Made by a program: the position numbers and the translations under genes
In this document: positions 1-62,068 of the stretch, piece after piece
Layout: each line of letters starts with the position of its first letter
Numbering within the stretch: position 1 is the first letter of the stretch
The notes under the pieces: generated by a model
What the model was told of the DNA's origin: nothing
The model's database searches: none
The model's input: only the letters and a program-made list of their open reading frames with translations
Assembly (NCBI GenBank): GCA_937891735.1
Contig: CALAGR010000008.1
Coordinates: 1 to 62,068, forward strand
Length of the DNA stretch: 62,068 nt
Source of the DNA: an uncultured Pseudomonadota bacterium
Lineage (GTDB): Bacteria; Myxococcota_A; UBA796; UBA9615
Direction of reading: 5' to 3'

Positions 1-4
1 CGCC

Positions 5-871
5 GTGCACTCGCTGGACGCGCTGGTGCAGACGCTGCTGGGGGCGGCGGGGCTCGTGGGGGATCTCGCGGGGCACCGGGTGCCCGACCGGTTGACCGCG
101 ATGGCGGTGGACCTTCGGCCCGGAGCCATCCAGGTGCAGATGCCCCTGCCCCTGACTCCCCAGGACCTCGACGGATCCAGCGTGGACTCGGTGCTGGGGC
201 TCCGCCCGGGTCGGATCGCGGCGCGGCGCCTGCTGCTGGCCCAGCTCGGTCGGGAGATCAGCCCAGAGCTGCAGCGCTGGACCCCCGAGGGCCGGAAGCG
301 CTTCGCGGACTTCGTGCGCTCGGTGGAGCCCGCGGACCGGCGCTGGCTGTTCACCGGGCTCGTCAGGGACCTGGGGCTCCCCACGGGCCTTCCGGCGGAG
401 CCGCTGCCCGAGTCCGTGGTGCAGGCCCTGGGGCCCTGGCCGTCGGAGCTGCTCGCGGAGCTGCACCGTGAGGTCCGGCGCCGGTCGGCGTTCGACGCGG
501 CCCGGTCGGCGGACTTCGGCTCCCGGGAGCTGCTCGACCGGCTGGGTCAGAGCCTCCAGCAGGAACAGGACCCGGAGCTGAAGGGGCTGCTCGCCTGGGA
601 GCTGGGCCTCGCCGCCGGGGTCTTCGGGGGCATGGACGCCGGGGGGACGAGCGCCGAGGGCGACCTGGGCCGCGCCCTGGCCGCGCTTCCGCCGCTGGCT
701 GGACCGCTGCGGGAGCGGGCGATGATCGGGCTGCTCGATCCGCTCGTGGCGGACTGGTGCGGGGCTGCTCGGGCCTGTGCCTCCTTGCGGGCCCGGGTGC
801 CGGACGTCACCGGCGCCTTCGACGAGGCGGTCTGCGTGCACCACCTTCGCTGCGGTCCCAAGGGTCGCTGA
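5..871 (+). CDS. Hypothetical protein, possibly N-terminally incomplete
   Basis: A 288-residue reading frame starting at a GTG at position 5 and ending in TGA. The frame is open to the left edge, so the true start may lie outside the window. The protein is Leu/Ala/Arg rich and probably mostly helical. No signal peptide, membrane segment, cofactor motif or known domain is visible. It ends 49 bp before the likely start of the first ABC exporter gene on the same strand, so co-transcription is plausible but proves nothing about function. Confidence that it is a gene rests on length, codon pattern and the absence of a better frame, since high G+C makes several frames open here. Confidence 0.55.
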   Translation: MHSLDALVQTLLGAAGLVGDLAGHRVPDRLTAMAVDLRPGAIQVQMPLPLTPQDLDGSSVDSVLGLRPGRIAARRLLLAQLGREISPELQRWTPEGRKRFADFVRSVEPADRRWLFTGLVRDLGLPTGLPAEPLPESVVQALGPWPSELLAELHREVRRRSAFDAARSADFGSRELLDRLGQSLQQEQDPELKGLLAWELGLAAGVFGGMDAGGTSAEGDLGRALAALPPLAGPLRERAMIGLLDPLVADWCGAARACASLRARVPDVTGAFDEAVCVHHLRCGPKGR

Positions 872-920
872 CCGCGGCGGTCTTGCCTTCTTGCCCCGGG
901 GCCGACACCCTCACCCTGCC

Positions 921-2615
921 GTGGCTCATCCGCTTCTCCGTCTCGCCCCGCTCTTCCGCCCCAGCCTCGGCCTCCTCCTGGGGGGCGTCGCGGGGCTGCT
1001 GGTGGCCACCGGCCTCAACCTCGCGGGGCCGCTGATCGTGGCCATGGCCATCGACGACGACCTCGCCGCGGGGGACGTGCCGGGCCTGGTGGGCAAGGGG
1101 CTCCTGTACCTGGGGATCCTCGTGGTGAACCTGGGCCTCACCTGGGGCGCGAAGGTGACCATCGAGGTGGTCGCGCAGCGGGCCATGCTCGCGCTCAAGA
1201 CCCAGCTCTTCGATCACCTGATCGAGCACGACCTGGCGTTTCACGACACCCACGCCTCGGGCCGGCTCATCACCCGGGTGCAGGGGGACACCGAGGCGCT
1301 TCGGGTGCTCTTCAGCGAGGTGATCCTCGTGGCCCCGGCGGACATCGCCCTGTTCACGGGCATGTTCGCGGTGATCCTGACCCGGGCCCCGGATCTGGCG
1401 CCCCTGGTGTTCGCCGTGCTGCCCCCCTACGTGCTGATGTTCGCGATCTTCCGGATGGTGTCGCCGCGCCGCTTCATGGCGGTGCGGGAGGTCAAGGCGA
1501 AGCTCACGGGCTTCCTGTCCGAGCACCTGCGCGCGATGCCGGTGCTGCAGCTCTTCGGCCGCGTGCCCTGGGCGAACCGGCGGGCGGACGCCCTCAACGC
1601 CGAGGTGTTTCGCAAAGAGACCATCGCCCACCTGCTGCCCGTGGGCTACTTCAACGGCGTGTTCCTGGTGCGCAGCCTGGGCATGGTGCTGGTGCTGTGG
1701 ATCGGAGCGGGGCGGGTGTCGGCGGGCGTGCTCACGGTGGGCGCCCTCGTCATGGGCCTGGGCTACCTGCGACAGATGTTCAACCCGCTCATGCGGCTGT
1801 CCCACCACCTGTCGACGCTGGAGCGCGCCCGGGCGGCGGCGATCCGGATCGCGGCGATCCTGGACCGGCCCCGCCTCATCACGGATCCCCAGACCCCTGT
1901 GCCCTGGCCCGGGCTGTCCGACGCGCTGCGGCTGCAGGACGTGCGCTTTCACTACTTCGAAGGCACGCCGATCCTGCGGGGCGTCGATCTGACCATCCCG
2001 GCGGGCCAGCACGTCGGCATCGTGGGGGCCACGGGGGCGGGCAAGACGACGGTGCTCAACCTGCTGCTGCGCTTCCGGGATCCCACGGGCGGCAAGGTGA
2101 CCGTGGACGGCGTGGATCTGCGCGACGTGACCCTGTCCGAGCTGCGCAGCCGGATCGGGCTCGTGCTGCAGGACGTGCACCTGTTCGCGGGCACGGTGCT
2201 CGCAAACCTGGGAGGCGAGCCCGAGGCTGCGACCCGCGCGCTGCAGACCCTGGGGGTGCAGATCGACCTGCACAAGGAGCTGATCGACGGCGGGCTCAAC
2301 CTGTCCCGGGGCGAGCGGCAGCTCCTGACGTTCGCGCGGGCGCTGGCCCCCAACCCCGACATCCTGGTGCTGGACGAGGCCACGTCGGCCGTCGATCCCG
2401 AGACCGAGCAGCTCGTGCAGGGGGCCCTGGGGCGCCTGATGACCGGGCGCACCACCATCACCGTGGCGCACCGGCTGACCACGGTCCGGGACTGCGACCG
2501 GATCTACGTGCTCGGGGCTGGCCTGGTGGTCGAGTCGGGCACCCACGACGAGCTGATCGCGGCCCGGGGGCTGTACGCGGCGCTGCACGAGCTGCAGCAC
2601 GGAGCCGCGGCGTGA
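921..2615 (+). CDS. ABC exporter half-transporter A (permease-ATPase)
   Basis: A 564-residue type-IV ABC exporter subunit: N-terminal membrane domain (about residues 1-310) and C-terminal ATPase. Walker A is GATGAGKTT (369-377). Walker B is ILVLDE with the catalytic Glu at 486. The H-loop is VAHR. The signature is LSRGE (461-465) rather than LSGGQ, and the Q-loop-to-signature stretch is unusually short. The GTG at 921 is preferred because it puts a short N-terminus directly before the first helix; longer upstream extensions read through unrelated Arg/Pro-rich sequence. The next gene starts inside its stop codon (GTGA overlap), so the two subunits are translationally coupled. Substrate is unknown; lipid, peptide or drug export are all possible. 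Confidence 0.93.
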   Translation: MAHPLLRLAPLFRPSLGLLLGGVAGLLVATGLNLAGPLIVAMAIDDDLAAGDVPGLVGKGLLYLGILVVNLGLTWGAKVTIEVVAQRAMLALKTQLFDHLIEHDLAFHDTHASGRLITRVQGDTEALRVLFSEVILVAPADIALFTGMFAVILTRAPDLAPLVFAVLPPYVLMFAIFRMVSPRRFMAVREVKAKLTGFLSEHLRAMPVLQLFGRVPWANRRADALNAEVFRKETIAHLLPVGYFNGVFLVRSLGMVLVLWIGAGRVSAGVLTVGALVMGLGYLRQMFNPLMRLSHHLSTLERARAAAIRIAAILDRPRLITDPQTPVPWPGLSDALRLQDVRFHYFEGTPILRGVDLTIPAGQHVGIVGATGAGKTTVLNLLLRFRDPTGGKVTVDGVDLRDVTLSELRSRIGLVLQDVHLFAGTVLANLGGEPEAATRALQTLGVQIDLHKELIDGGLNLSRGERQLLTFARALAPNPDILVLDEATSAVDPETEQLVQGALGRLMTGRTTITVAHRLTTVRDCDRIYVLGAGLVVESGTHDELIAARGLYAALHELQHGAAA

Positions 2616-4384
2616 GCGAGCAGACCAACGCCGTGGCCGCGTGGTTCCGCCTCATGTGGCGGGACAGCCTGGGATCGCTGGGCTTCATCGTCGCCCTGAG
2701 CGTGGTCAACGCCGTGCTGGTGGCGGCCTTCCCGTGGCTGTGGCAGTACCTCGTGGACACGGTGAGCACCTCGGCGGATCCGGTGCGCATGCGCGATCTG
2801 GCGCTGTGGATGGTCGCCGTGGGGTTGATGCACGCCGCGGTCTACGTGGCCCTTCAGGCGCTGCGCACGATCATGAACTGCAGGATCCAGTGGCGCGCGC
2901 GCAACCGGGTCTTCGAGCACGTCAGCCAGCTCGACCAGGACTTCTATCGGCGGTGGCGGGCGGGGGACCTGGTCACGCGCCTCACCGACGACTGCTCGGA
3001 CAAGCTGTCGTGGTTTCTGTGCTCAGGGGTGTTTCGGGCCCTCGAAGCGTCCCTGGTGATCGTCGCGTGCCTCATCGCCATGGCCAGCATCGATCCGGTG
3101 TTGACCCTGTGGGTGGTGATCCCGCTGCCGATCCTCATCATCGGACAGGCGGGGGCCCAGAGCGCGCTGGAGGTGCGGTACGCGGAGGTGCAGCGGGCCA
3201 TCTCCGGGATCAACGACGAGCTGAGCGCCACGTTTGGCGGGATCCGGATCGTGCAGGCGTGCGGGCTGGCCCCCACGGCGCGGGCGCGGTTCGTCGCCCA
3301 GGCCGAGGCCCAGCGCAAGGCCGAGGTGCGCACGGCGTTGTTCCAGCAGCTCATCGGGCTGATGTACGGCTACGGATGGCAGGTGGCGGTGGTGGCGCTG
3401 CTCATCGCCGGCGGCACGCACGTCATCGACGGCCGTCTGAGCCTGGGGGAGTTCGTGGCCTTCGAGGGCTTCGTGATGACCCTGATCTGGCCGATGTTCG
3501 ACATGGGCATGTTCGTGTCCCGCTACAAGCAGACCTTCGTGACCCTGGGGCGCCTGGACGAGCTGCTGGCGGAGCCGCTGCCGCCCCCCGCGGTGGGCAC
3601 GGCGCTGGCCACCGACAGCCGGGTGGCGGTGTGCGACGGCGCGGTGGTGGCCGGCGATGGCACGGAGCTGCTGGCCGGCGTGGACCTGGCGCTGCAGCCG
3701 GGCGAGCTCCTGGCGGTGGTGGGGGCCGTCGGATCCGGCAAGTCCACGCTGATGGAGCTGCTCGCCGGGGCCCGCGTGCCCTCGGCGGGCAGCGTGCAGA
3801 TCGGCGGCGTGCCGGTGGCGGAGCTGCAGACGGCGGCGCTGCGGCGCAGCGTTGGCTACGTGCCCCAGGATCCCATCCTCATCTCGGCGACCCTGCGGGA
3901 GAACATCCTGCTCGGTCGCGAGCCCTCGGAGGACGCGCTGCTGCGCGCTCTGCAGGTGTCGCGACTCTCCCAGGACCTGGACGCGCTGTCCGATGGGCTC
4001 GATACGGTGGTCGGCGAGCGGGGCGTGACCCTGTCCGGCGGACAGCAGCAGCGGGTCGGTCTCGCCCGGGCCCTGGTGGGGGCCCCCTGGATCCTGCTCC
4101 TGGACGACGCCACCGCGGCCCTGGACGCGGACACCGAGGCGGCGTTCTGGTCCCAGCTGGAGGCCGTCCTACCGGACGTGACCGCCGTCGTGGTGACCCA
4201 CCGCGTGGCCACCATCCAGCGAGCGGACCGGGTGCTGGTGCTCGAAGGGGGCCGCGTGGTCCAGCTCGGCGCCCACGCAGAGCTGGCGGCGGCGGAGGGC
4301 CCGTTCCGGCGGATCTACGGGGGCTACGCGGCGCGCGAGCAGGTCGGCGCCCTGTCCGGCGCAGTCAGAGCGAGCGAACCGTGA
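2612..4384 (+). CDS. ABC exporter half-transporter B with degenerate Walker B
   Basis: A 590-residue ABC exporter subunit starting at a GTG that overlaps the previous stop. The membrane domain covers about residues 1-310. Walker A is GAVGSGKS (371-378). The signature is a perfect LSGGQQQR. Walker B reads ILLLDD, so the catalytic Glu is Asp499. The H-loop is VTHR. Asp for Glu in one subunit plus a non-canonical signature in its partner is the pattern of heterodimeric exporters such as TM287/288 and LmrCD, where one of two ATP sites does not hydrolyse well. The 3' end overlaps the convergent FHA gene by 20 bp. Confidence 0.93.
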   Translation: MSEQTNAVAAWFRLMWRDSLGSLGFIVALSVVNAVLVAAFPWLWQYLVDTVSTSADPVRMRDLALWMVAVGLMHAAVYVALQALRTIMNCRIQWRARNRVFEHVSQLDQDFYRRWRAGDLVTRLTDDCSDKLSWFLCSGVFRALEASLVIVACLIAMASIDPVLTLWVVIPLPILIIGQAGAQSALEVRYAEVQRAISGINDELSATFGGIRIVQACGLAPTARARFVAQAEAQRKAEVRTALFQQLIGLMYGYGWQVAVVALLIAGGTHVIDGRLSLGEFVAFEGFVMTLIWPMFDMGMFVSRYKQTFVTLGRLDELLAEPLPPPAVGTALATDSRVAVCDGAVVAGDGTELLAGVDLALQPGELLAVVGAVGSGKSTLMELLAGARVPSAGSVQIGGVPVAELQTAALRRSVGYVPQDPILISATLRENILLGREPSEDALLRALQVSRLSQDLDALSDGLDTVVGERGVTLSGGQQQRVGLARALVGAPWILLLDDATAALDADTEAAFWSQLEAVLPDVTAVVVTHRVATIQRADRVLVLEGGRVVQLGAHAELAAAEGPFRRIYGGYAAREQVGALSGAVRASEP

Positions 4385-5285
4385 CGTCGGTCAGGCCCAT
4401 GCGCACCTGCCGGGACGTGCTGCGCTTCTCGAGGATCAGCGCGCCGTCGATGCCCAGCTGCTCGAGCTCCCGCTTGCAGCGGTGCGACATCACGTAGAAC
4501 TGGTTCGCCGAGACCCCCAGCATCTTGCGCAGGTCGCTGGTGTACACCCAGCCCTGCTCGCTGTCCGCGATGCCCTCGGCCCGGTCCGCGAGGCGCTGCC
4601 GAGCCAGCGCCAGCAGCAGCTCGTGGTGCACCCGGGGAGGGATGGCGTGGGTGCGCGCCCCCAGGCGCACGGTGACCTCGATGTACTCCTCGTCGGCGCT
4701 GACGGCGAGATCCAGCCCCCGGCCGTCGAAGCTGTCCATGATCGAGGGGAGCTCGCGGATCTCTGCGGTCATCTGCATGGGCGCGGAGGGCGCGGGGATC
4801 GACAGGACGTAGGTCGCGCCTTCGATGACCAGGGCGGCGCCGTCCTGCACCGGCGCCGATTCGCCGTCGCGGATCACGTGCCAGCCCTGCTCGCCGTCCA
4901 GCTCCACGATGACCTGGGGATCGTCGAGGCTGGGCAGCGCCAGGAAGCCGCCGGTGCCCTCCACTACCGCCGAGTCGGTGATCGCCGCCGCAGACGGAGG
5001 GGCGTCGCTGCGCACCAGCCAGGTCACGTCGGGATCGCCAAAGGCGATGCGCGCGCCCGCGGCGACGGTGGCCCGCTCGCCTGCTCGCAGACGCCGCTCG
5101 TCGATCCAGGTGCCGTTCCGACTGCCCAGATCGCGCAGCTCCCAGCGGTCGCCGGTCCAGCGCAGCACGGCGTGCTCACCGGACACGGCCCGCGCCGTGA
5201 CCCGCAGATCGGCGGCGCGGGAGCGACCCACGAGGTGACGTGTGCGCAGGACGACGCGGCCCTGCTGGCTCTCGAGGACGGCCAT
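4365..5285 (-). CDS. FHA-domain protein with C-terminal winged-helix-like domain
   Basis: A 306-residue cytoplasmic protein. Residues 1-95 are an FHA phosphothreonine-binding domain with the expected GRS (20-22), SGEHA (35-39) and LGSRNGT (53-59). The middle is a variable linker. The last 90 residues contain a helix-turn-helix-like region (YTSDLRKMLGVSANQFYVM), resembling the DNA-binding-like modules attached to FHA domains in myxobacterial proteins. It probably reads Ser/Thr kinase output, and a Ser/Thr kinase is present in the window at 26.6-29.1 kb. The ATG at 5285 lies 7 bp from a TATAGT on the same strand, a possible -10 element that would give an almost leaderless mRNA. The gene is divergent from the TPR gene at 5427. 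Confidence 0.85.
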   Translation of the reverse strand: MAVLESQQGRVVLRTRHLVGRSRAADLRVTARAVSGEHAVLRWTGDRWELRDLGSRNGTWIDERRLRAGERATVAAGARIAFGDPDVTWLVRSDAPPSAAAITDSAVVEGTGGFLALPSLDDPQVIVELDGEQGWHVIRDGESAPVQDGAALVIEGATYVLSIPAPSAPMQMTAEIRELPSIMDSFDGRGLDLAVSADEEYIEVTVRLGARTHAIPPRVHHELLLALARQRLADRAEGIADSEQGWVYTSDLRKMLGVSANQFYVMSHRCKRELEQLGIDGALILEKRSTSRQVRMGLTDVTVRSL

Positions 5286-5332
5286 GCGGCGGACTATATC
5301 CCGGGCCTGTGGCAGGGGCGGACGCGGGGGCC

Positions 5333-5348
5333 GTAAGGGGCGGTAAGG
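5333..5348 (-). promoter_or_regulatory. Candidate direct-repeat regulator box
   Basis: On the minus strand this reads CCTTACCGCCCCTTAC: two TTAC half-sites with a 10-bp period, typical in form of OmpR-family response regulator sites. It lies in the 141-bp divergent gap between the FHA gene and the TPR gene. A copy matching at 14 of 16 positions lies upstream of the decarboxylase/urea-transporter operon at 60796-60811. TTAC is uncommon in this G+C-rich sequence. Function is inferred. Confidence 0.35.
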
Positions 5349-5426
5349 CGGCGGAAGCGAAAGAAAGACCCACCTCTCCAGGAGTTTTGTTGCAGGTCGT
5401 GTGTCAGCACGCCGAGGAGAGAGAAC

Positions 5427-6050
5427 ATGCGGTCCACCCAACTCGTCTCGCTTGTCACCCTGGTCTTCGTGCTGATCGGCGCGTCGATCCCCGCACTTGC
5501 AGACACGGTGGAGACGGAGGCCCGGCGCCAGCTGAGCCTCGCCCGGGCGGATCTCGCGGCCGGCAACTTCGACCGGGCCACGCACTCGGCGAAGTCCGCG
5601 CTGCGGCTCGACCCCACCCTCGTTGACGCCCTGTTGATCCAGGGCCTGGCCCACGAGGGCCGGGGCGAGCTCGATGAGGGGCGCGTCCTGGCCCTGGCCT
5701 ACCTCGGGGCCGTTGGCTGGGAGGCCGCTGACCCCCGCGCCGTGGACCTGCTCGACCCCTACACCGACGAGATGCCCGTGAACATCGAGGTGGAGCGGGA
5801 GGGCAAGCGCACGATCGTCAGCTTCTCCGCCCGAGACGACATCGAGGATCCCGTCCTGCACTGGCGCAAGCCCAACGGCAACTGGCAGTCCATCTGGATG
5901 AGCCAGAACGAGCGCGGCGACTGGGTGCACACGATCAGCTTGAAGAGCTCGCAGACGAGCATCATCTGGTGGATCGAGCCGACGGTGGGCCAGCCGGTCA
6001 TCGACCGCGGCGAGGACGGCGAGAAGCCCTTCCTGCTCGCCCTGAGGTAG
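5427..6050 (+). CDS. Secreted TPR-like protein with C-terminal beta domain
   Basis: A 207-residue protein with a cleavable signal peptide (hydrophobic core VSLVTLVFVLIGAS, likely cleavage after IPALA). Residues 30-75 resemble a tetratricopeptide repeat (ARADLAAGNFDRATHSAKSA). The C-terminal half is beta-rich with many Trp residues and no recognised family. The ATG at 5427 has a purine-rich ribosome-binding site (GAGGAGAGAG) just upstream. It is probably periplasmic or outer-membrane associated and may be a binding or assembly partner. The TTAC-repeat motif in its upstream region is shared with the 60.7-kb operon, which also encodes TPR envelope proteins. Confidence 0.8.
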   Translation: MRSTQLVSLVTLVFVLIGASIPALADTVETEARRQLSLARADLAAGNFDRATHSAKSALRLDPTLVDALLIQGLAHEGRGELDEGRVLALAYLGAVGWEAADPRAVDLLDPYTDEMPVNIEVEREGKRTIVSFSARDDIEDPVLHWRKPNGNWQSIWMSQNERGDWVHTISLKSSQTSIIWWIEPTVGQPVIDRGEDGEKPFLLALR

Positions 6051-6061
6051 GCCGCGAGGTC

Positions 6062-7105
6062 TCAGTCGATGGCGTGCATGCCGACCATGGTGCGGCCCCG
6101 GGGCATGTCCACGTTCATGGTCTCTGGCGCGAGGTCCCGCAGCTGAGCCGCGGTCAGCACCCCGCGGGCCTCGGGCTCTGGCGTGCCGCGCACCTCCAGG
6201 CGCACGATGGCGTCGCTGGGCACCTCGGCGAACCGCTGACGCAGCCGCGCCGCGAGGGCGTCGCCGGACAGGCCCCGCACGTTGACGGGCACCGCGATCA
6301 TGGGGCGCGTGGGCAACGGAACGAGCTGGACGTCCCTCACGACCCCGCCGCTGGCCCCCGGCTCGATCTGCAGGATCGCGTAGCCCTTGGTCTCGTCCCG
6401 CTCGGCGTAGGAGGTGCGCTCGATGGACCCGGGGTAGATCACGGGGCAGGGCAGGGGTGCTCCGGTCAGGTCCTCCCGCAGGACCTGACCCCGGTGGATG
6501 TGGCCCGACAGGACCGCCGCGAACCCCGTGGGCAGCTCGTGGGACGGCACCACGTCGGCCCCGAACCGGAAGGTGTAGTCCTGGGCTCCCACCTGGGCCC
6601 CGCAGAACGCCTGGTGCATGCAGAGCACCCGGACCTGCGCGGCGTGGTCGATCCGCACGTCCGCGAACAGCCGCGCCAGCCCCCACTCCGCCACGTTGCG
6701 CACGCACGGAAAGCCCACCATCTGCACCCGGACCCCCGCGAGGTCCAGGCTGAACGCCCGCGGACGGTCGAAGACGTGCACTTGGGGGTGCACGAGCAGC
6801 AAGGGGAGGGGCATCGCGCTGCGCTCGTGGTTGCCGGGCACCACGAACACCGGGATCCCCGCGTCGGCCACCGCGAGCAGGGGGCGGTAGCCGTCCCGAA
6901 CGACGGCGTCGGGCACGCCGGGGCGGTGGAAGTAGTCCCCGCCGTGCACCACCAGATCCACGTCGCCCCGCAGGGCGGGCTCCAGGGCGGCGCTCAGGTT
7001 GGCCAGGAAGTCGGGCCCCCGACGGCGACGCTTGACCCGGGGCTGGGCGGCGCTGTCGAAGCCGATGTGGGAGTCCGCGAGCAGCAGCAGTCGTAGGGGG
7101 CGCAT
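6062..7105 (-). CDS. SbcD-like metallophosphoesterase (DNA repair exonuclease family)
   Basis: A 347-residue calcineurin-like phosphoesterase. All metal-binding motifs are present in order: DSH (11-13), GGDYFH, GNHE, a His in CMHQ, and GHIHRGQ. The order and the spacing of the GDxxH and GHxH motifs fit the SbcD/Mre11/YhaO branch, which cleaves DNA ends with an SbcC-like ATPase partner. No SbcC-like gene is next to it, so the exact role is unsure. The C-terminal third is a small mixed domain that in this family caps the active site. The gene ends 11 bp from the convergent TPR gene. Confidence 0.85.
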   Translation of the reverse strand: MRPLRLLLLADSHIGFDSAAQPRVKRRRRGPDFLANLSAALEPALRGDVDLVVHGGDYFHRPGVPDAVVRDGYRPLLAVADAGIPVFVVPGNHERSAMPLPLLLVHPQVHVFDRPRAFSLDLAGVRVQMVGFPCVRNVAEWGLARLFADVRIDHAAQVRVLCMHQAFCGAQVGAQDYTFRFGADVVPSHELPTGFAAVLSGHIHRGQVLREDLTGAPLPCPVIYPGSIERTSYAERDETKGYAILQIEPGASGGVVRDVQLVPLPTRPMIAVPVNVRGLSGDALAARLRQRFAEVPSDAIVRLEVRGTPEPEARGVLTAAQLRDLAPETMNVDMPRGRTMVGMHAID

Positions 7106-7145
7106 TCAGGAGCCTCGCCCCCCGACGGTATCACTGATCGTGCGT

Positions 7146-9686
7146 TCAGTCTTTCCCGAACGCGGCCTTGACCAGCTCCACGGCCAGCAGGGCCCCCACA
7201 CCCGCGGCCACCGCGACGCCCAGCTCGGGCAGCGGCACCGGCACGAAGTGCAGCAGCGCGTTGAGGCCGGGCAGGTACGTCAGCGCCGCGGTCACCACGA
7301 GGGCGCCCCCCGCGACCCAGGGGAACACGGCGTTGGGACGGCGAAGCAGGGCGAACGCGCTGAGGCGACCGGAGCGGTTGGCGAGGATCAAGCCGACGTT
7401 GGCCACCATCAGCGTGGCGAAGGCGAGGCTCCGGGCGGCGTCGGGCTCGGACGCGTGGAGCGAGCTGCCCCACAGGAACACGGCCAGCGTCACGGCCAGC
7501 ACGCTCAGCCCCTGCACCACCGCGAGCGCGAACACGGAGCCGCTCACCATGCGCGCGTCCCGCGGACGGGGAGGACGCCGCATGAGGTCCTCCTCCTCGG
7601 GCTCCGCTTCGAAGACCAGCGAGCAGGCCGGGTCGATGACCAGCTCCAGGAGCACGATGTGGACCGGAAGAAGGACCGCGGGCCACCCGGCGACGGCGGG
7701 GATGAACACGAGGCCCGCGACGGGCACGTGGATGGCGATGATGTAGGCCATCGACTTGCGGAGGTTGTCGAAGATCCGCCGCCCCTGGGCCATCGCGCCG
7801 ACGAGGCTGTCGAAGTCGTCCTCCAGGAGCACCAGCGCCGCGGCCTCGCGGGCCACCTCGGTGCCCCGACGGCCCATGGCCACGCCGATGTGAGCGGCCG
7901 TCAGGGCCGGTGCGTCGTTCACGCCGTCGCCGGTCATGGCCACGATCTCGCCGCCACCTTGCAGGACCTGCACGATGCGGAGCTTGTCCTCGGGGAGGAT
8001 GCGCGCGGCCACGTGGGTCCCTCGCAGCCGGGCCAGCAGGTCCGTGTCGTTCAGGCCGGTCAGCTCGGAGCCGGTGATGGGCTCGGAGTCGGGGAGCCCG
8101 GCAGAGCGGGCGATGCTCGCCGCGGTGGTCGGGTAGTCCCCGGTGATCATCAGCACGCGCACCCCCGCGCCGTGGCACCGGGCGATGGCGTCGGACACGC
8201 CCGGACGCAGCGGATCCTCGAACGCCACGAGCCCCGCCAGATCGAAGGCGAAGTCGTGCTGGATGGCGGGCAGGGCCGGGTCGTCGTGCCTGGAGTGGGC
8301 GACGCCGAGCACCCGCCAGCCCCGGAGGGCGAAGGCGTCCACCTCCGCCGAGAGCCGGCGCGCGGTGGGTTCGTCGAGGTGACACAGGTCGAAGATCGCC
8401 TCGGGTGATCCCTTCGCGGACACCTCCTGCACCGGGGCGCCCTCCGCGGTCTTCCACGCCAGGGTCATCGCCAGCAGATCCGAGGACAGCGGGTACTCGT
8501 GCCTGAGATCCCAGTCGGGGTGCAGGTGCTCGGTCTGGCGCAGCGCCGAGCGCCCCAGGGCGTGCAGCGCCACCTCCATCGGATCGGTGGGCGTCACGTG
8601 GCTCGCCAGGATGGCGTGTTCGAGGACCCCGTGCAGCGCCTCCTCCAGGGTCTCGGGGCTGTCGTCGAGCACCTCGCCGCGCTCCGGCGTCCACAGCGCG
8701 CGCACGAGCATCCGGTTCTCAGTCAGCGTGCCGGTCTTGTCGGTGCACAGCACGGTGGTGGCGCCCAGCGTCTCGATGACGGACATGCGGCGGGTCAGCA
8801 CGCCCACGCGGGAGATCCGGTGTGCGCCCAGGGCCAGGAACACGGTCAGGACCACCGGGAACTCCTCCGGGAGCAGCGCCATGGCCGTGGCGAGGCCGCT
8901 CAACAGGCCCTGGACCCACTCTGAGCGGCTCACGCCGTACACGACAGCGACCCCCACGGAGAGGAAGGCGGCGGCGGTCGCGGCGATCCTGACGATGCGC
9001 CGGGTCTCGTCCTGCAGCGCGCTCCGCCCCGGAGACAGCGTGGCCAGGGCGGCGCCGATGCGGCCCATCTCGGTGGCCGGGCCCGTCGCCGTGACCTCGG
9101 CCAGGCCCTGGCCCCGGACCACCAGGGTGCCCGCGAAGAGGCAGGGCGTGTCGTCGCCTCCCGGGCGGGCGGGGGGCAGGTCGCCAGCCTCGGGACGCTT
9201 CCGCACCGCCACCGACTCGCCGGTGAGCAGGCTCTCGTCCACGGACACGCTGGTCCCGTCGCGCAGCACCCCGTCCGCCGGCACACGCTGGCCCTCGCTG
9301 AGGACGACGAGGTCTCCCCGCACGATCTCCGCGCTGGGGATCGTCTGGCGCGCGCCGTCTCGAACGACCACGGCCCGGGGCTGGGACAGATCGCGCAGGG
9401 CCTCCAGGGATCGCTCCGTGCGCCGCTCCTGCACGACGGTGATTCCGATGATCATCACGACGAAGCCCAGCAGCATCAGCGCTTCCCGAGGATCGCCCAG
9501 CAGGAGGTACAGACCGCCGCACGCGACGAGCAGCAGGAACATCGGCTCCCTCAGCACCTCGATGATGACGTGCAGGGTGTCGCGCCGGGTCGCGTCCGGC
9601 AGCGTGTTCGGCCCGTCGCGGGCGAGCCGTTGGGCCGCGTCCGCGACCGTGAGGCCGGTGTGCAACAGAGTCTCCCTTCGGTTCAC
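7146..9686 (-). CDS. P-type cation-transporting ATPase (P2-like)
   Basis: An 846-residue membrane ATPase. It has an N-terminal cation-ATPase segment, two helices, the actuator motif LTGES, a PEEFP motif in helix M4, the phosphorylation motif DKTGT with Asp316, the hinge MTGDGVNDAP, and a C-terminal bundle of about four to six helices. The layout matches Ca2+/other-cation P2 ATPases of bacteria. PEEFP replaces the PEGLP of classical Ca2+ pumps, so the transported ion is uncertain. The start is a GTG at 9686 with no strong ribosome-binding site. It sits 73 bp downstream of the cytochrome operon on the same strand. Confidence 0.93.
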   Translation of the reverse strand: MNRRETLLHTGLTVADAAQRLARDGPNTLPDATRRDTLHVIIEVLREPMFLLLVACGGLYLLLGDPREALMLLGFVVMIIGITVVQERRTERSLEALRDLSQPRAVVVRDGARQTIPSAEIVRGDLVVLSEGQRVPADGVLRDGTSVSVDESLLTGESVAVRKRPEAGDLPPARPGGDDTPCLFAGTLVVRGQGLAEVTATGPATEMGRIGAALATLSPGRSALQDETRRIVRIAATAAAFLSVGVAVVYGVSRSEWVQGLLSGLATAMALLPEEFPVVLTVFLALGAHRISRVGVLTRRMSVIETLGATTVLCTDKTGTLTENRMLVRALWTPERGEVLDDSPETLEEALHGVLEHAILASHVTPTDPMEVALHALGRSALRQTEHLHPDWDLRHEYPLSSDLLAMTLAWKTAEGAPVQEVSAKGSPEAIFDLCHLDEPTARRLSAEVDAFALRGWRVLGVAHSRHDDPALPAIQHDFAFDLAGLVAFEDPLRPGVSDAIARCHGAGVRVLMITGDYPTTAASIARSAGLPDSEPITGSELTGLNDTDLLARLRGTHVAARILPEDKLRIVQVLQGGGEIVAMTGDGVNDAPALTAAHIGVAMGRRGTEVAREAAALVLLEDDFDSLVGAMAQGRRIFDNLRKSMAYIIAIHVPVAGLVFIPAVAGWPAVLLPVHIVLLELVIDPACSLVFEAEPEEEDLMRRPPRPRDARMVSGSVFALAVVQGLSVLAVTLAVFLWGSSLHASEPDAARSLAFATLMVANVGLILANRSGRLSAFALLRRPNAVFPWVAGGALVVTAALTYLPGLNALLHFVPVPLPELGVAVAAGVGALLAVELVKAAFGKD

Positions 9687-9759
9687 CGCGGATCGGGCTG
9701 CATGGAACGAGCCACGCGTCCGGCCCGCAGGCTACATCCCGGTGCCTGGTGACCAGATG

Positions 9760-10269
9760 TCAGTCGTCGTCCCCGTCCTCCTCGTGGTGCTTCTTTCGCT
9801 CTCCTTCGTGGCGCTCGCCCTCCTCCTCGTAGTTCCCCTGGTCGGCGGCGAGGTGGCAGGCGGGGCAGTTGGCCTTCGAGGCCACCTTGGGGTCCTTCCA
9901 GCGGTCTGGCGGGACCTCGCTCGCGTCGTGCTCGCGCTTCCACCACCGCAGCTCGGTGATGCGCAGGGGCGCGCCGTCCGTGGTGTCCCGCCCGGCCCCG
10001 CGCACGAGGTAGGCCTCGATCTGCTTGACCTTGTCGGGGGGCAGGGACGCGTCCTCCCCGAAGTGCCCGGACAGGCCCTTCATCATCGCCCGCCAGCTGG
10101 CCGCGGGCAGGAACGCCGGCTGGAAGGCCATGTGGCAGCCACCGCACTCCTTCAACACCACCGGGTCCTTCACGGGGGGCACCCGCTCCGGCCCGTCAGC
10201 GGCGGCCCCGCCCGCCAGGCACAGGCTCAGCAGGACGCTGGCCAGGGTCAACATGCTTCTGGTGATCAT
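9760..10269 (-). CDS. Diheme cytochrome c, DHC family
   Basis: A 169-residue secreted cytochrome. A signal peptide (core LTLASVLLSLCLAG, cleavage near AAA-D) precedes two haem sites, CGGCH (42-46) and CPACH (135-139). Conserved features of the DHC family are visible: FQPAFLPAASW, HFGEDASL and LRITELRWWKREH. The tail is very rich in His, Glu and Asp (about the last 25 residues), unusual and possibly metal-binding. It is the last gene of a three-gene operon with an SHP-like cytochrome and a membrane cytochrome b. By analogy with Rhodobacter, DHC passes electrons from the membrane cytochrome to SHP. The ATG at 10269 is preferred because it is followed at once by the signal peptide. Confidence 0.92.
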   Translation of the reverse strand: MITRSMLTLASVLLSLCLAGGAAADGPERVPPVKDPVVLKECGGCHMAFQPAFLPAASWRAMMKGLSGHFGEDASLPPDKVKQIEAYLVRGAGRDTTDGAPLRITELRWWKREHDASEVPPDRWKDPKVASKANCPACHLAADQGNYEEEGERHEGERKKHHEEDGDDD

Positions 10270-10286
10270 CTCGGTCTCCTTGCGGC

Positions 10287-10703
10287 TCACTGGCCGCTCA
10301 TGAAAGTGATGAAGTCGCCCTTCTCCAGCGGGCTGCACTCCCGCCCCAGCACGCTCCGGCAGTTGCGGCCGAACCACTTGTCCACCTCCTCGGGATCGCT
10401 GAAGCGGCGGGGCGTGCCGGACAGCGCGATGGGGTCGATGGCCTTGCCCGCCCGGGTGCGCCCGGACGCGGTGGGGTCCCGGCCGTGGCAGGTCGTGCAA
10501 GCGGGGGTGTCTTCCTTGCCCTGGCCCCACTCGGTCAAGAACAGGGTCTCGCCCCGCTTGGCCGAGAAGCCGGTGAAGCCAGGATCCGCCTGCTTCGCGG
10601 CGGCCTCCAGCCCGGCGAGGATCGCCTGGCGCGCAGGGGCCGAGGCCTCGGCGGGGACCTGGCCGAGCAGCAGGATCAGGACGAACAGGGTCGGGATCTT
10701 CAT
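10287..10703 (-). CDS. SHP-like oxygen-binding cytochrome c (DUF1924)
   Basis: A 138-residue secreted monohaem cytochrome matching the sphaeroides haem protein (SHP, DUF1924) pattern. It has a signal peptide, GETLF, the haem site CTTCH (69-73), a TGK-like AGKAIDPIA segment, and WFGRNC...GREC near the C-terminus. In SHP an Asn in the RNC motif is the unusual sixth haem ligand and swings away when O2 or NO binds; the equivalent here is Asn114, followed by Cys115 and Cys123, which could pair. SHP is thought to accept electrons from DHC and act on small ligands. Its ATG overlaps the stop of the cytochrome b gene (ATGA), showing translational coupling. Confidence 0.9.
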   Translation of the reverse strand: MKIPTLFVLILLLGQVPAEASAPARQAILAGLEAAAKQADPGFTGFSAKRGETLFLTEWGQGKEDTPACTTCHGRDPTASGRTRAGKAIDPIALSGTPRRFSDPEEVDKWFGRNCRSVLGRECSPLEKGDFITFMSGQ

Positions 10704-11848
10704 CGTGGGGTCTCCGGGACGGGGGGATGGATGAGCTCACCGGCGAAGCGGCCCGCGACCGCGTCGGGGTGACAGGCCTCGCAGTTGCCTGGGGAGCCGA
10801 GGGAGGGGGTGCGCTCCGCCTCCTCGAGCACGGCGGCGTGGCGGTGCTTCCACCAGGGGAGCTCGGTCACCGCCAGGGGTGGGGGGACCGGCGGCGTGCG
10901 GAGCCGGTTGGCGGCCTCCGTGTCCCACGTGGCGTTGGCGTTGTCGGCGAGCAGCGAGGTGATCGGCTCGGCCTTGCTCTGGGACAGGGAGGCGTCCTCG
11001 CCGAAGTGCTCATCGAGGGTGGCCATCATCAGGGTCCAGGAGGCCGCTGGCAGCAGGCTCGGGTGGTACAGCGTGTGGCAGGTCCCGCACTCGGCCTCGA
11101 AGGCGGCGTAGGCGGGCTCGGACTCCAGCGACCGCCACCCGCTGGGGGGGAGCTGGGCGAGCTCGCGGGCGCCCAGGCCGACGCTCAGGGAGAGGGCCGC
11201 GAGCAGGAGCAGGGCCAGCGGGGTGCGGGCCCGGGCCGGCGCGGGGAGGATCCCCGAGGGGTTGGCGCGGCGGCGCCCGGTGATCATCGAGCGGGCGAGG
11301 GGCTCGCGGCGGGTGCGCCCTTCGTGCAGGAGCCCCGCCAGATGCAGGACGATCCCCGCCACCAGCGCCCACGCGAGGAACTCGTGCACCTCCTTGCCGG
11401 AGCTGCCCACCGACCACGGCAGCCAGGCCCGCAGGGGCCCCCGCTGCTCCTCGCCGCCCAGGACGATCAGCCCGGTCACCACCAGGGCGCCGAGCGCCAC
11501 CACGACCAGCGCGAGCACCAGGCCGGCCAGGGGGTTGTGCCCGAGGTAGCGGGCGTGGTCCCGGCCCCGCAGCCGGTCCAGGATCCGCCGGGGAGAGAAC
11601 AGCGCGGCGGACAGCCTGCTGGGGCCGGATCCCAGGAACGCCCAGAGGACGCGGAACAGGACGAGGAGCGCCACGATCCCGCCCGCGGTGAGGTGGGGAT
11701 CCAGGGCCTGGGGCAGCAGGAAGAACCCGGTGACCAGCGCCGCGCTCACGGCCACCACGAGCGTCCAGTGGAAGACCCGCGTGGGCAGGTCCCACACGAG
11801 GACCTCCTCGGGTTCCTGGTCGCTCGGGGGTGGCGGATGATCGGTCAT
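10700..11848 (-). CDS. Cytochrome b561-like membrane protein fused to a DHC diheme domain
   Basis: A 382-residue fusion. Residues 15-190 are a four-helix cytochrome b of the Ni/Fe-hydrogenase/b561 type (VWDLPTRVFHWT near the N-terminus, later HEFLAW and HLAGLLHEG), with His residues able to bind two b haems. After a further helix (about 215-235) comes a periplasmic DHC-type domain with CGTCH (254-258) and CEACH (356-360) and the family's PSLLPAASW and HFGEDASL motifs. Membrane cytochrome and DHC are usually separate proteins; here one is fused and a second free DHC follows downstream, so the domain appears duplicated. It likely carries quinol electrons outward to SHP. The ATG at 11848 is chosen because the protein then begins with the usual cytoplasmic Pro/Glu stretch. 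Confidence 0.9.
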   Translation of the reverse strand: MTDHPPPPSDQEPEEVLVWDLPTRVFHWTLVVAVSAALVTGFFLLPQALDPHLTAGGIVALLVLFRVLWAFLGSGPSRLSAALFSPRRILDRLRGRDHARYLGHNPLAGLVLALVVVALGALVVTGLIVLGGEEQRGPLRAWLPWSVGSSGKEVHEFLAWALVAGIVLHLAGLLHEGRTRREPLARSMITGRRRANPSGILPAPARARTPLALLLLAALSLSVGLGARELAQLPPSGWRSLESEPAYAAFEAECGTCHTLYHPSLLPAASWTLMMATLDEHFGEDASLSQSKAEPITSLLADNANATWDTEAANRLRTPPVPPPLAVTELPWWKHRHAAVLEEAERTPSLGSPGNCEACHPDAVAGRFAGELIHPPVPETPR

Positions 11849-11961
11849 GGGACTCCGGTGGGTTCGATGGGAGCACCCTGCGTCCGCAGCCTCCAGGAGC
11901 CCATCCGGCAAACCACCTATGGGTCTTGCGTCGGTCGAATCTGGGATATCCTCCGCGGCCC

Positions 11962-12798
11962 TTGGCTCCCTCGATCCCGTCCCTCGCGCTCGCCGCGATC
12001 CTGCTGTCGGCGCTGCTGCACGCGGCCTGGAACGCGCTCCTCAAGGATGCGTCGGACAAGGGCGCCGCCGCCGCGCTGCTGGGGCTGGTGTCGGTGGGGG
12101 TGGCCGCCACCGCGGGGCTCTGGGTGGGCCGCCTGGACTTCGCGGCGACGGCCTGGGAGTGGGTGCTGCCCTGCGCGGGGATCGAGGTGATCTACTTCGC
12201 CACGCTGGCCCTGGCCCTTGAGCGGCTGCCCCTGGGCACGGCGTACGGGTTGTCCCGGGGGCTGGGGCTGCTCGTGGTGGTGCCGCTGTCCGTGGTGTTG
12301 TTCGCAGAGGCGTTCGATCCCGCCGACGTCCTGGGGGTGCTGCTGCTCGTGGCGGGCCTGTTCGCCCTGGTGCGGGGCGCGCCGTCGCGCAGCGGGGTGG
12401 CCCTCGCCGCGGTGTGCGGCCTCGCCATCGCGCTGTATCCGCTCCTGTACAAGCAGGCCCTCGGCTCGGGGATCGACCCGTATTCGCTGTTCGTGGCCTC
12501 GGTGGGCCTGTCCATCCCGGGCCAGGTGGCGATGCTGGGGCGCGGCGCGGTGACGCGCCTGCGCACGACGGCCCGGGCCGACGGAGGCCGGATCGTGCTG
12601 GGCGGCGTGCTGTGCGCCTCTTCGTTCCTGATCTTCCTGACCCTGCTGGAGGGGCACGGCGCGGGGCGCCTGACCGCGCTGCGCAACGCGAGCGTGGTGT
12701 TCGCGACCCTGTTGTCCATGCTCCAGGGCCGCGAGCGGACCCGTCGCGACCTGCTGTGCGCGGTGGGGGTCTCGGTGGGCTGCGTGCTGGTGGCCTGA
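11962..12798 (+). CDS. EamA/DMT-type membrane permease
   Basis: A 278-residue protein with about ten hydrophobic helices arranged as two repeats, the pattern of the drug/metabolite transporter superfamily. The first helix carries HAAWNALLK, a motif common in EamA proteins. No ATG or GTG precedes the first helix closely; TTG at 11962 is the best in-frame start, so the exact N-terminus is uncertain. It is divergent from the cytochrome operon across a 113-bp gap. Substrate is unknown. The stop codon lies inside a short tandem repeat. Confidence 0.8.
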   Translation: MAPSIPSLALAAILLSALLHAAWNALLKDASDKGAAAALLGLVSVGVAATAGLWVGRLDFAATAWEWVLPCAGIEVIYFATLALALERLPLGTAYGLSRGLGLLVVVPLSVVLFAEAFDPADVLGVLLLVAGLFALVRGAPSRSGVALAAVCGLAIALYPLLYKQALGSGIDPYSLFVASVGLSIPGQVAMLGRGAVTRLRTTARADGGRIVLGGVLCASSFLIFLTLLEGHGAGRLTALRNASVVFATLLSMLQGRERTRRDLLCAVGVSVGCVLVA

Positions 12799-12840
12799 GT
12801 GGTGCTGGCCTGGGTGGTGCTGGCCTGGGTGGTGCGGCCT
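12784..12840. repeat. 15-bp tandem repeat at a gene end
   Basis: Two exact copies of GTGGTGCTGGCCTGG (12799-12813, 12814-12828), flanked by partial copies on both sides. The left partial copy carries the stop codon of the permease gene and the right one abuts the stop of the convergent lamin-tail gene. It probably arose by slippage at the 3' end. Confidence 0.75.
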
Positions 12841-14806
12841 ACTGCGGGCAGCCGGGGTTGACGCCGCCCGGCGAGCCGAGGTCGCCGTTCGTGCCGTAGG
12901 TCGGCGCGCTGGACGCACACCAGCTGCTGCCCGTGTCGTTGCCCGTGGCGTCGGTGCCCGGCTGCAGGCTCATGGTGGCGCCCGCGGGATCGGGGAACAG
13001 CGTGCCGTTGTCCCAGGCCACGCGGTCCACCTCGAGGCCTTCGGGCGAGCTGACCACCAGCTCGTCCTCGCCGTTGCCCATGGTCATGTTGCCGCCGTAG
13101 CCGTAGGACACCGGGGCGCCGCCGTTGTCGGCGGCGACGGTGGTCTCGCCGAGCACGAGGCGCCCGTTGGCGGGCACCACCACGGCCTGGGTGACCAGGA
13201 ACCCGTCGGCGCCGTCGTCCGAGAAGCTCCACCCGAGCAGGCTGATCGCGGTGCCGGTGGTGTTCTCGACCTCGAACCACTCCTTGTCGGCGTCGTCGCC
13301 CGCCGGATCCCGCAGCACCTCGGTGATCACGAGGTCGCCGAACGCCGCGCCGCTGGGGGGCAGCGTGCAGCTCGCGTTGGGGGCGCCCGGGGTGCCGGTG
13401 GAGTTGCCGCTGAAGGGCGGGGCCAGGGAGGGGCACCAGTTGGACCCGTCGTCGTTGGACGTGGCGTCCAGGGCCGTGGGGTCCAGGTTCAGGGCCGCGC
13501 CCTCCTGGATGACGAAGGACACGTCGTCCCACACCACGCCGTCCACCTCTTCGCCGAGAGGCGAGATGAGGCGCAGCTCGTCGCCGCCGTTGCTCAGGGC
13601 GATGGCGCCCCCGTAGGCCACATCGACCGTCACGCCGCCGTTGAGGGTGCTGTCGGCCTCGTCCGCGAAGACCGCCTGGGCGTTGTGGGCCAGGGTCAGC
13701 GCGTCGTCGATGTACTCGTCCTCGCCGTCGTCGTCCCGGAGCAGCCAGCCGTGCAGGTTCACCGTCGCGCCCGAGGCGTTGTGCACCTCGAACCACTCCT
13801 GGTCGGTGTCGCTGCCGAACGCGTCCACGAACAGCTCGTTGATGATGAGGCCCCCCACGCAGTCGGGGGTGGTGGAGTCGCAGTCGTTGTCGACGAAGTC
13901 GCAGGCGACCTCGGTGCCGCCGAGCAGGGCCGTGGCCTCGCCGTCGTTGCAGTCACCGGCGCAGGCGGCCTGCCCGTCGCCGTCGGAGTCCGCGTCGGAC
14001 TGGATGCTGATGCGCTGGGGGTGGCGCGAGGCGAGGCTGTCGAACAGCAGCTCGGGGGCTGGCGGCAGTCCGTCGCCCTGGCCCGCGATGCCGCCGAGGA
14101 CCGCCCCGAAGGCGGTGGGGGTGATGGCGGCGACGCCGAAGGTGGCCTCGTACTGGCTCTCGCCCAGGGCATACACGCCCAGGGCGTAGTAGTTGCCGGC
14201 GGTCAGGGTGATGTCGAGATCCCCCGAGGAGTGGAACATCGTCACCCCGGCGTCGGCGGTGGCGACGACCGTGGACACGGAGGCGACCTGGGCGTAGCCG
14301 GTGGTGGGGCTGGAGCTCTCGTAGATCAGCCACTGCAGCCCCTGGCCGTCCACCGCGTCGAGGCGCTGCTCGAAGCTGGTCAGCACCACGTCGCCGTCCA
14401 CGCGCCACACGTTGCCCACGAACAGGTCGGCCAGGGTCGCGAGCTCGTCTCCGTCGGGCATGGTGAAGGCCACGTCTACGACGGTGGTGGCCGGCTCGCA
14501 GTCGTTGTCCTGCCCGTCGCAGACCTCCTGGTTGCCTGGAAAGTTGTTCGGATCGGCGTCGTCGCAGTCCGTGCCGGCGGGGGATCCGTCGCCGTCGGCG
14601 TCCGTCGCGGCGGAGTCGTCGTCGTCACCGGAGTCGTCGTCGTCGGCGGTGGTGTCATCGTCGTCGTCGTCGGCGGTGGTGTCGTCGTCGTCGGCGGTGG
14701 TGTCGTCGTCGTCGGGGATCTCCGTCGCGTCGTCGTCGTCGGTTCGGCCGCTGGGGCAGCCGGTGATGCAGAGGGCGAGGAAGGCGAGGAAGACAAAGCG
14801 GGGCAT
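12839..14806 (-). CDS. Lipoprotein with MopE-type motifs and two lamin-tail domains
   Basis: A 655-residue predicted lipoprotein. The N-terminal signal ends in ITGC-P, so Cys16 is the lipidation site, followed by a long Asp/Thr tract. Next comes one MopE-type unit (GTDCDDADPNN, VCDGQDNDC), a beta-rich domain, a second partial unit, and two lamin-tail-like domains. Their openings are IINELFVDAFG and VITEVLRDP, and each contains a WFEV-N and a GW core. Lamin-tail domains occur in bacterial surface proteins and often join to nucleases or adhesins, but no enzyme motif is seen. It is likely displayed on the cell surface. The Asp tract is a coding trinucleotide repeat that could vary in length. Confidence 0.88.
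   Translation of the reverse strand: MPRFVFLAFLALCITGCPSGRTDDDDATEIPDDDDTTADDDDTTADDDDDDTTADDDDSGDDDDSAATDADGDGSPAGTDCDDADPNNFPGNQEVCDGQDNDCEPATTVVDVAFTMPDGDELATLADLFVGNVWRVDGDVVLTSFEQRLDAVDGQGLQWLIYESSSPTTGYAQVASVSTVVATADAGVTMFHSSGDLDITLTAGNYYALGVYALGESQYEATFGVAAITPTAFGAVLGGIAGQGDGLPPAPELLFDSLASRHPQRISIQSDADSDGDGQAACAGDCNDGEATALLGGTEVACDFVDNDCDSTTPDCVGGLIINELFVDAFGSDTDQEWFEVHNASGATVNLHGWLLRDDDGEDEYIDDALTLAHNAQAVFADEADSTLNGGVTVDVAYGGAIALSNGGDELRLISPLGEEVDGVVWDDVSFVIQEGAALNLDPTALDATSNDDGSNWCPSLAPPFSGNSTGTPGAPNASCTLPPSGAAFGDLVITEVLRDPAGDDADKEWFEVENTTGTAISLLGWSFSDDGADGFLVTQAVVVPANGRLVLGETTVAADNGGAPVSYGYGGNMTMGNGEDELVVSSPEGLEVDRVAWDNGTLFPDPAGATMSLQPGTDATGNDTGSSWCASSAPTYGTNGDLGSPGGVNPGCPQ
14611..14745 (-). 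repeat. GAC trinucleotide-rich tract (poly-Asp coding)
   Basis: On the coding strand this is runs of GAC broken by ACC and GCC, forming degenerate units that encode D4-6 followed by TTA or SG. It codes the linker just after the lipidated Cys of the lamin-tail lipoprotein. Repeats of this kind can slip and change linker length in frame. Confidence 0.7.
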
Positions 14807-15120
14807 GACATCTCCGGGGTCGCGATTCGGAGGCGGGACGATGCCACGGGGGAGGGCGCTTGGGGCCCGAAGTGAGCCGGTGTGGCAAACCGTGACATCG
14901 CGGGGCGGGCCGGGCCTGGACGCACCCTCGGTGTTGCGCCAGGGGCGGGACTTCGCCGCACACCCGGCGTTCACGCACCCTCGTTCCAACCGTGATCAGT
15001 GCGAGAACCAGGCCCGGCGGCCCACTGAACCGGGGTGAGCTTTGAGAGCTGGGCGGGTTGGGGCGCATTCCCGGTCGAAGAGCGCACGTCGGCGTGGCCG
15101 TGGCGTGGTCGCCGGTCAGC
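14807..15120. other. Intergenic region, 314 bp, no gene seen
   Basis: This gap lies upstream of the lamin-tail gene and downstream of the diheme cytochrome gene, both on the minus strand. No convincing coding frame is present. It contains an 11-bp direct repeat, ACGCACCCTCG, at 14920-14930 and 14973-14983 (53-bp period), which could be a regulator site. No clear sigma-70 or sigma-54 promoter and no T-tailed terminator were recognised. Confidence 0.5.
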
Positions 15121-16338
15121 TCAGATCGAGCGCAGGTATGCGATCAGCTGCCGGCGTTCCTCCGCATCGAGCTCCAGCCCCCAGGTGTGTCCGGGCTCAC
15201 CGCGCTTGGGGTCGAACAGCTCCTCGAGGCTCGTGATCTCCCCGTTGTGCAGGTACGGACCCGTGCGGGCCACGCCCCGCAGGCTCGGGATCCGCGCGTA
15301 CCCCGTGCGTCGCATCGGACTCAGGCGCGCCGCCAGGTTCGTGCCGAGTTCCTCCACCGTGACCAGCCGATCCGAGGTGAAGTTGGGCGGCGCGTGGCAG
15401 GCCGCGCAGCCCGCGGCATCGAACACCGCTCGCCCAGCGTCCGCGTCGGCGCCGCCCTCCGAGACCGGCTCTGGAAAGTCCTGCGCCCGGATCCAGGCCG
15501 TGATCGCCCACACCAGCGGGCGGGGGATCCGGCTGCGCTCCTGGTTCGACGTGATGAACAGCGTCTCGCACCGAATCGCCAGCGTGCTCGGCTCCGTGTT
15601 GATCCAGTTGGCGTTCTGCTGCAGGTACGGCATGTCCCGCAGGCCGCCCAGGTCCGGGATGGCGAAGGGGTTGTCCAGCCCGTCGGTCAGCACGTCCGCC
15701 AGGCCCGGGCCGTTGCCGACGTCCATCGCCTTGTTGCCGAGCGTGGGGTTCAGCTCGCCCCACTCGTTGTAGGTGCAGTGGCACTGGCCGCACGTCGGGC
15801 CGACCCGCGCCGTGCCGTCGTCGTCCTCGAAGACCCGCAGCCCCACCCAGCCGTCGTCGGGCCGCCGCAGGAAGCCGGCCTGTTCCAGGGCCCCGGGGGT
15901 CGCCGCGAGGGCCTCGTACCGCGGATCGGCGCGGATCGGGTACTCGGCGATGACCCGCTCGCCCAGCCGCTCCCACTCGCTGCGGTCGGTCGGCAGGTCG
16001 GCAGGCAGCAGCGACTCCAGATCGCCGAGCTCGAGGGGCTCCCCCGCCGCCAGCCGGTCCCGGTCTTCGTCGGTCAGGGGTCGGGACGCCGGATCCCGCG
16101 TCGGCAGGATCTCCCAACCCTGCTCGGGGATCGCGTACCGCGCCAGCCGTCGCTGGGCGTAGCCGTTGTCCACGGTGAGCAGGTCCCGCTCCAGGACCGC
16201 CCGCCGGAACGCCACGTCGTACAGATAGGGGCCCGGGTTGTCAGGATCCACCGGCGTCGAGGCGGCCACGCAGCCCACGAGCAGCGCGGTCAGCAGGACC
16301 AGGGGGGAGGAACGACGCATGCGCACCCATCGTGCCAT
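15121..16338 (-). CDS. Diheme c-type cytochrome lipoprotein (CCP/MauG-like)
   Basis: A 405-residue predicted lipoprotein (signal ending LLVGC) with two haem-binding sites, CGQCH (183-187) and CAACH (311-315). The roughly 130-residue spacing and the phrases GPYLHNGEITSLEELFDPKRGEPGH and PSLRG near the C-terminus are typical of diheme peroxidase/MauG-like proteins. It probably works in the periplasm or at the cell surface as a peroxidase or electron-transfer oxidoreductase; the natural substrate cannot be told. The ATG at 16338 is preferred over 16320 because GGGGGAG lies 6 bp upstream. Only 34 bp separate its start from the divergent GH1 gene, so each promoter probably reaches into the other gene. 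Confidence 0.85.
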   Translation of the reverse strand: MARWVRMRRSSPLVLLTALLVGCVAASTPVDPDNPGPYLYDVAFRRAVLERDLLTVDNGYAQRRLARYAIPEQGWEILPTRDPASRPLTDEDRDRLAAGEPLELGDLESLLPADLPTDRSEWERLGERVIAEYPIRADPRYEALAATPGALEQAGFLRRPDDGWVGLRVFEDDDGTARVGPTCGQCHCTYNEWGELNPTLGNKAMDVGNGPGLADVLTDGLDNPFAIPDLGGLRDMPYLQQNANWINTEPSTLAIRCETLFITSNQERSRIPRPLVWAITAWIRAQDFPEPVSEGGADADAGRAVFDAAGCAACHAPPNFTSDRLVTVEELGTNLAARLSPMRRTGYARIPSLRGVARTGPYLHNGEITSLEELFDPKRGEPGHTWGLELDAEERRQLIAYLRSI

Positions 16339-16372
16339 TGCGCTCTCCCCCGGCCCATGGCACTCAGGGGGC

Positions 16373-17941
16373 ATGAATCGCTTCTGTCTGCTCCTCGCTC
16401 TTTGCGCCCTGCCGGGTCTCGGCTGCCCCACCGAGCCGGTCGGTGACGACGACACCCCGGATCCCGCCCGCCTCGACTTCCCCGAGGGCTTCCTGTGGGG
16501 CACCGCGAGCGCGTCCTGGCAGGCGGAAGGGGACTTCGATCCGAACCCCGATGACGCGTTTGGCGTGCGCTCCAACTGGACCGTCTGGACCGAGCGGGGC
16601 TGTGTGCTGGATGGGCAGACCAACCCCGAGGGCAGCGGCTTCTATACGAACTACGAACAGGACTTCGCCCTGGCCGCGAGCCTGGGCAACACGGCCTACC
16701 GGCTGGGCATCGACTGGGCCCGCATCGAGCCCGAGGACGACGTCTGGAACGAGGCCGAGATCGAGCACTACGTCCTCGTCCTGCAGGCGGCCCGGGCCGC
16801 GGGCCTCTCGCCCATGTTGACCCTGCACCATTGGGTCGTGCCCACGTGGATCCAGAACCCCTCGGGCGACGGCGACGAGATCGACCTGCTCGTGGCCGAG
16901 GCCGACGAAGGCATGCAGTCCCGCTTCGTCGAGGAGTTCGAGGAGTTCGTGCGGAAGATCCTGCCCGCCGTGGCGCCCTACGTGGACCTGTACCCCATCC
17001 TCAACGAGACCTTCAGCGTGATGCTGGGCGGCTACTTCACCGGCGGCTGCGGTGGCGGCGCCTTCCCGCCCGGCGGTCTGCTCGACTTGAACCGGGCCCG
17101 CCGCGCGCACATCAACTACCTGTTCGCCCACGCCGCGGCCTGCCACGCCATCCGGGAGCTCGACACGTCGGACGCGGATGGCGACGGCCAGCCCGCCCTG
17201 TGCGGCGCGGCCGCGTCCACCAACGTCATCCGGCCGATGGATCCGGGCAGCGAGCTCGACGTGACGGCCGCCGCGAAGCTGGACTGGATCTACAACCACG
17301 CCACCCACGTGGCCCTCATCGACGGCAACGTGGACCTGGACTTCGACGGCGAGTTCACCTCCCCCGCGGCGGGCAACATCCCCATCGACGAGGGCTCCTA
17401 CCCCGAGCTGGCCGGCACCATCGACTGGATCGGCATCAACTACTACGGCCCGATCCTCGTCACCGGCACCGGCGGCGGGTCGCTCGGGGGCGTTCCCACC
17501 ATCGACGTGGCCGACTACGACCCGTCGCTGCCGTCGAGCGAGCTGGGCTTCGCCATCGATCCCGCCGGCTTCGGCGAGGTGCTGGACGCCTTTGATCGCT
17601 ACGACCTGCCCATGTACATCACCGAGAACGGCATCGGCGACTCCCAGGACGACGACCGGCCGCGCTTCCTGGTGGAGCACCTGTCCGAGCTGGCCCGGGC
17701 GCTCGACCGCGGCGTCGATGTGCGCGGCTACTACCACTGGAGCCTGACCGACAACTTCGAGTGGGCCCACGGCTTCGAGCAGCGCTTCGGGCTGTACGGC
17801 GTGGACTTCACCGATCCCGCGCTGCCCCGCCAGGGTGGCCGCAGCGTCGATGCCTACCGGGCCATCATCCGCGCCGGCGAGGTGACCGACGACATCGCCG
17901 CCGAGTACGCCAGCGCCCCGTATCCGTCCGGGGGCAACTGA
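16373..17941 (+). CDS. Glycoside hydrolase family 1 lipoprotein (beta-glycosidase)
   Basis: A 522-residue protein with a lipoprotein-type signal (ALPGLGC-PT) and a short acidic linker, then a complete GH1 barrel. Family landmarks are FPEGFLWGTASASWQ at the start, the acid/base Glu212 in ILNET (usually LNEP, so Pro is Thr), YYHWSLTDNFEW near the C-terminus, and the nucleophile Glu418 in ITENG. Both catalytic acids are present, so it should be active. Most GH1 enzymes are cytoplasmic; lipid anchoring outside the cytoplasm is notable and suggests digestion of external oligosaccharides. A 'DADGDGQPALCG' insert resembling the Ca-binding MopE motif sits in the middle. Confidence 0.9.
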   Translation: MNRFCLLLALCALPGLGCPTEPVGDDDTPDPARLDFPEGFLWGTASASWQAEGDFDPNPDDAFGVRSNWTVWTERGCVLDGQTNPEGSGFYTNYEQDFALAASLGNTAYRLGIDWARIEPEDDVWNEAEIEHYVLVLQAARAAGLSPMLTLHHWVVPTWIQNPSGDGDEIDLLVAEADEGMQSRFVEEFEEFVRKILPAVAPYVDLYPILNETFSVMLGGYFTGGCGGGAFPPGGLLDLNRARRAHINYLFAHAAACHAIRELDTSDADGDGQPALCGAAASTNVIRPMDPGSELDVTAAAKLDWIYNHATHVALIDGNVDLDFDGEFTSPAAGNIPIDEGSYPELAGTIDWIGINYYGPILVTGTGGGSLGGVPTIDVADYDPSLPSSELGFAIDPAGFGEVLDAFDRYDLPMYITENGIGDSQDDDRPRFLVEHLSELARALDRGVDVRGYYHWSLTDNFEWAHGFEQRFGLYGVDFTDPALPRQGGRSVDAYRAIIRAGEVTDDIAAEYASAPYPSGGN

Positions 17942-18000
17942 GCCCAGGGCGACTCCCCAGCTCGTTCGTCACCCCACCGCGGCCGCCACCCCACCGCGCG

Positions 18001-21246
<3,246 letters not shown>

Positions 21247-21298
21247 GGAGGTCGTCTATTGGCACTCTACAGCGCCGCCCGACCTGAGTTCGATCAGA

Positions 21299-21793
21299 CT
21301 ACGGCCTGGGTGTGCCGACCAGGATCCGGGGGGGCGGCTCCGGGTCGAGCCACCTCAGATGCCGGTGGAGCCGGTCCGCCATCGCGGCCTCGCTCACGCC
21401 CGTGAACTCGCCGGCGACCTCGTCGGCCACCAGCGGCTCGGTGTGGGGCCCCCAGGCCTTGCGGAGGCGTCCCAGGAACGCGGGCGGCGCCACCACCGCG
21501 AGGGTCCCGAACTCTCCCTTGAGTGCGCTCTCCTCGATCCGGGCGGCCAGCCTGCGGGCGAAGGCGCTCTCCTCCAGCGCCCGGTAGTCCTGGGCTTGCG
21601 TGATGCTCCCGCCTGTCTCCATGGGGTGGCCCGCGCGGCGGCCCGGCCCATCGCTCACCAGATCCCTCCCGGGGAGGCGCCCCCGGGGGTTGTCGATCTC
21701 CTCGATTCGCAGGAACGAGCGATCACTCCTCGACCACGCGAAGATGCGTGCACCCGCGGCGTCCGCGACGAGGATCCAGGTGGGAGCGGTCAT
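21299..21793 (-). CDS. Host-attachment-family protein
   Basis: A 164-residue protein beginning TWILVADAAGARIF, the characteristic N-terminus of the family named 'protein required for attachment to host cells' (related to archaeo-eukaryotic release-factor-like domains). The family's central AFARRLAARIE and LAVVAPPAFLGRLRK segments are present. No signal peptide is seen. The family's biochemical role is unclear and the name comes from a plant-associated bacterium, so it should not be read as evidence of host contact. Divergent from the WxxGxW gene. Confidence 0.85.
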   Translation of the reverse strand: MTAPTWILVADAAGARIFAWSRSDRSFLRIEEIDNPRGRLPGRDLVSDGPGRRAGHPMETGGSITQAQDYRALEESAFARRLAARIEESALKGEFGTLAVVAPPAFLGRLRKAWGPHTEPLVADEVAGEFTGVSEAAMADRLHRHLRWLDPEPPPRILVGTPRP

Positions 21794-21946
21794 GTGTTCT
21801 CCGGCAGTGAGGGGTTCGGATCCCGGAGTTCGCAAGAACCGTGCCGCGCTCCCCGCGTGCGCTCGGGCAGGGGGGCACGCCGCCCGGCGGGCGGGGACGC
21901 ACACCCAGGCGAGCGATCCTGCACGCCGACCGTCGGCGCCTCGGTC

Positions 21947-21986
21947 CGCTCCCAGCCGATGCCAGTGCGCTCCAGCGCTGGGAGCG
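21947..21986. promoter_or_regulatory. 10-bp perfect inverted repeat upstream of the WxxGxW gene
   Basis: CGCTCCCAGC (21947-21956) and GCTGGGAGCG (21977-21986) are exact reverse complements separated by 20 bp. The element ends 42 bp before the ATG at 22029. It could be an operator or an mRNA leader hairpin. No T-run follows it, so it is unlikely to be a terminator. Confidence 0.4.
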
Positions 21987-22028
21987 CGGGTGGTACGCGT
22001 CTTGCTGACTGGCTGGGGGGAGGTGACC

Positions 22029-23381
22029 ATGCCGTACCGCGTCTCGTTGTCCGTCCTGATCCTGTCTGCCGCCCTGGGGTGGCCCACGCCCGCGGCATCC
22101 GAGACGACTCCGGGCCCTGATGTGCCCGCCGAGCACGCGGATCGCTCGAAGTCCGACAGCAAGAGCTCGAAGTCGAAGACCACGAAGTCGAGCACCCGGA
22201 CGACCCGGACCACGAAGTCGAAGACGACCAGGAAGCGGGACTCGGAGGGGGACGAGGAGTCCCGGGGCCGGGCGATCCCCGAATCGCGGACCGAGCGGAG
22301 TGACCGGTCCCCGACCCGGTCCCCGACGACCCGCAGCCCGACGGAGAGTCGGACCTCCCGCACCCCGACGGAGAGTCGGACCTCCCGCACCGCGACGGAG
22401 AGTCGGCCCGAGAGCAGGCCGACGGTGCAGGCTGGCTCGACCCCGCGGGAGAGGCGGACCAGCTACGAGGCGGCGCGCGTGCGCCGGCCGTCCACGACGT
22501 CGCCGCGGCCGTCCACGACGTCGCCGCGGCCGTCCACCACGTCGCGGTCGGTCCGGACCCTGCACCGCTCCAGCGATCATCGGTTCGCGCGGCCTCGCGC
22601 CAGCACCGTGCGGCTGCACCACGAGGCCCCCCGGCCCGTCGTGCGCTGGTATCGGCCCTGGTACACCCACTGGTGGGTGCACCCCTGGTACCGCTGGGTG
22701 CACGCGACCAGCGCGGTCCGGTGGTTCGACTTCGAGGTGTACGCCTGGAGCCCCGCGTGGATCCCGCCAACCCGGCCGGGCTGGACCTGGATCCCCGGCT
22801 ACCACCTGGCCGGCACCTGGATCCCCGGGCACTGGCGGCCGGTCCGCACCGCCCCTGTCTACGCCGGCGCGGCCTATGTCTGGGTGCCCGGGTTCTGGAT
22901 CCACGACGCCTGGTTCGAGGGCTACTGGCGCATCCAGACCCGCCCCGGCTGGGTGTGGCTGGGCGGAGAGTACTGGCCCGACGGGTACTACCAGCGCGGC
23001 TACTGGGCGCCGACGTCCGAGCCTCCCGGCGGGTACGTGTGGGAGCCGGGGGTGTGGGACGGCGAGGAGTGGGCCGACGGGTTCTGGCGTCCCGAGCACC
23101 GGATCGGCTTCCGCTGGGTCTCGTCGGCCTTCGACGAGGACGGGACCTTTCATGCCGGGTACTGGGAGCCCATCGAACAGAAGCCGGGGCAGGTCTGGAT
23201 CCCGGGCTGGTTCGACGGCCAGACGTGGCAGGAGGGCTACTGGGTGCCCGAGCCGGAGTACGAGGCCGCGGATCCGGCGGCCTGGCAGCCCGAGGAAGGC
23301 TGGGACGACGGCTGGGACGTCAACGACGATGGCCCCCCGAGCGGCGATCCGCCCCTGGCCCTGCCTGCCCGGGACCCGTAG
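22029..23381 (+). CDS. Secreted WxxGxW-repeat protein with basic Ser/Thr/Arg stalk
   Basis: A 450-residue protein with a signal peptide (VSLSVLILSAALG, cleavage near AAS-E). Residues 30-190 are a low-complexity stalk of Lys, Arg, Ser, Thr and Pro. From about 200 to 425 there are many aromatic repeats of the WIPGYH / WIPGHW / WVPGFW / YWxPxSEPPGGYVWEPGVW type, related to the WxxGxW (YXWGXW) repeat family found in secreted proteins. The C-terminus is acidic. Such repeats probably fold as stacked beta hairpins binding cell-wall or polysaccharide. The ATG at 22029 has GGGGGAGGTGACC upstream. Two minisatellites encode parts of the stalk. Confidence 0.82.
   Translation: MPYRVSLSVLILSAALGWPTPAASETTPGPDVPAEHADRSKSDSKSSKSKTTKSSTRTTRTTKSKTTRKRDSEGDEESRGRAIPESRTERSDRSPTRSPTTRSPTESRTSRTPTESRTSRTATESRPESRPTVQAGSTPRERRTSYEAARVRRPSTTSPRPSTTSPRPSTTSRSVRTLHRSSDHRFARPRASTVRLHHEAPRPVVRWYRPWYTHWWVHPWYRWVHATSAVRWFDFEVYAWSPAWIPPTRPGWTWIPGYHLAGTWIPGHWRPVRTAPVYAGAAYVWVPGFWIHDAWFEGYWRIQTRPGWVWLGGEYWPDGYYQRGYWAPTSEPPGGYVWEPGVWDGEEWADGFWRPEHRIGFRWVSSAFDEDGTFHAGYWEPIEQKPGQVWIPGWFDGQTWQEGYWVPEPEYEAADPAAWQPEEGWDDGWDVNDDGPPSGDPPLALPARDP
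22338..22418 (+). repeat. 27-bp minisatellite in the stalk of the WxxGxW protein
   Basis: Three units with a 27-bp period starting at 22338, 22365 and 22392 (core CCGACGGAGAGTCGG). They encode the nonapeptide PTESRTSR(T), the last copy diverged. Unit length is a multiple of three, so copy changes keep the frame. Confidence 0.75.
22488..22550 (+). repeat. 21-bp minisatellite in the stalk of the WxxGxW protein
   Basis: Three units with a 21-bp period beginning at 22488, 22509 and 22530 (CCGTCCACGACGTCGCCGCG with small changes in the last copy). They encode a PSTTSPR heptapeptide. In-frame slippage would change stalk length. Confidence 0.75.
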
Positions 23382-23392
23382 GAGACGCAGGC

Positions 23393-24589
23393 TCAGGCGT
23401 GGCGCAGGGCGTCGATGGGGCGCATGCGCGCCGCCCGCCGCGCGGGGAAGAACCCGAACACGACCCCGATCAGCGCCGAGAAGAGGAACGCGCCCGCCAC
23501 CACGGCGGGGTCGATGACCAGGGGGATGTCCAGGGCCTTCGAGGCCCCCCAGCTCCCCAGGATCCCCAGGCCGATCCCGAGCACGCCCCCCAGGGCCGAC
23601 AGGACCACGGCCTCCACCAGGAACTGGAACAGCACGTCCCGCCCCATCGCGCCGACGGCGAGGCGGATCCCGATCTCCTGGGTTCGTTCGGTGACCGACA
23701 CCAGCATGATGTTCATGATCCCGATGCCGCCCACCAGCAGCGAGACCGCCGCGATCGAGGCCAGGAAGCCCGTCAGGATCATGGAGATGTTGCCCAGCAT
23801 CGCCGCGAGGCTCGCCATGTCCCGGACCACGAAGTCGTCGCTGGCCCCCTCGGAGATGTGCCGGCGCTGGCGCAGCAGCGCCTCCAGGTCCGCCTTGACG
23901 CGGTCGGGGCTCGCCCCCTCGTCGGCGAGGATGAGGATCATGCCGACGTCCCGGTTGCCCTGGACCCGCCGCTGGTAGGCCTTCAAGGGCATCAGCACGA
24001 AGTCGTCCCGGTCCTGGCCGAACGTGTTGGTTCCCTCGGCCTCGGTCACGCCGATGACGATGCAGGCGACGGTGGCGACCCTCAGGGTCTGGTCGAGGGG
24101 GTCCTGGGCGCCGAACAGCTCGTCGGCCACGGTCGGTCCGACGATGCAGACGTCCGCGCCGGAGACGAGCTCGCCGTCCTCGAACAGACGGCCGGCGGAC
24201 AGCGCGCGGTCGGTCACCTCGAAGTAGCTGGCGGTGACGCCGAACACCAGCGACGCGCGGCTGTTGTCGCCGTTGGTGATCAACGCGGTGGAGCTCGCGG
24301 TGGGGGCCACGGACACGACCTGCGGGACCCCCTCGATCGCCTCCACGTCCGCCATCTGGAAGCCCGCCGCGGGGCGAGGAGGACCATCGGGGTTGCCCGG
24401 GGCGACGAACAGGAGCGCATCTCCCAGCGACGCGAGGTCGCCCTCCACGGCCGCCGTCGCGGCCTGCCCGATGCTGACCATGGCGATCACCGCGGCCACG
24501 CCGATCAGGATCCCGAGAGACGTCAGCGCGGTGCGCACGCGGTTGCGAGCCAGCTGCTTGATCGCCATGGCGACGGTGGCGCCGATCAT
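23393..24589 (-). CDS. MacB-type ABC transporter permease (FtsX family)
   Basis: A 398-residue permease with one N-terminal helix (SLGILIGVAAVIAMVSIG), a large periplasmic domain (about 45-270) and three C-terminal helices (IAAVSLLVGGIGIMNIMLVSVTERTQEIGIRLAVGA is the family hallmark, ending near 335). It lacks its own ATPase, which is encoded by the preceding gene. In MacAB-like systems this mechanotransmitting permease drives efflux of antibiotics, lipids or peptides through the adaptor and a TolC channel; no TolC gene is in this window. ATG overlaps the ATPase stop (ATGA). The 3' end is 11 bp from the convergent WxxGxW gene. Confidence 0.92.
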   Translation of the reverse strand: MIGATVAMAIKQLARNRVRTALTSLGILIGVAAVIAMVSIGQAATAAVEGDLASLGDALLFVAPGNPDGPPRPAAGFQMADVEAIEGVPQVVSVAPTASSTALITNGDNSRASLVFGVTASYFEVTDRALSAGRLFEDGELVSGADVCIVGPTVADELFGAQDPLDQTLRVATVACIVIGVTEAEGTNTFGQDRDDFVLMPLKAYQRRVQGNRDVGMILILADEGASPDRVKADLEALLRQRRHISEGASDDFVVRDMASLAAMLGNISMILTGFLASIAAVSLLVGGIGIMNIMLVSVTERTQEIGIRLAVGAMGRDVLFQFLVEAVVLSALGGVLGIGLGILGSWGASKALDIPLVIDPAVVAGAFLFSALIGVVFGFFPARRAARMRPIDALRHA

Positions 24590-25305
24590 GATGCGGCCTC
24601 CCGGGTCTCTTCGATGTGGGTCACCCGGCCGTCCACGAAGCGCACGATGGCCCGGGCGTACGCCGCGATGTCGGGCTCGTGGGTGACGAGCAGGATGGTG
24701 ATGCCCCGGTCTCGGTTCAGCCTCTGCAGGAGCGCGGCGATCCCGTGGCTGCGCCGGCTGTCGAGGTTGCCCGTGGGCTCGTCCGCCAGCAGCAGGGCCG
24801 GGGCGGTGACCAGGGCCCTGGCGAGCGCCACCCGCTGCAGCTCCCCGCCGGAGAGCTCGTTGGGACGGTGGCTCGCCCGGGGCTCCAGCCCCACCTCCTC
24901 CAACGCCGCCAACGCCTGCCGGCGCCGCTCGCGGCGGGCCACTCCGCGGTAGGTGAGGGGCAGCTCGACGTTCTCGACGGCGGTGAGCCGGTCGAGCAGG
25001 TTGAAGCTCTGGAAGACGAAGCCGAGCCAGTGCCGCCGCAGCAGGGCGCGCTGCCGCCGGGTCAACCCCGCGACCTCCACCCCCCGGAACTGGTAGCTGC
25101 CGGAGCTGGGCTCGTCGAGGCAGCCGATCACGTTCAAGCAGGTGGACTTGCCCGATCCCGACGGCCCCATGAGGGCCAGGAAGTCGCCCTGGGAGACCTC
25201 GAGATCCACGCCGTCCAGGGCCCGGACCGCGGCGCGGCCCTCTCCGTAGGTCCGCGTGACTCCCTGGAGCCGCACCAGGGGCCCGCTCCAGGCGTCGGGG
25301 CTCAT
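24586..25305 (-). CDS. ABC transporter ATPase of a MacAB/LolD-like system
   Basis: A 239-residue ATPase with Walker A GPSGSGKST (47-55), signature LSGGELQRV, Walker B LLLADEPTGNLD and H-loop VTHEPD. The sequence belongs to the MacB/LolD/FtsE branch that pairs with FtsX-type permeases. The start at 25305 overlaps the adaptor stop (ATGA), so adaptor, ATPase and permease form one translationally coupled operon. Longer upstream reading in this frame overlaps the adaptor gene and is not believed. Confidence 0.93.
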   Translation of the reverse strand: MSPDAWSGPLVRLQGVTRTYGEGRAAVRALDGVDLEVSQGDFLALMGPSGSGKSTCLNVIGCLDEPSSGSYQFRGVEVAGLTRRQRALLRRHWLGFVFQSFNLLDRLTAVENVELPLTYRGVARRERRRQALAALEEVGLEPRASHRPNELSGGELQRVALARALVTAPALLLADEPTGNLDSRRSHGIAALLQRLNRDRGITILLVTHEPDIAAYARAIVRFVDGRVTHIEETREAAS

Positions 25306-26576
25306 GGCTTGCGCGCCGCGCGGCGGTCCTTGGCCCCCACGATCACGTCCACGCCGGGCTCCACGTCGCCGGGTTCGATCACGGTGCGCTGGCCGTCCGA
25401 TGCCCCCGGGAGCACCTCGCGGGGCGCGGGCTCGCCATCCTGCAGCACCCACACGCGCGCCACCCGGCGGCCCTCTCGGGGCTTGGGCGGGTCCAGCGAG
25501 TCGGCCTCCTGGGGGCTCCAGCGCAGGGCGCGGTTGGGGAGCAGCAGGACGTCCTGCAAGGTGGCCGTGTCGATGTGGGCGGTCGCGGTGAGGCCCGGGC
25601 GAAGGGCCCCATCGGGGTTGGCAGCGTCCAGCTCGGCGAGGTAGGTCACGACGCCCAGGCTGGGCTTCGGGGACAGGTGCACCTGACGGACCGTGGCCTG
25701 GAAGACCCGGTCGGGGTGGGCGGCCACGCTGAACTCGGCGGTCTGGCCCGGGGCGAGGCGTCCGATGTCCGCTTCATCGATGTCCACCTCCACCTCCATC
25801 TGGTCCAGATCGTCGGCGACGACGAACAGCGTCTGGACCTGCAGGGCGGACACCACGGCCTGCCCGGGCTCGACGTTGCGCTCGAGGATCACGCCGTCCA
25901 TGGGGCTGCGGATGACCGTCTTGCGGAGCTGGGTGCGGATGACCCTCGCCGCAGCCTGGGCCTGGGCGAGCTGGGCCTCCCCCATGGCGACAGCCGCCCG
26001 GGCCGCATCGACGGCGGTGCCGGCGCGCTCCAGCTCCGCGGCGGGCAGGGCTCCGTCCCGGGCGATGGACTCGCTGCGCGCGAGCTCCCGTTTGGCTGCG
26101 TCCAGGCTCACCTGCCCTTGAACCACGCCGGCCTGCGCCGCGCTCACGGCCGCGTCGGCCTGCCGCCCCTGGGCCTGCAGGACCGAGGCATCCAGGCGGG
26201 CCAGGATGTCCCCGGCCTCGACCCGTTGATCCAGGTCCACGAGCACCGCCTGCACGATCCCGGACAGCTCGGAGCTGACCTGCACGGCGTTGAGGGGCTT
26301 GACCCGGCCCACCGCGGTCACGCGCACGGTGAGCGAGCCCCGCACCGCTTCGCCGGTCTCGTAGTCCCAACGGCCGGGGGCATCGACGCGGTTGGCGCCC
26401 ACCACGACGGCGATGGTCGCTGCCACCGCGACCCCGAGGGCCAGCAGCCACGGCCACCGGGGCGGGCCGCGCTTGAGGTGCAGCGTGCGCGCGACCTCCG
26501 GATCGGGTCCCCAGAGCTCGGGGTCCGTCGGTTGGTCAGGGGATCTGCTGGGGGCCGGAGAAGGAGGGGTTCTCAT
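25302..26576 (-). CDS. MacA-like periplasmic adaptor (HlyD/RND family)
   Basis: A 424-residue membrane-fusion protein. It has a cytoplasmic Pro-rich tail of about 40 residues, a single anchor helix (WLLALGVAVAATIAVVVGA), a lipoyl-like domain (ELSGIVQAVLVDLDQRVEAG), an alpha-helical hairpin (about 135-210) and the return lipoyl strand with SPMDGVILERNVEPGQAV. It connects the inner-membrane pump to an outer-membrane channel. ATG at 26576 is chosen because GAAGGGG lies just upstream; a TTG 18 bp further upstream is possible. First gene of the efflux operon, 39 bp from the end of the kinase gene on the same strand. Confidence 0.92.
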   Translation of the reverse strand: MRTPPSPAPSRSPDQPTDPELWGPDPEVARTLHLKRGPPRWPWLLALGVAVAATIAVVVGANRVDAPGRWDYETGEAVRGSLTVRVTAVGRVKPLNAVQVSSELSGIVQAVLVDLDQRVEAGDILARLDASVLQAQGRQADAAVSAAQAGVVQGQVSLDAAKRELARSESIARDGALPAAELERAGTAVDAARAAVAMGEAQLAQAQAAARVIRTQLRKTVIRSPMDGVILERNVEPGQAVVSALQVQTLFVVADDLDQMEVEVDIDEADIGRLAPGQTAEFSVAAHPDRVFQATVRQVHLSPKPSLGVVTYLAELDAANPDGALRPGLTATAHIDTATLQDVLLLPNRALRWSPQEADSLDPPKPREGRRVARVWVLQDGEPAPREVLPGASDGQRTVIEPGDVEPGVDVIVGAKDRRAARKP

Positions 26577-26615
26577 GCCCCTTCGGGTTAGCAACCCCCG
26601 TGCCAGCCTCCGGAT

Positions 26616-29084
26616 CTAGATCGGCCGGCAGAGCCGCAGGCCGACGTAGGCCGACACCGCCCAGGCGCTCAGCTCGCCGCGCCACGCCGAGCGGCAGAAC
26701 GCAGGCGCCGAGCCCCAGGCCCCGCCGCGCACCACCCGTCGATTCGGGTCGGCGTCCACCTGCTCCTCGGCGCACCAGTCCCGCACGCCGCCGGCGGTGT
26801 CGCGCACGCCGTAGATGGACACGTCTCCCGGGAAGGCCGCGACGGGCTCGGGGCGCGGGGCGCCGGCGCGGCTCTCCTTCATCTTGCACAGCGACGCGTC
26901 GAACCGGTCCCCCCAGGGGTAGGCCCGCCGGTCCACGCCGCGGGCGGCCTTCTCCCACCACTGCTCGGGCAGCAGGCGCCAGGGTTGTCCGGTGACGCTG
27001 GCGTGCCAGGCGGCGAAGGCGGCGGCGTCGGCCCAGGAGATCCCGAACACCGGCCAGGCGGGGTCCCAGCGGTCGCCGTCCCGGTCCACCTCGGGCACCA
27101 CGTAGGGGGCTCCTCGCGGCGCGCGCTCCCAGTAGTGGCCCTTGTCGGCGGTCTTCATGCCCGACTCGACCCGCGGCACGCGGCTCCACGCCTCTTCGGG
27201 ATCCTGCAGGTGCACGGCGTTGACGAAGGCGCACCAGCGTTCGACGGTCACGGGCAGCTCTTCGACGACGAAGCCCGGCAGCCACGGATCCGAGGCCGGC
27301 AGGCTGTCGGGCGCGTCCGGATCGCCGCCGCAGCCGAACGGGCCGGCGGGCACGTAGCGCTCGTGGGGGGCGAGGTCGGCGGTGGCCAGCAGCGGGACGG
27401 GGCGCTCGCCGCTGTCCCAGTGGTGGCCTCGGGGCAGGTGCACCGGATAGCGCATCGGGGCCCGGCCGGGGGCGCGCACCTCCAGGAGCCAGGAGCCGGG
27501 GTCCAGGGGCGCCTGGATCAGGGGCGTGGCGCCCAGATCGCGCTGGTCCACCAGCGTCCAGAGGAGGCCGCGGCGGTCGAAGCGGGCGCAGGTCACCTGG
27601 GCGCCCGGCGGATCCGTCCGGAGGCTGATCGCGCCGACGCCGCTGATCAACGCCGCGAAGCGCCCGTCGTCGTCGTGCGCGAGCACCCGGCGACGGAAGT
27701 AGGCCTGATCCGCCGTGTCGCCGGCGGACTCGGCCTCCTCGAAGCGGGCGTAGTGGGCCCGGGCGAGCAGCTCGCGGGCCGCGGGGTTGCCGGGATCGCG
27801 GGACAGCGCCGCTTCACACCCTGCGATGAGCTCGCTGAAGGCGTCCGCGCTCGCCGGACCCAGGGCACCGATGCGCTCCCACACGGCGAGCAGCTCGCGC
27901 TTCTGCTCGATGGGCCGCCAGGGCTCCACGGTGTGCTCGAGGCGCCGGCGCTCCACCTCGAGGCGCTCCGCCTCCTGCAAGGCGGCGCGGTAGCGATCCC
28001 AGGCGGCCTCGGCCTCGGCGAGGTGGGCTGCGGCGGCCTCCCGGCGCTTGCTGCCCTCCAGGAACTCCTCGATGGCCGCGGCGAGGGCGGCGGCGTTGGG
28101 GTAGCGGTCCCCGGGCTCGTGGGCCAGGGCGCACAGGCAGATCTCGGCCAGCTCGTCCGGGACGCGCCGCTCCGGGGCGCGGTCCCGCGGGTCCTGGGGG
28201 GCGCCGCACATCGCCGCGAACAGGGTCGCGTAGACGCTGTCGCCCCGAAAGGCGGAGGTCAGCGTGAGCAGCTCGTACAGCACCGCGCCCAGGCTGAACA
28301 CGTCGCTCGGCGCGTCCAGGGAGGCGAGGTCGGCGCGGGCCTGCTCGGGGCTCATGTAGCCCGGCGTGCCCACGGTGACGCCGTCCAGGGTCACCGGCAC
28401 GGATCCGAAGGAGGTGTCCTGGGGCTCGTGCAGGGGCCTGGCGGGGGAGCCGATGATGCGAGCCACGCCCCAGTCCATGAGGAGGACCTCGCCGTACTGG
28501 CCGAGCATGATGTTGTCGGGCTTGATGTCCCGGTGCAGCACCCCCCGGTCGTTGGCGAACGCGACGCCGTTGCACACGGCCACGAAGGTGGTCAGCAGGC
28601 GGCGCAGGGTCCAGATCCGGGTGCTCTCGGGATCGACCTCGGCCAGGGAGTCGATGATCTCCCGCAGCGAGCGGCCGACCACCTTCTTCATCACGAAATA
28701 CAGGAGCCCCTCCGCCGTCGCGCCCATGTCGTACACCGGCACGATGTTGGGGTGCTCGAGCTGGGAGGTGATGCGGGCCTCGGCGGCGAACCTGGCGAGC
28801 TGCTCGTCGCTGACGGTGTCGGGATCGATGAGGACCTTGACGGCGACGGTGCGGCCGAGCTCGGGATCGCTCGCTTCGAGCACGCGTCCCATGCCTCCGC
28901 GGCCGATCTCGCCCAGGGTCTGAAAGCGTCCGAGGGACACGGGATCGCCCTCGGGGACGGGGCGGCGCACGGCGGCCACGGCCTGCAGGGTCGAGCTGAG
29001 GGTGATCCCGCGGTCGTGCAGCAGCGCGCTCGCGTCCAGCGGGCGTCCGCGCAGGGTGATGGTGTCGTCGGGGCGCCGGGCCAT
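26616..29084 (-). CDS. Ser/Thr protein kinase fused to FGE-sulfatase-like domain
   Basis: An 822-residue cytoplasmic protein. Kinase domain (about 50-335): glycine loop GEIGRGGMGRV, Lys83 in VAVKVL, HRDIKPDN with Asp186, Asp204 in DWG (Trp for Phe, common in this bacterial group) and GTPGYMSPEQA. A helical linker rich in Glu/Arg follows (345-460), then a PEGA-like beta segment (about 490-570) and a C-terminal formylglycine-generating-enzyme-like domain (about 580-820; YVPAGPF, GISWADAAAFAAWH, RLLPEQWWEKAARG, GGAWGS, GLRLCR). In bacterial kinases this domain usually binds ligand or substrate and lacks catalysis. No transmembrane helix is seen. A GTG at 29120 is an alternative start with GAGG upstream. 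Confidence 0.92.
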   Translation of the reverse strand: MARRPDDTITLRGRPLDASALLHDRGITLSSTLQAVAAVRRPVPEGDPVSLGRFQTLGEIGRGGMGRVLEASDPELGRTVAVKVLIDPDTVSDEQLARFAAEARITSQLEHPNIVPVYDMGATAEGLLYFVMKKVVGRSLREIIDSLAEVDPESTRIWTLRRLLTTFVAVCNGVAFANDRGVLHRDIKPDNIMLGQYGEVLLMDWGVARIIGSPARPLHEPQDTSFGSVPVTLDGVTVGTPGYMSPEQARADLASLDAPSDVFSLGAVLYELLTLTSAFRGDSVYATLFAAMCGAPQDPRDRAPERRVPDELAEICLCALAHEPGDRYPNAAALAAAIEEFLEGSKRREAAAAHLAEAEAAWDRYRAALQEAERLEVERRRLEHTVEPWRPIEQKRELLAVWERIGALGPASADAFSELIAGCEAALSRDPGNPAARELLARAHYARFEEAESAGDTADQAYFRRRVLAHDDDGRFAALISGVGAISLRTDPPGAQVTCARFDRRGLLWTLVDQRDLGATPLIQAPLDPGSWLLEVRAPGRAPMRYPVHLPRGHHWDSGERPVPLLATADLAPHERYVPAGPFGCGGDPDAPDSLPASDPWLPGFVVEELPVTVERWCAFVNAVHLQDPEEAWSRVPRVESGMKTADKGHYWERAPRGAPYVVPEVDRDGDRWDPAWPVFGISWADAAAFAAWHASVTGQPWRLLPEQWWEKAARGVDRRAYPWGDRFDASLCKMKESRAGAPRPEPVAAFPGDVSIYGVRDTAGGVRDWCAEEQVDADPNRRVVRGGAWGSAPAFCRSAWRGELSAWAVSAYVGLRLCRPI

Positions 29085-29259
29085 GGGCCCATGGTGCCTG
29101 GACCCGGCCCAAGGAGGCACCGCCTCGGTTCGGTCCGTCCTCCGCTGTGTGCTCAGAGAGAATCATCTCAACGCAGGATCGCGCATGTTGACTCACGTTG
29201 AAGCATGTAGGGTCCAGGCCCGTGACCCGCCCCAAGGGCGCTCGCAGGGAGGGTGGGAC

Positions 29260-29799
29260 ATGACGACCGACTCCGCGCTGAACATCCGGGCCGCCGCCGC
29301 CTTCCTCGGAGTGCACGAGCAGACCGTGCGCAAGCTGGCTCGGAGCGGCGGCCTGCCCGCCTTCAAGGTCGGCAAGGACTGGCGCTTCCGGAAGGACGCG
29401 CTGCTCCGCTGGACCGAGGAGCAGCAGGCAGGCGGCAGCGTCTTCACGGTCCTGATCATCGACGACGACGTCGCGTTCGGTCATGCGCTGACAGACACCC
29501 TGGAGGAGATGGGTTGCCGGGCCCACTTCGCCCCCACAGGGGCCGAAGGCCTGAACCTGGTCGCCAGCGTCCAGCCAGACCTGATCCTCCTGGACCTCCA
29601 CATGCCCGTCTTGACCGGGCCGGAGGTCCTCGAACAGCTCCGCAGCACCCATCCGGACCTGCCGGTGGTGATCGTGACGGGGGACCCGAGCGGCGACCTG
29701 ATGACCCAGGCGATGGGGTTCGCGCCGCTGCTGCTGCTCGCCAAGCCCCTCGACCCGGTCCTGTTGGAGCGGACGCTGGCGACCGTGAGACACGAATGA
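29260..29799 (+). CDS. HTH-REC protein (excisionase-like HTH followed by receiver)
   Basis: A 179-residue regulator with reversed order: residues 7-52 are a MerR/excisionase-type helix-turn-helix (AAAFLGVHEQTVRKLARSG, then PAFKVGKDWRF) and residues 62-178 a receiver with DDD (70-72), phospho-Asp112 in LDLHMP, and Lys in AKPLD. Classical response regulators put the receiver first. It probably binds DNA when phosphorylated or bridges a kinase to DNA. ATG at 29260 follows AGGGAGGGTGGG. First gene of an operon with the hybrid kinase 28 bp downstream and an HD-GYP protein. A second protein of the same design is encoded at 41083-41736. Confidence 0.88.
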   Translation: MTTDSALNIRAAAAFLGVHEQTVRKLARSGGLPAFKVGKDWRFRKDALLRWTEEQQAGGSVFTVLIIDDDVAFGHALTDTLEEMGCRAHFAPTGAEGLNLVASVQPDLILLDLHMPVLTGPEVLEQLRSTHPDLPVVIVTGDPSGDLMTQAMGFAPLLLLAKPLDPVLLERTLATVRHE

Positions 29800-29827
29800 T
29801 GAAGAGGCAACGGCGCGGAGGCGCAGC

Positions 29828-32764
29828 ATGACGAAGCCACGACCAGCGACGCGGGTGCTCGTCGTCCAGGACAGCCCCACCCAGCCGGACGCCCTGGTGC
29901 TCCTCCTCGAAGAGGCGGGGTACGACGTGGTGAGCGCGGGCGACGGGAAGGAGGCGCTGGCTGCGGCCCTGGCCCAGCGGTTCGATGTCGTCATCTCGGA
30001 CTTTGATATGCCGGAGATGGACGGCTACGCCCTGTGTCGGGCCCTGCGCGCCGACGCCACCCTGCGGCACCTGACGGTCATCCTGCTCACCTCGCTCTCG
30101 GATCCCCGGGACGTGCTCCGGGGCCTCGAGGCGGGGGCCGACAACTTCGTGCGCAAGCCCTTCGATCCGGACCACCTGCTCGGTCGGATCCGGAGCGTGC
30201 TGGCCACCCGGGAGCTGCGCAACACGCCCGGCGTGCACGTCGGGCTCCCGGTCCAGTTCCGGGGGCAGCCCTACCGCTTCAGCCAGGATCGCCTTCAGCT
30301 CCTGGACGTGCTCCTGTCGACCTACGAGGACGCGCTCCAACAGAACGCGCAGCTGGAGGACCGGATCGCCCAGCGCACGGCGGCGCTGGAGGTGGAGCTG
30401 GGGGAGCGGGCGCGAGCGCTCGATCGGCAGCTGCTGGCCCGGCAGGTGCTGGCGATCCTGAACGAGCAGGCGGACGACACGGATGTCGTTCGGGACGTCG
30501 TGGCGGCGATCAGGCGGGGCACGGGCTTCGACGCGGTGGGCATCCGGCTCAAGGTCGGCGAGGAGTTCCCGTACTTCCAGACGGACGGATTCTCCGAGGG
30601 CCTCGTCCGAAAGAAGCGCCTGCTCTGTGGCCGCGCGGACGGTGGGGAGCTGCCTGGCCAGCAGCCGGGCAGCTCCGTCCTGCCGTGCACGTGCGGGGCC
30701 GTGCTCGCGGGTCTGACCCGGGCGGAGCTCCCGTTCTTCACCAAGGCCGGCAGCTTCTGGACCAACAGCGCGACGGAGCTCCTCGCCTCCATGCCCGGAC
30801 CGGCTCCGGGGGTGGAGACCTCCAACCGGTGCATCCGCCAGGGCTACGAGTCGATGGCCCTGGTCCCGCTGCGGGCCGGAGGGGAGGTCCTGGGGCTGCT
30901 GCAGCTCAACGACCGGCGAAAGGACCTGTTCGGCCCCAACCCGGAGAAGATCGAGTTCCTCGAGGCCCTGGGCGGCAACATCGGCGTCGCCCTGGCCCGG
31001 AGGCAGGCCGAGGCGCGGGTGCAGGCCGTCTCGCGGTTCCCCGAGGAGAACCCGCACCCGGTCCTCCGGTTCGAGCCCGACGGCACGCTCCAGTACGCCA
31101 ACCCGGCCGCGGCGCCGATCCTGCGGCTCTGGGGTTGCGCGCCCGGCCTCCTCGCGCCGCCCGACTGGGTCGCCCTCGTCTCCGACGTGACGGCCACCGG
31201 GGAGCGACGGGCGACCGAGGTGAGCTGCTTCGGCCGGACCTACGTGTTCGACATCGTGCCCATCCCGGGCGCCGGGTACGCAAACGCCTACGGCGAGGAC
31301 GCCACCGAGCAGCAGCGGTTGGAGGCGGAGCGCGCCGAGCTCCAGCAGCAGCTCGCGGTCTCGCAGAAGCTGGAGGCCATCGGCAGCCGCGCGGGAGGCG
31401 TCGCCCACGACTTCAACAACCTGCTGACGGTCATCAAGGGGTACACGCGCTTCGCCCTCAAGCGCGTGGGCGATGACCAGCGGCTCGAGCAGGACCTGCG
31501 CGAGGTGATGAGCGCCGCCGACCGCGCCGCGGGACTCACCCGGCAGCTGCTCGCGTTCAGCCGCAAGCAGATCCTCGAACCGGAGGTGCTCGACTTGAAC
31601 GAGACGGCGACCGGGATGGAGGGGATGCTCCACCGGCTCATCGGCGAGGGCATCGAGCTGGTGCTGCGCCTGAAGCCCGATCTGGGCCTCGTGCTGGCCG
31701 ACCCGGGGCAGATCGAGCAGGTGCTCATGAACCTCGTCGTCAACGCCTGCGACGCCATGCCCCAGGGAGGCCGGCTGACCATCGAGACCGCCAACGTCGA
31801 GCTGGGCGCGGAGTATGCGGCCCAGCACCCCGCGGTGGTGCCCGGTCCCTACGTGCTGCTGGCGGTCTCGGACACGGGCCACGGCATGGACGAGGCGACC
31901 CGGACCAGGCTGTTCGAGCCCTTCTTCACCACCAAGGCCAAGGGCAAGGGCACGGGCCTGGGCCTGTCGATGGTCCACGGCATCGTCAAGCAGAGCGGCG
32001 GCAACATCTGGGTCTACAGCGAGCCGGGCCTCGGCACCACCTTCAAGATCTACCTTCCGCACGACGAGTCGCTGACCCCCCCGGTGCCGTCCGGCGCGTC
32101 GTGGCCTCCGGTCCGCGTCGCCGGCACCGAGACGATCCTGCTGGTGGAGGACGAGCGGGCGGTGCGCAACATCGCCGCGCGGGTGCTCCGGGACGCGGGC
32201 TACACCGTCCTCGTGGCGGACTGCGGGGCGGACGCGCTGCGGGTCAGCGCGGGCCATGAAGCCGCGATCCACCTCCTCTTGACCGACGTCGTCATGCCGG
32301 ACATGAACGGCAAGGCGCTGGCGGAGCGGATCGTCGACGTGCGGCCCGACACCCGGGTGCTGTTCATGTCCGGCTACACCGACAACGCCATCGTGCACCA
32401 CGGCCGCCTGGACGAAGGCACCCACTTCCTGGGCAAGCCGTTCGCTGCGAGGGACCTGGAGGCCAAGGTCCGGGAGGTGCTGGACAGCGAGATGGTGCCG
32501 AGCAGGTGGGCGTTGCCCGCGCCGCTGCCAGCCGAGGGCCCCGCGGAGCCCGCCGCGCCCCTGGAGCTCCCCGTGGAGCTGCGGCGCCGGCTCCGACGGG
32601 CCGTGGTGTCGGCCCGCTACGACGACCTGGTCGAGCTGGTCGAAGGGCTGCGGGACGGGCAGCCCGAGCTGGCGGCCCGACTCCGCCGCATGGCCGATCT
32701 GTTCGACTACGACGGCATCCAGGGGCTCCTGGGCGAGGCCGGGGAGGAATCCGATGCCTTCTGA
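29828..32764 (+). CDS. Hybrid histidine kinase REC-GAF-PAS-HisKA-HATPase-REC
   Basis: A 978-residue soluble kinase without membrane helices. Receiver 1 (5-125) has Asp58 in SDFDMP. A coiled coil follows, then a GAF-type domain (about 195-395) with Cys267, Cys287, Cys289 and Cys335, a degenerate PAS-like domain (about 400-500), HisKA with His527 in VAHDFNN, HATPase (N box LVVNACDAM; GTGLGLSM) and receiver 2 with Asp820 in TDVVMPD. A phosphorelay from His527 to Asp820 is expected, with output to the HTH-REC or HD-GYP partner in the operon. The C-terminal 110 residues are an extra helical part, possibly a phosphotransfer-like or docking segment. It overlaps the HD-GYP gene by 11 bp. Confidence 0.93.
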   Translation: MTKPRPATRVLVVQDSPTQPDALVLLLEEAGYDVVSAGDGKEALAAALAQRFDVVISDFDMPEMDGYALCRALRADATLRHLTVILLTSLSDPRDVLRGLEAGADNFVRKPFDPDHLLGRIRSVLATRELRNTPGVHVGLPVQFRGQPYRFSQDRLQLLDVLLSTYEDALQQNAQLEDRIAQRTAALEVELGERARALDRQLLARQVLAILNEQADDTDVVRDVVAAIRRGTGFDAVGIRLKVGEEFPYFQTDGFSEGLVRKKRLLCGRADGGELPGQQPGSSVLPCTCGAVLAGLTRAELPFFTKAGSFWTNSATELLASMPGPAPGVETSNRCIRQGYESMALVPLRAGGEVLGLLQLNDRRKDLFGPNPEKIEFLEALGGNIGVALARRQAEARVQAVSRFPEENPHPVLRFEPDGTLQYANPAAAPILRLWGCAPGLLAPPDWVALVSDVTATGERRATEVSCFGRTYVFDIVPIPGAGYANAYGEDATEQQRLEAERAELQQQLAVSQKLEAIGSRAGGVAHDFNNLLTVIKGYTRFALKRVGDDQRLEQDLREVMSAADRAAGLTRQLLAFSRKQILEPEVLDLNETATGMEGMLHRLIGEGIELVLRLKPDLGLVLADPGQIEQVLMNLVVNACDAMPQGGRLTIETANVELGAEYAAQHPAVVPGPYVLLAVSDTGHGMDEATRTRLFEPFFTTKAKGKGTGLGLSMVHGIVKQSGGNIWVYSEPGLGTTFKIYLPHDESLTPPVPSGASWPPVRVAGTETILLVEDERAVRNIAARVLRDAGYTVLVADCGADALRVSAGHEAAIHLLLTDVVMPDMNGKALAERIVDVRPDTRVLFMSGYTDNAIVHHGRLDEGTHFLGKPFAARDLEAKVREVLDSEMVPSRWALPAPLPAEGPAEPAAPLELPVELRRRLRRAVVSARYDDLVELVEGLRDGQPELAARLRRMADLFDYDGIQGLLGEAGEESDAF

Positions 32765-33845
32765 CGTGAGCGGCAGCAGCGTGCTGATCGTGGACGACGC
32801 CCCGGAGAACCTCCGCGTGCTCGTCCGGCTGCTTCGGGCCGCGGGCCTCGTGCCCCGGCCGGTCCCCGACGGCCGTCTGGCGATCGAAGCGGCCCTGGCC
32901 GATCCGCCGGATCTGATCCTCATGGACATCCGCATGCCCGGCCTGTCCGGCTTCGACGTCTGCCGCCAGATGAAGCAGAACGCCCGCCTGCGTGACATCC
33001 CGGTGGTCTTCATGAGCGGGCTGCAGGGCTTCGAGGAGAAGATCGAGGCGTTCCGGGTCGGCGGGGTGGACTACGTGTCCAAGCCCTTCAACGAGGAGGA
33101 ACTGCTCGCCCGGACGACGACGCACCTGCACCTCAGGCGGCTGCAGCTGGCCCTGGAGTCCCACAACACCGACCTGGAGCGGCGCGTGGCCGAGCAGGTC
33201 AAGGCGACCACCGGATCCCAGCTGGCGACGATCTTCGCGCTGGCCAAGCTCGCCGAGGCGCGCGACGACGACACCGGCCACCACGTCGAGCGGGTGCAGA
33301 CGTTCGCGCAGCGGCTGGCCGAGCAGATGGCGGGCATGGGGCTCGCGGCGGGACACCTCACGCCGGAGTTCATCGACACCCTGTACCAGACCGCGTCGCT
33401 GCACGATCTGGGCAAGGTGGCGGTTCGGGACGCGGTGCTCCTCAAGCCGGGCCAGCTCGACGCCGCCGAGTTCGCCGAGATGCAGGAGCACTGCGCGTTG
33501 GGGGCCAACACGCTCGCCGCGGTGCTGGAGCGCCACCCGGACAACCAGTTCCTGCGCATGGGCGTGGACGTGGCGCGCTCCCACCACGAGCGGTGGGACG
33601 GCGGGGGCTACCCGGACGGGCTGGTGGGCGAGGCGATCCCCCTGGCGGCGCGGATCGTGGCCGTCGCGGACGTCTACGACGCGCTGACCTCGGGCCGCTG
33701 CTACCGCGACGCCTTCAGCCACGAGCAGACCTGCGCGATGCTGCACGAGGGCGACGGCACCCACTTCGACCCCGACGTCCTCAGCGCCTTCCGGGTCCTG
33801 GAGGACGAGCTCCAGCGCACCCGCCAGGAGATGTCCGAGCGCTGA
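32754..33845 (+). CDS. REC-HD-GYP cyclic-di-GMP phosphodiesterase
   Basis: A 363-residue response regulator with receiver (10-125, Asp58 in LMDIRMPG, Lys in VSKPF), a short coiled coil, and an HD-GYP domain (about 155-355). Catalytic features are HHVERV, H217-D218 in LHDLGKV, SHHERWDGGGYPDG with GYP at 285-287, and ADVYDALTS. It should hydrolyse cyclic di-GMP to GMP when activated by phosphorylation. Start overlaps the upstream hybrid kinase, which is the obvious phosphodonor. It ends 17 bp from the convergent TetR gene. Confidence 0.95.
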   Translation: MPSDVSGSSVLIVDDAPENLRVLVRLLRAAGLVPRPVPDGRLAIEAALADPPDLILMDIRMPGLSGFDVCRQMKQNARLRDIPVVFMSGLQGFEEKIEAFRVGGVDYVSKPFNEEELLARTTTHLHLRRLQLALESHNTDLERRVAEQVKATTGSQLATIFALAKLAEARDDDTGHHVERVQTFAQRLAEQMAGMGLAAGHLTPEFIDTLYQTASLHDLGKVAVRDAVLLKPGQLDAAEFAEMQEHCALGANTLAAVLERHPDNQFLRMGVDVARSHHERWDGGGYPDGLVGEAIPLAARIVAVADVYDALTSGRCYRDAFSHEQTCAMLHEGDGTHFDPDVLSAFRVLEDELQRTRQEMSER

Positions 33846-33862
33846 GCGCGGCGCGCGGAGCC

Positions 33863-34474
33863 TCAGCCCTGGGGCGTGGCCCCCACGTACCGCAGGATCA
33901 GCTCCACGATCTCGTCCTCGAACCGCGGGTCCTCCAGCAGCTCGGAGCGCCGCACCACCGTCTCGAACGCCAGCGCGTCCACCGTGCGCTGGATGATGAA
34001 GGCGGCGATCTCCAGCGGCATCTCCCGCAGCGCGTCGGCCCGGGCCTGCAGCGCCGCCACGATGATCGCCCCGAAGGCCTGCTCCAGCTCCGGTAGGGGT
34101 TTGAGCGCGATCAGGCGCCGCCGCTGCTCCAGCAGCACCCGTGTCAGCTTCGGATCGTCCCGATGAAATCGGATCAGCGTGCCCACCACCCGCCTGACCA
34201 GGTCCCGCAGCGGCCCGTCCAGGGGCGGCTGCAGCGCCTCGCTCATCAACACGAGCTGGGCCCGCTCCTGCCGCTCCAACACCGCGTAGATCAGCGCGTC
34301 TCGCCCCGGGAAGTACTGGTACAGCGATCCCACCGACACCCCGGCCACGGCCGCGATCCGGTTGGTGCTCACCGCCTCCGCCCCCTCGGTCCGTAAAACG
34401 CGAGCGGTCGCCTCCACCAGGGCCGCAACCATCGCGATGGACCGGGGCTGCGTCGGTATTTTGCGAAGGATCAC
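33863..34474 (-). CDS. TetR-family transcriptional regulator
   Basis: A 203-residue repressor with N-terminal helix-turn-helix (STNRIAAVAGVSVGSLYQYFPGRDAL) and a helical ligand-binding domain. The GTG at 34474 is preferred over the ATG at 34432 because it adds RKIPTQPRSIAMV, the basic first helix normally present in TetR proteins. It is divergent from the PLP-lyase/M81 operon across a 108-bp gap carrying a 22-bp palindrome with an extra half-site, so it likely represses itself and that operon. The inducer is unknown; it could be a substrate of the PLP enzyme. Confidence 0.92.
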   Translation of the reverse strand: MILRKIPTQPRSIAMVAALVEATARVLRTEGAEAVSTNRIAAVAGVSVGSLYQYFPGRDALIYAVLERQERAQLVLMSEALQPPLDGPLRDLVRRVVGTLIRFHRDDPKLTRVLLEQRRRLIALKPLPELEQAFGAIIVAALQARADALREMPLEIAAFIIQRTVDALAFETVVRRSELLEDPRFEDEIVELILRYVGATPQG

Positions 34475-34507
34475 GCTGTCTTGCGGTTTCTGCACGCCTG
34501 TCTCCGA

Positions 34508-34541
34508 ACGCGAGTAGGAAATGCGAGCTTTTACTCGTATT
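34508..34541. promoter_or_regulatory. TetR operator candidate (three half-sites)
   Basis: AATGCGAG (34520-34527) and CTCGTATT (34534-34541) form an inverted repeat matching at seven of eight positions around a 6-bp AT-rich spacer, a 22-bp site of typical TetR operator size. An additional direct half-site, AACGCGAG (34508-34515), lies 12 bp upstream. The element is midway between the divergent TetR and PLP-lyase starts and is AT-richer than its surroundings. Confidence 0.6.
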
Positions 34542-34582
34542 GTAGCGGCCTGCCAAGGGCCGAGGCCCCGAGGAGAACACCG

Positions 34583-36049
34583 ATGAGCCGCAAGTCGATC
34601 CCCCTGCAAGGCCGCAGCCACGCCGATGTCCTCGAGGAGATGGGCGGCTTCCGCGCGGACGACGCCGACTACAAGGCCGGCCGGACCTGGAGCCTCGTGT
34701 ACTACACCGGCGAGGAGCACAGCGCCTTCCTCAAGAAGGCCCACAACACGTACTTCTCCGAGAACGGCCTGAACCCCATGGCGTTCAAGAGCCTCAAGCG
34801 CATGGAGACCGAGGTCGTGCAGATGGCCGCGGGCATGCTCAACGGCGGCGACGACGCCGTGGGCACCATGACGTCCGGCGGCACCGAGTCCCTGCTGATG
34901 GCGGTCAAGGCCGCCCGGGACCGCGCCCGCGCCCTGCGGCCCTGGATCCGCCGCCCCAACATGGTCCTGCCCCGCACGATCCACGTGGCCGTGGACAAGG
35001 CCGCCCACTACTTCGGGGTGAAGGCGCGCTACGTGGACATCGGGCCCGACACCCGGGCGGACGTCGAGGCGATGGGCAAGGCCATCGACCGCAACACGAT
35101 CCTGCTCGCCGCCTCGGCCCCCCAGTACCCCTACGTGACCATCGATCCCATCGAGGAACTCGGCCAGATCGCCCTGAAGAAGAAGATCCCGTTCCACGTG
35201 GACGCCTGCTTCGGCGGCTTCATGCTCCCGTGGCTGGAGAAGCTCGGGCACCCGCTGCCGCTGTGGGACTTCCGGGTGCCGGGCGTCACGTCCATCTCCG
35301 CGGACCTGCACAAGTACGGCTACGCATCCAAGGGCGCCTCCGTCGTCATCTACAGGGACATGTCCTACCTCAAGCACCAGTTCTTCATCAGCACGGACTG
35401 GCCCGGCGGGATCTACGCCTCGCCGTCCATGGCCGGCACCCGCGCCGGCGGCCCCATCGCCGCGGCCTGGGCGACGATGATGGCCATGGGCGAGTCGGGC
35501 TACCTGGAGCTCGCGGCCCAGGCGCTGGACACCACCAAGCGCCTGCGGGCGGGCATCGAGGCCATCCCGCAGCTGCGCCTGATGGGTGAGTTCCACATGA
35601 CCGCGGTGACCTGGGCCGCCGCCGGCGACGTGAGCGTGTACGCCATCGCCGATCTGATGGCGGAGCGGGGCTGGGGCTGCGACCGTCAGCAGAACCCCGC
35701 CAGCATCCACCTGACCGTCAACGCCAACAACGCCGCCTCGGTGGACGCCTACCTCGCCGATCTGGCGGAGTGCGCGGCCCACGTGCAGGCCCACCCCGAG
35801 CTGGCCGACGAGGGCGAAGCGGCCATGTACGGGATGATGGCCAAGGTCCCGATCCGCGGCCTCGTGCGGCACTCCATCGGCAAGGTCATGGAGGCCATGT
35901 ACAGCCCCTCGGGGGAGGTGCCGGACCTGAGCAAGCTCGGGGAGGGCGAAGACGACGGGGTCGTGATGAAGCTGATCAGCAAGTACGGAGATCAGGCGAT
36001 GAGCGTCCTGGACCGGCTTGACGGCCTGCGCCCGAAGGGACGCTCCTGA
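34583..36049 (+). CDS. PLP-dependent lyase, sphingosine-1-phosphate-lyase-like
   Basis: A 488-residue group II PLP decarboxylase-fold enzyme. Lys244 in SADLHKYGYASKG is the PLP-binding lysine; HKYGYxxKG is the hallmark of the sphingosine-phosphate lyase branch and differs from glutamate or aromatic decarboxylases. Other family signs are TSGGTESLLMAVKAARD and HVDACFGGFMLPW. No N-terminal membrane helix is present, as in bacterial S1P lyases. Likely it cleaves a phosphorylated sphingoid base or a related amino-alcohol phosphate, which fits a lineage where some members make sphingolipids, but another amine substrate is possible. GAGGAG precedes the ATG. The stop overlaps the start of the M81 gene. 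Confidence 0.87.
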   Translation: MSRKSIPLQGRSHADVLEEMGGFRADDADYKAGRTWSLVYYTGEEHSAFLKKAHNTYFSENGLNPMAFKSLKRMETEVVQMAAGMLNGGDDAVGTMTSGGTESLLMAVKAARDRARALRPWIRRPNMVLPRTIHVAVDKAAHYFGVKARYVDIGPDTRADVEAMGKAIDRNTILLAASAPQYPYVTIDPIEELGQIALKKKIPFHVDACFGGFMLPWLEKLGHPLPLWDFRVPGVTSISADLHKYGYASKGASVVIYRDMSYLKHQFFISTDWPGGIYASPSMAGTRAGGPIAAAWATMMAMGESGYLELAAQALDTTKRLRAGIEAIPQLRLMGEFHMTAVTWAAAGDVSVYAIADLMAERGWGCDRQQNPASIHLTVNANNAASVDAYLADLAECAAHVQAHPELADEGEAAMYGMMAKVPIRGLVRHSIGKVMEAMYSPSGEVPDLSKLGEGEDDGVVMKLISKYGDQAMSVLDRLDGLRPKGRS

Positions 36050-37569
36050 TGCTGCGCATCGCCTACGCCCGCGTCGCCCAGGAGAGCAACGCCTTCTCCC
36101 CCGTGCTCACCGAGCTGCTGGACTTCGAGCGCTGCCACTTCCACGAGGGCGCCGATCTGCACCACCGATGCGGACCGAAGGGGCAGGAGGTGGTGGACTG
36201 GATCAAGAACGCCGAGCTGAGCGGGTTCCGGCGCGCCGTCTCCAAGCTGGGCCGCGGGCAAATCGAGGCCGTGCCCCTGTTCGGCGCCTGGGCCATCCCC
36301 GGCGGACCCCTGTCCGTGACCTGCTTCTCGACCCTGCGGGACAAGCTCACGGCGATGCTGAAGGCTGCGGGACCAGTGGACGGCGTGTTCCTCTCCATGC
36401 ACGGCGCCATGATGGCCCAGGGCAGCGACGATCCCGAGGCGGACCTCGTGGACGCCGTGCGCGCGGTGGTGGGGCCGGACGTGAAGATCGCGGTGAGCCT
36501 GGATCTGCACGCGCAGCTCCACGGCCGCTTCGTGGACAACGTGGACGTGCTCTGCGGCTACCGCACCAACCCCCACCGCGACCACGTGCGGGTGGGCTTT
36601 CGGTGCGGATCGATCCTGGTTGCCGCGCTGCTCGGTGAGGTCGCGCCGACGAGCGCATGGCGCAGCCTGCCCCTCATCTGCGGGGGCGGCACCACCATCG
36701 ACTTCCTGCCCACCATGCGGCCCATCTACCGTTGGATGAAGCGGGCCGAGCGGGATCCGAGGGTGCTGTACGTGTCGCTGTTCAACGCGCACCTGTGGAA
36801 CGACTCGCCGGATCTCGGCTGGGCGTCCCACGTGGTCACGGACAACGACCCCGCGCTCGCCGAGCGGCTCGCCGAGGAACTCGCAGACCTGCTCTGGTCC
36901 GTGCGCCACGAGCAGCCCCCAACCTTCCCCGAGGGCCACGAGGTCGTGGCGATGGTCCGCCAGGCGCGCCTGCAGCGCATGCTGGGCACCGTGTGCGTGT
37001 GCGACGCCTCGGACATCGTGGGGTGCGGGGCGGCCGGCGAGAACACGCGGCTGCTCGCCAGCATCCTCGAGCAGGGCCAGGGCCTGACCTGCTTCGTGCC
37101 GGTGCGGGACGCGGAGGTGGTGGACGCGCTGTTCGGCCATCCGGTGGGCGAGCGGGTCAGCGTGCACGTCGGCGGCAAGCTGCATCCGGAGGTGAACACG
37201 CCCCTGCGCATCGACGGGACCATGCTCGCCTCGCGGGATGGAGGCGGACTCGGTCGGACCATCGCCCTGGATCTGGGCCACGTGAAGCTCGTGGTCACGT
37301 CGGGCCCCGCCATGGCCATGAAGCCCGCCTTTTACAGCGACCTGGGGCTGGATCCGTGGCGCGCGGACATGGTCGTGGTGAAGTCGATGTTCCCGTTCCG
37401 GCTGTACTTCCTGGGGCACAACCGCAAGACGATCTACGCGCGCACCAAGGGCGTGACCGACTTCGACACCATGCACCAGGTCGCCTTCAACGACGCCGTG
37501 CACCCCCGGGACCTCGTCGAGCACTGGCGTCCCGCGGACCGCCGCCGTCGGGGCGTGCCTACGGCGTAG
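36049..37569 (+). CDS. M81-family metallopeptidase (MlrC-like)
   Basis: A 506-residue protein starting ARVAQESNAFSP, with SMHGAM, LDLHAQ, GYRTNPHRD and GGGTTIDF, the ordered motifs of the M81/MlrC family. MlrC removes an Adda-containing product during microcystin breakdown, but most family members act on unknown small compounds. No signal peptide. It shares one base with the PLP-lyase gene (TGATG), so the two products are made together and probably act in one catabolic route controlled by the TetR protein. Confidence 0.88.
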   Translation: MLRIAYARVAQESNAFSPVLTELLDFERCHFHEGADLHHRCGPKGQEVVDWIKNAELSGFRRAVSKLGRGQIEAVPLFGAWAIPGGPLSVTCFSTLRDKLTAMLKAAGPVDGVFLSMHGAMMAQGSDDPEADLVDAVRAVVGPDVKIAVSLDLHAQLHGRFVDNVDVLCGYRTNPHRDHVRVGFRCGSILVAALLGEVAPTSAWRSLPLICGGGTTIDFLPTMRPIYRWMKRAERDPRVLYVSLFNAHLWNDSPDLGWASHVVTDNDPALAERLAEELADLLWSVRHEQPPTFPEGHEVVAMVRQARLQRMLGTVCVCDASDIVGCGAAGENTRLLASILEQGQGLTCFVPVRDAEVVDALFGHPVGERVSVHVGGKLHPEVNTPLRIDGTMLASRDGGGLGRTIALDLGHVKLVVTSGPAMAMKPAFYSDLGLDPWRADMVVVKSMFPFRLYFLGHNRKTIYARTKGVTDFDTMHQVAFNDAVHPRDLVEHWRPADRRRRGVPTA

Positions 37570-37578
37570 GGGGCGCCT

Positions 37579-37613
37579 GCGCTCCGGCCGCCCTTCGGAC
37601 GGACCGGGAGCGC
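37579..37613. terminator. Stem-loop between convergent genes
   Basis: GCGCTCC-GG with a downstream CCGGGAGCGC forms a G+C-rich stem around a loop containing TTCG. It lies between the M81 gene and the convergent CheB-CheR gene, and could stop transcription from both sides. There is no T-run, so intrinsic termination is uncertain. Confidence 0.4.
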
Positions 37614-37626
37614 TGGTCCTCGGTGA

Positions 37627-40626
37627 TCATCGGGGCGCCTCTTCGTCGGTCGCGTCGCGCCCTGGTCGTAGCCCCGGGCCGTCCAGGTGCTCGAACGCCA
37701 GCAGGATGAGCTCGTCACGGGTGCGCTCCCGCCGCACGGTCCGGGCGTTGAGGCGGAACGTGCGCGTCCCGGCGGCGCCCGACGACAGGGTCACGTCGTG
37801 GTCTTCGAAGCTGCCGTGCTGCGGGAGGATGTCCTCGAGCAGACCGCGCAGGGCCGGGGTGTCCCACCGTCCATCGTTGAGCGCGAAGAGGTCGCGGCCC
37901 TCGATCTGCTCCCGGGTCGTCTGAAACGTGCGGTGGAAGGCGGCGTTGGCCAGCTGGATCCGCATTCCTCCGTCGAGGACGAGCAGCGGCTCCCGGACGC
38001 TGGCCACGATGCTCTGGGCGAGGCCCTCGGCGTCGCGCGCGGCGAGTTCCTCCGCCTTGGCGCGGGAGATGTCCACGAAGGTGATCACCGCGCCTTCGAT
38101 CACGTTGTCCAGGGTCCGGTAGGGCCGGATGCGCATCAGGTACCAGGCTCCGTTCCCGGTCTGCACCTCCGCCTCCACCGGGACCAGCGTGTCCAGGACG
38201 CTCTGGGTGTCTTGCACCAGGCGGTCGTAGCTGACGAGGTTGGACACCACGTGCCCGACGGGCCGCCCGACGTCGCCGGGGATCAGGTTGATCAGCTGGG
38301 TGGCGGTGGGCGTGTAGCGCCGGATCAGCATCTTGTGATCCACGAAGAGCGTCGCGATGCCCGTGCCGGCCATCAGGTTGTTCAGGTCGTTGTTGGCGCG
38401 GGCGCTGTCCGTCGCCTTGGCCTGCAGCTCGGCGTTGACCGTCGCCAGCTCCTCGTTGACCGACTGCATCTCCTCCTGGGACGTCTCGAGCTCCTCGTTG
38501 GTGGACTGGAGCTCTTCGTTCATGGACTGCATCTCCTCGAGGGCGGAGCGGAGATCGTCGTTGGAGGTCTGCAGCTCCTCGAGGGCGGCCTCGAGGTACT
38601 CCTCCTTGGCCCGCAGATCGCGCTCCAGCTCGGTCAACCGGGGATCCGTCGGCAGCTCCCCGGCGCCCTCCGGGATCGCCGCGGGCGCGGGCTCGGGAGC
38701 GGCCGGCTCCTCCTCGAACACGACGAGGAAGAGGTCCCTCCGGGCCTCGCCCGAGGCGTCGAGGACGGGCCTGACAGTGACGCCGACGGTGATGTCCCGG
38801 CCCTCGGCGCGCAGCCGCTGGCGGGGGCGCGACGCGACCTCCCCATGGGTCACGGCCCGGTGCAGGGCGCTGGTGACGGCGCGGCGCAGCCCGTTCCGGG
38901 CCATCGCGAGGACGTTGAGGCTCGCGTCTCCCGGCGCCGGCTCCAGATACCTGCCAGCGCGCCCGTACAGGTGCAGGATCTCGCCACGCCCGTCCACGAG
39001 CACGCCGACCTGCGCGTAGTGCTGGAGCAGCGCCGCTTCAGCGAGGCCCTGGAGATCATCGACCCCCGCGGTGGCTCCGGGCGGACGGGCGGTTGGGCGC
39101 CTCCCTCCGCCGCGGGGGCGGGGGGCCCGGTAGTCGCGCAGCGGACTCATCGCCGTCCCGGGCAGGTCGGGCATCCGCTCGTGGATCTTGCTCGCCTGAT
39201 CGAGCACCGAGAACAGCGACTTGGACTTCCCCACGGTCTCCGAAGCGCCCAGGAAGAGCACGCCGTGGGGCCTCAGGGCGTAGTGGAACACCGAGATGAG
39301 CCGTGCTTGCGTCTCCGCGTTGAGGTAGATGAGCACGTTGCGGCAGCTGATCAGGTCCAGCCTGGAGAACGGCGGGTCCCGGATCAGATCCTGCTCGGAG
39401 AAGATGATCAGATCCCGCAGGCTCCTGCACACCCGGAACTCGCCCGTGTCCGCGTCCTGCGTGAAGAAGCGGTCCAGGCGCTCGGGCGAGACGTCGTCGG
39501 CGATGCTCGCCGCGAAGACCCCCCGGCGGGCCTGCTCGATCGCCCGCCTGTCGATGTCCGTGGCGAAGATCTGCACATCGACCCGGCGCTTGAGGAGCGC
39601 CAGGTGCTCCGTCACCAGCATGCCCAGGGAGTAGGCCTCCTCGCCCGTGGAGCAGCCGGCGATCCAGATCTTGAGGGTGTCGCCGGTGGGCTCCTCGCGG
39701 GTGCGCCGAGGGATGGCCTCGCACAGCCGGGGGATGACGAGCCGCTCCAGGGCGGCGAAGGCGTCGGGGTCCCGGAAGAACCTGGTGACCCCGATCAGCA
39801 GATCCTGGAACAGCGCATCGACCTCGGCGGGCTCCTGCCGCAGCAGGTGCAGGTAGTCGGCGGGCTCCTCCAGCCGGTGCACGGCCATCCGGCGCTGCAC
39901 CCGGCGCACGACCGTGTTGGTCTTGTAGCTGGAGAAGTCGTGCCCGGTCCCGTCAAGCAGGACGTCGCACACCTCGTCGAGCACCTCGAGGAGACTGGTT
40001 CGGACGCCCGAGGGGGAGCTGCCGCCTCGGAGGGGCTGCTCGAGCCAGGACGCGAGCTGCGCCGGCATGTCCTCGGGGGCCAGCACCCAGTCAACCAGGC
40101 CCGTGGCGATCGCGCTGCGCGGCATGCCGTCGAACTCGGTGGACTCGGGATCCTGGACCATGAGCACGCCGCCGGCGTCCTTGATGGCGCGGGCGCCCAG
40201 GGAGCCGTCGCTGCCGGTGCCCGACAGGATCACGCCGATGCACCGCTCTCCCTGATCCTGGGCCAGGGAGCGGAAGAACGCGTCGATGGCCAGTCGGGGA
40301 CGGCCCCCCCTGCTCGGGGTCGCGATCCGCAGCACGCCGTGCACGATGGTCAGGTCGGAGTTGGGCGGGATGACGTAGACGCAGCCGGGCTCGACCCGCG
40401 CGCCGTCCGTGGCCTCCTCGACGCTCATCGCTGTGTGCCGCCCGATCAGCTCGGACAGGATGCTCTTGTGTCCGGGGGCGAGGTGCTGGACCACCACGAT
40501 GGCCACCGCCTGCTGCGTCTCGGGCGACAGCGCCGTGAAGAACGCCTCCAGCGCCGCCAGCCCTCCGGCGGAGGCGCCGATGCCTACGATGCAGATGTCG
40601 CCGTGGTCACGCTGGAGATGAGTCAT
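37627..40626 (-). CDS. CheB-CheR-PAS fusion signalling protein
   Basis: A 999-residue cytoplasmic protein. Residues 10-190 are a CheB methylesterase domain without a receiver (GASAGG, VVQHLAPGH, GVILSGTGSDG). About 205-475 is a CheR methyltransferase (IWIAGCSTGEEAYSLGML, SCRNVLIYL). A long Glu-rich coiled coil with heptads (SNDDLRSALEEMQSMNEEL and similar) covers roughly 660-750, and PAS domains flank or follow it (about 520-640, 760-870 and 880-985). No histidine kinase or HATPase domain follows, though many relatives have one. It may adjust a receptor or act as a sensor for the REC proteins encoded just upstream in the operon. Confidence 0.93.
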   Translation of the reverse strand: MTHLQRDHGDICIVGIGASAGGLAALEAFFTALSPETQQAVAIVVVQHLAPGHKSILSELIGRHTAMSVEEATDGARVEPGCVYVIPPNSDLTIVHGVLRIATPSRGGRPRLAIDAFFRSLAQDQGERCIGVILSGTGSDGSLGARAIKDAGGVLMVQDPESTEFDGMPRSAIATGLVDWVLAPEDMPAQLASWLEQPLRGGSSPSGVRTSLLEVLDEVCDVLLDGTGHDFSSYKTNTVVRRVQRRMAVHRLEEPADYLHLLRQEPAEVDALFQDLLIGVTRFFRDPDAFAALERLVIPRLCEAIPRRTREEPTGDTLKIWIAGCSTGEEAYSLGMLVTEHLALLKRRVDVQIFATDIDRRAIEQARRGVFAASIADDVSPERLDRFFTQDADTGEFRVCRSLRDLIIFSEQDLIRDPPFSRLDLISCRNVLIYLNAETQARLISVFHYALRPHGVLFLGASETVGKSKSLFSVLDQASKIHERMPDLPGTAMSPLRDYRAPRPRGGGRRPTARPPGATAGVDDLQGLAEAALLQHYAQVGVLVDGRGEILHLYGRAGRYLEPAPGDASLNVLAMARNGLRRAVTSALHRAVTHGEVASRPRQRLRAEGRDITVGVTVRPVLDASGEARRDLFLVVFEEEPAAPEPAPAAIPEGAGELPTDPRLTELERDLRAKEEYLEAALEELQTSNDDLRSALEEMQSMNEELQSTNEELETSQEEMQSVNEELATVNAELQAKATDSARANNDLNNLMAGTGIATLFVDHKMLIRRYTPTATQLINLIPGDVGRPVGHVVSNLVSYDRLVQDTQSVLDTLVPVEAEVQTGNGAWYLMRIRPYRTLDNVIEGAVITFVDISRAKAEELAARDAEGLAQSIVASVREPLLVLDGGMRIQLANAAFHRTFQTTREQIEGRDLFALNDGRWDTPALRGLLEDILPQHGSFEDHDVTLSSGAAGTRTFRLNARTVRRERTRDELILLAFEHLDGPGLRPGRDATDEEAPR

Positions 40627-40654
40627 CGGGCTCCCCCGTCCGTGGGGAGTGACA

Positions 40655-41086
40655 CTACAGGGATGGCGTCCTCTCTACGACCCGGGCGACTGTGGCCAGG
40701 ACGTCCTCCTCCTCGAAGGGCTTCTTCAGGTAGCCCCGACCCAGGCCCGCGAGGAACGTCCGCGCCTCGGGGGTGAAGACGCCGCCGGTCATGAAGACCA
40801 CCCGCTCGGACAGCTCCGGGCGGTGCTCGCGCACCCAGTCGTACAGATCCATGCCGCTTCGGACCGGCATGGACAGGTCGCACAGGATCACGTCGAAGGG
40901 CTCGGCCAGGAGCGCCACGGCCTCGTCCACCGATCCTGCGCCCGCCACGTCGTGGTGCTCGGAGATGATCTCGGTGAGCACGGCGAGGATCTGCGGCTCG
41001 TCGTCCACCACGAGGACCCGGCTGCGGGACTGCCGGGCCGGGACCTCGACGGGGGCGTGCGAAGGGACCGTCGTGCGGGCGCTCAT
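40655..41086 (-). CDS. Stand-alone receiver domain protein
   Basis: A 143-residue single-domain response regulator: DDE (28-30 region), phospho-Asp70 in CDLSMP, Thr in MTGG and Lys in LKKPF. An N-terminal extension of about 20 residues precedes the domain. No output domain, so it acts by protein contact or as a phosphate shuttle. Its ATG overlaps the stop of the HTH-REC gene (ATGA); the CheB-CheR-PAS gene starts 28 bp downstream. Confidence 0.92.
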   Translation of the reverse strand: MSARTTVPSHAPVEVPARQSRSRVLVVDDEPQILAVLTEIISEHHDVAGAGSVDEAVALLAEPFDVILCDLSMPVRSGMDLYDWVREHRPELSERVVFMTGGVFTPEARTFLAGLGRGYLKKPFEEEDVLATVARVVERTPSL

Positions 41087-41736
41087 CGCGGTCCGCTCTG
41101 TCGCGGCCCGGGTGCAGGCTCGTGACTCTGGGCTCGCACGACCGACTGGGCCACGCCGGGCAGGAAGTCGACGAGCGCCTTCATGAGATCCGCCTGCCGT
41201 GGGGGCTTGTCCAGGCAGCGGACGGCGCCGAGGTCGAGGAGCCGTCGCCGGGCGTCGGGGCTGAGCATCCCGCTGAGCACCACCACCGAGGTGCCGTCGA
41301 GGTCGGGGAACGTGCGTAGCTGGCGGAGCACCTCGAAGCCGTCGAGGCCCGGCATGACGAGGTCGAGCAGGAGGAGGTGGGGGCGGAAGCTGGCGAGGAG
41401 CAGCCCGGCCGACAGCCCGTCGTGGGCTGCTCGGACATCGGCGTGGGGGGCCAGCTCGGCGAGCGTCGCGACGAGCGCGGCGACGAGCGGCTCGTCGTCA
41501 TCCACCACGACGATCCGCGCGGCGCTGGCGGTGAGGAACGCCGGAGCGGACATCCCCTGGGCGACCATGAAGCTCGCCAGCGCCGTCGGCCGGATCCGCC
41601 AGCGCCCGCCGCCGGTCTGGTAGGCCGGCAGCCGACCTGCCTTGACCCAGCGCAGAACGGAGCGGGCGTGCACCGCCATCAGCGCCGCCGCCTGCTCCGT
41701 AGAGAGGTCCTTCGTGTGGGGGGTGTACTCAGGCAT
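41083..41736 (-). CDS. Second HTH-REC protein
   Basis: A 217-residue protein with the same unusual order as that at 29260: excisionase/MerR-like HTH (STEQAAALMAVHARSVLRWV, then PAYQTGGGRWRI; about 10-55) then receiver (about 72-195) with DDDE, phospho-Asp125 in LLDLVMPG and Lys in LDKPP. ATG at 41736 is preferred as it overlaps the stop of the REC-HDOD gene by 8 bp; an in-frame start at 41787 would lie deeper in that gene. The two HTH-REC proteins share architecture but only modest sequence similarity, so this is not a recent duplication. Confidence 0.88.
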   Translation of the reverse strand: MPEYTPHTKDLSTEQAAALMAVHARSVLRWVKAGRLPAYQTGGGRWRIRPTALASFMVAQGMSAPAFLTASAARIVVVDDDEPLVAALVATLAELAPHADVRAAHDGLSAGLLLASFRPHLLLLDLVMPGLDGFEVLRQLRTFPDLDGTSVVVLSGMLSPDARRRLLDLGAVRCLDKPPRQADLMKALVDFLPGVAQSVVRAQSHEPAPGPRQSGPR

Positions 41737-43096
41737 GGGTGTCCGCACTGGAATCCACAGCTCTGGCCGCGTTCTCGACGAGCTCATCGAGCTCTGCGGG
41801 TTCGATGCCCAGCTGGCGAAGGGTGGGCTCCATGTCAGGATCCTCCTGCCCCGGCAGGTAGGTGTACCCGGCGCGACAGGTCCCCATCCACGCCGCGAAC
41901 ACGACGAGCCGCAGCGTTCTGGCGACCCGGGACTGGGGCGCGCGCGGGGGGTGGTGGTGGGCTCCGGCGAGCTCTATCGCCGCCCCCTGCATGCCCCACT
42001 CGGACAGCAGCCGCCGTCCGACCTGTTCGTGGGAGCTCGCGAGCAGCGCGCCGGTGCGCTCGAGGAGCGCCGGGGCGGAGCGGTCCTCCAGCTCGAGCCC
42101 CGCCAGCAGGCGCACGATGACCAGCTCCCCCAGGTTGTGAAGCATCGCGGCGACGTAGACATCCTCTGGCTCGTCGAGGTTCAGGCGCACCGCGAGCGCC
42201 CGGGCGGTGCAGGCCGTGATGACCACGTTCTTCCACATCGCCCCGAGCACGTCGCGCAAGGGACCGGCGGGAACCTCGAAGAGCCCGTGCACGATGGCAG
42301 TCTGGGCCAGGGCGAGCACGCGCTTGTTGCCCAGACGCAGGCAGGCGGTCCGCACGTTGGTGACCGGTGTGCCCCCGCGGAACATGCTGCTGTTTGCGGT
42401 GCGAAGCAGCGCGACGGTCACCGTCGGGTCCTTGGAGACCACCTCGACGATGTCGCTCACCCTGGGCATGGGCTCGGTCATCAGGCGCTGGACGTCGTTG
42501 GCGATGCGGGCGATGGCGGGCAGCTGGTAGTTGCCTCCATCCAGGATCCTGGTGATCTCCGCGGCCAGATCGCGGACGGCGGGTGGGGCCTGCTTCTGCC
42601 CCCTCCCGGGGACGGCGACGGGTGCAAGGGGCTGGGCTCGACGGAAGCGGGAGACCGCCACGGTGGGCTCGCGCTCCGGGGGGGCCGGCCCGGTGAACCG
42701 CAGGCTGCTGCGTGCCCTGGGCGGCGTCCGGTCCAACACCCGGGCGAGGGTCGCTTCGAGGTCGTCGCCGCTGAACGGCTTGCGGAGGAACTCGGCCGCA
42801 CCTTCCCTCTTCAAGGCGATCACGTCCTCCGGGGTCCCCGTGCCGCTCATGGCGATCACCGGCACGCGCAGACCGCGCCGGGCCAGCTCCTGGAGCAGAA
42901 GGTGGCCGTCCAGGACGGGCATGCGCAGATCCACCAGGGCGACGTCGAAGTCCTCGTAGGCGAGGCTCTGGACCGCCGCCTGCGCGTCGGCCGCCTCGTG
43001 GGCCTCGTACCCGAGGTCGCCGAGCAGCTCCACCAGGGCCTCTCGGAATGCCTGCTCGTCGTCGACAACGAGCACGCTTCGTCGTCTCGATCTCAT
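41729..43096 (-). CDS. REC-HDOD response regulator
   Basis: A 455-residue protein with N-terminal receiver (5-122; DDE, phospho-Asp56 in VDLRMP, Lys in LRKPF), a Pro/Arg-rich linker, and an HDOD domain (about 185-400; YQLPAIARIANDVQ, SKDPTVTVALLRTANSS, AAMLHNLGELV). HDOD domains are HD-like signalling modules whose ligands or substrates are mostly unknown, common in deltaproteobacteria for motility and stress control. It starts 3 bp after the small upstream gene, in a five-gene signalling operon. Confidence 0.93.
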   Translation of the reverse strand: MRSRRRSVLVVDDEQAFREALVELLGDLGYEAHEAADAQAAVQSLAYEDFDVALVDLRMPVLDGHLLLQELARRGLRVPVIAMSGTGTPEDVIALKREGAAEFLRKPFSGDDLEATLARVLDRTPPRARSSLRFTGPAPPEREPTVAVSRFRRAQPLAPVAVPGRGQKQAPPAVRDLAAEITRILDGGNYQLPAIARIANDVQRLMTEPMPRVSDIVEVVSKDPTVTVALLRTANSSMFRGGTPVTNVRTACLRLGNKRVLALAQTAIVHGLFEVPAGPLRDVLGAMWKNVVITACTARALAVRLNLDEPEDVYVAAMLHNLGELVIVRLLAGLELEDRSAPALLERTGALLASSHEQVGRRLLSEWGMQGAAIELAGAHHHPPRAPQSRVARTLRLVVFAAWMGTCRAGYTYLPGQEDPDMEPTLRQLGIEPAELDELVENAARAVDSSADTHA

Positions 43097-43099
43097 CGC

Positions 43100-43438
43100 T
43101 CAGCCCTCCGGTGAGGGGATGGTGGGCTCGAGCTCCCAGGAGGCCGCGGCCAGCTCGTCCAGAAACGAGCGGAGGCCCGCGAGCGCCTCGTCGATGTGGG
43201 CCTGTCCTGCGTCGATGCGGTCGTGCAGGGCGAGGCGCTCCGCCTGGGAGAGGTCCTTGGCCGCGCGCAGCTGGGCCAACGACCGGCGGACCGAGGCGGA
43301 CCGGAGCACGGCGGTGGCGAGGAAGCCGTTGCTGTCGTGAACGACCGACAGGACCAGCCGGGCGACCGCGGCGCGCGCCGCCGGCTCGTCCGGAAGCGAA
43401 GCGTTCTCTGAAAACAAGGAGTCGAAGCTGATGACCAT
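43100..43438 (-). CDS. Small helical protein heading a signalling operon
   Basis: A 112-residue, mostly helical acidic protein of unknown family (ARAAVARLVLSVVHDSNGF, SQAERLALHDRIDAG). The size and its position in front of REC-HDOD suggest a phosphotransfer-like or kinase-docking protein, but no conserved HPt motif can be claimed. A start at 43501 in the same frame is possible; it would place the 21-bp palindrome inside the coding region, so the ATG at 43438 is preferred. Ribosome-binding sites are weak for both. Confidence 0.6.
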   Translation of the reverse strand: MVISFDSLFSENASLPDEPAARAAVARLVLSVVHDSNGFLATAVLRSASVRRSLAQLRAAKDLSQAERLALHDRIDAGQAHIDEALAGLRSFLDELAAASWELEPTIPSPEG

Positions 43439-43465
43439 GAATGCGCAACCCGGCGGATGGCCCTG

Positions 43466-43486
43466 ACTCCAGAGTCGGTCTGGAGT
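43466..43486. promoter_or_regulatory. 21-bp perfect palindrome upstream of the signalling operon
   Basis: ACTCCAGA and TCTGGAGT are exact reverse complements around a 5-bp spacer (GTCGG). It lies 27 bp before the ATG at 43438, where an operator would be expected. Nearby, GATCAGGGT is repeated at 43533-43541 and 43552-43560, and GGGTC/GACCC forms a small inverted repeat at 43538-43551. Function is inferred; one of the HTH-REC proteins is a possible binder. Confidence 0.45.
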
Positions 43487-43565
43487 AGACAGAACACTCA
43501 TACCTGACAGAGCGGACACTGCCCAGCGGCTTGATCAGGGTCCTGTGACCCGATCAGGGTGAGTC

Positions 43566-44813
43566 CTACAGGGGCATCCACTCGATCATGCTGCTGCAGG
43601 AGGCCCGCCGGTCCCCGCCGTAGTACGAGGCGAACACCCACCCCGTGCTCTCGGCCTGCACGGTGTCCAGCTGGACCGGCCAGGTCGCGGTCTCGGGGCT
43701 GCAGATCGGATCGGGATACAGCGTCCAGGACGTGTACGCCGACCCGTTGGGCGGAAACACATAGAAGTAGCCGCTCGTGCTGCCCTGGGGATCGTCGGGG
43801 AGCCCGGTCCAGGCGAGCTCCGGCCGGTAGGTCCACACCTCCCCCGGGGTGGCCGAGAAGATCCGCGGAATGTCGAACAGGTCCGGCACGTGCACGGGCT
43901 CGTCGGGGCTCGGCAGCGACACATCGAAGGTCTGGCTGTGCCAGTCGCAGCCGGACTGGTCCGACCGCTGCACGCCGATCTGCAGATCCAGGGGACTCCC
44001 GGTGTCCACGACCCACAGATCGGCGGGCTGCCCGGTGGCCACGCTGTCCAGGATCGGCACATACAGCGGGGTCCACTCGGTCACCGATCCCACGACCTGA
44101 CGCGCGGTCACGCTGGTGACGACCGGATCGACCGCGCCGTCCCAGGTGCCCGGCACGAGATCGTCGGTGGACAGCGTCAGCTCCAACACCTCGTCTTCGA
44201 CCTCCCCGATCACCCCACCCGAGCCCATGCCCCACACGATCACGCCCACGTCGAGCTCGGAGAGCGCGAGCCACCAGGCCTGGGCCGGCTCGGTGCGCAG
44301 GGTGATGAACCAGCTGCCGTCGTCGTCTTGCTGGGGGGCCACGGCGGTCACGGACTCCAGCCACGTCGAGCTGCCGATCCTGCGCGCCCAGCTGCCCGAG
44401 ATCGTGCCCGCGTCCGTGAAGCCGTCGAGTCGCACCCGGATGTCCACCTCGTCGCCCCCGCGCCGGGAGTTGGAGGAGTACACCTCGTGGTCGTGCTCGC
44501 GCTCGCAGTCGGCGTAGGTGGTCACGGAGGTCGGCGACTCGTAGAAGTCCACCTGCTGGGGCGCGCTGTCCGGGATCTCGATGGAGTACCGACCCTGGAG
44601 GTCGGTCGTGTCCACCGCCTGTCCGACGCTGACGTCCATGCCGGAGATCGCCTCGTCCGTGGACCAGTCGACCACCTGCCCCGTGAACCGAAAGCTCACG
44701 TCGTCGTCGTCGTCCGGCGCTGGCACCGGCTCGTACTCATCCGGTTCGCTCGGACAGCCCGCGCCCGAAAACGCCAGGACAGCAACCACGACCCACAGAC
44801 GGAAACGATGCAT
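43566..44813 (-). CDS. Lipoprotein with CarboxypepD_reg-like domain
   Basis: A 415-residue predicted lipoprotein: signal core VVVAVLAFSG, lipobox GAGC followed by Pro-Ser and an acidic tract DDDDD. Residues about 42-85 look like a carboxypeptidase-regulatory-like beta sandwich (FTGQVVDWSTDEAISGM, LQGRYSIEIPD). The rest is beta-rich with many Trp and Tyr residues and four or five Cys, not assigned to a family. Likely surface exposed. It ends 65 bp before the likely transcription start region of the signalling operon and begins 27 bp after the DUF2330 stop, so it may be co-transcribed with DUF2330. Confidence 0.8.
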   Translation of the reverse strand: MHRFRLWVVVAVLAFSGAGCPSEPDEYEPVPAPDDDDDVSFRFTGQVVDWSTDEAISGMDVSVGQAVDTTDLQGRYSIEIPDSAPQQVDFYESPTSVTTYADCEREHDHEVYSSNSRRGGDEVDIRVRLDGFTDAGTISGSWARRIGSSTWLESVTAVAPQQDDDGSWFITLRTEPAQAWWLALSELDVGVIVWGMGSGGVIGEVEDEVLELTLSTDDLVPGTWDGAVDPVVTSVTARQVVGSVTEWTPLYVPILDSVATGQPADLWVVDTGSPLDLQIGVQRSDQSGCDWHSQTFDVSLPSPDEPVHVPDLFDIPRIFSATPGEVWTYRPELAWTGLPDDPQGSTSGYFYVFPPNGSAYTSWTLYPDPICSPETATWPVQLDTVQAESTGWVFASYYGGDRRASCSSMIEWMPL

Positions 44814-44840
44814 CAGGCCCCCCCAGTCGGGGCCAGCTTC

Positions 44841-46463
44841 CTACATGCGGCGGCGCAACGCGAGCCCGAAGGCGCCCAGGAGCAGCGCCAGGAAGGCCGT
44901 GGGCTCCTCGTTGGCGGCGCTGCAGCCGCCCTCGCAGGCGCCCCAGTTGCCGATCTGGGCGGTGTCGTAGGCCTTGACGATGGCCGAACACACGGGCGAG
45001 CCCGCGTTGGGCACGGCCGCGAAGCCCTCGTCGCAGGAGCAGGTGGCGAAGCCGTTGACCGACACGCACTCACCGAACTCGCCGCAGTTGGCGAAGGCGC
45101 ACGGGTCCGGCGCGTCGGCGCCCAGGTCGGCGGTCAGGAAGTCCCAGGTGCGGTCCTGACAGACGATGCTGGGGACCTCGGCCTGCCCGGGCAGGGGGGC
45201 GAGCATGACCTCGCGGGCCACGAAGCCGACCTCGCAGCCGCAGCCCTCGATGCCGGCGTCCGTGGTGGCGCAGAAGCCGCCCACGCCGCAGTAGGTGGAC
45301 CCGCAGGGGATCATCGCCGTGTTCGCGTTGGGCCCGCAGGCCTCGATGCGGGGGCGCTCGGACAGGTCGAGCACGCCGCTCACCAGGGACGCCGCGGAGG
45401 GCCCGAACAGCGGATCGGACACCATCTCCTCGGGGTGGGCGCGGCCGTGGAAGCGGGTGAGGAAGTCGCGCCGCCCGAGCATGGCGGTCAGGGCCTGCTG
45501 GGACTCGTCGAAGTCCTCCTGGGAGCCGCTGCCGGCCGCGAACTGGGAGATCCCTGCCGTGAGGTTCGACACGCTGGTGGAGTTGGCCGACATCTCGGTG
45601 ACGAAGCCCTGCCCGCCCACCTCGTCCAGCTGCAGCGACAGCAGCGAGTGGTAGTTGTTCTGCCCTGACATGGGGTTGGCCTGCAGGCGATCAATGTCGA
45701 TCTCCATGCTCATCCAGTTGATGGACTCGTAGTTGCTGTCCCCCAGCACGAAGACCAGCAGGCCCATCTCGGGCTCGGCGGCGATCGAGGTCAGACGGAG
45801 CGGGATCATGGGCTCGGTGCCCGGCCACGTGACGGACAGGGGCGCGATCTCGGCGACGTCGGCGCCCGCGACGAGCTTGACGCCCAGGAAGGCGAGGCCG
45901 TCGGACACGTAGTCGGCGATGGACGGCTCCATGGCCGGCGTGACGAGGTACCCGTTGGTGTTGAGCCAGTCGATGAGCGCCTGGGCGTCTCCCGCCTGGA
46001 TCAGCTCGTTGTCGAAGGGTCCGACGGTGGGCAGGTCGGTGACGTCCACGCCGCCGTCGTCGTCGTCGCCGAAGTTGGCAGAGTCCTGGGGGGCCAGGAA
46101 GCGGTCGCCCCCCATCCCCGGGGTCTGGGCGCTGCACTTCGTCTGGGGCGGGATCACCGTGGGGACCGTGGCGAGCTCGAGGATCCGCAGCACGTCCGGC
46201 GGGGTGAGCGCGAGGTCCGGCACGGGCATGGCGTCGCTGATCGGGATGGGCAGCAGCCAGGAGAAGGACTGGGGGTCACCGCCGTACTGGATGTCCACGG
46301 TGGTCGTCACGGTGCGGTTGTCGGGATCGACCTCGAACAGGATCCGTTCACCGGACTGCTCGACGGGGATGGGGGTGCCCCCGTCGCAGAACAGACCACC
46401 GCAAGCCAACGCCGCGGCTGGGGTAAGAAGGGAGATGAGGACGGTGGAAATGAGTGTGCGCAT
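44841..46463 (-). CDS. DUF2330 protein with MYXO-CTERM-like anchor
   Basis: A 540-residue secreted protein. The signal peptide ends near ALA and is followed by CGGLFCDGGTPIPVEQSGERI, the DUF2330 N-terminal signature, up to position 38. The body carries SWLLPIP typical of the family. Near the C-terminus are Cys-rich EGF-like segments (CAFANCGEFGECVSVNG, CSCDEGF) and then CEGGC, a hydrophobic helix (AFLALLLGAFGLAL) and RRR-M, the sorting signal pattern of myxobacteria. The function of DUF2330 is unknown. The gene is divergent from 46531 across 67 bp. Confidence 0.9.
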   Translation of the reverse strand: MRTLISTVLISLLTPAAALACGGLFCDGGTPIPVEQSGERILFEVDPDNRTVTTTVDIQYGGDPQSFSWLLPIPISDAMPVPDLALTPPDVLRILELATVPTVIPPQTKCSAQTPGMGGDRFLAPQDSANFGDDDDGGVDVTDLPTVGPFDNELIQAGDAQALIDWLNTNGYLVTPAMEPSIADYVSDGLAFLGVKLVAGADVAEIAPLSVTWPGTEPMIPLRLTSIAAEPEMGLLVFVLGDSNYESINWMSMEIDIDRLQANPMSGQNNYHSLLSLQLDEVGGQGFVTEMSANSTSVSNLTAGISQFAAGSGSQEDFDESQQALTAMLGRRDFLTRFHGRAHPEEMVSDPLFGPSAASLVSGVLDLSERPRIEACGPNANTAMIPCGSTYCGVGGFCATTDAGIEGCGCEVGFVAREVMLAPLPGQAEVPSIVCQDRTWDFLTADLGADAPDPCAFANCGEFGECVSVNGFATCSCDEGFAAVPNAGSPVCSAIVKAYDTAQIGNWGACEGGCSAANEEPTAFLALLLGAFGLALRRRM

Positions 46464-46530
46464 TGGGGCCTCCGCGAGCAGGGTCCTGCGAAGATCGGGC
46501 CAGCGCAAGCAGGCATCGGGTGGAGGAATG

Positions 46531-47664
46531 ATGGATCGATTCGTTTGTTGGTCGGCGGCCGCGCTGATGGCCCCGCTGTTCGCCGGCTGCCCCTGCCAGG
46601 TGTTCGACGGGCTGGACTACCGGATCAGCTACCGATCCTGCATCGGAAAGCCGGATCTGCCGGTGCAGCGCTCCAGCGAGTGGGAGGTCACCATCATCGA
46701 CGAGGAGGACATCGCGGTCACCTGGACCAGCGACGACCCTGCGGTCGTGTCCGCCACCGGCGACAGCGAGGCGGTGGTGCTGCGGGCGTGGGAGGTGGGC
46801 ACCGCGGAGGTGACCTCGGTGCTCGCCGACGGCACCAGCGACCGCATGCGGTGGGACGTGACCCGCGCCACCTCGGCCACCCTCGTGGACATCTACACCG
46901 AGTGGGTGGCGGGCAGCCTCGACCCGCCCGACATGGATCTGTACGGGGATCTGCCGGTGCAGCCCGTCGGCGATCCGGTGCGGATGTGGCAGGGGACGTC
47001 CCTGGACCTGGACCTGCGCCTCGCCGACGCGGACGGGGGCGCCGTGCAGTGGGCGCCGTCGGCGCTGACGTCGGACGGCTCGATCCGGGTGGACGACACC
47101 AGCGCCGTGGTGCGTCTGACACCGGACGGCGCGGGGCAGGTGTTCGACGACGTGGGCGACACGCTCCTTTCGGTGTCCGTGCTCCCCGTCGAGGCGCTGG
47201 ACACCGCGTCCATCGCGCTGGGGGTCCTGGAGCGGGCGCGGCAGGAGCCGGAGCCCGACGCCGGGTCCATGAGCATCGCGTGGCTCCGGGCGGTGGTGAC
47301 GGACTCCAGCGACGACCTGATCCAGCAGGCCCCCCTGGTCTGGAGCGTGATCGGCGCCGGGTCGGTGCGCAGCCAGTCCGAAGGCGCTTCGTCGGACAGC
47401 ACCGGGATCGCCCAGTGGATCCTGGAGGGGAGCGAGCTCGACAACTGGGACGCCGCCCGGGCCTGCGTGGTGGTGAGCCTTCCGACGGACACGGGCACGG
47501 TGAGCCGGTCGGCCTGGATCACGCCCGAGGGGGTGGAGCTGTACGACAACCACCGCTGCGGCAACCGGGGCTGCGCCTGCTCGGCCGTCGAGCCCACCGC
47601 TGCGCCGCTGGCGGTGGCGGCGTTCGCGGCCCTGGCGGGGTGGGTGCGTCGCCGCAGGGGCTGA
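46531..47664 (+). CDS. Surface protein with both lipobox and MYXO-CTERM-like tail
   Basis: A 377-residue protein. The N-terminus (LMAPLFAGC-PC) is a lipoprotein signal with lipidation at about Cys19. The middle carries a bacterial Ig-like (BIG2) pattern (VTWTSDDPAVVSAT, WEVGTAEVTSVLADG). The C-terminus has CGNRGCACS, a hydrophobic stretch (PLAVAAFAALAGWV) and RRRRG. Having both a lipobox and a C-terminal sorting signal is unusual. ATG at 46531 is preferred over 46528 because GGAGG sits 4 bp upstream of the former. Longer upstream reading overlaps the divergent DUF2330 gene and is not believed. Confidence 0.85.
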   Translation: MDRFVCWSAAALMAPLFAGCPCQVFDGLDYRISYRSCIGKPDLPVQRSSEWEVTIIDEEDIAVTWTSDDPAVVSATGDSEAVVLRAWEVGTAEVTSVLADGTSDRMRWDVTRATSATLVDIYTEWVAGSLDPPDMDLYGDLPVQPVGDPVRMWQGTSLDLDLRLADADGGAVQWAPSALTSDGSIRVDDTSAVVRLTPDGAGQVFDDVGDTLLSVSVLPVEALDTASIALGVLERARQEPEPDAGSMSIAWLRAVVTDSSDDLIQQAPLVWSVIGAGSVRSQSEGASSDSTGIAQWILEGSELDNWDAARACVVVSLPTDTGTVSRSAWITPEGVELYDNHRCGNRGCACSAVEPTAAPLAVAAFAALAGWVRRRRG

Positions 47665-47697
47665 GCCCGCCTGGCCCAAGAGCCCTATGCTGACGCA

Positions 47698-48849
47698 ATG
47701 TTCCTGCGCGCGCGCCTCTGCCTCCTGCTCCTGCCCGTCCTGCTCGGGGCCTCGTGCGCCGACGGCGGGTTCGACGTGGCCGAGGACCCCGACGTCGTGG
47801 ATCCCGTGCCCGTGATCGACGTGGACGGCGACGGCTCCCCCGCGGGCCAGGACTGCGACGACGCCGATCCCGACAACGCGCCGTTCTTCAACGAGTACTG
47901 CGACGGCGCGGACAACGACTGCGACGGGGTGATCGACAACGGGTTCGACGCCGACGGCGACGGCACCACCCGGTGTGGGCCGGATCTGGAGTTCGACACC
48001 CCCGACGACGACTGCGACGACGCGGATCCGCTGCGGTTCCCCAGCGCCACCGAGCTGTGCGACGGCATCGACAACAACTGCAACGCCCTGGTGGACGACG
48101 GGTTCGACGTGGACGGCGACGGCACCTCCCTGTGCGGTCCCGACGGCGAGCTGGGCACCGCGGACGATGACTGCGACGACGGCGACGCGCAGATCGAGCC
48201 GGGGATCTGGGACGACTGCGACGGCCAGGACGTCAACTGCAACGGGATCGTGGACGAGGACTGTCACACGGATCCAAACCAGGTCCTGTACTGCTGGGCC
48301 GACGGGGACGGGGACGGCTGGGGCGGCGCCTCGACCGTCGTCACCGCCGACGCCGACTGCGCCGATCCGGGGGAGTCGGGGCGACCGGGCGACTGCGACG
48401 ACAGCGATCCGGCGATCCACCCCGGCGCCACGGACCTGCCCGGCAACGGCCTGGACGAGGACTGCAACGGCGCGGATCAGCAGAGCTCCTGCATCGGCAC
48501 CACCATCTACGCCGCCGAGGGCGAGCCCAACGACGGGCCCTCGCAGACCAACCTGGTGCTGGCCGGGGACGGCGACGTCGTGCTCGACGGGTCGATCACC
48601 TGCGGCGCCGGGGCCAACGAGGACTGGTTCGTGGTGACGTTCGGCTGCGGGGGGCCGGTGTCGTTCGCGCTGGACTGGGTGGGCGCCAGCGATCTCGATC
48701 TGTACGTGACCGGCTCGGTCAGCGTCGCCGAGACCGGCCCCGGGCCCGTCACCGCCACCACGTCCGCGGCGGCCGGCAGCATGGTCGCCCACATCGCGTG
48801 TCCGGCGGGCGCGGCGGTGGCCTGGACGCTGACCATCGACTGGCTCTGA
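47698..48849 (+). CDS. MopE-repeat lipoprotein with C-terminal PPC-like domain
   Basis: A 383-residue predicted lipoprotein (lipobox LGASC) with an acidic linker and four MopE-type repeats (YCDGADNDCDG, LCDGIDNNCNA, DCDGQDVNCNG, LPGNGLDEDCNG), each with a DCDD or DCDDxD calcium-type loop. The C-terminal 110 residues (EGEPNDGPSQTN, then DWFVVTFGCGG and LDLYVTGS) match the pre-peptidase C-terminal-like beta sandwich common on secreted bacterial proteins. It starts 33 bp after the previous gene and ends 13 bp before the YfhO-like gene. Confidence 0.88.
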   Translation: MFLRARLCLLLLPVLLGASCADGGFDVAEDPDVVDPVPVIDVDGDGSPAGQDCDDADPDNAPFFNEYCDGADNDCDGVIDNGFDADGDGTTRCGPDLEFDTPDDDCDDADPLRFPSATELCDGIDNNCNALVDDGFDVDGDGTSLCGPDGELGTADDDCDDGDAQIEPGIWDDCDGQDVNCNGIVDEDCHTDPNQVLYCWADGDGDGWGGASTVVTADADCADPGESGRPGDCDDSDPAIHPGATDLPGNGLDEDCNGADQQSSCIGTTIYAAEGEPNDGPSQTNLVLAGDGDVVLDGSITCGAGANEDWFVVTFGCGGPVSFALDWVGASDLDLYVTGSVSVAETGPGPVTATTSAAAGSMVAHIACPAGAAVAWTLTIDWL

Positions 48850-48862
48850 AGACGCCCGGGCC

Positions 48863-50689
48863 ATGAACCACCCCGAGCGTCCCTCCCGCGCCGCCCGCGC
48901 CGCCGCCCTGCTGGTGGGGCTGCTCCTGTGCGCGCTGACCGCCTGGCTCTTCCCGGCGCCGTTCAACGCGCCCCTTGACGCCGAGATCGCCCACGCCGTC
49001 AACGAGGACTGGGACTGGCAGCTGTCCTCCTGGGAGGCGAGCCGCCGCCAGGTCCTCGACGGGATCGTGCCCACCTGGGCGCCCTGGATCAGCGGCGGGG
49101 TGCCCCTTCTGGGCAACCCGGAGAACCCGGCGCTGTTCCCGGGCTTCGTGCTGGTGCTGGCGATGGGCAGCGTGCCGGCCATGAAGATCCTGCTGATGTT
49201 GCAGTGGTGGCTGCTGGTGTGGGGCGCGTGGTGGGCGGGCCGCGAGATCGGCCTGTCGCCCCTGGCGGCGCACTTCGGGAGCCTCGCCCTCATCGCGTCG
49301 AGCTTCCTGCCGGAGTTCGTGGCCTGGGGACACCAGATGTTCCTGGGGCTGTGCTGGCGGCCCCTGGCCTGGGTCGCGCAGCGGCGGGGGCGGTGGGCGC
49401 TGGCGGGCGCGGCGCTGGCGATGCCCCTTCTGTACGGCGCCCACTACGTCTTCTTCTTCGGGGTGGTGTGGCTCGTGCTGGACGCGGTGCTGCGCTCCCT
49501 GGACGAGGACCGGCTGCGCTGGTTCGCGCCGGTGCTGATCGCCAACGGGCTGCTGCTGACGGTCGCGGACGGACCCGCCAACGCCGCGCTGTTCTGGCCC
49601 CTGGCGGCGGCGTTCCTCATCGCGGTGCTGCTCCAGCGGCCGGCCCGGGGTCTGCTGGAGCCCGAGGACGCGCTCCTGCCGCTGCTGGCGACGGGGCTCG
49701 TGGCGGCGCTGCTGATCGGCCCCAAGGTCCTCGCGGCGGGCGAGCTGGTGGGGGTCAGCGAGCGCCTCACGGCGCGCCTCGCCAACCCCGCCCTGAACGC
49801 GGGCTACGACCTCGGCCACGCCTGGGACGTGCTCCGGGGCGCGGTGGATCGGCCCGCGGGGCACGAGGGCCAGAACGTCTTCTTCAGCGGCTTCCCCGTG
49901 GCGGCCGGCTTGCTGGGCCTGTCCCTGGCGGGCTGGCGGCACCCCCGCTGGGGGCTGCTGGGGCTGTTCTTCTGGAGCCTGGGGTGGGCCGACGCCACGC
50001 CGGTCAACCTGCTCGAGGGGCTCAACCGCCTTCCGGGCTTCGATCTGCTCGGCAAGGTCGAGCGGTACTCGCTGCTCTGGACGCTCTTCCTGGGCTTCGG
50101 GATGGGCCACCTCGCCGACCGCCTGTACGCCCGGGCGGGGCGGATCGGCGCGGTGTTGATGCTCGCGGGCACCGGGGTGTGGCTCGTGGCCGCGCTGCCG
50201 CACTCCCGCCAGGACATCCACTCCGTGCAGCCCGCACCCACCGCCACGGAGGGGGAGTTCGCCCAGACCCGCGGGGGGGACCTGCCGGGCTTCGAGTCGA
50301 TCCAGGCCAACCTGGGGCGGGTGGACGTGCGCATCGCGGCGCCGCCGGACCGGCTGCCCGAGGGGCTGTTGAGCCGCGACGAGCCCGGCTACCGCGGGGA
50401 GGCGTACCTGTCCGACGGCGGTCCGGTCCCGGTGGTGGTGATGGGATCCCGCAGCGCGGTGGCGGTGCCCCGGGCCGGGCAGGTGGTGCTGAACCAGACC
50501 TGGTACCCCGGCTGGACCGTGGACGGGGAGGCCACCCAGCCCTGGCGGGGCCTCGTGTCCGCGCAGCTGACGGCGGGCCCGCACACCTTCCGGTACTGGC
50601 CCCCGGGGCTCGGCCCCGCGCTGGCCCTGGCGGCCCTGACGTGGCTGGGCATCGGCGTGGCCCTGGTGCGCGCGTGGAGGCGACGATGA
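48863..50689 (+). CDS. YfhO-like polytopic membrane protein
   Basis: A 608-residue membrane protein with about 12 hydrophobic helices and a C-terminal soluble portion. The segment NQTWYPGWTVDGE, followed by a further helix, is the recognised C-terminal signature of YfhO-like proteins, which are GT-C-fold glycosyltransferases or relatives acting on lipid-linked sugars. The DxE-type motif in the first periplasmic loop (PLDAEIAH) could be the metal or donor-binding acidic site, but this is inferred. Stop and next start overlap (ATGA). Confidence 0.82.
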   Translation: MNHPERPSRAARAAALLVGLLLCALTAWLFPAPFNAPLDAEIAHAVNEDWDWQLSSWEASRRQVLDGIVPTWAPWISGGVPLLGNPENPALFPGFVLVLAMGSVPAMKILLMLQWWLLVWGAWWAGREIGLSPLAAHFGSLALIASSFLPEFVAWGHQMFLGLCWRPLAWVAQRRGRWALAGAALAMPLLYGAHYVFFFGVVWLVLDAVLRSLDEDRLRWFAPVLIANGLLLTVADGPANAALFWPLAAAFLIAVLLQRPARGLLEPEDALLPLLATGLVAALLIGPKVLAAGELVGVSERLTARLANPALNAGYDLGHAWDVLRGAVDRPAGHEGQNVFFSGFPVAAGLLGLSLAGWRHPRWGLLGLFFWSLGWADATPVNLLEGLNRLPGFDLLGKVERYSLLWTLFLGFGMGHLADRLYARAGRIGAVLMLAGTGVWLVAALPHSRQDIHSVQPAPTATEGEFAQTRGGDLPGFESIQANLGRVDVRIAAPPDRLPEGLLSRDEPGYRGEAYLSDGGPVPVVVMGSRSAVAVPRAGQVVLNQTWYPGWTVDGEATQPWRGLVSAQLTAGPHTFRYWPPGLGPALALAALTWLGIGVALVRAWRRR

Positions 50690-51438
50690 GCGTGCGCGTG
50701 CTGACCTGGAACCTGTTCGGGCTCTCGGACGAGCACCTCGACGTGCGGACCGAAGCGGCGATGTTCATCGCGCTGCTCGGGGGCACCCCCGAAGAGGTCC
50801 TGCAGGGAGGACGCCCGCCGCCGCCGCCGGACGTGCTGCTGCTGCAGGAGGTTGTGGAGCGCACCTGGCACGCCCACCTGCGGCCCCACCTGACCGCCGC
50901 GGGGTACACGATCCTGCCGCTGGCGCCCCGGCCGCGGGAGTACTTCGAGGTGATCGCGGTGCGCCCGCCGTTCGTCGTCACCGGCCACCAGGTCCACAAG
51001 CTGACGAGCGATCAGGGGCGCGAGCTGGTGGAGGTCACGGCGGAGCGCGACGGCGAATCCTGGCTCCTCCTGACCGCCCACCTGGAGAGCCTGCGCGCCG
51101 GCTCTGCCCTGCGGATGCAGCAGGCCCGCGTCGTGCTGGAGCGGCTGGCGAACCACGCCGGTCCCGCGCTCTTCGGGGGGGACACCAACCTGCGGGCCGA
51201 GGAGGCCGCGCAGCTCCCGGTGTCGTGCGACGCGTGGGAAGCGTGCGGGGGCAAGGCGTCCGAGCGCTGGACCTGGGGACACGGCAAAGGGTCCCGATCC
51301 CGGGGCGCGCGCTTCGACCGGATCTGGGGAGCGGGCGTCGCCTTCAGCGGGCTGCGCTGCGTCGGTCGGCAGCCCGTGACCCCGGACGGCCAGCCGCCGT
51401 CGGATCACGTGGGGGTGCTGGTCAGTTGCCGATCGTGA
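50686..51438 (+). CDS. TDP2-like endonuclease/exonuclease/phosphatase
   Basis: A 250-residue EEP-fold enzyme with TWNLFG (Asn), LLQEV (Glu), TAHLES, GGDTNLR and SDHVGV, all catalytic motifs in order. GDTNLRxxE is characteristic of the tyrosyl-DNA phosphodiesterase 2 branch that cleaves 5'-phosphotyrosyl bonds. No signal peptide, so it is cytoplasmic. Translationally coupled to a YfhO-like membrane protein, a surprising pair; the enzyme could instead act on a phosphodiester of a lipid or glycan. The 3' end overlaps the convergent lipoprotein gene by 17 bp. Confidence 0.87.
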   Translation: MSVRVLTWNLFGLSDEHLDVRTEAAMFIALLGGTPEEVLQGGRPPPPPDVLLLQEVVERTWHAHLRPHLTAAGYTILPLAPRPREYFEVIAVRPPFVVTGHQVHKLTSDQGRELVEVTAERDGESWLLLTAHLESLRAGSALRMQQARVVLERLANHAGPALFGGDTNLRAEEAAQLPVSCDAWEACGGKASERWTWGHGKGSRSRGARFDRIWGAGVAFSGLRCVGRQPVTPDGQPPSDHVGVLVSCRS

Positions 51439-52168
51439 CCGAGTCGCTGCCCGGGGGGCCGAACTGGTAGCCGTCGTCCGGGGTGACCACGCACTCCCAG
51501 ACCTCGCCCGGCGACGTCAGGCTCGGGTTCACCTCACCCTGGTTGTCCAGGGCCGGGCTGCCGTTCTGGTTCCACCGGAACCCGTAGTTGAGCAGCTCGC
51601 CTTCGGGATCGATGGAGGGCGACACGATGATGCAGGCCAGCGCGTCGTCGGGTCCGGGCTCGGCGGGCTGCACCTCCACCACCGGCGCCGACGGCGGCTC
51701 GTTGGTCCCACCCTCGCCGATGTCCACCTCCACGATCGACGCCGGCCCGTCCAGGAGGCCGTCCGTGGGGGTGACGCGGCACTTCCAGTTCTCGCCGTCC
51801 GTCGTGAGCCCGGGGGTGATCTGCTGGGCGGTGATGTCGGGCTGGAGCACGTCGTCCACCAGCCACTCGAAGAAGTAGGTCACGCGGTCGCCGTCGGGAT
51901 CGACCGCGGCCTCGACCAGCAGGCAGGTGAAGGGATCGTCGGGGGTGACCGAGCCGGGGGAGTCGATCTGCACGCTCGCGAAGCCCGGGGGCCGGTTGCC
52001 GACCGCGGAGTCGTCGTCGTCGCCCGAGTCGTCGTCGCCCGAGTCATCGTCGTCCCTGTCGACGGTGGCGTCGTCGTCGTCCGGGCAGACGGTCGGTTCG
52101 GCGGACGGGCAGCCCGCGACGAGCAGGGAGAGGAGGAGGAGAACCAGGCCAGGGCGGTGAGTGTGCAT
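51422..52168 (-). CDS. Lipoprotein with acidic linker and two Ig-like domains
   Basis: A 248-residue lipoprotein (LLVAGC-PS) with a long Asp/Ser tract (about 29-55, DDDDATVDRDDDDSG and similar) and two repeats of about 85 residues. Each repeat has an ACIIV/TCLLV strand, a DPDGD or DPEGE loop, a WxCxVTP strand and a DG loop, a pattern like the PKD/Ig-like repeats found in other myxobacterial lipoproteins. No enzyme motif. Likely a surface-displayed binding or structural protein. Confidence 0.85.
   Translation of the reverse strand: MHTHRPGLVLLLLSLLVAGCPSAEPTVCPDDDDATVDRDDDDSGDDDSGDDDDSAVGNRPPGFASVQIDSPGSVTPDDPFTCLLVEAAVDPDGDRVTYFFEWLVDDVLQPDITAQQITPGLTTDGENWKCRVTPTDGLLDGPASIVEVDIGEGGTNEPPSAPVVEVQPAEPGPDDALACIIVSPSIDPEGELLNYGFRWNQNGSPALDNQGEVNPSLTSPGEVWECVVTPDDGYQFGPPGSDSVTIGN
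52004..52085 (-). repeat. GAC-rich coding tract
   Basis: Runs of GAC and TCG on the coding strand encode the Asp/Ser linker of the lipoprotein at 51422-52168. Unit structure is degenerate (GAC x3-4, then TCG GGC). The repeat is like that at 14611-14745, although the proteins are otherwise unrelated. Confidence 0.65.
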
Positions 52169-52220
52169 GGCGAGACCCTAGACCAGCGCGCCCGTCGCTG
52201 TATGGCCGAAGTCGGGCCCG

Positions 52221-53069
52221 CTACAGCCCCACCAGCGCCGCGCTGATCGTCCACAGCGTCTGTGCCGCCTCCGCGTCCCGAGCGCGTCGGCTGGGGGTGG
52301 TTCGCCGGGCGCTGGCCCAGTAGGCGCCGGTGCAGGTCCCGGCCTCTTCGCTGGTGGCCACGTGCAGCGACGTGCGCGCGCCCCGGGCCGGCGACAGGGA
52401 CGCCCAGGAGGTCAGCTTCGCGCCCCACTTGAAGATCCCCGTGGTGTCGCCGTCCCCCGCGAAGCTGCTCCGCACCACCCCGGGGTGCACGGCGTGGGCC
52501 ACCACCCCCGTGCCGTCCAGGCGCCGGGCCAGCTCCTTCGTGAACAGCACGTTGGCGAGCTTCGAGTCGCAGTACACGCGCACGTCCCAGTAGCGGCGGC
52601 GGGTGTACATCAGGTCGTCGAAGTCCAGCCCGAGGCTGAGGGCGTGGCCGGCGGACGACAGGGTCACCACCCGGGCCGGGGCGCGGCGGGTCAGCACGTC
52701 CAGGAGCAGGTTGGTGAGCAGGAAGTGCCCCAGGTGGTTTACGCCGAGCTGCGTCTCGAAGCCATCGACGGTCTCGGACCGGCCGGACAGGATCAGCCCG
52801 GCGTTGTTCACGAGCACGTCCAGGCGGTCGTGCTGCGCCAGGAACCGGTCCGCCGCCGCCCGGACCGACGCGAGGGAGGCGAGGTCCAGATCGAGCACCT
52901 CGACGGCCTGGTTGCCGGTGCTCGCCCGGATGTCCTCCGCCGCGGCCTGGGCCTTGGCGCGGTCGCGGCAGGCGAGCACGACGGTGGCGCCGCGCTGGGC
53001 GAGGCCGCGGGCCGTCTCCAGCCCCACGCCCACGTTCGCCCCCGTGACCAGACAGACCATGCCCTGCAT
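52221..53069 (-). CDS. Short-chain dehydrogenase/reductase (retinol dehydrogenase-like)
   Basis: A 282-residue SDR with the cofactor loop TGANVGVG (9-16), ACRDRAKA (Arg suggests NADPH), NNAG, catalytic Ser in TLSSAGH, and YCDSK as the Tyr-Lys pair. The sequence resembles the retinol dehydrogenase/WW-oxidoreductase branch, acting on lipophilic carbonyls. AAGGAG precedes the ATG. It lies 26 bp after the sensor kinase, so it may be the last gene of the 60.7-kb operon, though the gap is larger than others there. Confidence 0.9.
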   Translation of the reverse strand: MQGMVCLVTGANVGVGLETARGLAQRGATVVLACRDRAKAQAAAEDIRASTGNQAVEVLDLDLASLASVRAAADRFLAQHDRLDVLVNNAGLILSGRSETVDGFETQLGVNHLGHFLLTNLLLDVLTRRAPARVVTLSSAGHALSLGLDFDDLMYTRRRYWDVRVYCDSKLANVLFTKELARRLDGTGVVAHAVHPGVVRSSFAGDGDTTGIFKWGAKLTSWASLSPARGARTSLHVATSEEAGTCTGAYWASARRTTPSRRARDAEAAQTLWTISAALVGL

Positions 53070-53094
53070 CAGCTCTCCTTCGGGGGAGGCTACC

Positions 53095-54390
53095 TCAGGA
53101 CCTCAGGGGCATCGTCCAGCAGAACCGCGCGCCGCCCAGATCGCTGCGGCTCACCTGGATCGTGCCGCGATGCACCCGGGCGCAGCCGCTGGCGATGGCG
53201 AGGCCCAGGCCGGTGCCGCCGGTGTCTCGGGAGCGCGCCGCGTCCAGGCGCACGAAGGGGTCGAAGATCGCCTCCCACATCGCCTCGGGCACGCCCGGTC
53301 CGTCGTCGTCCACGCACACCTGCAACCGTCCCGGTCCGCGCACCGCGCTCAGCCGGACCACGCCGTCGGCGTAGCGCACGGCGTTGTTGACGAGGTTTCC
53401 GATGGCCCGCTGGAAGAGCTTGCGGTCCAGGTCCACCACCCCCAGATCCCCCTCGAAGTGAAAGGTCACGACGACGTCTGCGCGCAGGCGCTGCCCGTCC
53501 TCCACCAGGAGCGACAGCAGCGGCTCCACCGAGGTGGGCTCCTTGTTGCCGTCGGCGCCCTCACCCTCCAGCCGGCTGAACTGCAGCAGCTCCCCCACGA
53601 GCCCGTCGAGCTCCTCGATGTCGCCCTCGGCCTCCTGGAGGCGCCGGGTGCGGTCCTCCGCCGTGGGGGCCATCTCGATCAGCTCCAGCGCGAACCGCAG
53701 GCGGGCCAGGGGCGTGCGCAGCTCGTGGGACACGCCGTGCAGCAGCGTCTTGCGCCCCTCCACCATGGTCTGCACGCGCTCCGCCATGGAGTTGAACGAG
53801 CCCGCGAGGCGCCCCGCGGCGTCCTGCCGCTCGATGTCCACCCGGGCCCCCAGCTCCCCGCCCCCCAGGCGCTCGGCGGTGGCCGAGATGGCGGACAGCT
53901 GGCTCTCCAGGGGCCGCACCATCAGGTAGACGGCGCCGCTGAGGCCGAGCAGGAGCAGCAGCGCGAGGGCGATCCCCCGGGGCCCTCGGAACAGCTCCGG
54001 CGGCGGAGGCCCCGGACGGAGCTCGGCGACCATGGGCATGCCGATGATCGGCAGGTAGATGGCCGGACCGGCGTCGCGGATCTGCACCACCGGCTCACCC
54101 GAGGCCAGGGCCCGGCGGGCGCTGTCTCCCAGGGATCCCACGACCGCCTCTTCGGGCAGCAGCACCACGGGGCTGCCCAGACGGGCCTCCAGCTCCGCCA
54201 GGACCGCCTGCCGATCCAGGGCGGGATCCCCGAGCTGGGCGGCGACCTCGTCGGGCCACACCCCCGCCATGCCGAACACCTGGTGATCCAGGTCCGCCTC
54301 GGGCGGAGGCATCAGCAGGGCCACCGCGGCCACGCTCGCGAGCAGCACGAGGACCAGCGCCGCATAGACGCGCAGGAACAAGCCGCGCAT
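53095..54390 (-). CDS. Sensor histidine kinase, RstB-like
   Basis: A 431-residue membrane kinase: N-terminal helix (VYAALVLVLLASVAAVALL), a periplasmic sensor domain of about 110 residues, a second helix (GIALALLLLLGLSGAVYLMV), HAMP, HisKA with His222 in HGVSHELRTPLARLR, and HATPase (NLVNNAVRYA, DDDGPGVP, GGTGLGLAIA). The HELRTPLARLRFALEL phrase is typical of the RstB/CpxA group. The periplasmic domain could sense the state of the envelope or a ligand bound by the TPR proteins encoded just upstream. ATG is 8 bp after the regulator's stop. Confidence 0.93.
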   Translation of the reverse strand: MRGLFLRVYAALVLVLLASVAAVALLMPPPEADLDHQVFGMAGVWPDEVAAQLGDPALDRQAVLAELEARLGSPVVLLPEEAVVGSLGDSARRALASGEPVVQIRDAGPAIYLPIIGMPMVAELRPGPPPPELFRGPRGIALALLLLLGLSGAVYLMVRPLESQLSAISATAERLGGGELGARVDIERQDAAGRLAGSFNSMAERVQTMVEGRKTLLHGVSHELRTPLARLRFALELIEMAPTAEDRTRRLQEAEGDIEELDGLVGELLQFSRLEGEGADGNKEPTSVEPLLSLLVEDGQRLRADVVVTFHFEGDLGVVDLDRKLFQRAIGNLVNNAVRYADGVVRLSAVRGPGRLQVCVDDDGPGVPEAMWEAIFDPFVRLDAARSRDTGGTGLGLAIASGCARVHRGTIQVSRSDLGGARFCWTMPLRS

Positions 54391-54398
54391 GGGGGCGC

Positions 54399-55088
54399 TC
54401 AGGGCTCCGGGACGAACTGGTAGCCGACGCCCCGAACCGTCTTGATCCGGTCGGCGTGCCGGGGATCGGCGGCGAGCTTGCGCCGGAGCTGGCTCACCCG
54501 CACGTCGATGGAGCGGTCGAGCCCGTCGTAGGCGATGCCCCGCAGCTCCTTGACCAGATCCTCCCGGGTGACGGGCTTGCCCGCCTTGCCTGCCAGGACC
54601 CAGAGCAGGTCGAACTCCGAGGACGTCAGATCCACGATCACCTCGTCGATCCGGGCCTCCCGGGCGGCCAGGTCCACCACCAGCGAGCCCACCACGACCC
54701 GACTCCGGTCGTCGGCCGCGGGCTGCTTGCGGCGCATCAGGGCGCGGATCCGGGCGAGCAGCAGGCGAGGGGACGCGGGCTTGGCCACGTAGTCGTCGGC
54801 CCCCATCTCCAGGCCCAGCACCTGGTCCACCTCGTCCCCCATGGCCGTCAGCATGAGGATGGGCCCCGACCACTGGGGGCGCAGGCGCCGGCAGATCGAC
54901 AGCCCGTCCTCCCCTGGCAGCATCAGGTCCAGGATCACGAGGTCCGGATCCACGGCCAGCACGCGGTCCACGGCGCGGTCGCCCCGGCTCTCGTGGATGA
55001 CCTCGTAGCCCGAGTGCCGCAGGTACTCACAGACCAGCGTCGCCAGGCGGGCGTCGTCTTCGACCAGCAGGATCTTGCCTTCGCTCAT
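54399..55088 (-). CDS. OmpR-family response regulator, RstA-like
   Basis: A 229-residue regulator with receiver (DDA, phospho-Asp54 in LDLMLPGEDG, Lys in AKPASP) and a C-terminal winged helix (LTSSEFDLLWVLA, VTREDLVKELRG, RSIDVRVSQLRRKL, VRGVGYQFVP). It partners the downstream sensor kinase. OmpR-family proteins bind direct repeats about 10-11 bp apart, the form of the TTAC boxes at 60796 and 5333, making autoregulation of this operon a reasonable guess. It starts 10 bp after the small TPR gene. Confidence 0.94.
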   Translation of the reverse strand: MSEGKILLVEDDARLATLVCEYLRHSGYEVIHESRGDRAVDRVLAVDPDLVILDLMLPGEDGLSICRRLRPQWSGPILMLTAMGDEVDQVLGLEMGADDYVAKPASPRLLLARIRALMRRKQPAADDRSRVVVGSLVVDLAAREARIDEVIVDLTSSEFDLLWVLAGKAGKPVTREDLVKELRGIAYDGLDRSIDVRVSQLRRKLAADPRHADRIKTVRGVGYQFVPEP

Positions 55089-55098
55089 GCGCCGCAGC

Positions 55099-55716
55099 CT
55101 ACTTCAGGGCCGCCATGCCCTGCCCGGCGGACACGTGGCCGGGCACGGTGAGGAGCACGGTCTTGAACGCCTGCTCGGCCTCGGCCGCCTTGCCCTGCCG
55201 GAGCATCGACCAGCCCAGCCCGGCCCGCATGTCGTTGTCGGACGGGTACTGGATGAGCACGGCGCGGTAGGCGGCCTCGGCCTCGCTGTAGCGCCCCGCG
55301 CTGAACAGCACCCACGCCAGCCGGGACAGGCCCGTGTAGTTGCCGGGGGCCACCGCCAGCAGAGCCTCGCAGGCGGCCTCGGTCTCGGCCCACAGGCGCA
55401 GGGCCATCAACGGCAGGGTCAGGCCTGCCATGGCCTCCGCGGACCGGGGCTGCAAGCTGATCGCGTCCCGGTAGGCGGTGACCGAGTCGGTGTAGCGCCC
55501 GTTGAGGTACAGCAGCCAGCCCCGGCGCAGGTGCAGCAGGTAGTCGGTGGACGCCGCCACCGCGACCTCGTCCATGCGGGCCAGGGCGCCGGCGTAGTCC
55601 CCCGAGGTCTCCAGCGAAAAGGACTGTTGGTACAGCTCGGTGACCGTGCTGCCGCCAGCGAGGGCGGTCTGGGGGACCAAGAGGGCGAACAGGACAATCA
55701 GCAGGGCTTGTTTCAT
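55099..55716 (-). CDS. Secreted TPR protein
   Basis: A 205-residue periplasmic protein with a signal peptide (LLIVLFALLVPQTALA) and about four tetratricopeptide repeats (GDYAGALARMDEVAV, NGRYTDSVTAYRDAI, AGRYSEAEAAYRAVL, QGKAAEAEQAFKTVL). It starts inside the stop of the barrel-protein gene (ATGA). TPRs mediate protein contacts; it may link the outer-membrane barrel to the M23 domain of the inner-membrane protein in this operon. Confidence 0.88.
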   Translation of the reverse strand: MKQALLIVLFALLVPQTALAGGSTVTELYQQSFSLETSGDYAGALARMDEVAVAASTDYLLHLRRGWLLYLNGRYTDSVTAYRDAISLQPRSAEAMAGLTLPLMALRLWAETEAACEALLAVAPGNYTGLSRLAWVLFSAGRYSEAEAAYRAVLIQYPSDNDMRAGLGWSMLRQGKAAEAEQAFKTVLLTVPGHVSAGQGMAALK

Positions 55717-57128
55717 CGTTTGATGCTCCCGGAGGTGTCGACGGTGACGCCGATGGTGAAGACGTGGGTCCAGCTCGTGCCGGACGAGGTGGTGTTGGCG
55801 GCGGCGCCCAGGGCGACGGCTTCGTAGCCGCCCCTCAAGCTGAGCCACGGGGTCAGGCGCCCGGACACGGTCAGCGCGGCGCCCCCGAGCTGGCGCTCGG
55901 CGGTGTTCCAGATGGCGGGCTCGTCGAAGCGGATCGGCGCCCAACCCACGCCCCCGCGGCCGGTCAGGGTGATGTCCAGCCGATCCGTGGGGGTCAGCAG
56001 GACGCTGCCCTGCAGCATGGCGCCGACGTCCGTGGTGGCCTCGGTCTCCGGGAACCAGCGGGTGAACTGCACCGCCGCATCCACGCTGAGGAGCGAGAAC
56101 ACCGGCACGCGGATCCCGGCGCCGATGAGCGCCGCTCGCCCATCGTCGAACGTGCTGATCGCCGCCTCGGCCCGCAGGGTGACGCCCACGGTCGCCCAGG
56201 CGCGGCCCCCCAACACAGTCTCGGTGACGTCGCGGCTGCTCCGATCCAGCAGGCCCACCAGGGCCTCGACGCCGTGCCCGGCGTGGGCCACCCCCAGCCG
56301 TCCCCAGAGCTCGCCCTGGGTGCCTGTCACCTTGGTCGCGTCCACCGTGCTCTGGATGGCGAGGAGCCGCCCCGTCAGCTCCAGGGTCACCAGATCCCCC
56401 AGCGACACCCAGCCCTGGAGCACGCCGCCGACGCCCGCGGAGCGCGTGCTGTTGGAGTACGCGTAGCCGGACAGCCAGAAGGCGCCCCCCGTGCGCCAGC
56501 GGGGCGCCGCGGCCTCCACCCCGGGACCCGCGCAGGCCACGTCCGCGTCCTGGGCGAGCAGGGCCGTGAACGCCTGGGAGGCGCGCACCCGGTCCCCCAT
56601 CCCCAGGATCGTCCAGGCCAGACCGCAGGCCGCCGAGGCGTCGCCGGGGTCCAGGCGCAGCGCGGTCCGGTAGGCGGACGCGGCGCCCAGACGGGCCCAG
56701 GTGCCCGTCTGCCAGCGGGTGCTCTGGCGGCGGGACCAGGCCAGCAGGCGCCACGCGTCGCTGGACTCGGGGGCCAGCACGGTGGCCTCCCGGGCCGCCG
56801 CCCGGGCCTGGGTGACGCGGCCCAGCTGAAGCAGCGGCGTGACCTTGCCCATGGCCGTCTCCCAGGAGGCGCCGGACAGGGCCTCGGCCTGGGTCCAACC
56901 CTGCAAGGACTGCTCCCACGCCCCCCAGGTGGCGGCCACCTCGCCCAGCCGGCGGGCTGCGCCGTAGTCCTGCGGGTACGCCTGCAGCTCGGCCAGGGCC
57001 TGGGTGACGGCGGCGGGCAGGGACGCGGGATCGTCCTGGGCCCCGGCCGGGCGGGCGGGCGCGGAGACGGCGCCCATGAGGACGATGACGATGATCCAGG
57101 CGCTGGTGGACCGCTTGTCGTCGGTCAT
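55713..57128 (-). CDS. TPR plus predicted outer-membrane beta-barrel protein
   Basis: A 471-residue protein with a signal peptide (IIVIVLMGAVSAPARPAGA), TPR-like helices (about 35-190; AYRTALRLDPGDASAACGLAW, then MGDRVRASQAFTALL) and a C-terminal region (about 205-471) of alternating beta strands rich in Gly, Thr, Trp and aromatic girdle residues. The organisation resembles YaiO- and PgaA-type outer-membrane proteins. ATG at 57128 overlaps the stop of the urea-transporter/M23 gene. It probably forms the outer-membrane part of the operon's system. Confidence 0.82.
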   Translation of the reverse strand: MTDDKRSTSAWIIVIVLMGAVSAPARPAGAQDDPASLPAAVTQALAELQAYPQDYGAARRLGEVAATWGAWEQSLQGWTQAEALSGASWETAMGKVTPLLQLGRVTQARAAAREATVLAPESSDAWRLLAWSRRQSTRWQTGTWARLGAASAYRTALRLDPGDASAACGLAWTILGMGDRVRASQAFTALLAQDADVACAGPGVEAAAPRWRTGGAFWLSGYAYSNSTRSAGVGGVLQGWVSLGDLVTLELTGRLLAIQSTVDATKVTGTQGELWGRLGVAHAGHGVEALVGLLDRSSRDVTETVLGGRAWATVGVTLRAEAAISTFDDGRAALIGAGIRVPVFSLLSVDAAVQFTRWFPETEATTDVGAMLQGSVLLTPTDRLDITLTGRGGVGWAPIRFDEPAIWNTAERQLGGAALTVSGRLTPWLSLRGGYEAVALGAAANTTSSGTSWTHVFTIGVTVDTSGSIKR

Positions 57129-59314
57129 GGGCCCGACTCCAGCGGGGTGACGGTGAGCTCGCGGTCCCCGATCCTGACCCGCACGCGCTCCAGGCCCACG
57201 CCCAGCCGCAGCTTCGCTTCGGTCCGCACCGCACGTTGCCACGGGCGCTGGGGTTCGCCCACGCCGGTGATCAGCAAGTGCCCACCGCGCTTCTCGGAGC
57301 GGTACTCCACCGGCTGGTCCGCCGGCGGCAGCACGGCCGCGAGCGCATCACGCACCCACGCCAGGGGGTTGCTGGCGAGGCGTCGCGGGTTGAGGTGGTC
57401 GGTCCAGCGCAGGGCGCCGGGCTCCGTCAGGGGCACCTTGGCCAGGGCCACGTACATGGCGAACAGGGCTCCGTCCCGGGGACCGACGTGGTCGAACGCC
57501 ACGAAGCTCTCGCCGCTCGCCGCGAACCACAGGCGCGCGTCCTGATCGGGGGACCAGAGCGAGCGGGCGCCGAGCAGATCGATGTCGCTGATGATCTCCT
57601 CCTCGTGGGTCCGCCCGTCGCACTCCACCCGCACCCGCACCCGGCCGCCGGGGGGCAGGTCGAGGAGCGAGGCCACCTCGGGCTTGCGCACCAGGTTGTG
57701 CAGGCGGTCGCCCTGCTCGGGCACGCGGCAGCTCTGGAGCAGCGGGCCCTGCTCGGTGCTGACCACGACGTCGTGGAACTCGATGGGGATCGTGGGATCG
57801 CCGACCGTCGGCGTGGCCTGCAGCTGCACGTGAAGGTGCGGCACCGGTGAGCGCCCGGAGCTGCCGACCTTGCCGATGGGCTGGCCCGCGGCGACCACCT
57901 GGCCCTGCACCACCTCCATGGCCCCCGGCGACAGGTGAGCGAGCAGCGAGAAGATCCCCAGCCCGTGCTGGATGACGACGACGTTGCCCCAGTTGGAGGT
58001 CTCGTCGATCGTGCCCACGGGCATGTCGGGGAGGCCATCGACGATCTTGACGACCGTGCCGGCGCCGGGCGCCAGGACCGGCAGGCGGTAGCAGAGCCAG
58101 TCGGTCAGGGCCTGTCCGGTGTTGCGGTGCCGCTCCCCGAGCCGGTCCGCCACCTCGAAGTCCAGGCCGTGGCGCCACGCCCCTTTGTGGGTGTGCTCGC
58201 CGTCGTGGCCCTGGGTCACCACCCAGGTTCCCCGCACGGGCAGGCGCAGCCGGATCGGCAGGCCCGTGCGGAACCGCAGCACGCGGGTGCGGTAGTGGTT
58301 GAGGTTGTCCTCGGGGGAGCCGGCGAGGAAGTCCACCTTGCGGGGCTGGGCTTCCAGCGTGCGCTGGCCCAGGGCGTACAGGATGAGGAGCACGGTGGCG
58401 TTGAAGGGCAGGGCCAGGACGGGCAGGCCCACGGGCTGCAGCAGGTTGATGAGGCCCACGCTGACGAGGCCGCAGGCGAGGGACCCGGTGGCCGCCAGGG
58501 CCATCGATGCGGGACCGGGTACGTAGTAGATCCCGCCCAGCGCCACCGCGGTCATGATGAAGTTGAAGCCGATGTACTGGTGCACGAAGTCGGCGGGGAA
58601 CGAGAAGAGGTACTGGTCGGCGAACACGGCCACCGCGAACCCCACCAGGGCGTGCACCACCGCGATCCGCGACCACAGCAGCAGGGCCAGCAGCACCAGC
58701 GCTCCGGCGGTCCAGTGGGGCTGGAAGAAGATGGCCCCCAGGCTGCGCAGGAAGGTGTCGAGCAGCGCCGGGCCGGGCAGGGCGGCCATCGCCAGGGCCG
58801 GGGCCTTGGGGACCATCGCCATGCCGCGGATGTAGGGCACCGCGAGCAGGGCCAGCCAGCCCACGATCACGAAGGGCAGCGACAGGACGGGCAGGCGGAA
58901 GTGGTAGCCCATCGCCCCGGACAGGGCCACGTGCACCAGGACCACGGCGAGGGCGAGCACCGCGGACAGGCCCCAGAAGGCGGGGGAGCGGTCGAGCAGG
59001 GCGCCCACCAGCAGGAACACCAGCAGGGCGTTGTAGCCGAGCACGCCGGTGCGCACCGACTCCTTGTCCAGCCCCAGGGCGAGGGCCAGACCCGAGGCCA
59101 GCACGACGCCGAGCAGGCCGATGGCGCCCACCTCGGGCACGACGAAGGTGGCGGCCATCACGAGGGCTCCCACCGCCGGGCGGCGGGCGAACAGGACCTG
59201 GGAGTAGCTGGCCAGGACGGTCTCGACGCCCCGTCGCAGCCGGCTGGGGGGCCGACTGGACGGGGTGGTGTCGAACACCGCGGCAGCCTCGGACGCGGGG
59301 ACGAAGCCGATCAT
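57125..59314 (-). CDS. Urea-transporter-like membrane domain fused to M23/LytM peptidase domain
   Basis: A 729-residue fusion. Residues 30-315 have about ten hydrophobic helices in two halves and match the urea transporter (UT) family (ASYSQVLFARRPAVGALVMA, ALGLDKESVRTGVLGYNALL). Residues about 345-500 are an M23/LytM domain: HKGAWRHGLDF with likely zinc ligands His376 and Asp385, NWGNVVVIQHG, LLAHLSPG, and PHLHVQ with His493 and His495. About 230 further residues are beta-rich. All M23 ligands appear intact, so endopeptidase activity on peptidoglycan is plausible. It starts 5 bp after the decarboxylase stop and overlaps the barrel gene (ATGA). It may let a channel sense or remodel the wall. 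Confidence 0.9.
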   Translation of the reverse strand: MIGFVPASEAAAVFDTTPSSRPPSRLRRGVETVLASYSQVLFARRPAVGALVMAATFVVPEVGAIGLLGVVLASGLALALGLDKESVRTGVLGYNALLVFLLVGALLDRSPAFWGLSAVLALAVVLVHVALSGAMGYHFRLPVLSLPFVIVGWLALLAVPYIRGMAMVPKAPALAMAALPGPALLDTFLRSLGAIFFQPHWTAGALVLLALLLWSRIAVVHALVGFAVAVFADQYLFSFPADFVHQYIGFNFIMTAVALGGIYYVPGPASMALAATGSLACGLVSVGLINLLQPVGLPVLALPFNATVLLILYALGQRTLEAQPRKVDFLAGSPEDNLNHYRTRVLRFRTGLPIRLRLPVRGTWVVTQGHDGEHTHKGAWRHGLDFEVADRLGERHRNTGQALTDWLCYRLPVLAPGAGTVVKIVDGLPDMPVGTIDETSNWGNVVVIQHGLGIFSLLAHLSPGAMEVVQGQVVAAGQPIGKVGSSGRSPVPHLHVQLQATPTVGDPTIPIEFHDVVVSTEQGPLLQSCRVPEQGDRLHNLVRKPEVASLLDLPPGGRVRVRVECDGRTHEEEIISDIDLLGARSLWSPDQDARLWFAASGESFVAFDHVGPRDGALFAMYVALAKVPLTEPGALRWTDHLNPRRLASNPLAWVRDALAAVLPPADQPVEYRSEKRGGHLLITGVGEPQRPWQRAVRTEAKLRLGVGLERVRVRIGDRELTVTPLESGP

Positions 59315-59319
59315 GGGAG

Positions 59320-60690
59320 CTACTCGAGCCACGCAGGGACGGATTCTCCCATCACCAGGTCCTCGAGGGTCTCGGTGCGCCGGATCTCGGCCACCTCTCC
59401 GGCGGGGCTGATGAGGACGACGGCGGGGCGGAGCTGGATGAACTGCATGGACTGCGTGACGTTGTAGGCGCCGACGGGGCTGACGAGCACCCGGCTCCCG
59501 ACCTCCAGCGGGGGCAGCATCATGTTCTCGCAGACCACGTCGATGTTCATGCACAGCGGGCCGTACAGGACGGTCGGCTCGGGCACGCCCCGGGGCTCGG
59601 TGCAGGGCGTGATGTCGTGCCGGTACCAGAAGGACGTGAAGAGCACGTTGACCCCGGCGTCCAGGACCGTCGCGCGCCGTCCGTCGGGCAGGCGCTTGTT
59701 GGCGAACACGGTGCTGATCATCGTGCCCGCGTCATCCACCAGGGCGCGGCCGGTCTCCAGGATCAGCAGCGGCGTCTCGTCGTGGGGCAGGTCCAGGGCG
59801 GACAGCCCGTCGGTGATCGCCTCGGCGTACTGGTCGAAGCTGGGGCTGACCTGCTCGCCGGGCAGGTACTGGCTGTGCAGCCGGGCCTTGCTGGCGAAGC
59901 CGCCGCCGAGATCGATGTACTCCACCGTGATGCCCAGCTCCTTGCGCAGCCGGTTGGCGAACCCGGCGACCTTGCCCGCGGCGATCTTGTAGGAGCCGGA
60001 GTCCAGCACGAAGGTGCCGACGTGGCTGTGCAGGCCCGCCAGCTGCAGGCGGCCGCCCCCGACCAGGCGGCGCACGGCGTCCCAGGCCTGGCCCGTCTCC
60101 AGGGCGAAGCCGAAGCGGCCCCAGACGGGCACCCCGGCGCCGACGGACATGTTCAGGCGGATCCCCACCTTCGGCTTCATGTCGAGCTCGGCGGCCACCT
60201 GCTCGCACAGGGCGAGCTCGTCGAAGTGGTCGATGTTGACGATGGAGCCGCCGGCGAAGGCCTCGCGCAGCTCGTCGGCGGTCTTGCGGGGGCCGTTGAA
60301 GACGATCTGCGCGGCGGGGATCCCGTTGCGACGGGCCTTGCGGAACTCCATGCCCGAGACCACCTCGGCCCACGCGCCCTCGGCGTGGAAGACCTTGCAG
60401 ACGGCATCGAGGTAGCAGGTCTTGTACGACCAGGCGAGCTGCACCCTCGGCCAGCGGCGGGACAGGGCGTCGTGCAGCTGCCGGTAGCGATCCTCCATGG
60501 TGCGCTGGCTGTAGACAAACAAGGGGGAGCCGTGGGCTTCGACCAGCTCCTCGACGGGCACACCATCAATGGAGTCCTTCGGTTGGTACGCGGCGCTGGC
60601 GCTCATCTTGTTCATGAAGCCCGCCCGGTGGCGGCTGATGCTGGGGCGCTCGTAGCGCTGCTTGAGCTTGGTGGTCGGGTTCTGGGACAC
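59320..60690 (-). CDS. Fold-type-III PLP decarboxylase (DAPDC/ODC-like)
   Basis: A 456-residue enzyme of the alanine-racemase-like fold. Lys90 in WSYKTC is the PLP lysine. LHSHVGTFV, YIDLGGGF, LETGRALVDDAG and Cys380 in GPLCMNID match the diaminopimelate/ornithine/arginine decarboxylase group. Which amino acid it uses cannot be told. The first 30 residues are an extra basic tail. It starts at GTG with GGGAG upstream, and is first in the operon. If it made agmatine, a later step could yield urea, which would fit the urea-transporter domain, but no agmatinase is in the window. Confidence 0.9.
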   Translation of the reverse strand: MSQNPTTKLKQRYERPSISRHRAGFMNKMSASAAYQPKDSIDGVPVEELVEAHGSPLFVYSQRTMEDRYRQLHDALSRRWPRVQLAWSYKTCYLDAVCKVFHAEGAWAEVVSGMEFRKARRNGIPAAQIVFNGPRKTADELREAFAGGSIVNIDHFDELALCEQVAAELDMKPKVGIRLNMSVGAGVPVWGRFGFALETGQAWDAVRRLVGGGRLQLAGLHSHVGTFVLDSGSYKIAAGKVAGFANRLRKELGITVEYIDLGGGFASKARLHSQYLPGEQVSPSFDQYAEAITDGLSALDLPHDETPLLILETGRALVDDAGTMISTVFANKRLPDGRRATVLDAGVNVLFTSFWYRHDITPCTEPRGVPEPTVLYGPLCMNIDVVCENMMLPPLEVGSRVLVSPVGAYNVTQSMQFIQLRPAVVLISPAGEVAEIRRTETLEDLVMGESVPAWLE

Positions 60691-60795
60691 GGCGATCTCC
60701 CTCTGTCGTCAGCGTGGTGCGGCCCCGGAGGGGGACGACTGAGTAGAGGATGGCCCGGGGAGGCCGGTCGAGATACGGGAGGGGTGTCTGCGTTT

Positions 60796-60811
60796 GTAAG
60801 GGGAGGTAAAG
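60796..60811 (-). promoter_or_regulatory. Candidate direct-repeat regulator box for the decarboxylase operon
   Basis: On the minus strand it reads CTTTACCTCCCCTTAC, with TTAC half-sites 10 bp apart, 105 bp upstream of the decarboxylase GTG. It matches the element at 5333-5348 at 14 of 16 positions. The operon encodes an OmpR-family regulator, a natural binder. Confidence 0.4.
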
Positions 60812-60827
60812 GGGGGGGCGGGGGCCC

Positions 60828-60985
60828 GATCCGCGAACCAGCCGGGGGTGGGTGCCGGGCCTCTCCCCCGCCGGTTCGCCGCTGGGACCGACGACCGGCC
60901 AAAGCCGCCCCTGGAGGGGCCAAAGTCACCCCTGCCGGCGAACGAGGTCGGGGCAGGTGCCGCATGCCCATCCACCTGGTTCGTC
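60828..60985. repeat. 158-bp direct repeat, copy A
   Basis: It runs from GATCCGCGAACC to ACCTGGTTCGTC and is matched without gaps by copy B at 61766-61923, about 88% identical by eye. Inside is an imperfect stem (CGCGAACCAGCCGGGGG pairing with CCCCCGCCGGTTCGC) and two tandem GGCCAAAG units. The copies frame the CBS gene. No coding potential is evident. Confidence 0.85.
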
Positions 60986-61173
60986 ACGGGCCCACCCCTC
61001 CCGGCGAGCGCCGGAGTGGCACGACCCCTGCACAACCCCATGGGGCGTTCCCTGAGTGAGGTCAGGGGGGCCCACACGCGGGCAGATGCCCTCGGATGGC
61101 GTGCAATCTCGCTCGGTTTCCCGCGGAGCGGAGCCAGCGCCCGGGAAGACCGGGTCCACAGGAGGAGAACGAC

Positions 61174-61656
61174 ATGGGGACAGTAAAGAGAATCCTGGCC
61201 CGAAAGGCCCAGAGGGCGGTCCTGACCACGACGCCACACACCCTGGTCTACGACGCCATCGCGGTGATCGCCGAGCATGGCGTGGGGGCCCTGGTGGTGA
61301 CCGAAGAGGACGAGGTGGTGGGCATCGTGACCGAGCGCGACTACCTGCGAGAGGTCGTCCTGAAGGACCGCTCCAGTCGAGCCACCCCCGTGGAGACGAT
61401 CATGTCCAGGCCCGTCGTCACCGTGGATCCCAACGAGACGATCGACCGCTGCATGGAGCTGATGACCAGCCACCGGTTCCGCCACCTCCCGGTCCTGGAG
61501 GACGGCGAGCTGGTGGGCGTGATCTCCATCGGCGACTGCGTCAAGCAGCAGGTGCGGGAGCACACGGCGGAGATCCACTTCCTGCACGACTACATCAACG
61601 GCGGTCCGACCGTGGTCCGGGAGAGGGCGGCCGAGCGGGCCAGCCAGCGGGGCTGA
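61174..61656 (+). CDS. CBS-domain pair protein
   Basis: A 160-residue cytoplasmic protein made of two CBS domains: VYDAIAVIAEHGVGALVVTE...VGIVTERDY and IDRCMELMTSHRFRHLPVLED...VGVISIGD. A strong AGGAGG lies 8 bp before the ATG. CBS pairs bind adenine nucleotides and tell a partner about energy state; here no partner domain is attached. A short Arg-rich C-terminus is present. The gene stands alone between two 158-bp repeats. Confidence 0.92.
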   Translation: MGTVKRILARKAQRAVLTTTPHTLVYDAIAVIAEHGVGALVVTEEDEVVGIVTERDYLREVVLKDRSSRATPVETIMSRPVVTVDPNETIDRCMELMTSHRFRHLPVLEDGELVGVISIGDCVKQQVREHTAEIHFLHDYINGGPTVVRERAAERASQRG

Positions 61657-61694
61657 GGGCGGACCGGGTGCGGTGACCGCGCCGGGGCGAGGCA

Positions 61695-61763
61695 GCCCCG
61701 AGCGGGGCGAACCAGCGGGGGGGACCTGCGGCATCTCCCCCCCGCTGGTTCGCCTCTCGGGGC
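61695..61763. repeat. Long hairpin after the CBS gene
   Basis: GCCCCGAGCGGGGCGAACCA at 61695 continues to 61724 and pairs with 61736-61763, with one small indel and an 11-bp loop. The stem is close to 28 bp. Its core, GCGAACCAGCGGGGG, also occurs in both orientations within the 158-bp repeats, so these elements share ancestry. It may end CBS transcription, but there is no T-run. Confidence 0.8.
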
Positions 61764-61765
61764 GC

Positions 61766-61923
61766 GATCCGCGAACCAGCCGGGGGTGGGTGCCGGACCT
61801 GTCCCCCGCTGGTTCGCCGCTGGGTCCGACATGCGGCCAAAGCCACCCGTGGAGGCGCCAAAGCCACCCCTGGCGGCGAACGAAGTCGAGGCAGGTGCCG
61901 CAGGTCTACCCACCTGGTTCGTC
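61766..61923. repeat. 158-bp direct repeat, copy B
   Basis: Gap-free partner of copy A, 938 bp downstream in the same orientation, with about 18 differences spread along its length. It holds the better preserved stem: GCGAACCAGC (61771-61780) and GCTGGTTCGC (61808-61817) are exact reverse complements. Confidence 0.85.
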
Positions 61924-62044
61924 GGGGGCCGACCGCGCGCCACTCCAGGCCGCCTGCGCCAGGCGTCCCGGCGCCCGCTGCGCCATGCTCACGCGGACTG
62001 ACGGGACCGCGATCCCTACACTCCGGGGCCTGCCTGGAGATCCC

Positions 62045-62068
62045 ATGAGCGACCCCTGCGCCCTGTGC
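62045..62068 (+). CDS. Start of a gene cut by the window edge
   Basis: ATG at 62045 preceded by CTGGAGATCCC; eight codons are visible (MSDPCALC) before the window ends. The spacing and short leader look like a true start, but with so little sequence nothing can be said on function. Confidence 0.35.

Follow-up and report, generated by a model that had tools for sequence, protein, structure and literature searches.

A conserved gene unit centered on a urea-channel-family/M23 peptidase fusion, with PqqD-like, ATP-grasp and decarboxylase partners, in several bacterial phyla

Introduction

In the assembly of the butirosin side chain (BtrJ/BtrK/BtrI), an amino acid is loaded on a small carrier and decarboxylated there; BtrJ is an ATP-grasp ligase. 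BtrK decarboxylates the carrier-bound amino acid, and in the related enzyme FigC, a Cys354-Met355 pair replaces the acid that would grip a free side-chain amine (PMC7857480). FigC/FslC belongs to the rhizoferrin pathway of Francisella, where its partners are an NIS synthetase and MFS transporters. Pearlin pathways combine a carrier peptide, a ligase, an RRE protein, a membrane metalloprotease and a transporter (PMC9303977, PMC10885120). Here, we describe a gene unit that shares parts with each of these and is centered on a urea transporter (UT)-M23 peptidase fusion. The literature searched contained no paper on such a protein or on the gene set, in keeping with the preliminary description, which knew of no characterized system of this composition.

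Results

Gene content, gene order, co-occurrence, active-site conservation and predicted topology were computed directly. The window (the whole stretch of DNA analyzed, 62,068 nucleotides) contains seven tightly packed genes, all on the minus strand, where the preliminary description had placed them:

59320..60690, minus strand: PLP-dependent decarboxylase, core gene (alanine-racemase fold, FigC/LysA-like; Pfam Orn_Arg_deC)
57125..59314, minus strand: UT-M23 fusion, core gene (PF03253 and PF01551 in one frame; conserved across phyla)
58373..59224, minus strand: UT (urea-channel family) domain of the fusion (pore Thr/Glu positions altered)
57755..58240, minus strand: M23 zinc-peptidase domain of the fusion (ligands H376, D385 and H495; H460 and H493; predicted cytoplasmic)
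57128..57725, minus strand: C-terminal beta-rich region of the fusion (AlphaFold secondary structure; no Pfam match)
55713..57128, minus strand: TPR and 14-strand outer-membrane barrel protein, optional component (AlphaFold model; Foldseek BcsC/OmpG)
55099..55716, minus strand: secreted TPR protein with signal peptide, core gene (TPR families; found in nearly all loci)
54399..55088, minus strand: RstA/OmpR-like response regulator, lineage-specific accessory
53095..54390, minus strand: RstB-like sensor kinase, lineage-specific accessory
52221..53069, minus strand: SDR oxidoreductase, probably outside the system (homologues absent from all 80 loci)

The GTG start of the decarboxylase is matched by the N-terminus of the sister-species protein, and 5 bp separate this gene from UT-M23. 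The N-terminal tail of the decarboxylase is itself conserved. ATGA overlaps join UT-M23 to the TPR and barrel gene and the latter to the secreted TPR gene; the RstA-like gene follows after 10 bp, the RstB-like gene after 8 bp and the SDR gene after a further 25 bp. A promoter and terminator scan returned nothing above chance level.

One open frame encodes both UT (E=4e-57) and M23 (E=2e-16) domains (Pfam), and the AlphaFold model of the fusion has a pLDDT of 92. The full-length fusion was found in 10/74 genomes of the window's relatives (own genome counted), and the fusion in 23/248 Bacteroidota genomes (~9% of those sampled); fusion-bearing groups comprise Myxococcota-like, Bacteroidota, Chlorobiota/Ignavibacteria and Planctomycetota genomes. 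Because the full-length protein recurs in many genomes, the assembly artifact considered in the preliminary description can be set aside; the fusion is genuine and old. The sole split between UT and M23 (locus L112) is a poly-T frameshift, and the use of a natural split as a topology test was dropped for that reason.

The conserved unit consists of a PqqD-like protein, an ATP-grasp ligase, the PLP decarboxylase, UT-M23, an optional TPR-porin and the secreted TPR protein, so several neighbors are indeed kept across related genomes, as had been expected. The order PqqD, ATP-grasp, decarboxylase, UT-M23 holds wherever the contig reaches far enough (sole exception, L087), with the decarboxylase upstream of UT-M23 in 70/71 loci. 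In the genome that supplied the window, a contig other than that of the decarboxylase carries the PqqD-like and ATP-grasp genes, which the preliminary description therefore could not have seen; in the sister species, these two genes adjoin the decarboxylase gene. An ATP-grasp ortholog is present in 8/10 genomes with UT-M23 and 0/64 without, and the four core proteins have correlated distance matrices (r=0.84-0.91). Beyond the core, no neighbor family occurs in more than a few loci; deriving function from wider neighbors was abandoned, as the 118 flanking proteins belong to scattered families only (AraC-type regulators in 6).

The PqqD-like protein carries an RRE (PqqD-family) domain (PF05402, 43.9 bits; cut-off, 23.4), and the ATP-grasp protein fits PRK12767/Ter-type models, not a graspetide model. 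These two partners shift the likely function to small-molecule biosynthesis and export, and we tentatively favor, with a little less than even confidence, a system for the synthesis and export of a small amine or amide derived from an amino acid. A RiPP pathway is unlikely; in it, the PqqD-like protein would bind the leader of a precursor encoded elsewhere, the ATP-grasp ligase and decarboxylase would modify that precursor, and M23 would remove the leader, leaving a peptide product. The PqqD family holds many RiPP recognition elements (PMC12710340), graspetides are made by ATP-grasp ligases (PMC8939145), and a peptidase is present, but the type of the ligase speaks against this pathway, as do the lack of a peptide transporter (peptides are unlikely to leave through the UT channel) and of any small open reading frame conserved across loci in the 1.5 kb that flank PqqD upstream or TPR downstream. 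A locus-encoded precursor peptide was rejected, although one may be encoded elsewhere in the genome. The lack of any conserved gene for a short precursor or carrier near the loci counts against the favored amine or amide pathway too, as does the division of the own-genome enzyme genes over two contigs.

The residues previously picked out as probable zinc ligands (His376, Asp385, His493 and His495) proved to be invariant in 74 homologues, as is His460, giving the fusion both the zinc ligands and the catalytic histidines of M23 enzymes. The fold and catalytic histidines are shared with the M23 peptidases DipM, ShyA, Csd and EnvC, whereas the M23 domain of the fusion is predicted to be cytoplasmic and is joined to a channel; its first ligand His lies 9 residues before the Asp, against a usual M23 spacing of 4. 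A viral structure library search returned generic M23 lysins only. Both ends of the UT domain, and hence M23, are predicted to be cytoplasmic from the relationship to UT channels and from loop charges; the charges place the UT C-terminus on that side in 74/74 fusions, and no hydrophobic span separates UT from M23.

The third gene, as previously proposed, encodes a TPR-porin, modeled by AlphaFold as a 14-strand barrel (pLDDT, 85) for which BcsC is the best match among solved structures and OmpG a close second (Foldseek). It resembles the TPR-porins BcsC and PgaA in pairing TPR with a barrel but has 14 strands (as OmpG), no polysaccharide synthase noticed nearby and an optional place in the system: 19 loci pass directly from UT-M23 to the TPR gene and 45 have a barrel-sized gap, which does not support the essential part it had been given. 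Homology between the window barrel and Bacteroidota barrels is weak (hhalign probability, 25%). Control by a dedicated sensor is likewise not supported as a system feature, since the TPR gene is followed by RstA/RstB homologues in three close relatives only (L016-L018). The window's pair scores below both family cut-offs (RstA-like, 245 bits versus 330; RstB-like, 244 versus 478) and, judged by these scores, is of the same general class as RstAB only.

The preliminary description had combined these parts into an envelope-spanning wall machine, with an inner-membrane channel, an M23 arm in the periplasm for cutting or binding the wall, a TPR link and an outer-membrane barrel. We consider this quite unlikely: the predicted cytoplasmic M23 argues against a wall-cutting arm, the loci without a barrel lack the outer part, and three presumably cytosolic partners would be left without a role. 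The M23 domain does share its fold and catalytic residues with wall peptidases, the secreted TPR partner is conserved and the barrel is frequent, and three M23-only relatives within the class (L012-L014) bear signal peptides or a lipoprotein signal. Such exported relatives count against the amine or amide pathway, as does the secreted TPR protein in the core, since it would fit M23 in the periplasm.

The nearest solved structure to the decarboxylase is 7kh2, the FigC/FslC N-citrylornithine decarboxylase (E=7e-58). A GPLCMNID motif is invariant in 63/63 decarboxylases, and its C361-M362, also invariant in 63/63, is the counterpart of FigC Cys354-Met355, with Met beside the catalytic Cys; an NGPxK stretch and GAYN are shared as well. 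Going by this signature, the probable substrates are amino acids that are acylated or bound to a carrier. BtrK is among the matches, and butirosin assembly uses the same enzyme fold, but no acyl carrier protein was recognized here and a PqqD-like protein stands instead. The family scores fall below cut-off for both FslC (NCBIfam, 218 bits versus 500) and LysA (diaminopimelate decarboxylase, 208.6 versus 297.9); a housekeeping LysA was rejected on that score, and only weak paralogues lie elsewhere in the genome. A metallophore-type pathway, making a rhizoferrin-like citryl- or amide-polyamine chelator with the porin and TPR proteins as export or uptake route, would fit the fact that the closest characterized decarboxylase makes a citrate siderophore, but it is very unlikely, since the recurrent neighbors include neither an NIS synthetase nor an MFS exporter or TonB receptor and the ligase is of ATP-grasp rather than NIS type.

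The UT domain matches PF03253 at 197 bits (cut-off, 25) and superimposes on 3k3g, the Desulfovibrio urea channel dvUT, with a TM-score of 0.86. Its filter was assessed at the LPxxTxPF Thr of each half and at the Gln/Glu of dvUT positions 24 and 187, and it differs from that of urea channels: the LPxxTxPF threonines are mostly replaced, position 145 is Ser (S145) in 65/74 fusions, position 301 is mostly Ser/Ala/Val (74 fusions), and position 194, equivalent to dvUT Glu187, is Ala in 62/74, with Glu/Gln outside the five commonest residues. Gln39 is the only filter residue kept (65/74). No urease alpha was found in the own genome, and 26 other carrier genomes gave only three 24-bit partial matches resembling other amidohydrolases; urea uptake for urease was rejected for want of a convincing urease in these 27 genomes. 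Thus, UT-M23 shares the UT fold with dvUT and SLC14 urea channels but differs in its fused M23, altered filter residues and carriers with no convincing urease. Urea or nitrogen handling, with UT moving urea and the decarboxylase serving arginine, agmatine or polyamine metabolism, is highly improbable despite the UT fold and a decarboxylase of the ornithine/arginine family, since pore residues and the missing urease argue against urea uptake and the Cys-Met signature is unlike that of polyamine decarboxylases.

Discussion

Under the favored amine or amide pathway, the ATP-grasp ligase would attach an amino acid to a carboxylate; the peptide or carrier bearing this carboxylate would be presented by the PqqD-like protein. 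The decarboxylase, to go by its FigC-type active-site signature, would strip the carboxyl group of that amino acid while its far end is blocked. M23, tethered to the channel at the predicted cytoplasmic face, would cut the product free for exit through the UT-type pore, whose filter is unlike that of urea channels; this pore is narrow and may not admit a product of more than urea's size. The secreted TPR protein, with the TPR-porin in many lineages, would hand the product on or provide a docking point for it at the outer membrane. Pearlin pathways (3-thiaglutamate tgl, tmo) likewise use an RRE protein, a ligase, a modifying enzyme, a product-freeing membrane metalloprotease and a transporter, whereas here no carrier peptide was found (neither it nor a PEARL ligase is among recurrent neighbors), and the protease is M23-type and channel-fused, not M50. 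That the unit forms a new pathway class in at least four phyla, with product-freeing hydrolase and exit channel in one polypeptide, is a bolder and rather doubtful proposal. If true, UT-M23 would be fed by a decarboxylase together with a PqqD-presented ATP-grasp ligase; the logic would be carrier-based yet need no PEARL, NRPS or NIS enzyme, and the SLC14 fold would have a new use unrelated to urea.

That five to six genes stay together as a unit across Myxococcota-like, Bacteroidota, Chlorobiota/Ignavibacteria and Planctomycetota genomes indicates a function of wide distribution, of which no description was found in the literature searched. Named strains carry the system (including Mariniphaga sediminis, Maribellus luteus and Minicystis rosea), making it experimentally accessible. 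If the amine or amide pathway holds, a metabolite derived from an amino acid would have a new biosynthetic route, urea-channel proteins would have a role other than in urea transport, and a fold of cell-wall peptidases would be at work in the cytoplasm.

The fusion of a urea-transporter (UT) domain to an M23 peptidase domain (UT-M23; window 57125-59314, minus strand) lies in a single frame (PF03253, E = 4e-57; PF01551, E = 2e-16). It is real and old: an artefact, as the preliminary description had considered, is countered by full-length copies in 10 of 74 related genomes (the window's own counted) and in 23 of 248 genomes from a spread of Bacteroidota. Its AlphaFold model was confident (pLDDT 92, pTM 0.89), with the first half matching the Desulfovibrio urea channel (TM 0.86) and the middle matching M23 domains of the DipM, ShyA and EnvC type. 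Bacterial and archaeal species genomes were scanned, yielding 561 stretches encoding relatives, of which 80 loci were kept (Myxococcota-like bacteria, Bacteroidota, Chlorobiota/Ignavibacteria and one Planctomycetota MAG); the scan was seeded with M23 motifs and ranked by likeness to the fusion, so UT presence was partly selected and neighbours were unselected. At one Bacteroidota locus (L112:3900-4100), UT and M23 occupy different frames across a poly-T run, a frameshift or sequencing error.

All seven minus-strand genes previously described were found at the window locus (decarboxylase, UT-M23, TPR plus barrel, secreted TPR, RstA-like regulator, RstB-like kinase and SDR), spaced in order by 5 bp, two ATGA overlaps, 10, 8 and 25 bp. 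The conserved unit is bigger than this operon and differently composed. Of 71 loci with enough sequence on that side, 70 have the decarboxylase gene upstream of UT-M23. It is in turn preceded by genes for an ATP-grasp enzyme (PRK12767/PF15632 type; 68 of 80 loci, 2 of them fragments) and a PqqD-family protein of ~90 residues (65 of 80); loci without these two end too early, L087 excepted. A secreted TPR gene follows downstream in nearly all loci. The TPR-barrel is an optional component, with a barrel-sized gap in 45 loci and UT-M23 running directly to the TPR gene in 19. Of the neighbours named in the preliminary description, the decarboxylase and secreted TPR genes are conserved; the two-component pair is not part of the unit (only L016-L018 have RstA/RstB homologues after the TPR gene), and none of the loci compared has the SDR gene there.

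The window barrel protein was modeled with a TPR portion and 14 strands (pLDDT 85; top solved matches, BcsC and OmpG); its positional counterparts, the Bacteroidota barrels, are only weakly related to it. Neighbors outside the core vary. A divergent two-CBS-domain protein (window 61096-61656) adjoins the operon, with a single weak homologue (L081) among related loci, and a membrane acyltransferase (HGSNAT/Acyl_transf_3-like; L084:8958-10001, also L034, L046, L051 and L093) adjoins or lies inside it in some loci. In some Bacteroidota (L041, L047, L052 and L083), the PqqD gene is preceded by genes for sigma-factor-like, small membrane and Spy-like periplasmic proteins, which suggests envelope-stress control there.

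The window is the entire contig C8 (assembly, 7.9 Mb in 542 contigs); in this genome (G000), two genes stand apart from the rest of the operon (G000:C355:14736-16141, equivalent to L098:6737-8142):

C355 14736-15005, PqqD gene
C355 15026-16141, ATP-grasp gene

Both are immediately upstream of the decarboxylase gene in the sister species (G001), so the split would have arisen recently or through faulty assembly. ATP-grasp orthologues occurred in 8 of 10 fusion-bearing genomes versus 0 of 64 others; of the two exceptions, one (L018) retains a fragment where its contig stops and the other's contig begins within the decarboxylase gene. Over 39 loci, the distance matrices of the four proteins (decarboxylase, ATP-grasp, UT-M23 and TPR) correlated at 0.84-0.91, as would be expected for co-inherited genes, with common host ancestry contributing.

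The closest solved structure to the decarboxylase was the N-citrylornithine decarboxylase FigC (E = 7e-58), followed by diaminopimelate decarboxylases, BtrK and others, and its GPLCMNID motif is invariant (63/63 sequences). In FigC, Met after the catalytic Cys stands in for the acid that binds the free side-chain amine in ornithine, arginine and diaminopimelate enzymes, and substrates of FigC, SbnH, AcsE, MccE and BtrK are acylated, peptidyl or carrier-bound amino acids (PMC7857480). From the shared Cys-Met we infer that the substrate is an amino acid already linked to another group at its far end, in keeping with a partner enzyme that is an ATP-grasp ligase. A conserved N-terminal tail (~YERPxIxRHxxGxMNKFG; window 60615-60690, L019, L024, L034, L038 and L052) precedes the usual fold and could serve the PqqD-like protein as a docking peptide.

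Aligned to dvUT, the UT filter threonines are mostly changed (Ser at 145 in 65/74; mostly Ser, Ala or Val at 301), the Glu187 position is Ala in 62/74 and Gln39 is retained in 65/74. No convincing urease was found in the window's genome or 26 carrier genomes; together with the altered filter, this makes urea an unlikely substrate. Known UT channels have ten membrane helices, with both ends cytoplasmic. Lys/Arg density (loops predicted inside, 0.129; outside, 0.047; all 74 sequences agreeing) and an Arg/Lys-rich segment past the last UT helix, with no membrane span ahead of M23, predict a cytoplasmic M23 domain. Pointing the other way are the export of three M23-only relatives and the secretion of a core partner, the TPR protein. 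These relatives (L012, L013 and L014; ~340 aa, secreted or lipoprotein, ~40% identical in the M23 part) come from genomes of the same class without the fusion.

The system's parts resemble carrier-based pathways. BtrK decarboxylates glutamate bound to a carrier (PMC7857480); pearlin clusters encode a carrier peptide, ligase, RRE protein, membrane metalloprotease and transporter, and their product is released within the cell (PMC9303977, PMC10885120). We propose that this carrier logic also applies here, the ligase being of the ATP-grasp type and the protease an M23 domain in one polypeptide with its exit channel, the UT domain. Its weak points are that no conserved small ORF that could be the carrier was found at the loci, and that the UT pore is narrow. 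The main rival is a RiPP pathway with its precursor encoded far away; next comes the envelope-spanning wall machine with its own sensor, proposed in the preliminary description. Each of the pathways considered lacked a defining feature that was tested for, and a literature search covering few subscription journals found nothing on UT-M23 or this gene set. Each part belongs to a known family; we would call the system as a whole categorically new.

Follow-up and report, generated by a model that had tools for sequence, protein, structure and literature searches.

The two direct repeats, A and B, that frame a CBS-domain gene near the right-hand end of the window (the whole 62,068-nucleotide stretch of DNA analysed here, contig C8 of genome G000) are probably two members of a lineage-restricted mosaic family of palindromic repeats, which would have spread within this genome and come to lie at a junction where a gene pair is split. 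A genome-wide repeat family had been among the proposals of an initial annotation of this region, and the copy count in the genome itself upheld it, with 16 places on 15 contigs.

Hairpin units of copies A and B and their spacing

Copy A (about 60821..60998, + strand) and copy B (61759..61934, + strand) were each delimited by a repeat search and a genome DNA search. In the repeat search of the window, in which A covers 60821-60996, they form an ungapped direct-repeat pair of 176 nt, 88% identical, with a spacing of 938. The orientation and identity given in the initial annotation were thus confirmed, and its repeat length of 158 bp proved slightly short. Its description of both copies as non-coding also stands. 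Since 45, 63, 84 and 105, the unit length and the distances between units, are all multiples of 3, a protein origin was considered; it was rejected because there are stops in several frames and substitutions show no clear codon-position pattern, third positions included (differences of 95/67/107 by codon position over six other, ungapped copies).

Copy A consists of hairpin unit H1 (60834..60878, +, 45 nt, 54.7 bits with the hairpin model), a linker holding a tandem pair of 21-nt units of the GGCCAAAG.. type (60896..60937, +, borders approximate, placed from the sequence and from an H1-H2 spacing of 105 vs 84) and hairpin unit H2 (60939..60983, +, 45 nt, 61.6 bits). Copy B carries H1 at 61772..61816 and H2 at 61877..61921 (both +, 59.7 bits each). 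At its left lies a 69-nt hairpin (61695..61763, +), the core of which, 61708-61752, is a third unit, H0, inverted, with loop CCTGCGGCATC and a score of 68.0 bits on the - strand; together with H0, element B spans 61693-61935. A and B are unequal in that H0 is missing from A. The 69-nt hairpin noted initially is real, with a minimum free energy (MFE) of -63.4 kcal/mol (z -8.6) that none of 200 shuffles equalled, and the stem sequence said to be common to A, B and this hairpin is indeed so, all three belonging to one dispersed family. The sequence GCGAACCAGC, allowing at most one mismatch, occurs 19 times in the window vs 8.3 expected, a number reached in 0 of 100 shuffles, and 6 of the 19 occurrences fall within the A, B and hairpin repeats.

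Between A and B lies the gene for a protein with two CBS domains (61174..61656, +; Pfam PF00571, E 1.4e-27). The gene itself is ordinary: its relatives on G000:C119 and G001:C82 are 70% and 58% identical, with no such repeat near either, and no second copy of the A-CBS-B block was found. It is less alone than first described, as a yjdM gene, cut by the contig end, begins at 62045 just past B.

The unit of the family is palindromic, 45 nt long, and fits CGAAC-N35-GTTCG with at most one or two differing bases; it has 17-nt arms and a conserved 11-nt loop. All 31 aligned units share this length, with zero gaps. The loops of H1 and H2 are GGTGCCGCA-like and that of H0 reads the opposite way, so that H0 is an inverted unit. 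An element contains up to three units in the order inverted H0, H1, H2, joined by linkers of 18 + 21n nt. Of the 17 distances measured from start to start, 16 are exact multiples of 21 (63, 84 or 105) and one is 64. These distances are 105 in A, 64 and 105 in B, 63 and 84 in C167, C21, C396 and C327, 84 in C526 and C33, and 84 and 63 in the diverged pair C171 and C64, where the two linker lengths come in reverse order (84 then 63). A and B have each gained exactly one 21-nt unit, the linker unit being doubled in both and single in other main-type copies. As evidence the 21-nt step is of modest strength, since it amounts to only about three independent length changes.

Copies differ further in their composition, and several have undergone losses. 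C305 is without H0 and H1, C526 has an H0/H1 hybrid, and C106, C147, C138 and C305 share an identical 45-nt H2 within differing flanks, which points to recent spread or conversion and was counted in favour of the family explanation given above. In a subset of copies, outer arms extend the element to about 330 nt: ACGGCAGCCCCCC.. in L006, L007 and L009, and also ..GGGGGCCGT in L007 and L009, roughly inverted repeats, with an inner enclosing pair, GTCGCCAGCGCCC / GGGCGCTGGCGG. Homology extends past the outer arms in L004, L007 and L008, copy ends are ragged, and inspection of the copies by eye found no target-site duplication. Outside the hairpin element, short repeats are common to L004:1972-2165, L008:1890-2000 and L029:1133-1221.

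Distribution of the family and its neighbouring genes

Genome G000 (7.87 Mb, 542 contigs, estimated contamination 5.66%) was searched with copy A, a longer copy, a hairpin model derived from 31 units, and the diverged C64 copy. Besides A and B on C8, members lie on C167, C21, C396, C327, C526, C33, C305, C430, C138, C147, C106, C225, C171 and C64, and C355 carries an additional half hairpin. Scoring of the best 150 of 17,088 candidates with the hairpin model gave at least 33 units (32 full, 1 partial at the end of C225); 31 of these had built the model, which therefore added only those of C106 and C225. Inspection by eye discerned no 45-nt unit on C285 and showed the weak matches on C173 and C509 to be another hairpin, of 38 nt; all were rejected. 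The 38-nt hairpin is identical at G000:C173:4535-4572 (L176) and C509:3770-3807 (L177), with shared flanks, and is probably another duplicated element. A 386-aa tyrosine recombinase is encoded at G000:C396:8456-9259 (L181, L182), about 21 kb from the repeat on the same contig; two pieces of it reach 103 and 94 bits with the integron integrase model (cut-off 265).

Beyond this genome the family was absent or nearly so in 70 further members of the class, in 84,980 species, and in phages and plasmids. With the hairpin model, 3 of 71 class genomes match, namely G000 itself and, by weak single matches, G027 and G030. The G030 match is by eye a different palindrome, and that in G027, a genome from a distant family, is a 41-nt hairpin with loop GACGCCGCATC (G027:C85:179-219, L179) that could be a distant unit of the repeat. 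A DNA search of 57 relatives gave short matches in G018 and G040 only, and the diverged C64 copy gave weak matches in G003, G006 and G008; none of these were taken as members. Zero matches were obtained in an exact-pattern scan of the 84,980 species and viral contigs, a collection that may not include this genome or very near ones; the pattern fits 13 of the 31 known units, so diverged relatives could escape it. Distant DNA searches with copy B gave no matches in plasmids and phages, and a non-exhaustive literature search found no paper on this hairpin repeat.

The proteins encoded beside the copies are unrelated to one another (histidine kinase, FG-GAP, M23, MMPL, AhpC, YjdM, MopE, methyltransferase and others). 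At the 12 places where both neighbours were called, 7 gene pairs are convergent, 3 co-directional and 2 divergent, and of the 24 gene ends that face a copy, 17 are 3' (one-sided binomial 0.03). Neighbours were identified by eye on the left at L008 and L009 and on the right at L015; L016, with its ambiguous right-hand neighbour, and the contig-end copies C106, C147 and C225 were excluded from the count. The resulting bias towards 3' ends is weak, and it rests in part on the by-eye genes at L008 and L009. No mobilising enzyme was found: there is no transposase among the 20 flanking proteins scanned, and PF01797, the Y1 transposase family, has 0 matches in G000 (the controls give matches in 5 of 14).

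A split gene pair and the contig end

To the left of copy A lies a gene for an Orn/DAP/Arg-type decarboxylase (59320..60690, -). In 68 of 72 related loci (L084-L155), from several phyla, the decarboxylase has an ATP-grasp gene upstream; in the remaining four (L123, L133, L153, L154) the decarboxylase match starts within 138 nt of the locus start. In G000 the ATP-grasp gene (73% identity) is on C355, away from the decarboxylase on C8, and A, CBS and B occupy the site where the pair is split. No CBS or yjdM gene was found in the stretches of DNA covered for the 72 related loci. Among named relatives, the one nearest to the decarboxylase (83%) comes from a Deltaproteobacteria MAG, JAGSHC010000385, with the ATP-grasp gene directly before it; the product of this ATP-grasp gene is 100% identical to a protein of G001, of the same genus, and the MAG and G001 are therefore probably the same organism. 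On C355, the ATP-grasp gene is followed about 33 nt later by a convergent gene, which lies beside an ECF sigma factor and is labelled "anti-sigma" by position, with no Pfam match. Also in the window, a single ORF at 57128-59554 (-) contains a fusion of two domains, urea transporter (PF03253) and M23 peptidase (PF01551).

Two other copies adjoin apparent breakpoints. The C430 repeat adjoins a 53-nt tail that matches the end of a gene on C355 exactly, and the tail was found at these two places only in the genome. The C396 repeat is followed by a truncated protease, a subtilase fragment whose profile match begins at position 130 of 288. Three places in all tie the repeats to rearrangement; the connection is suggestive but unproven.

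The final 55 nt of the contig (62014..62068, +), which hold the yjdM start, are identical to G000:C355:19626-19680, and the last 55 nt of C430 are identical to C355:19429-19483. As both identical runs are exactly 55 nt, they have the look of a k-mer overlap left by the assembler where a yjdM gene is duplicated; the C430 and C355 yjdM genes are 93.7% identical over 350 nt. Two links past the contig end may then be proposed, one or the other of which would hold. If the window joins C430, the order would be decarboxylase, A, CBS, B, yjdM, repeat R430, 53-nt gene tail and PhyH. If it joins C355, then A, CBS, B, yjdM, VWA, a small ORF, sigma and the next gene would form one block, about 4.8 kb in size, lying between decarboxylase and ATP-grasp, which would be evolutionarily simpler yet runs against the assembler's own path.

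Origin of the family and comparison with known repeats

The explanation that we consider probable, a lineage-restricted palindromic family, would run as follows. The family may have spread as non-autonomous DNA by means of a putative enzyme and then decayed by internal deletions between hairpins. The 21-nt step would correspond to two helical turns, keeping units on one face of the DNA, and such phasing would fit a protein-bound or synapsed DNA element more than an RNA. Hairpins at gene ends may incidentally serve as two-way transcription-end or mRNA-end structures. The A, CBS, B, yjdM block would have been inserted, or recombined via the repeats, between the decarboxylase and its former ATP-grasp partner, and the CBS gene would lie between A and B as a result. 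Capture of the gene by a non-autonomous element, as envisaged initially, may accord with a block that interrupts a gene pair, less so with the inequality of A and B or with the failure to find a second A-CBS-B. If true, this explanation describes a mosaic repeat of palindromes that emerged within a single deltaproteobacterial lineage, without the transposase responsible for driving REPs; length changes respecting the 21-nt step would provide a clean test of a helical-phasing constraint; and a repeat family would be linked to the breakage of a gene pair otherwise kept across several phyla. A bolder version, which we regard as decidedly unlikely, is a phase-locked DNA landing site, where three palindromes, set on the same helix face at exact multiples of two turns, would be bound by a nucleoid or recombination protein, and synapsis of distant copies would drive duplications and operon breaks. 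It would represent a novel type of repeat that organises chromosomes or moves genes.

It is unlikely that the family is instead a MITE, mobilised by the enzyme of a DDE-type transposon of which it would be a short relative, with A and B as two insertions and CBS as a bystander. Like MITEs, the copies are short, non-coding and dispersed, and the outer arms and inner pair of the longer copies recall inverted repeats; but these arms are imperfect, A and B lack them, homology runs past them, ends are ragged, and neither a target duplication (by eye) nor an autonomous partner in the flanks examined was found. A composite transposon was rejected, as A is without H0 and no transposase was found nearby. 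An integron-like or other site-specific recombination array is improbable. Joining of the contig end to C430, which the 55-nt overlaps allow, would make A, B and the C430 repeat co-oriented, with CBS and yjdM between them and a hairpin site after each gene (A-CBS-B-yjdM-R430); the alternative joining is equally possible, however, and most copies are single, between large unrelated genes. Integron attC cores read RYYYAAC/GTTRRRY, motifs present in 0 of 22 units, and no integron integrase (IntI) exceeds the cut-off (best 103 vs 265 bits).

RNA elements had also been suggested initially, and a structured RNA gene or cis-regulatory RNA family now has little probability. H0 and the H1 of B (z -4.5) fold strongly and the H0 loop is complementary to the H1/H2 loops over about 7 nt, whereas the H2 of B folds no better than shuffled sequence (z 0.06). 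Pair counting on the unit alignment gave 74.6% of cells paired. Covariation is not clearly above shuffles (0.133 vs 0.116, reached by 37 of 500), and 6 double-change pairs were observed, fewer than the 7.4 in shuffles. No Rfam family exceeds its gathering score, the matches being weak, microRNA-type and far below it (best 27.9 bits vs 62), and the neighbours are unrelated. With no clear excess of covariation and an unremarkable fold of B H2, the palindrome appears to be conserved mainly as sequence, and this, together with the 21-nt step, would favour a role as DNA. A purely local duplication around the CBS gene, finally, is highly improbable: the family occurs at fourteen additional places in the genome, which excludes such a duplication for the family as a whole. 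It may hold for the A/B pair, as A and B are more alike (88%) than either is to other copies (76-85%) and both have the 21-nt unit in duplicate.

Among known repeats, the BOX, RU and ERIC types of enterobacteria and pneumococci are modular intergenic elements of 100-300 nt that change in internal unit number. The family described here is likewise modular, intergenic and variable in unit number, but differs, by description, in its three separate hairpins at a fixed step. BIMEs, as described in PMC2817692 and PMC1525189, are intergenic and dispersed, combine REP palindromes of either orientation with linkers, and are frequent between convergent genes. The units here similarly occur in both orientations (H0 inverted vs H1 and H2), with linkers, at 16 places, but they are 45 nt long, with 17-nt arms, an 11-nt loop and a fixed 21-nt step. 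REPs are described as frequent between convergent genes in PMC1525189 and PMC3733652. They usually exceed 100 copies per genome, compared with 16 places and at least 33 units here; they are defined as 20-40 (or 21-65) nt with a GTAG or CGTC tag, which does not describe these 45-nt units; and no REP head, GT(A/G)G or GTAG, was seen in them. A RAYT-driven REP was rejected, as G000 is without the Y1 (IS200/IS605-like) transposase. The CGTC-tagged REPs are, according to PMC3733652, palindromes without a dedicated transposase, in some cases species-specific and near gene 3' ends; their stems measure 8-9 bp, their loops 4-5 nt, and they have a CCA-like tail. In the present family GTTCGTC is seen in main-type H2 and at the outer end of some H0, but terminal CGTC is missing in H1 and the arms are 17 nt. 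Without the GTAG/CGTC tag, short stem, high copy number and Y1 transposase, the family is not filed as a REP; by analogy, its behaviour would most resemble that of BIME/REP mosaics, as selfish or structural palindromes near gene 3' ends.
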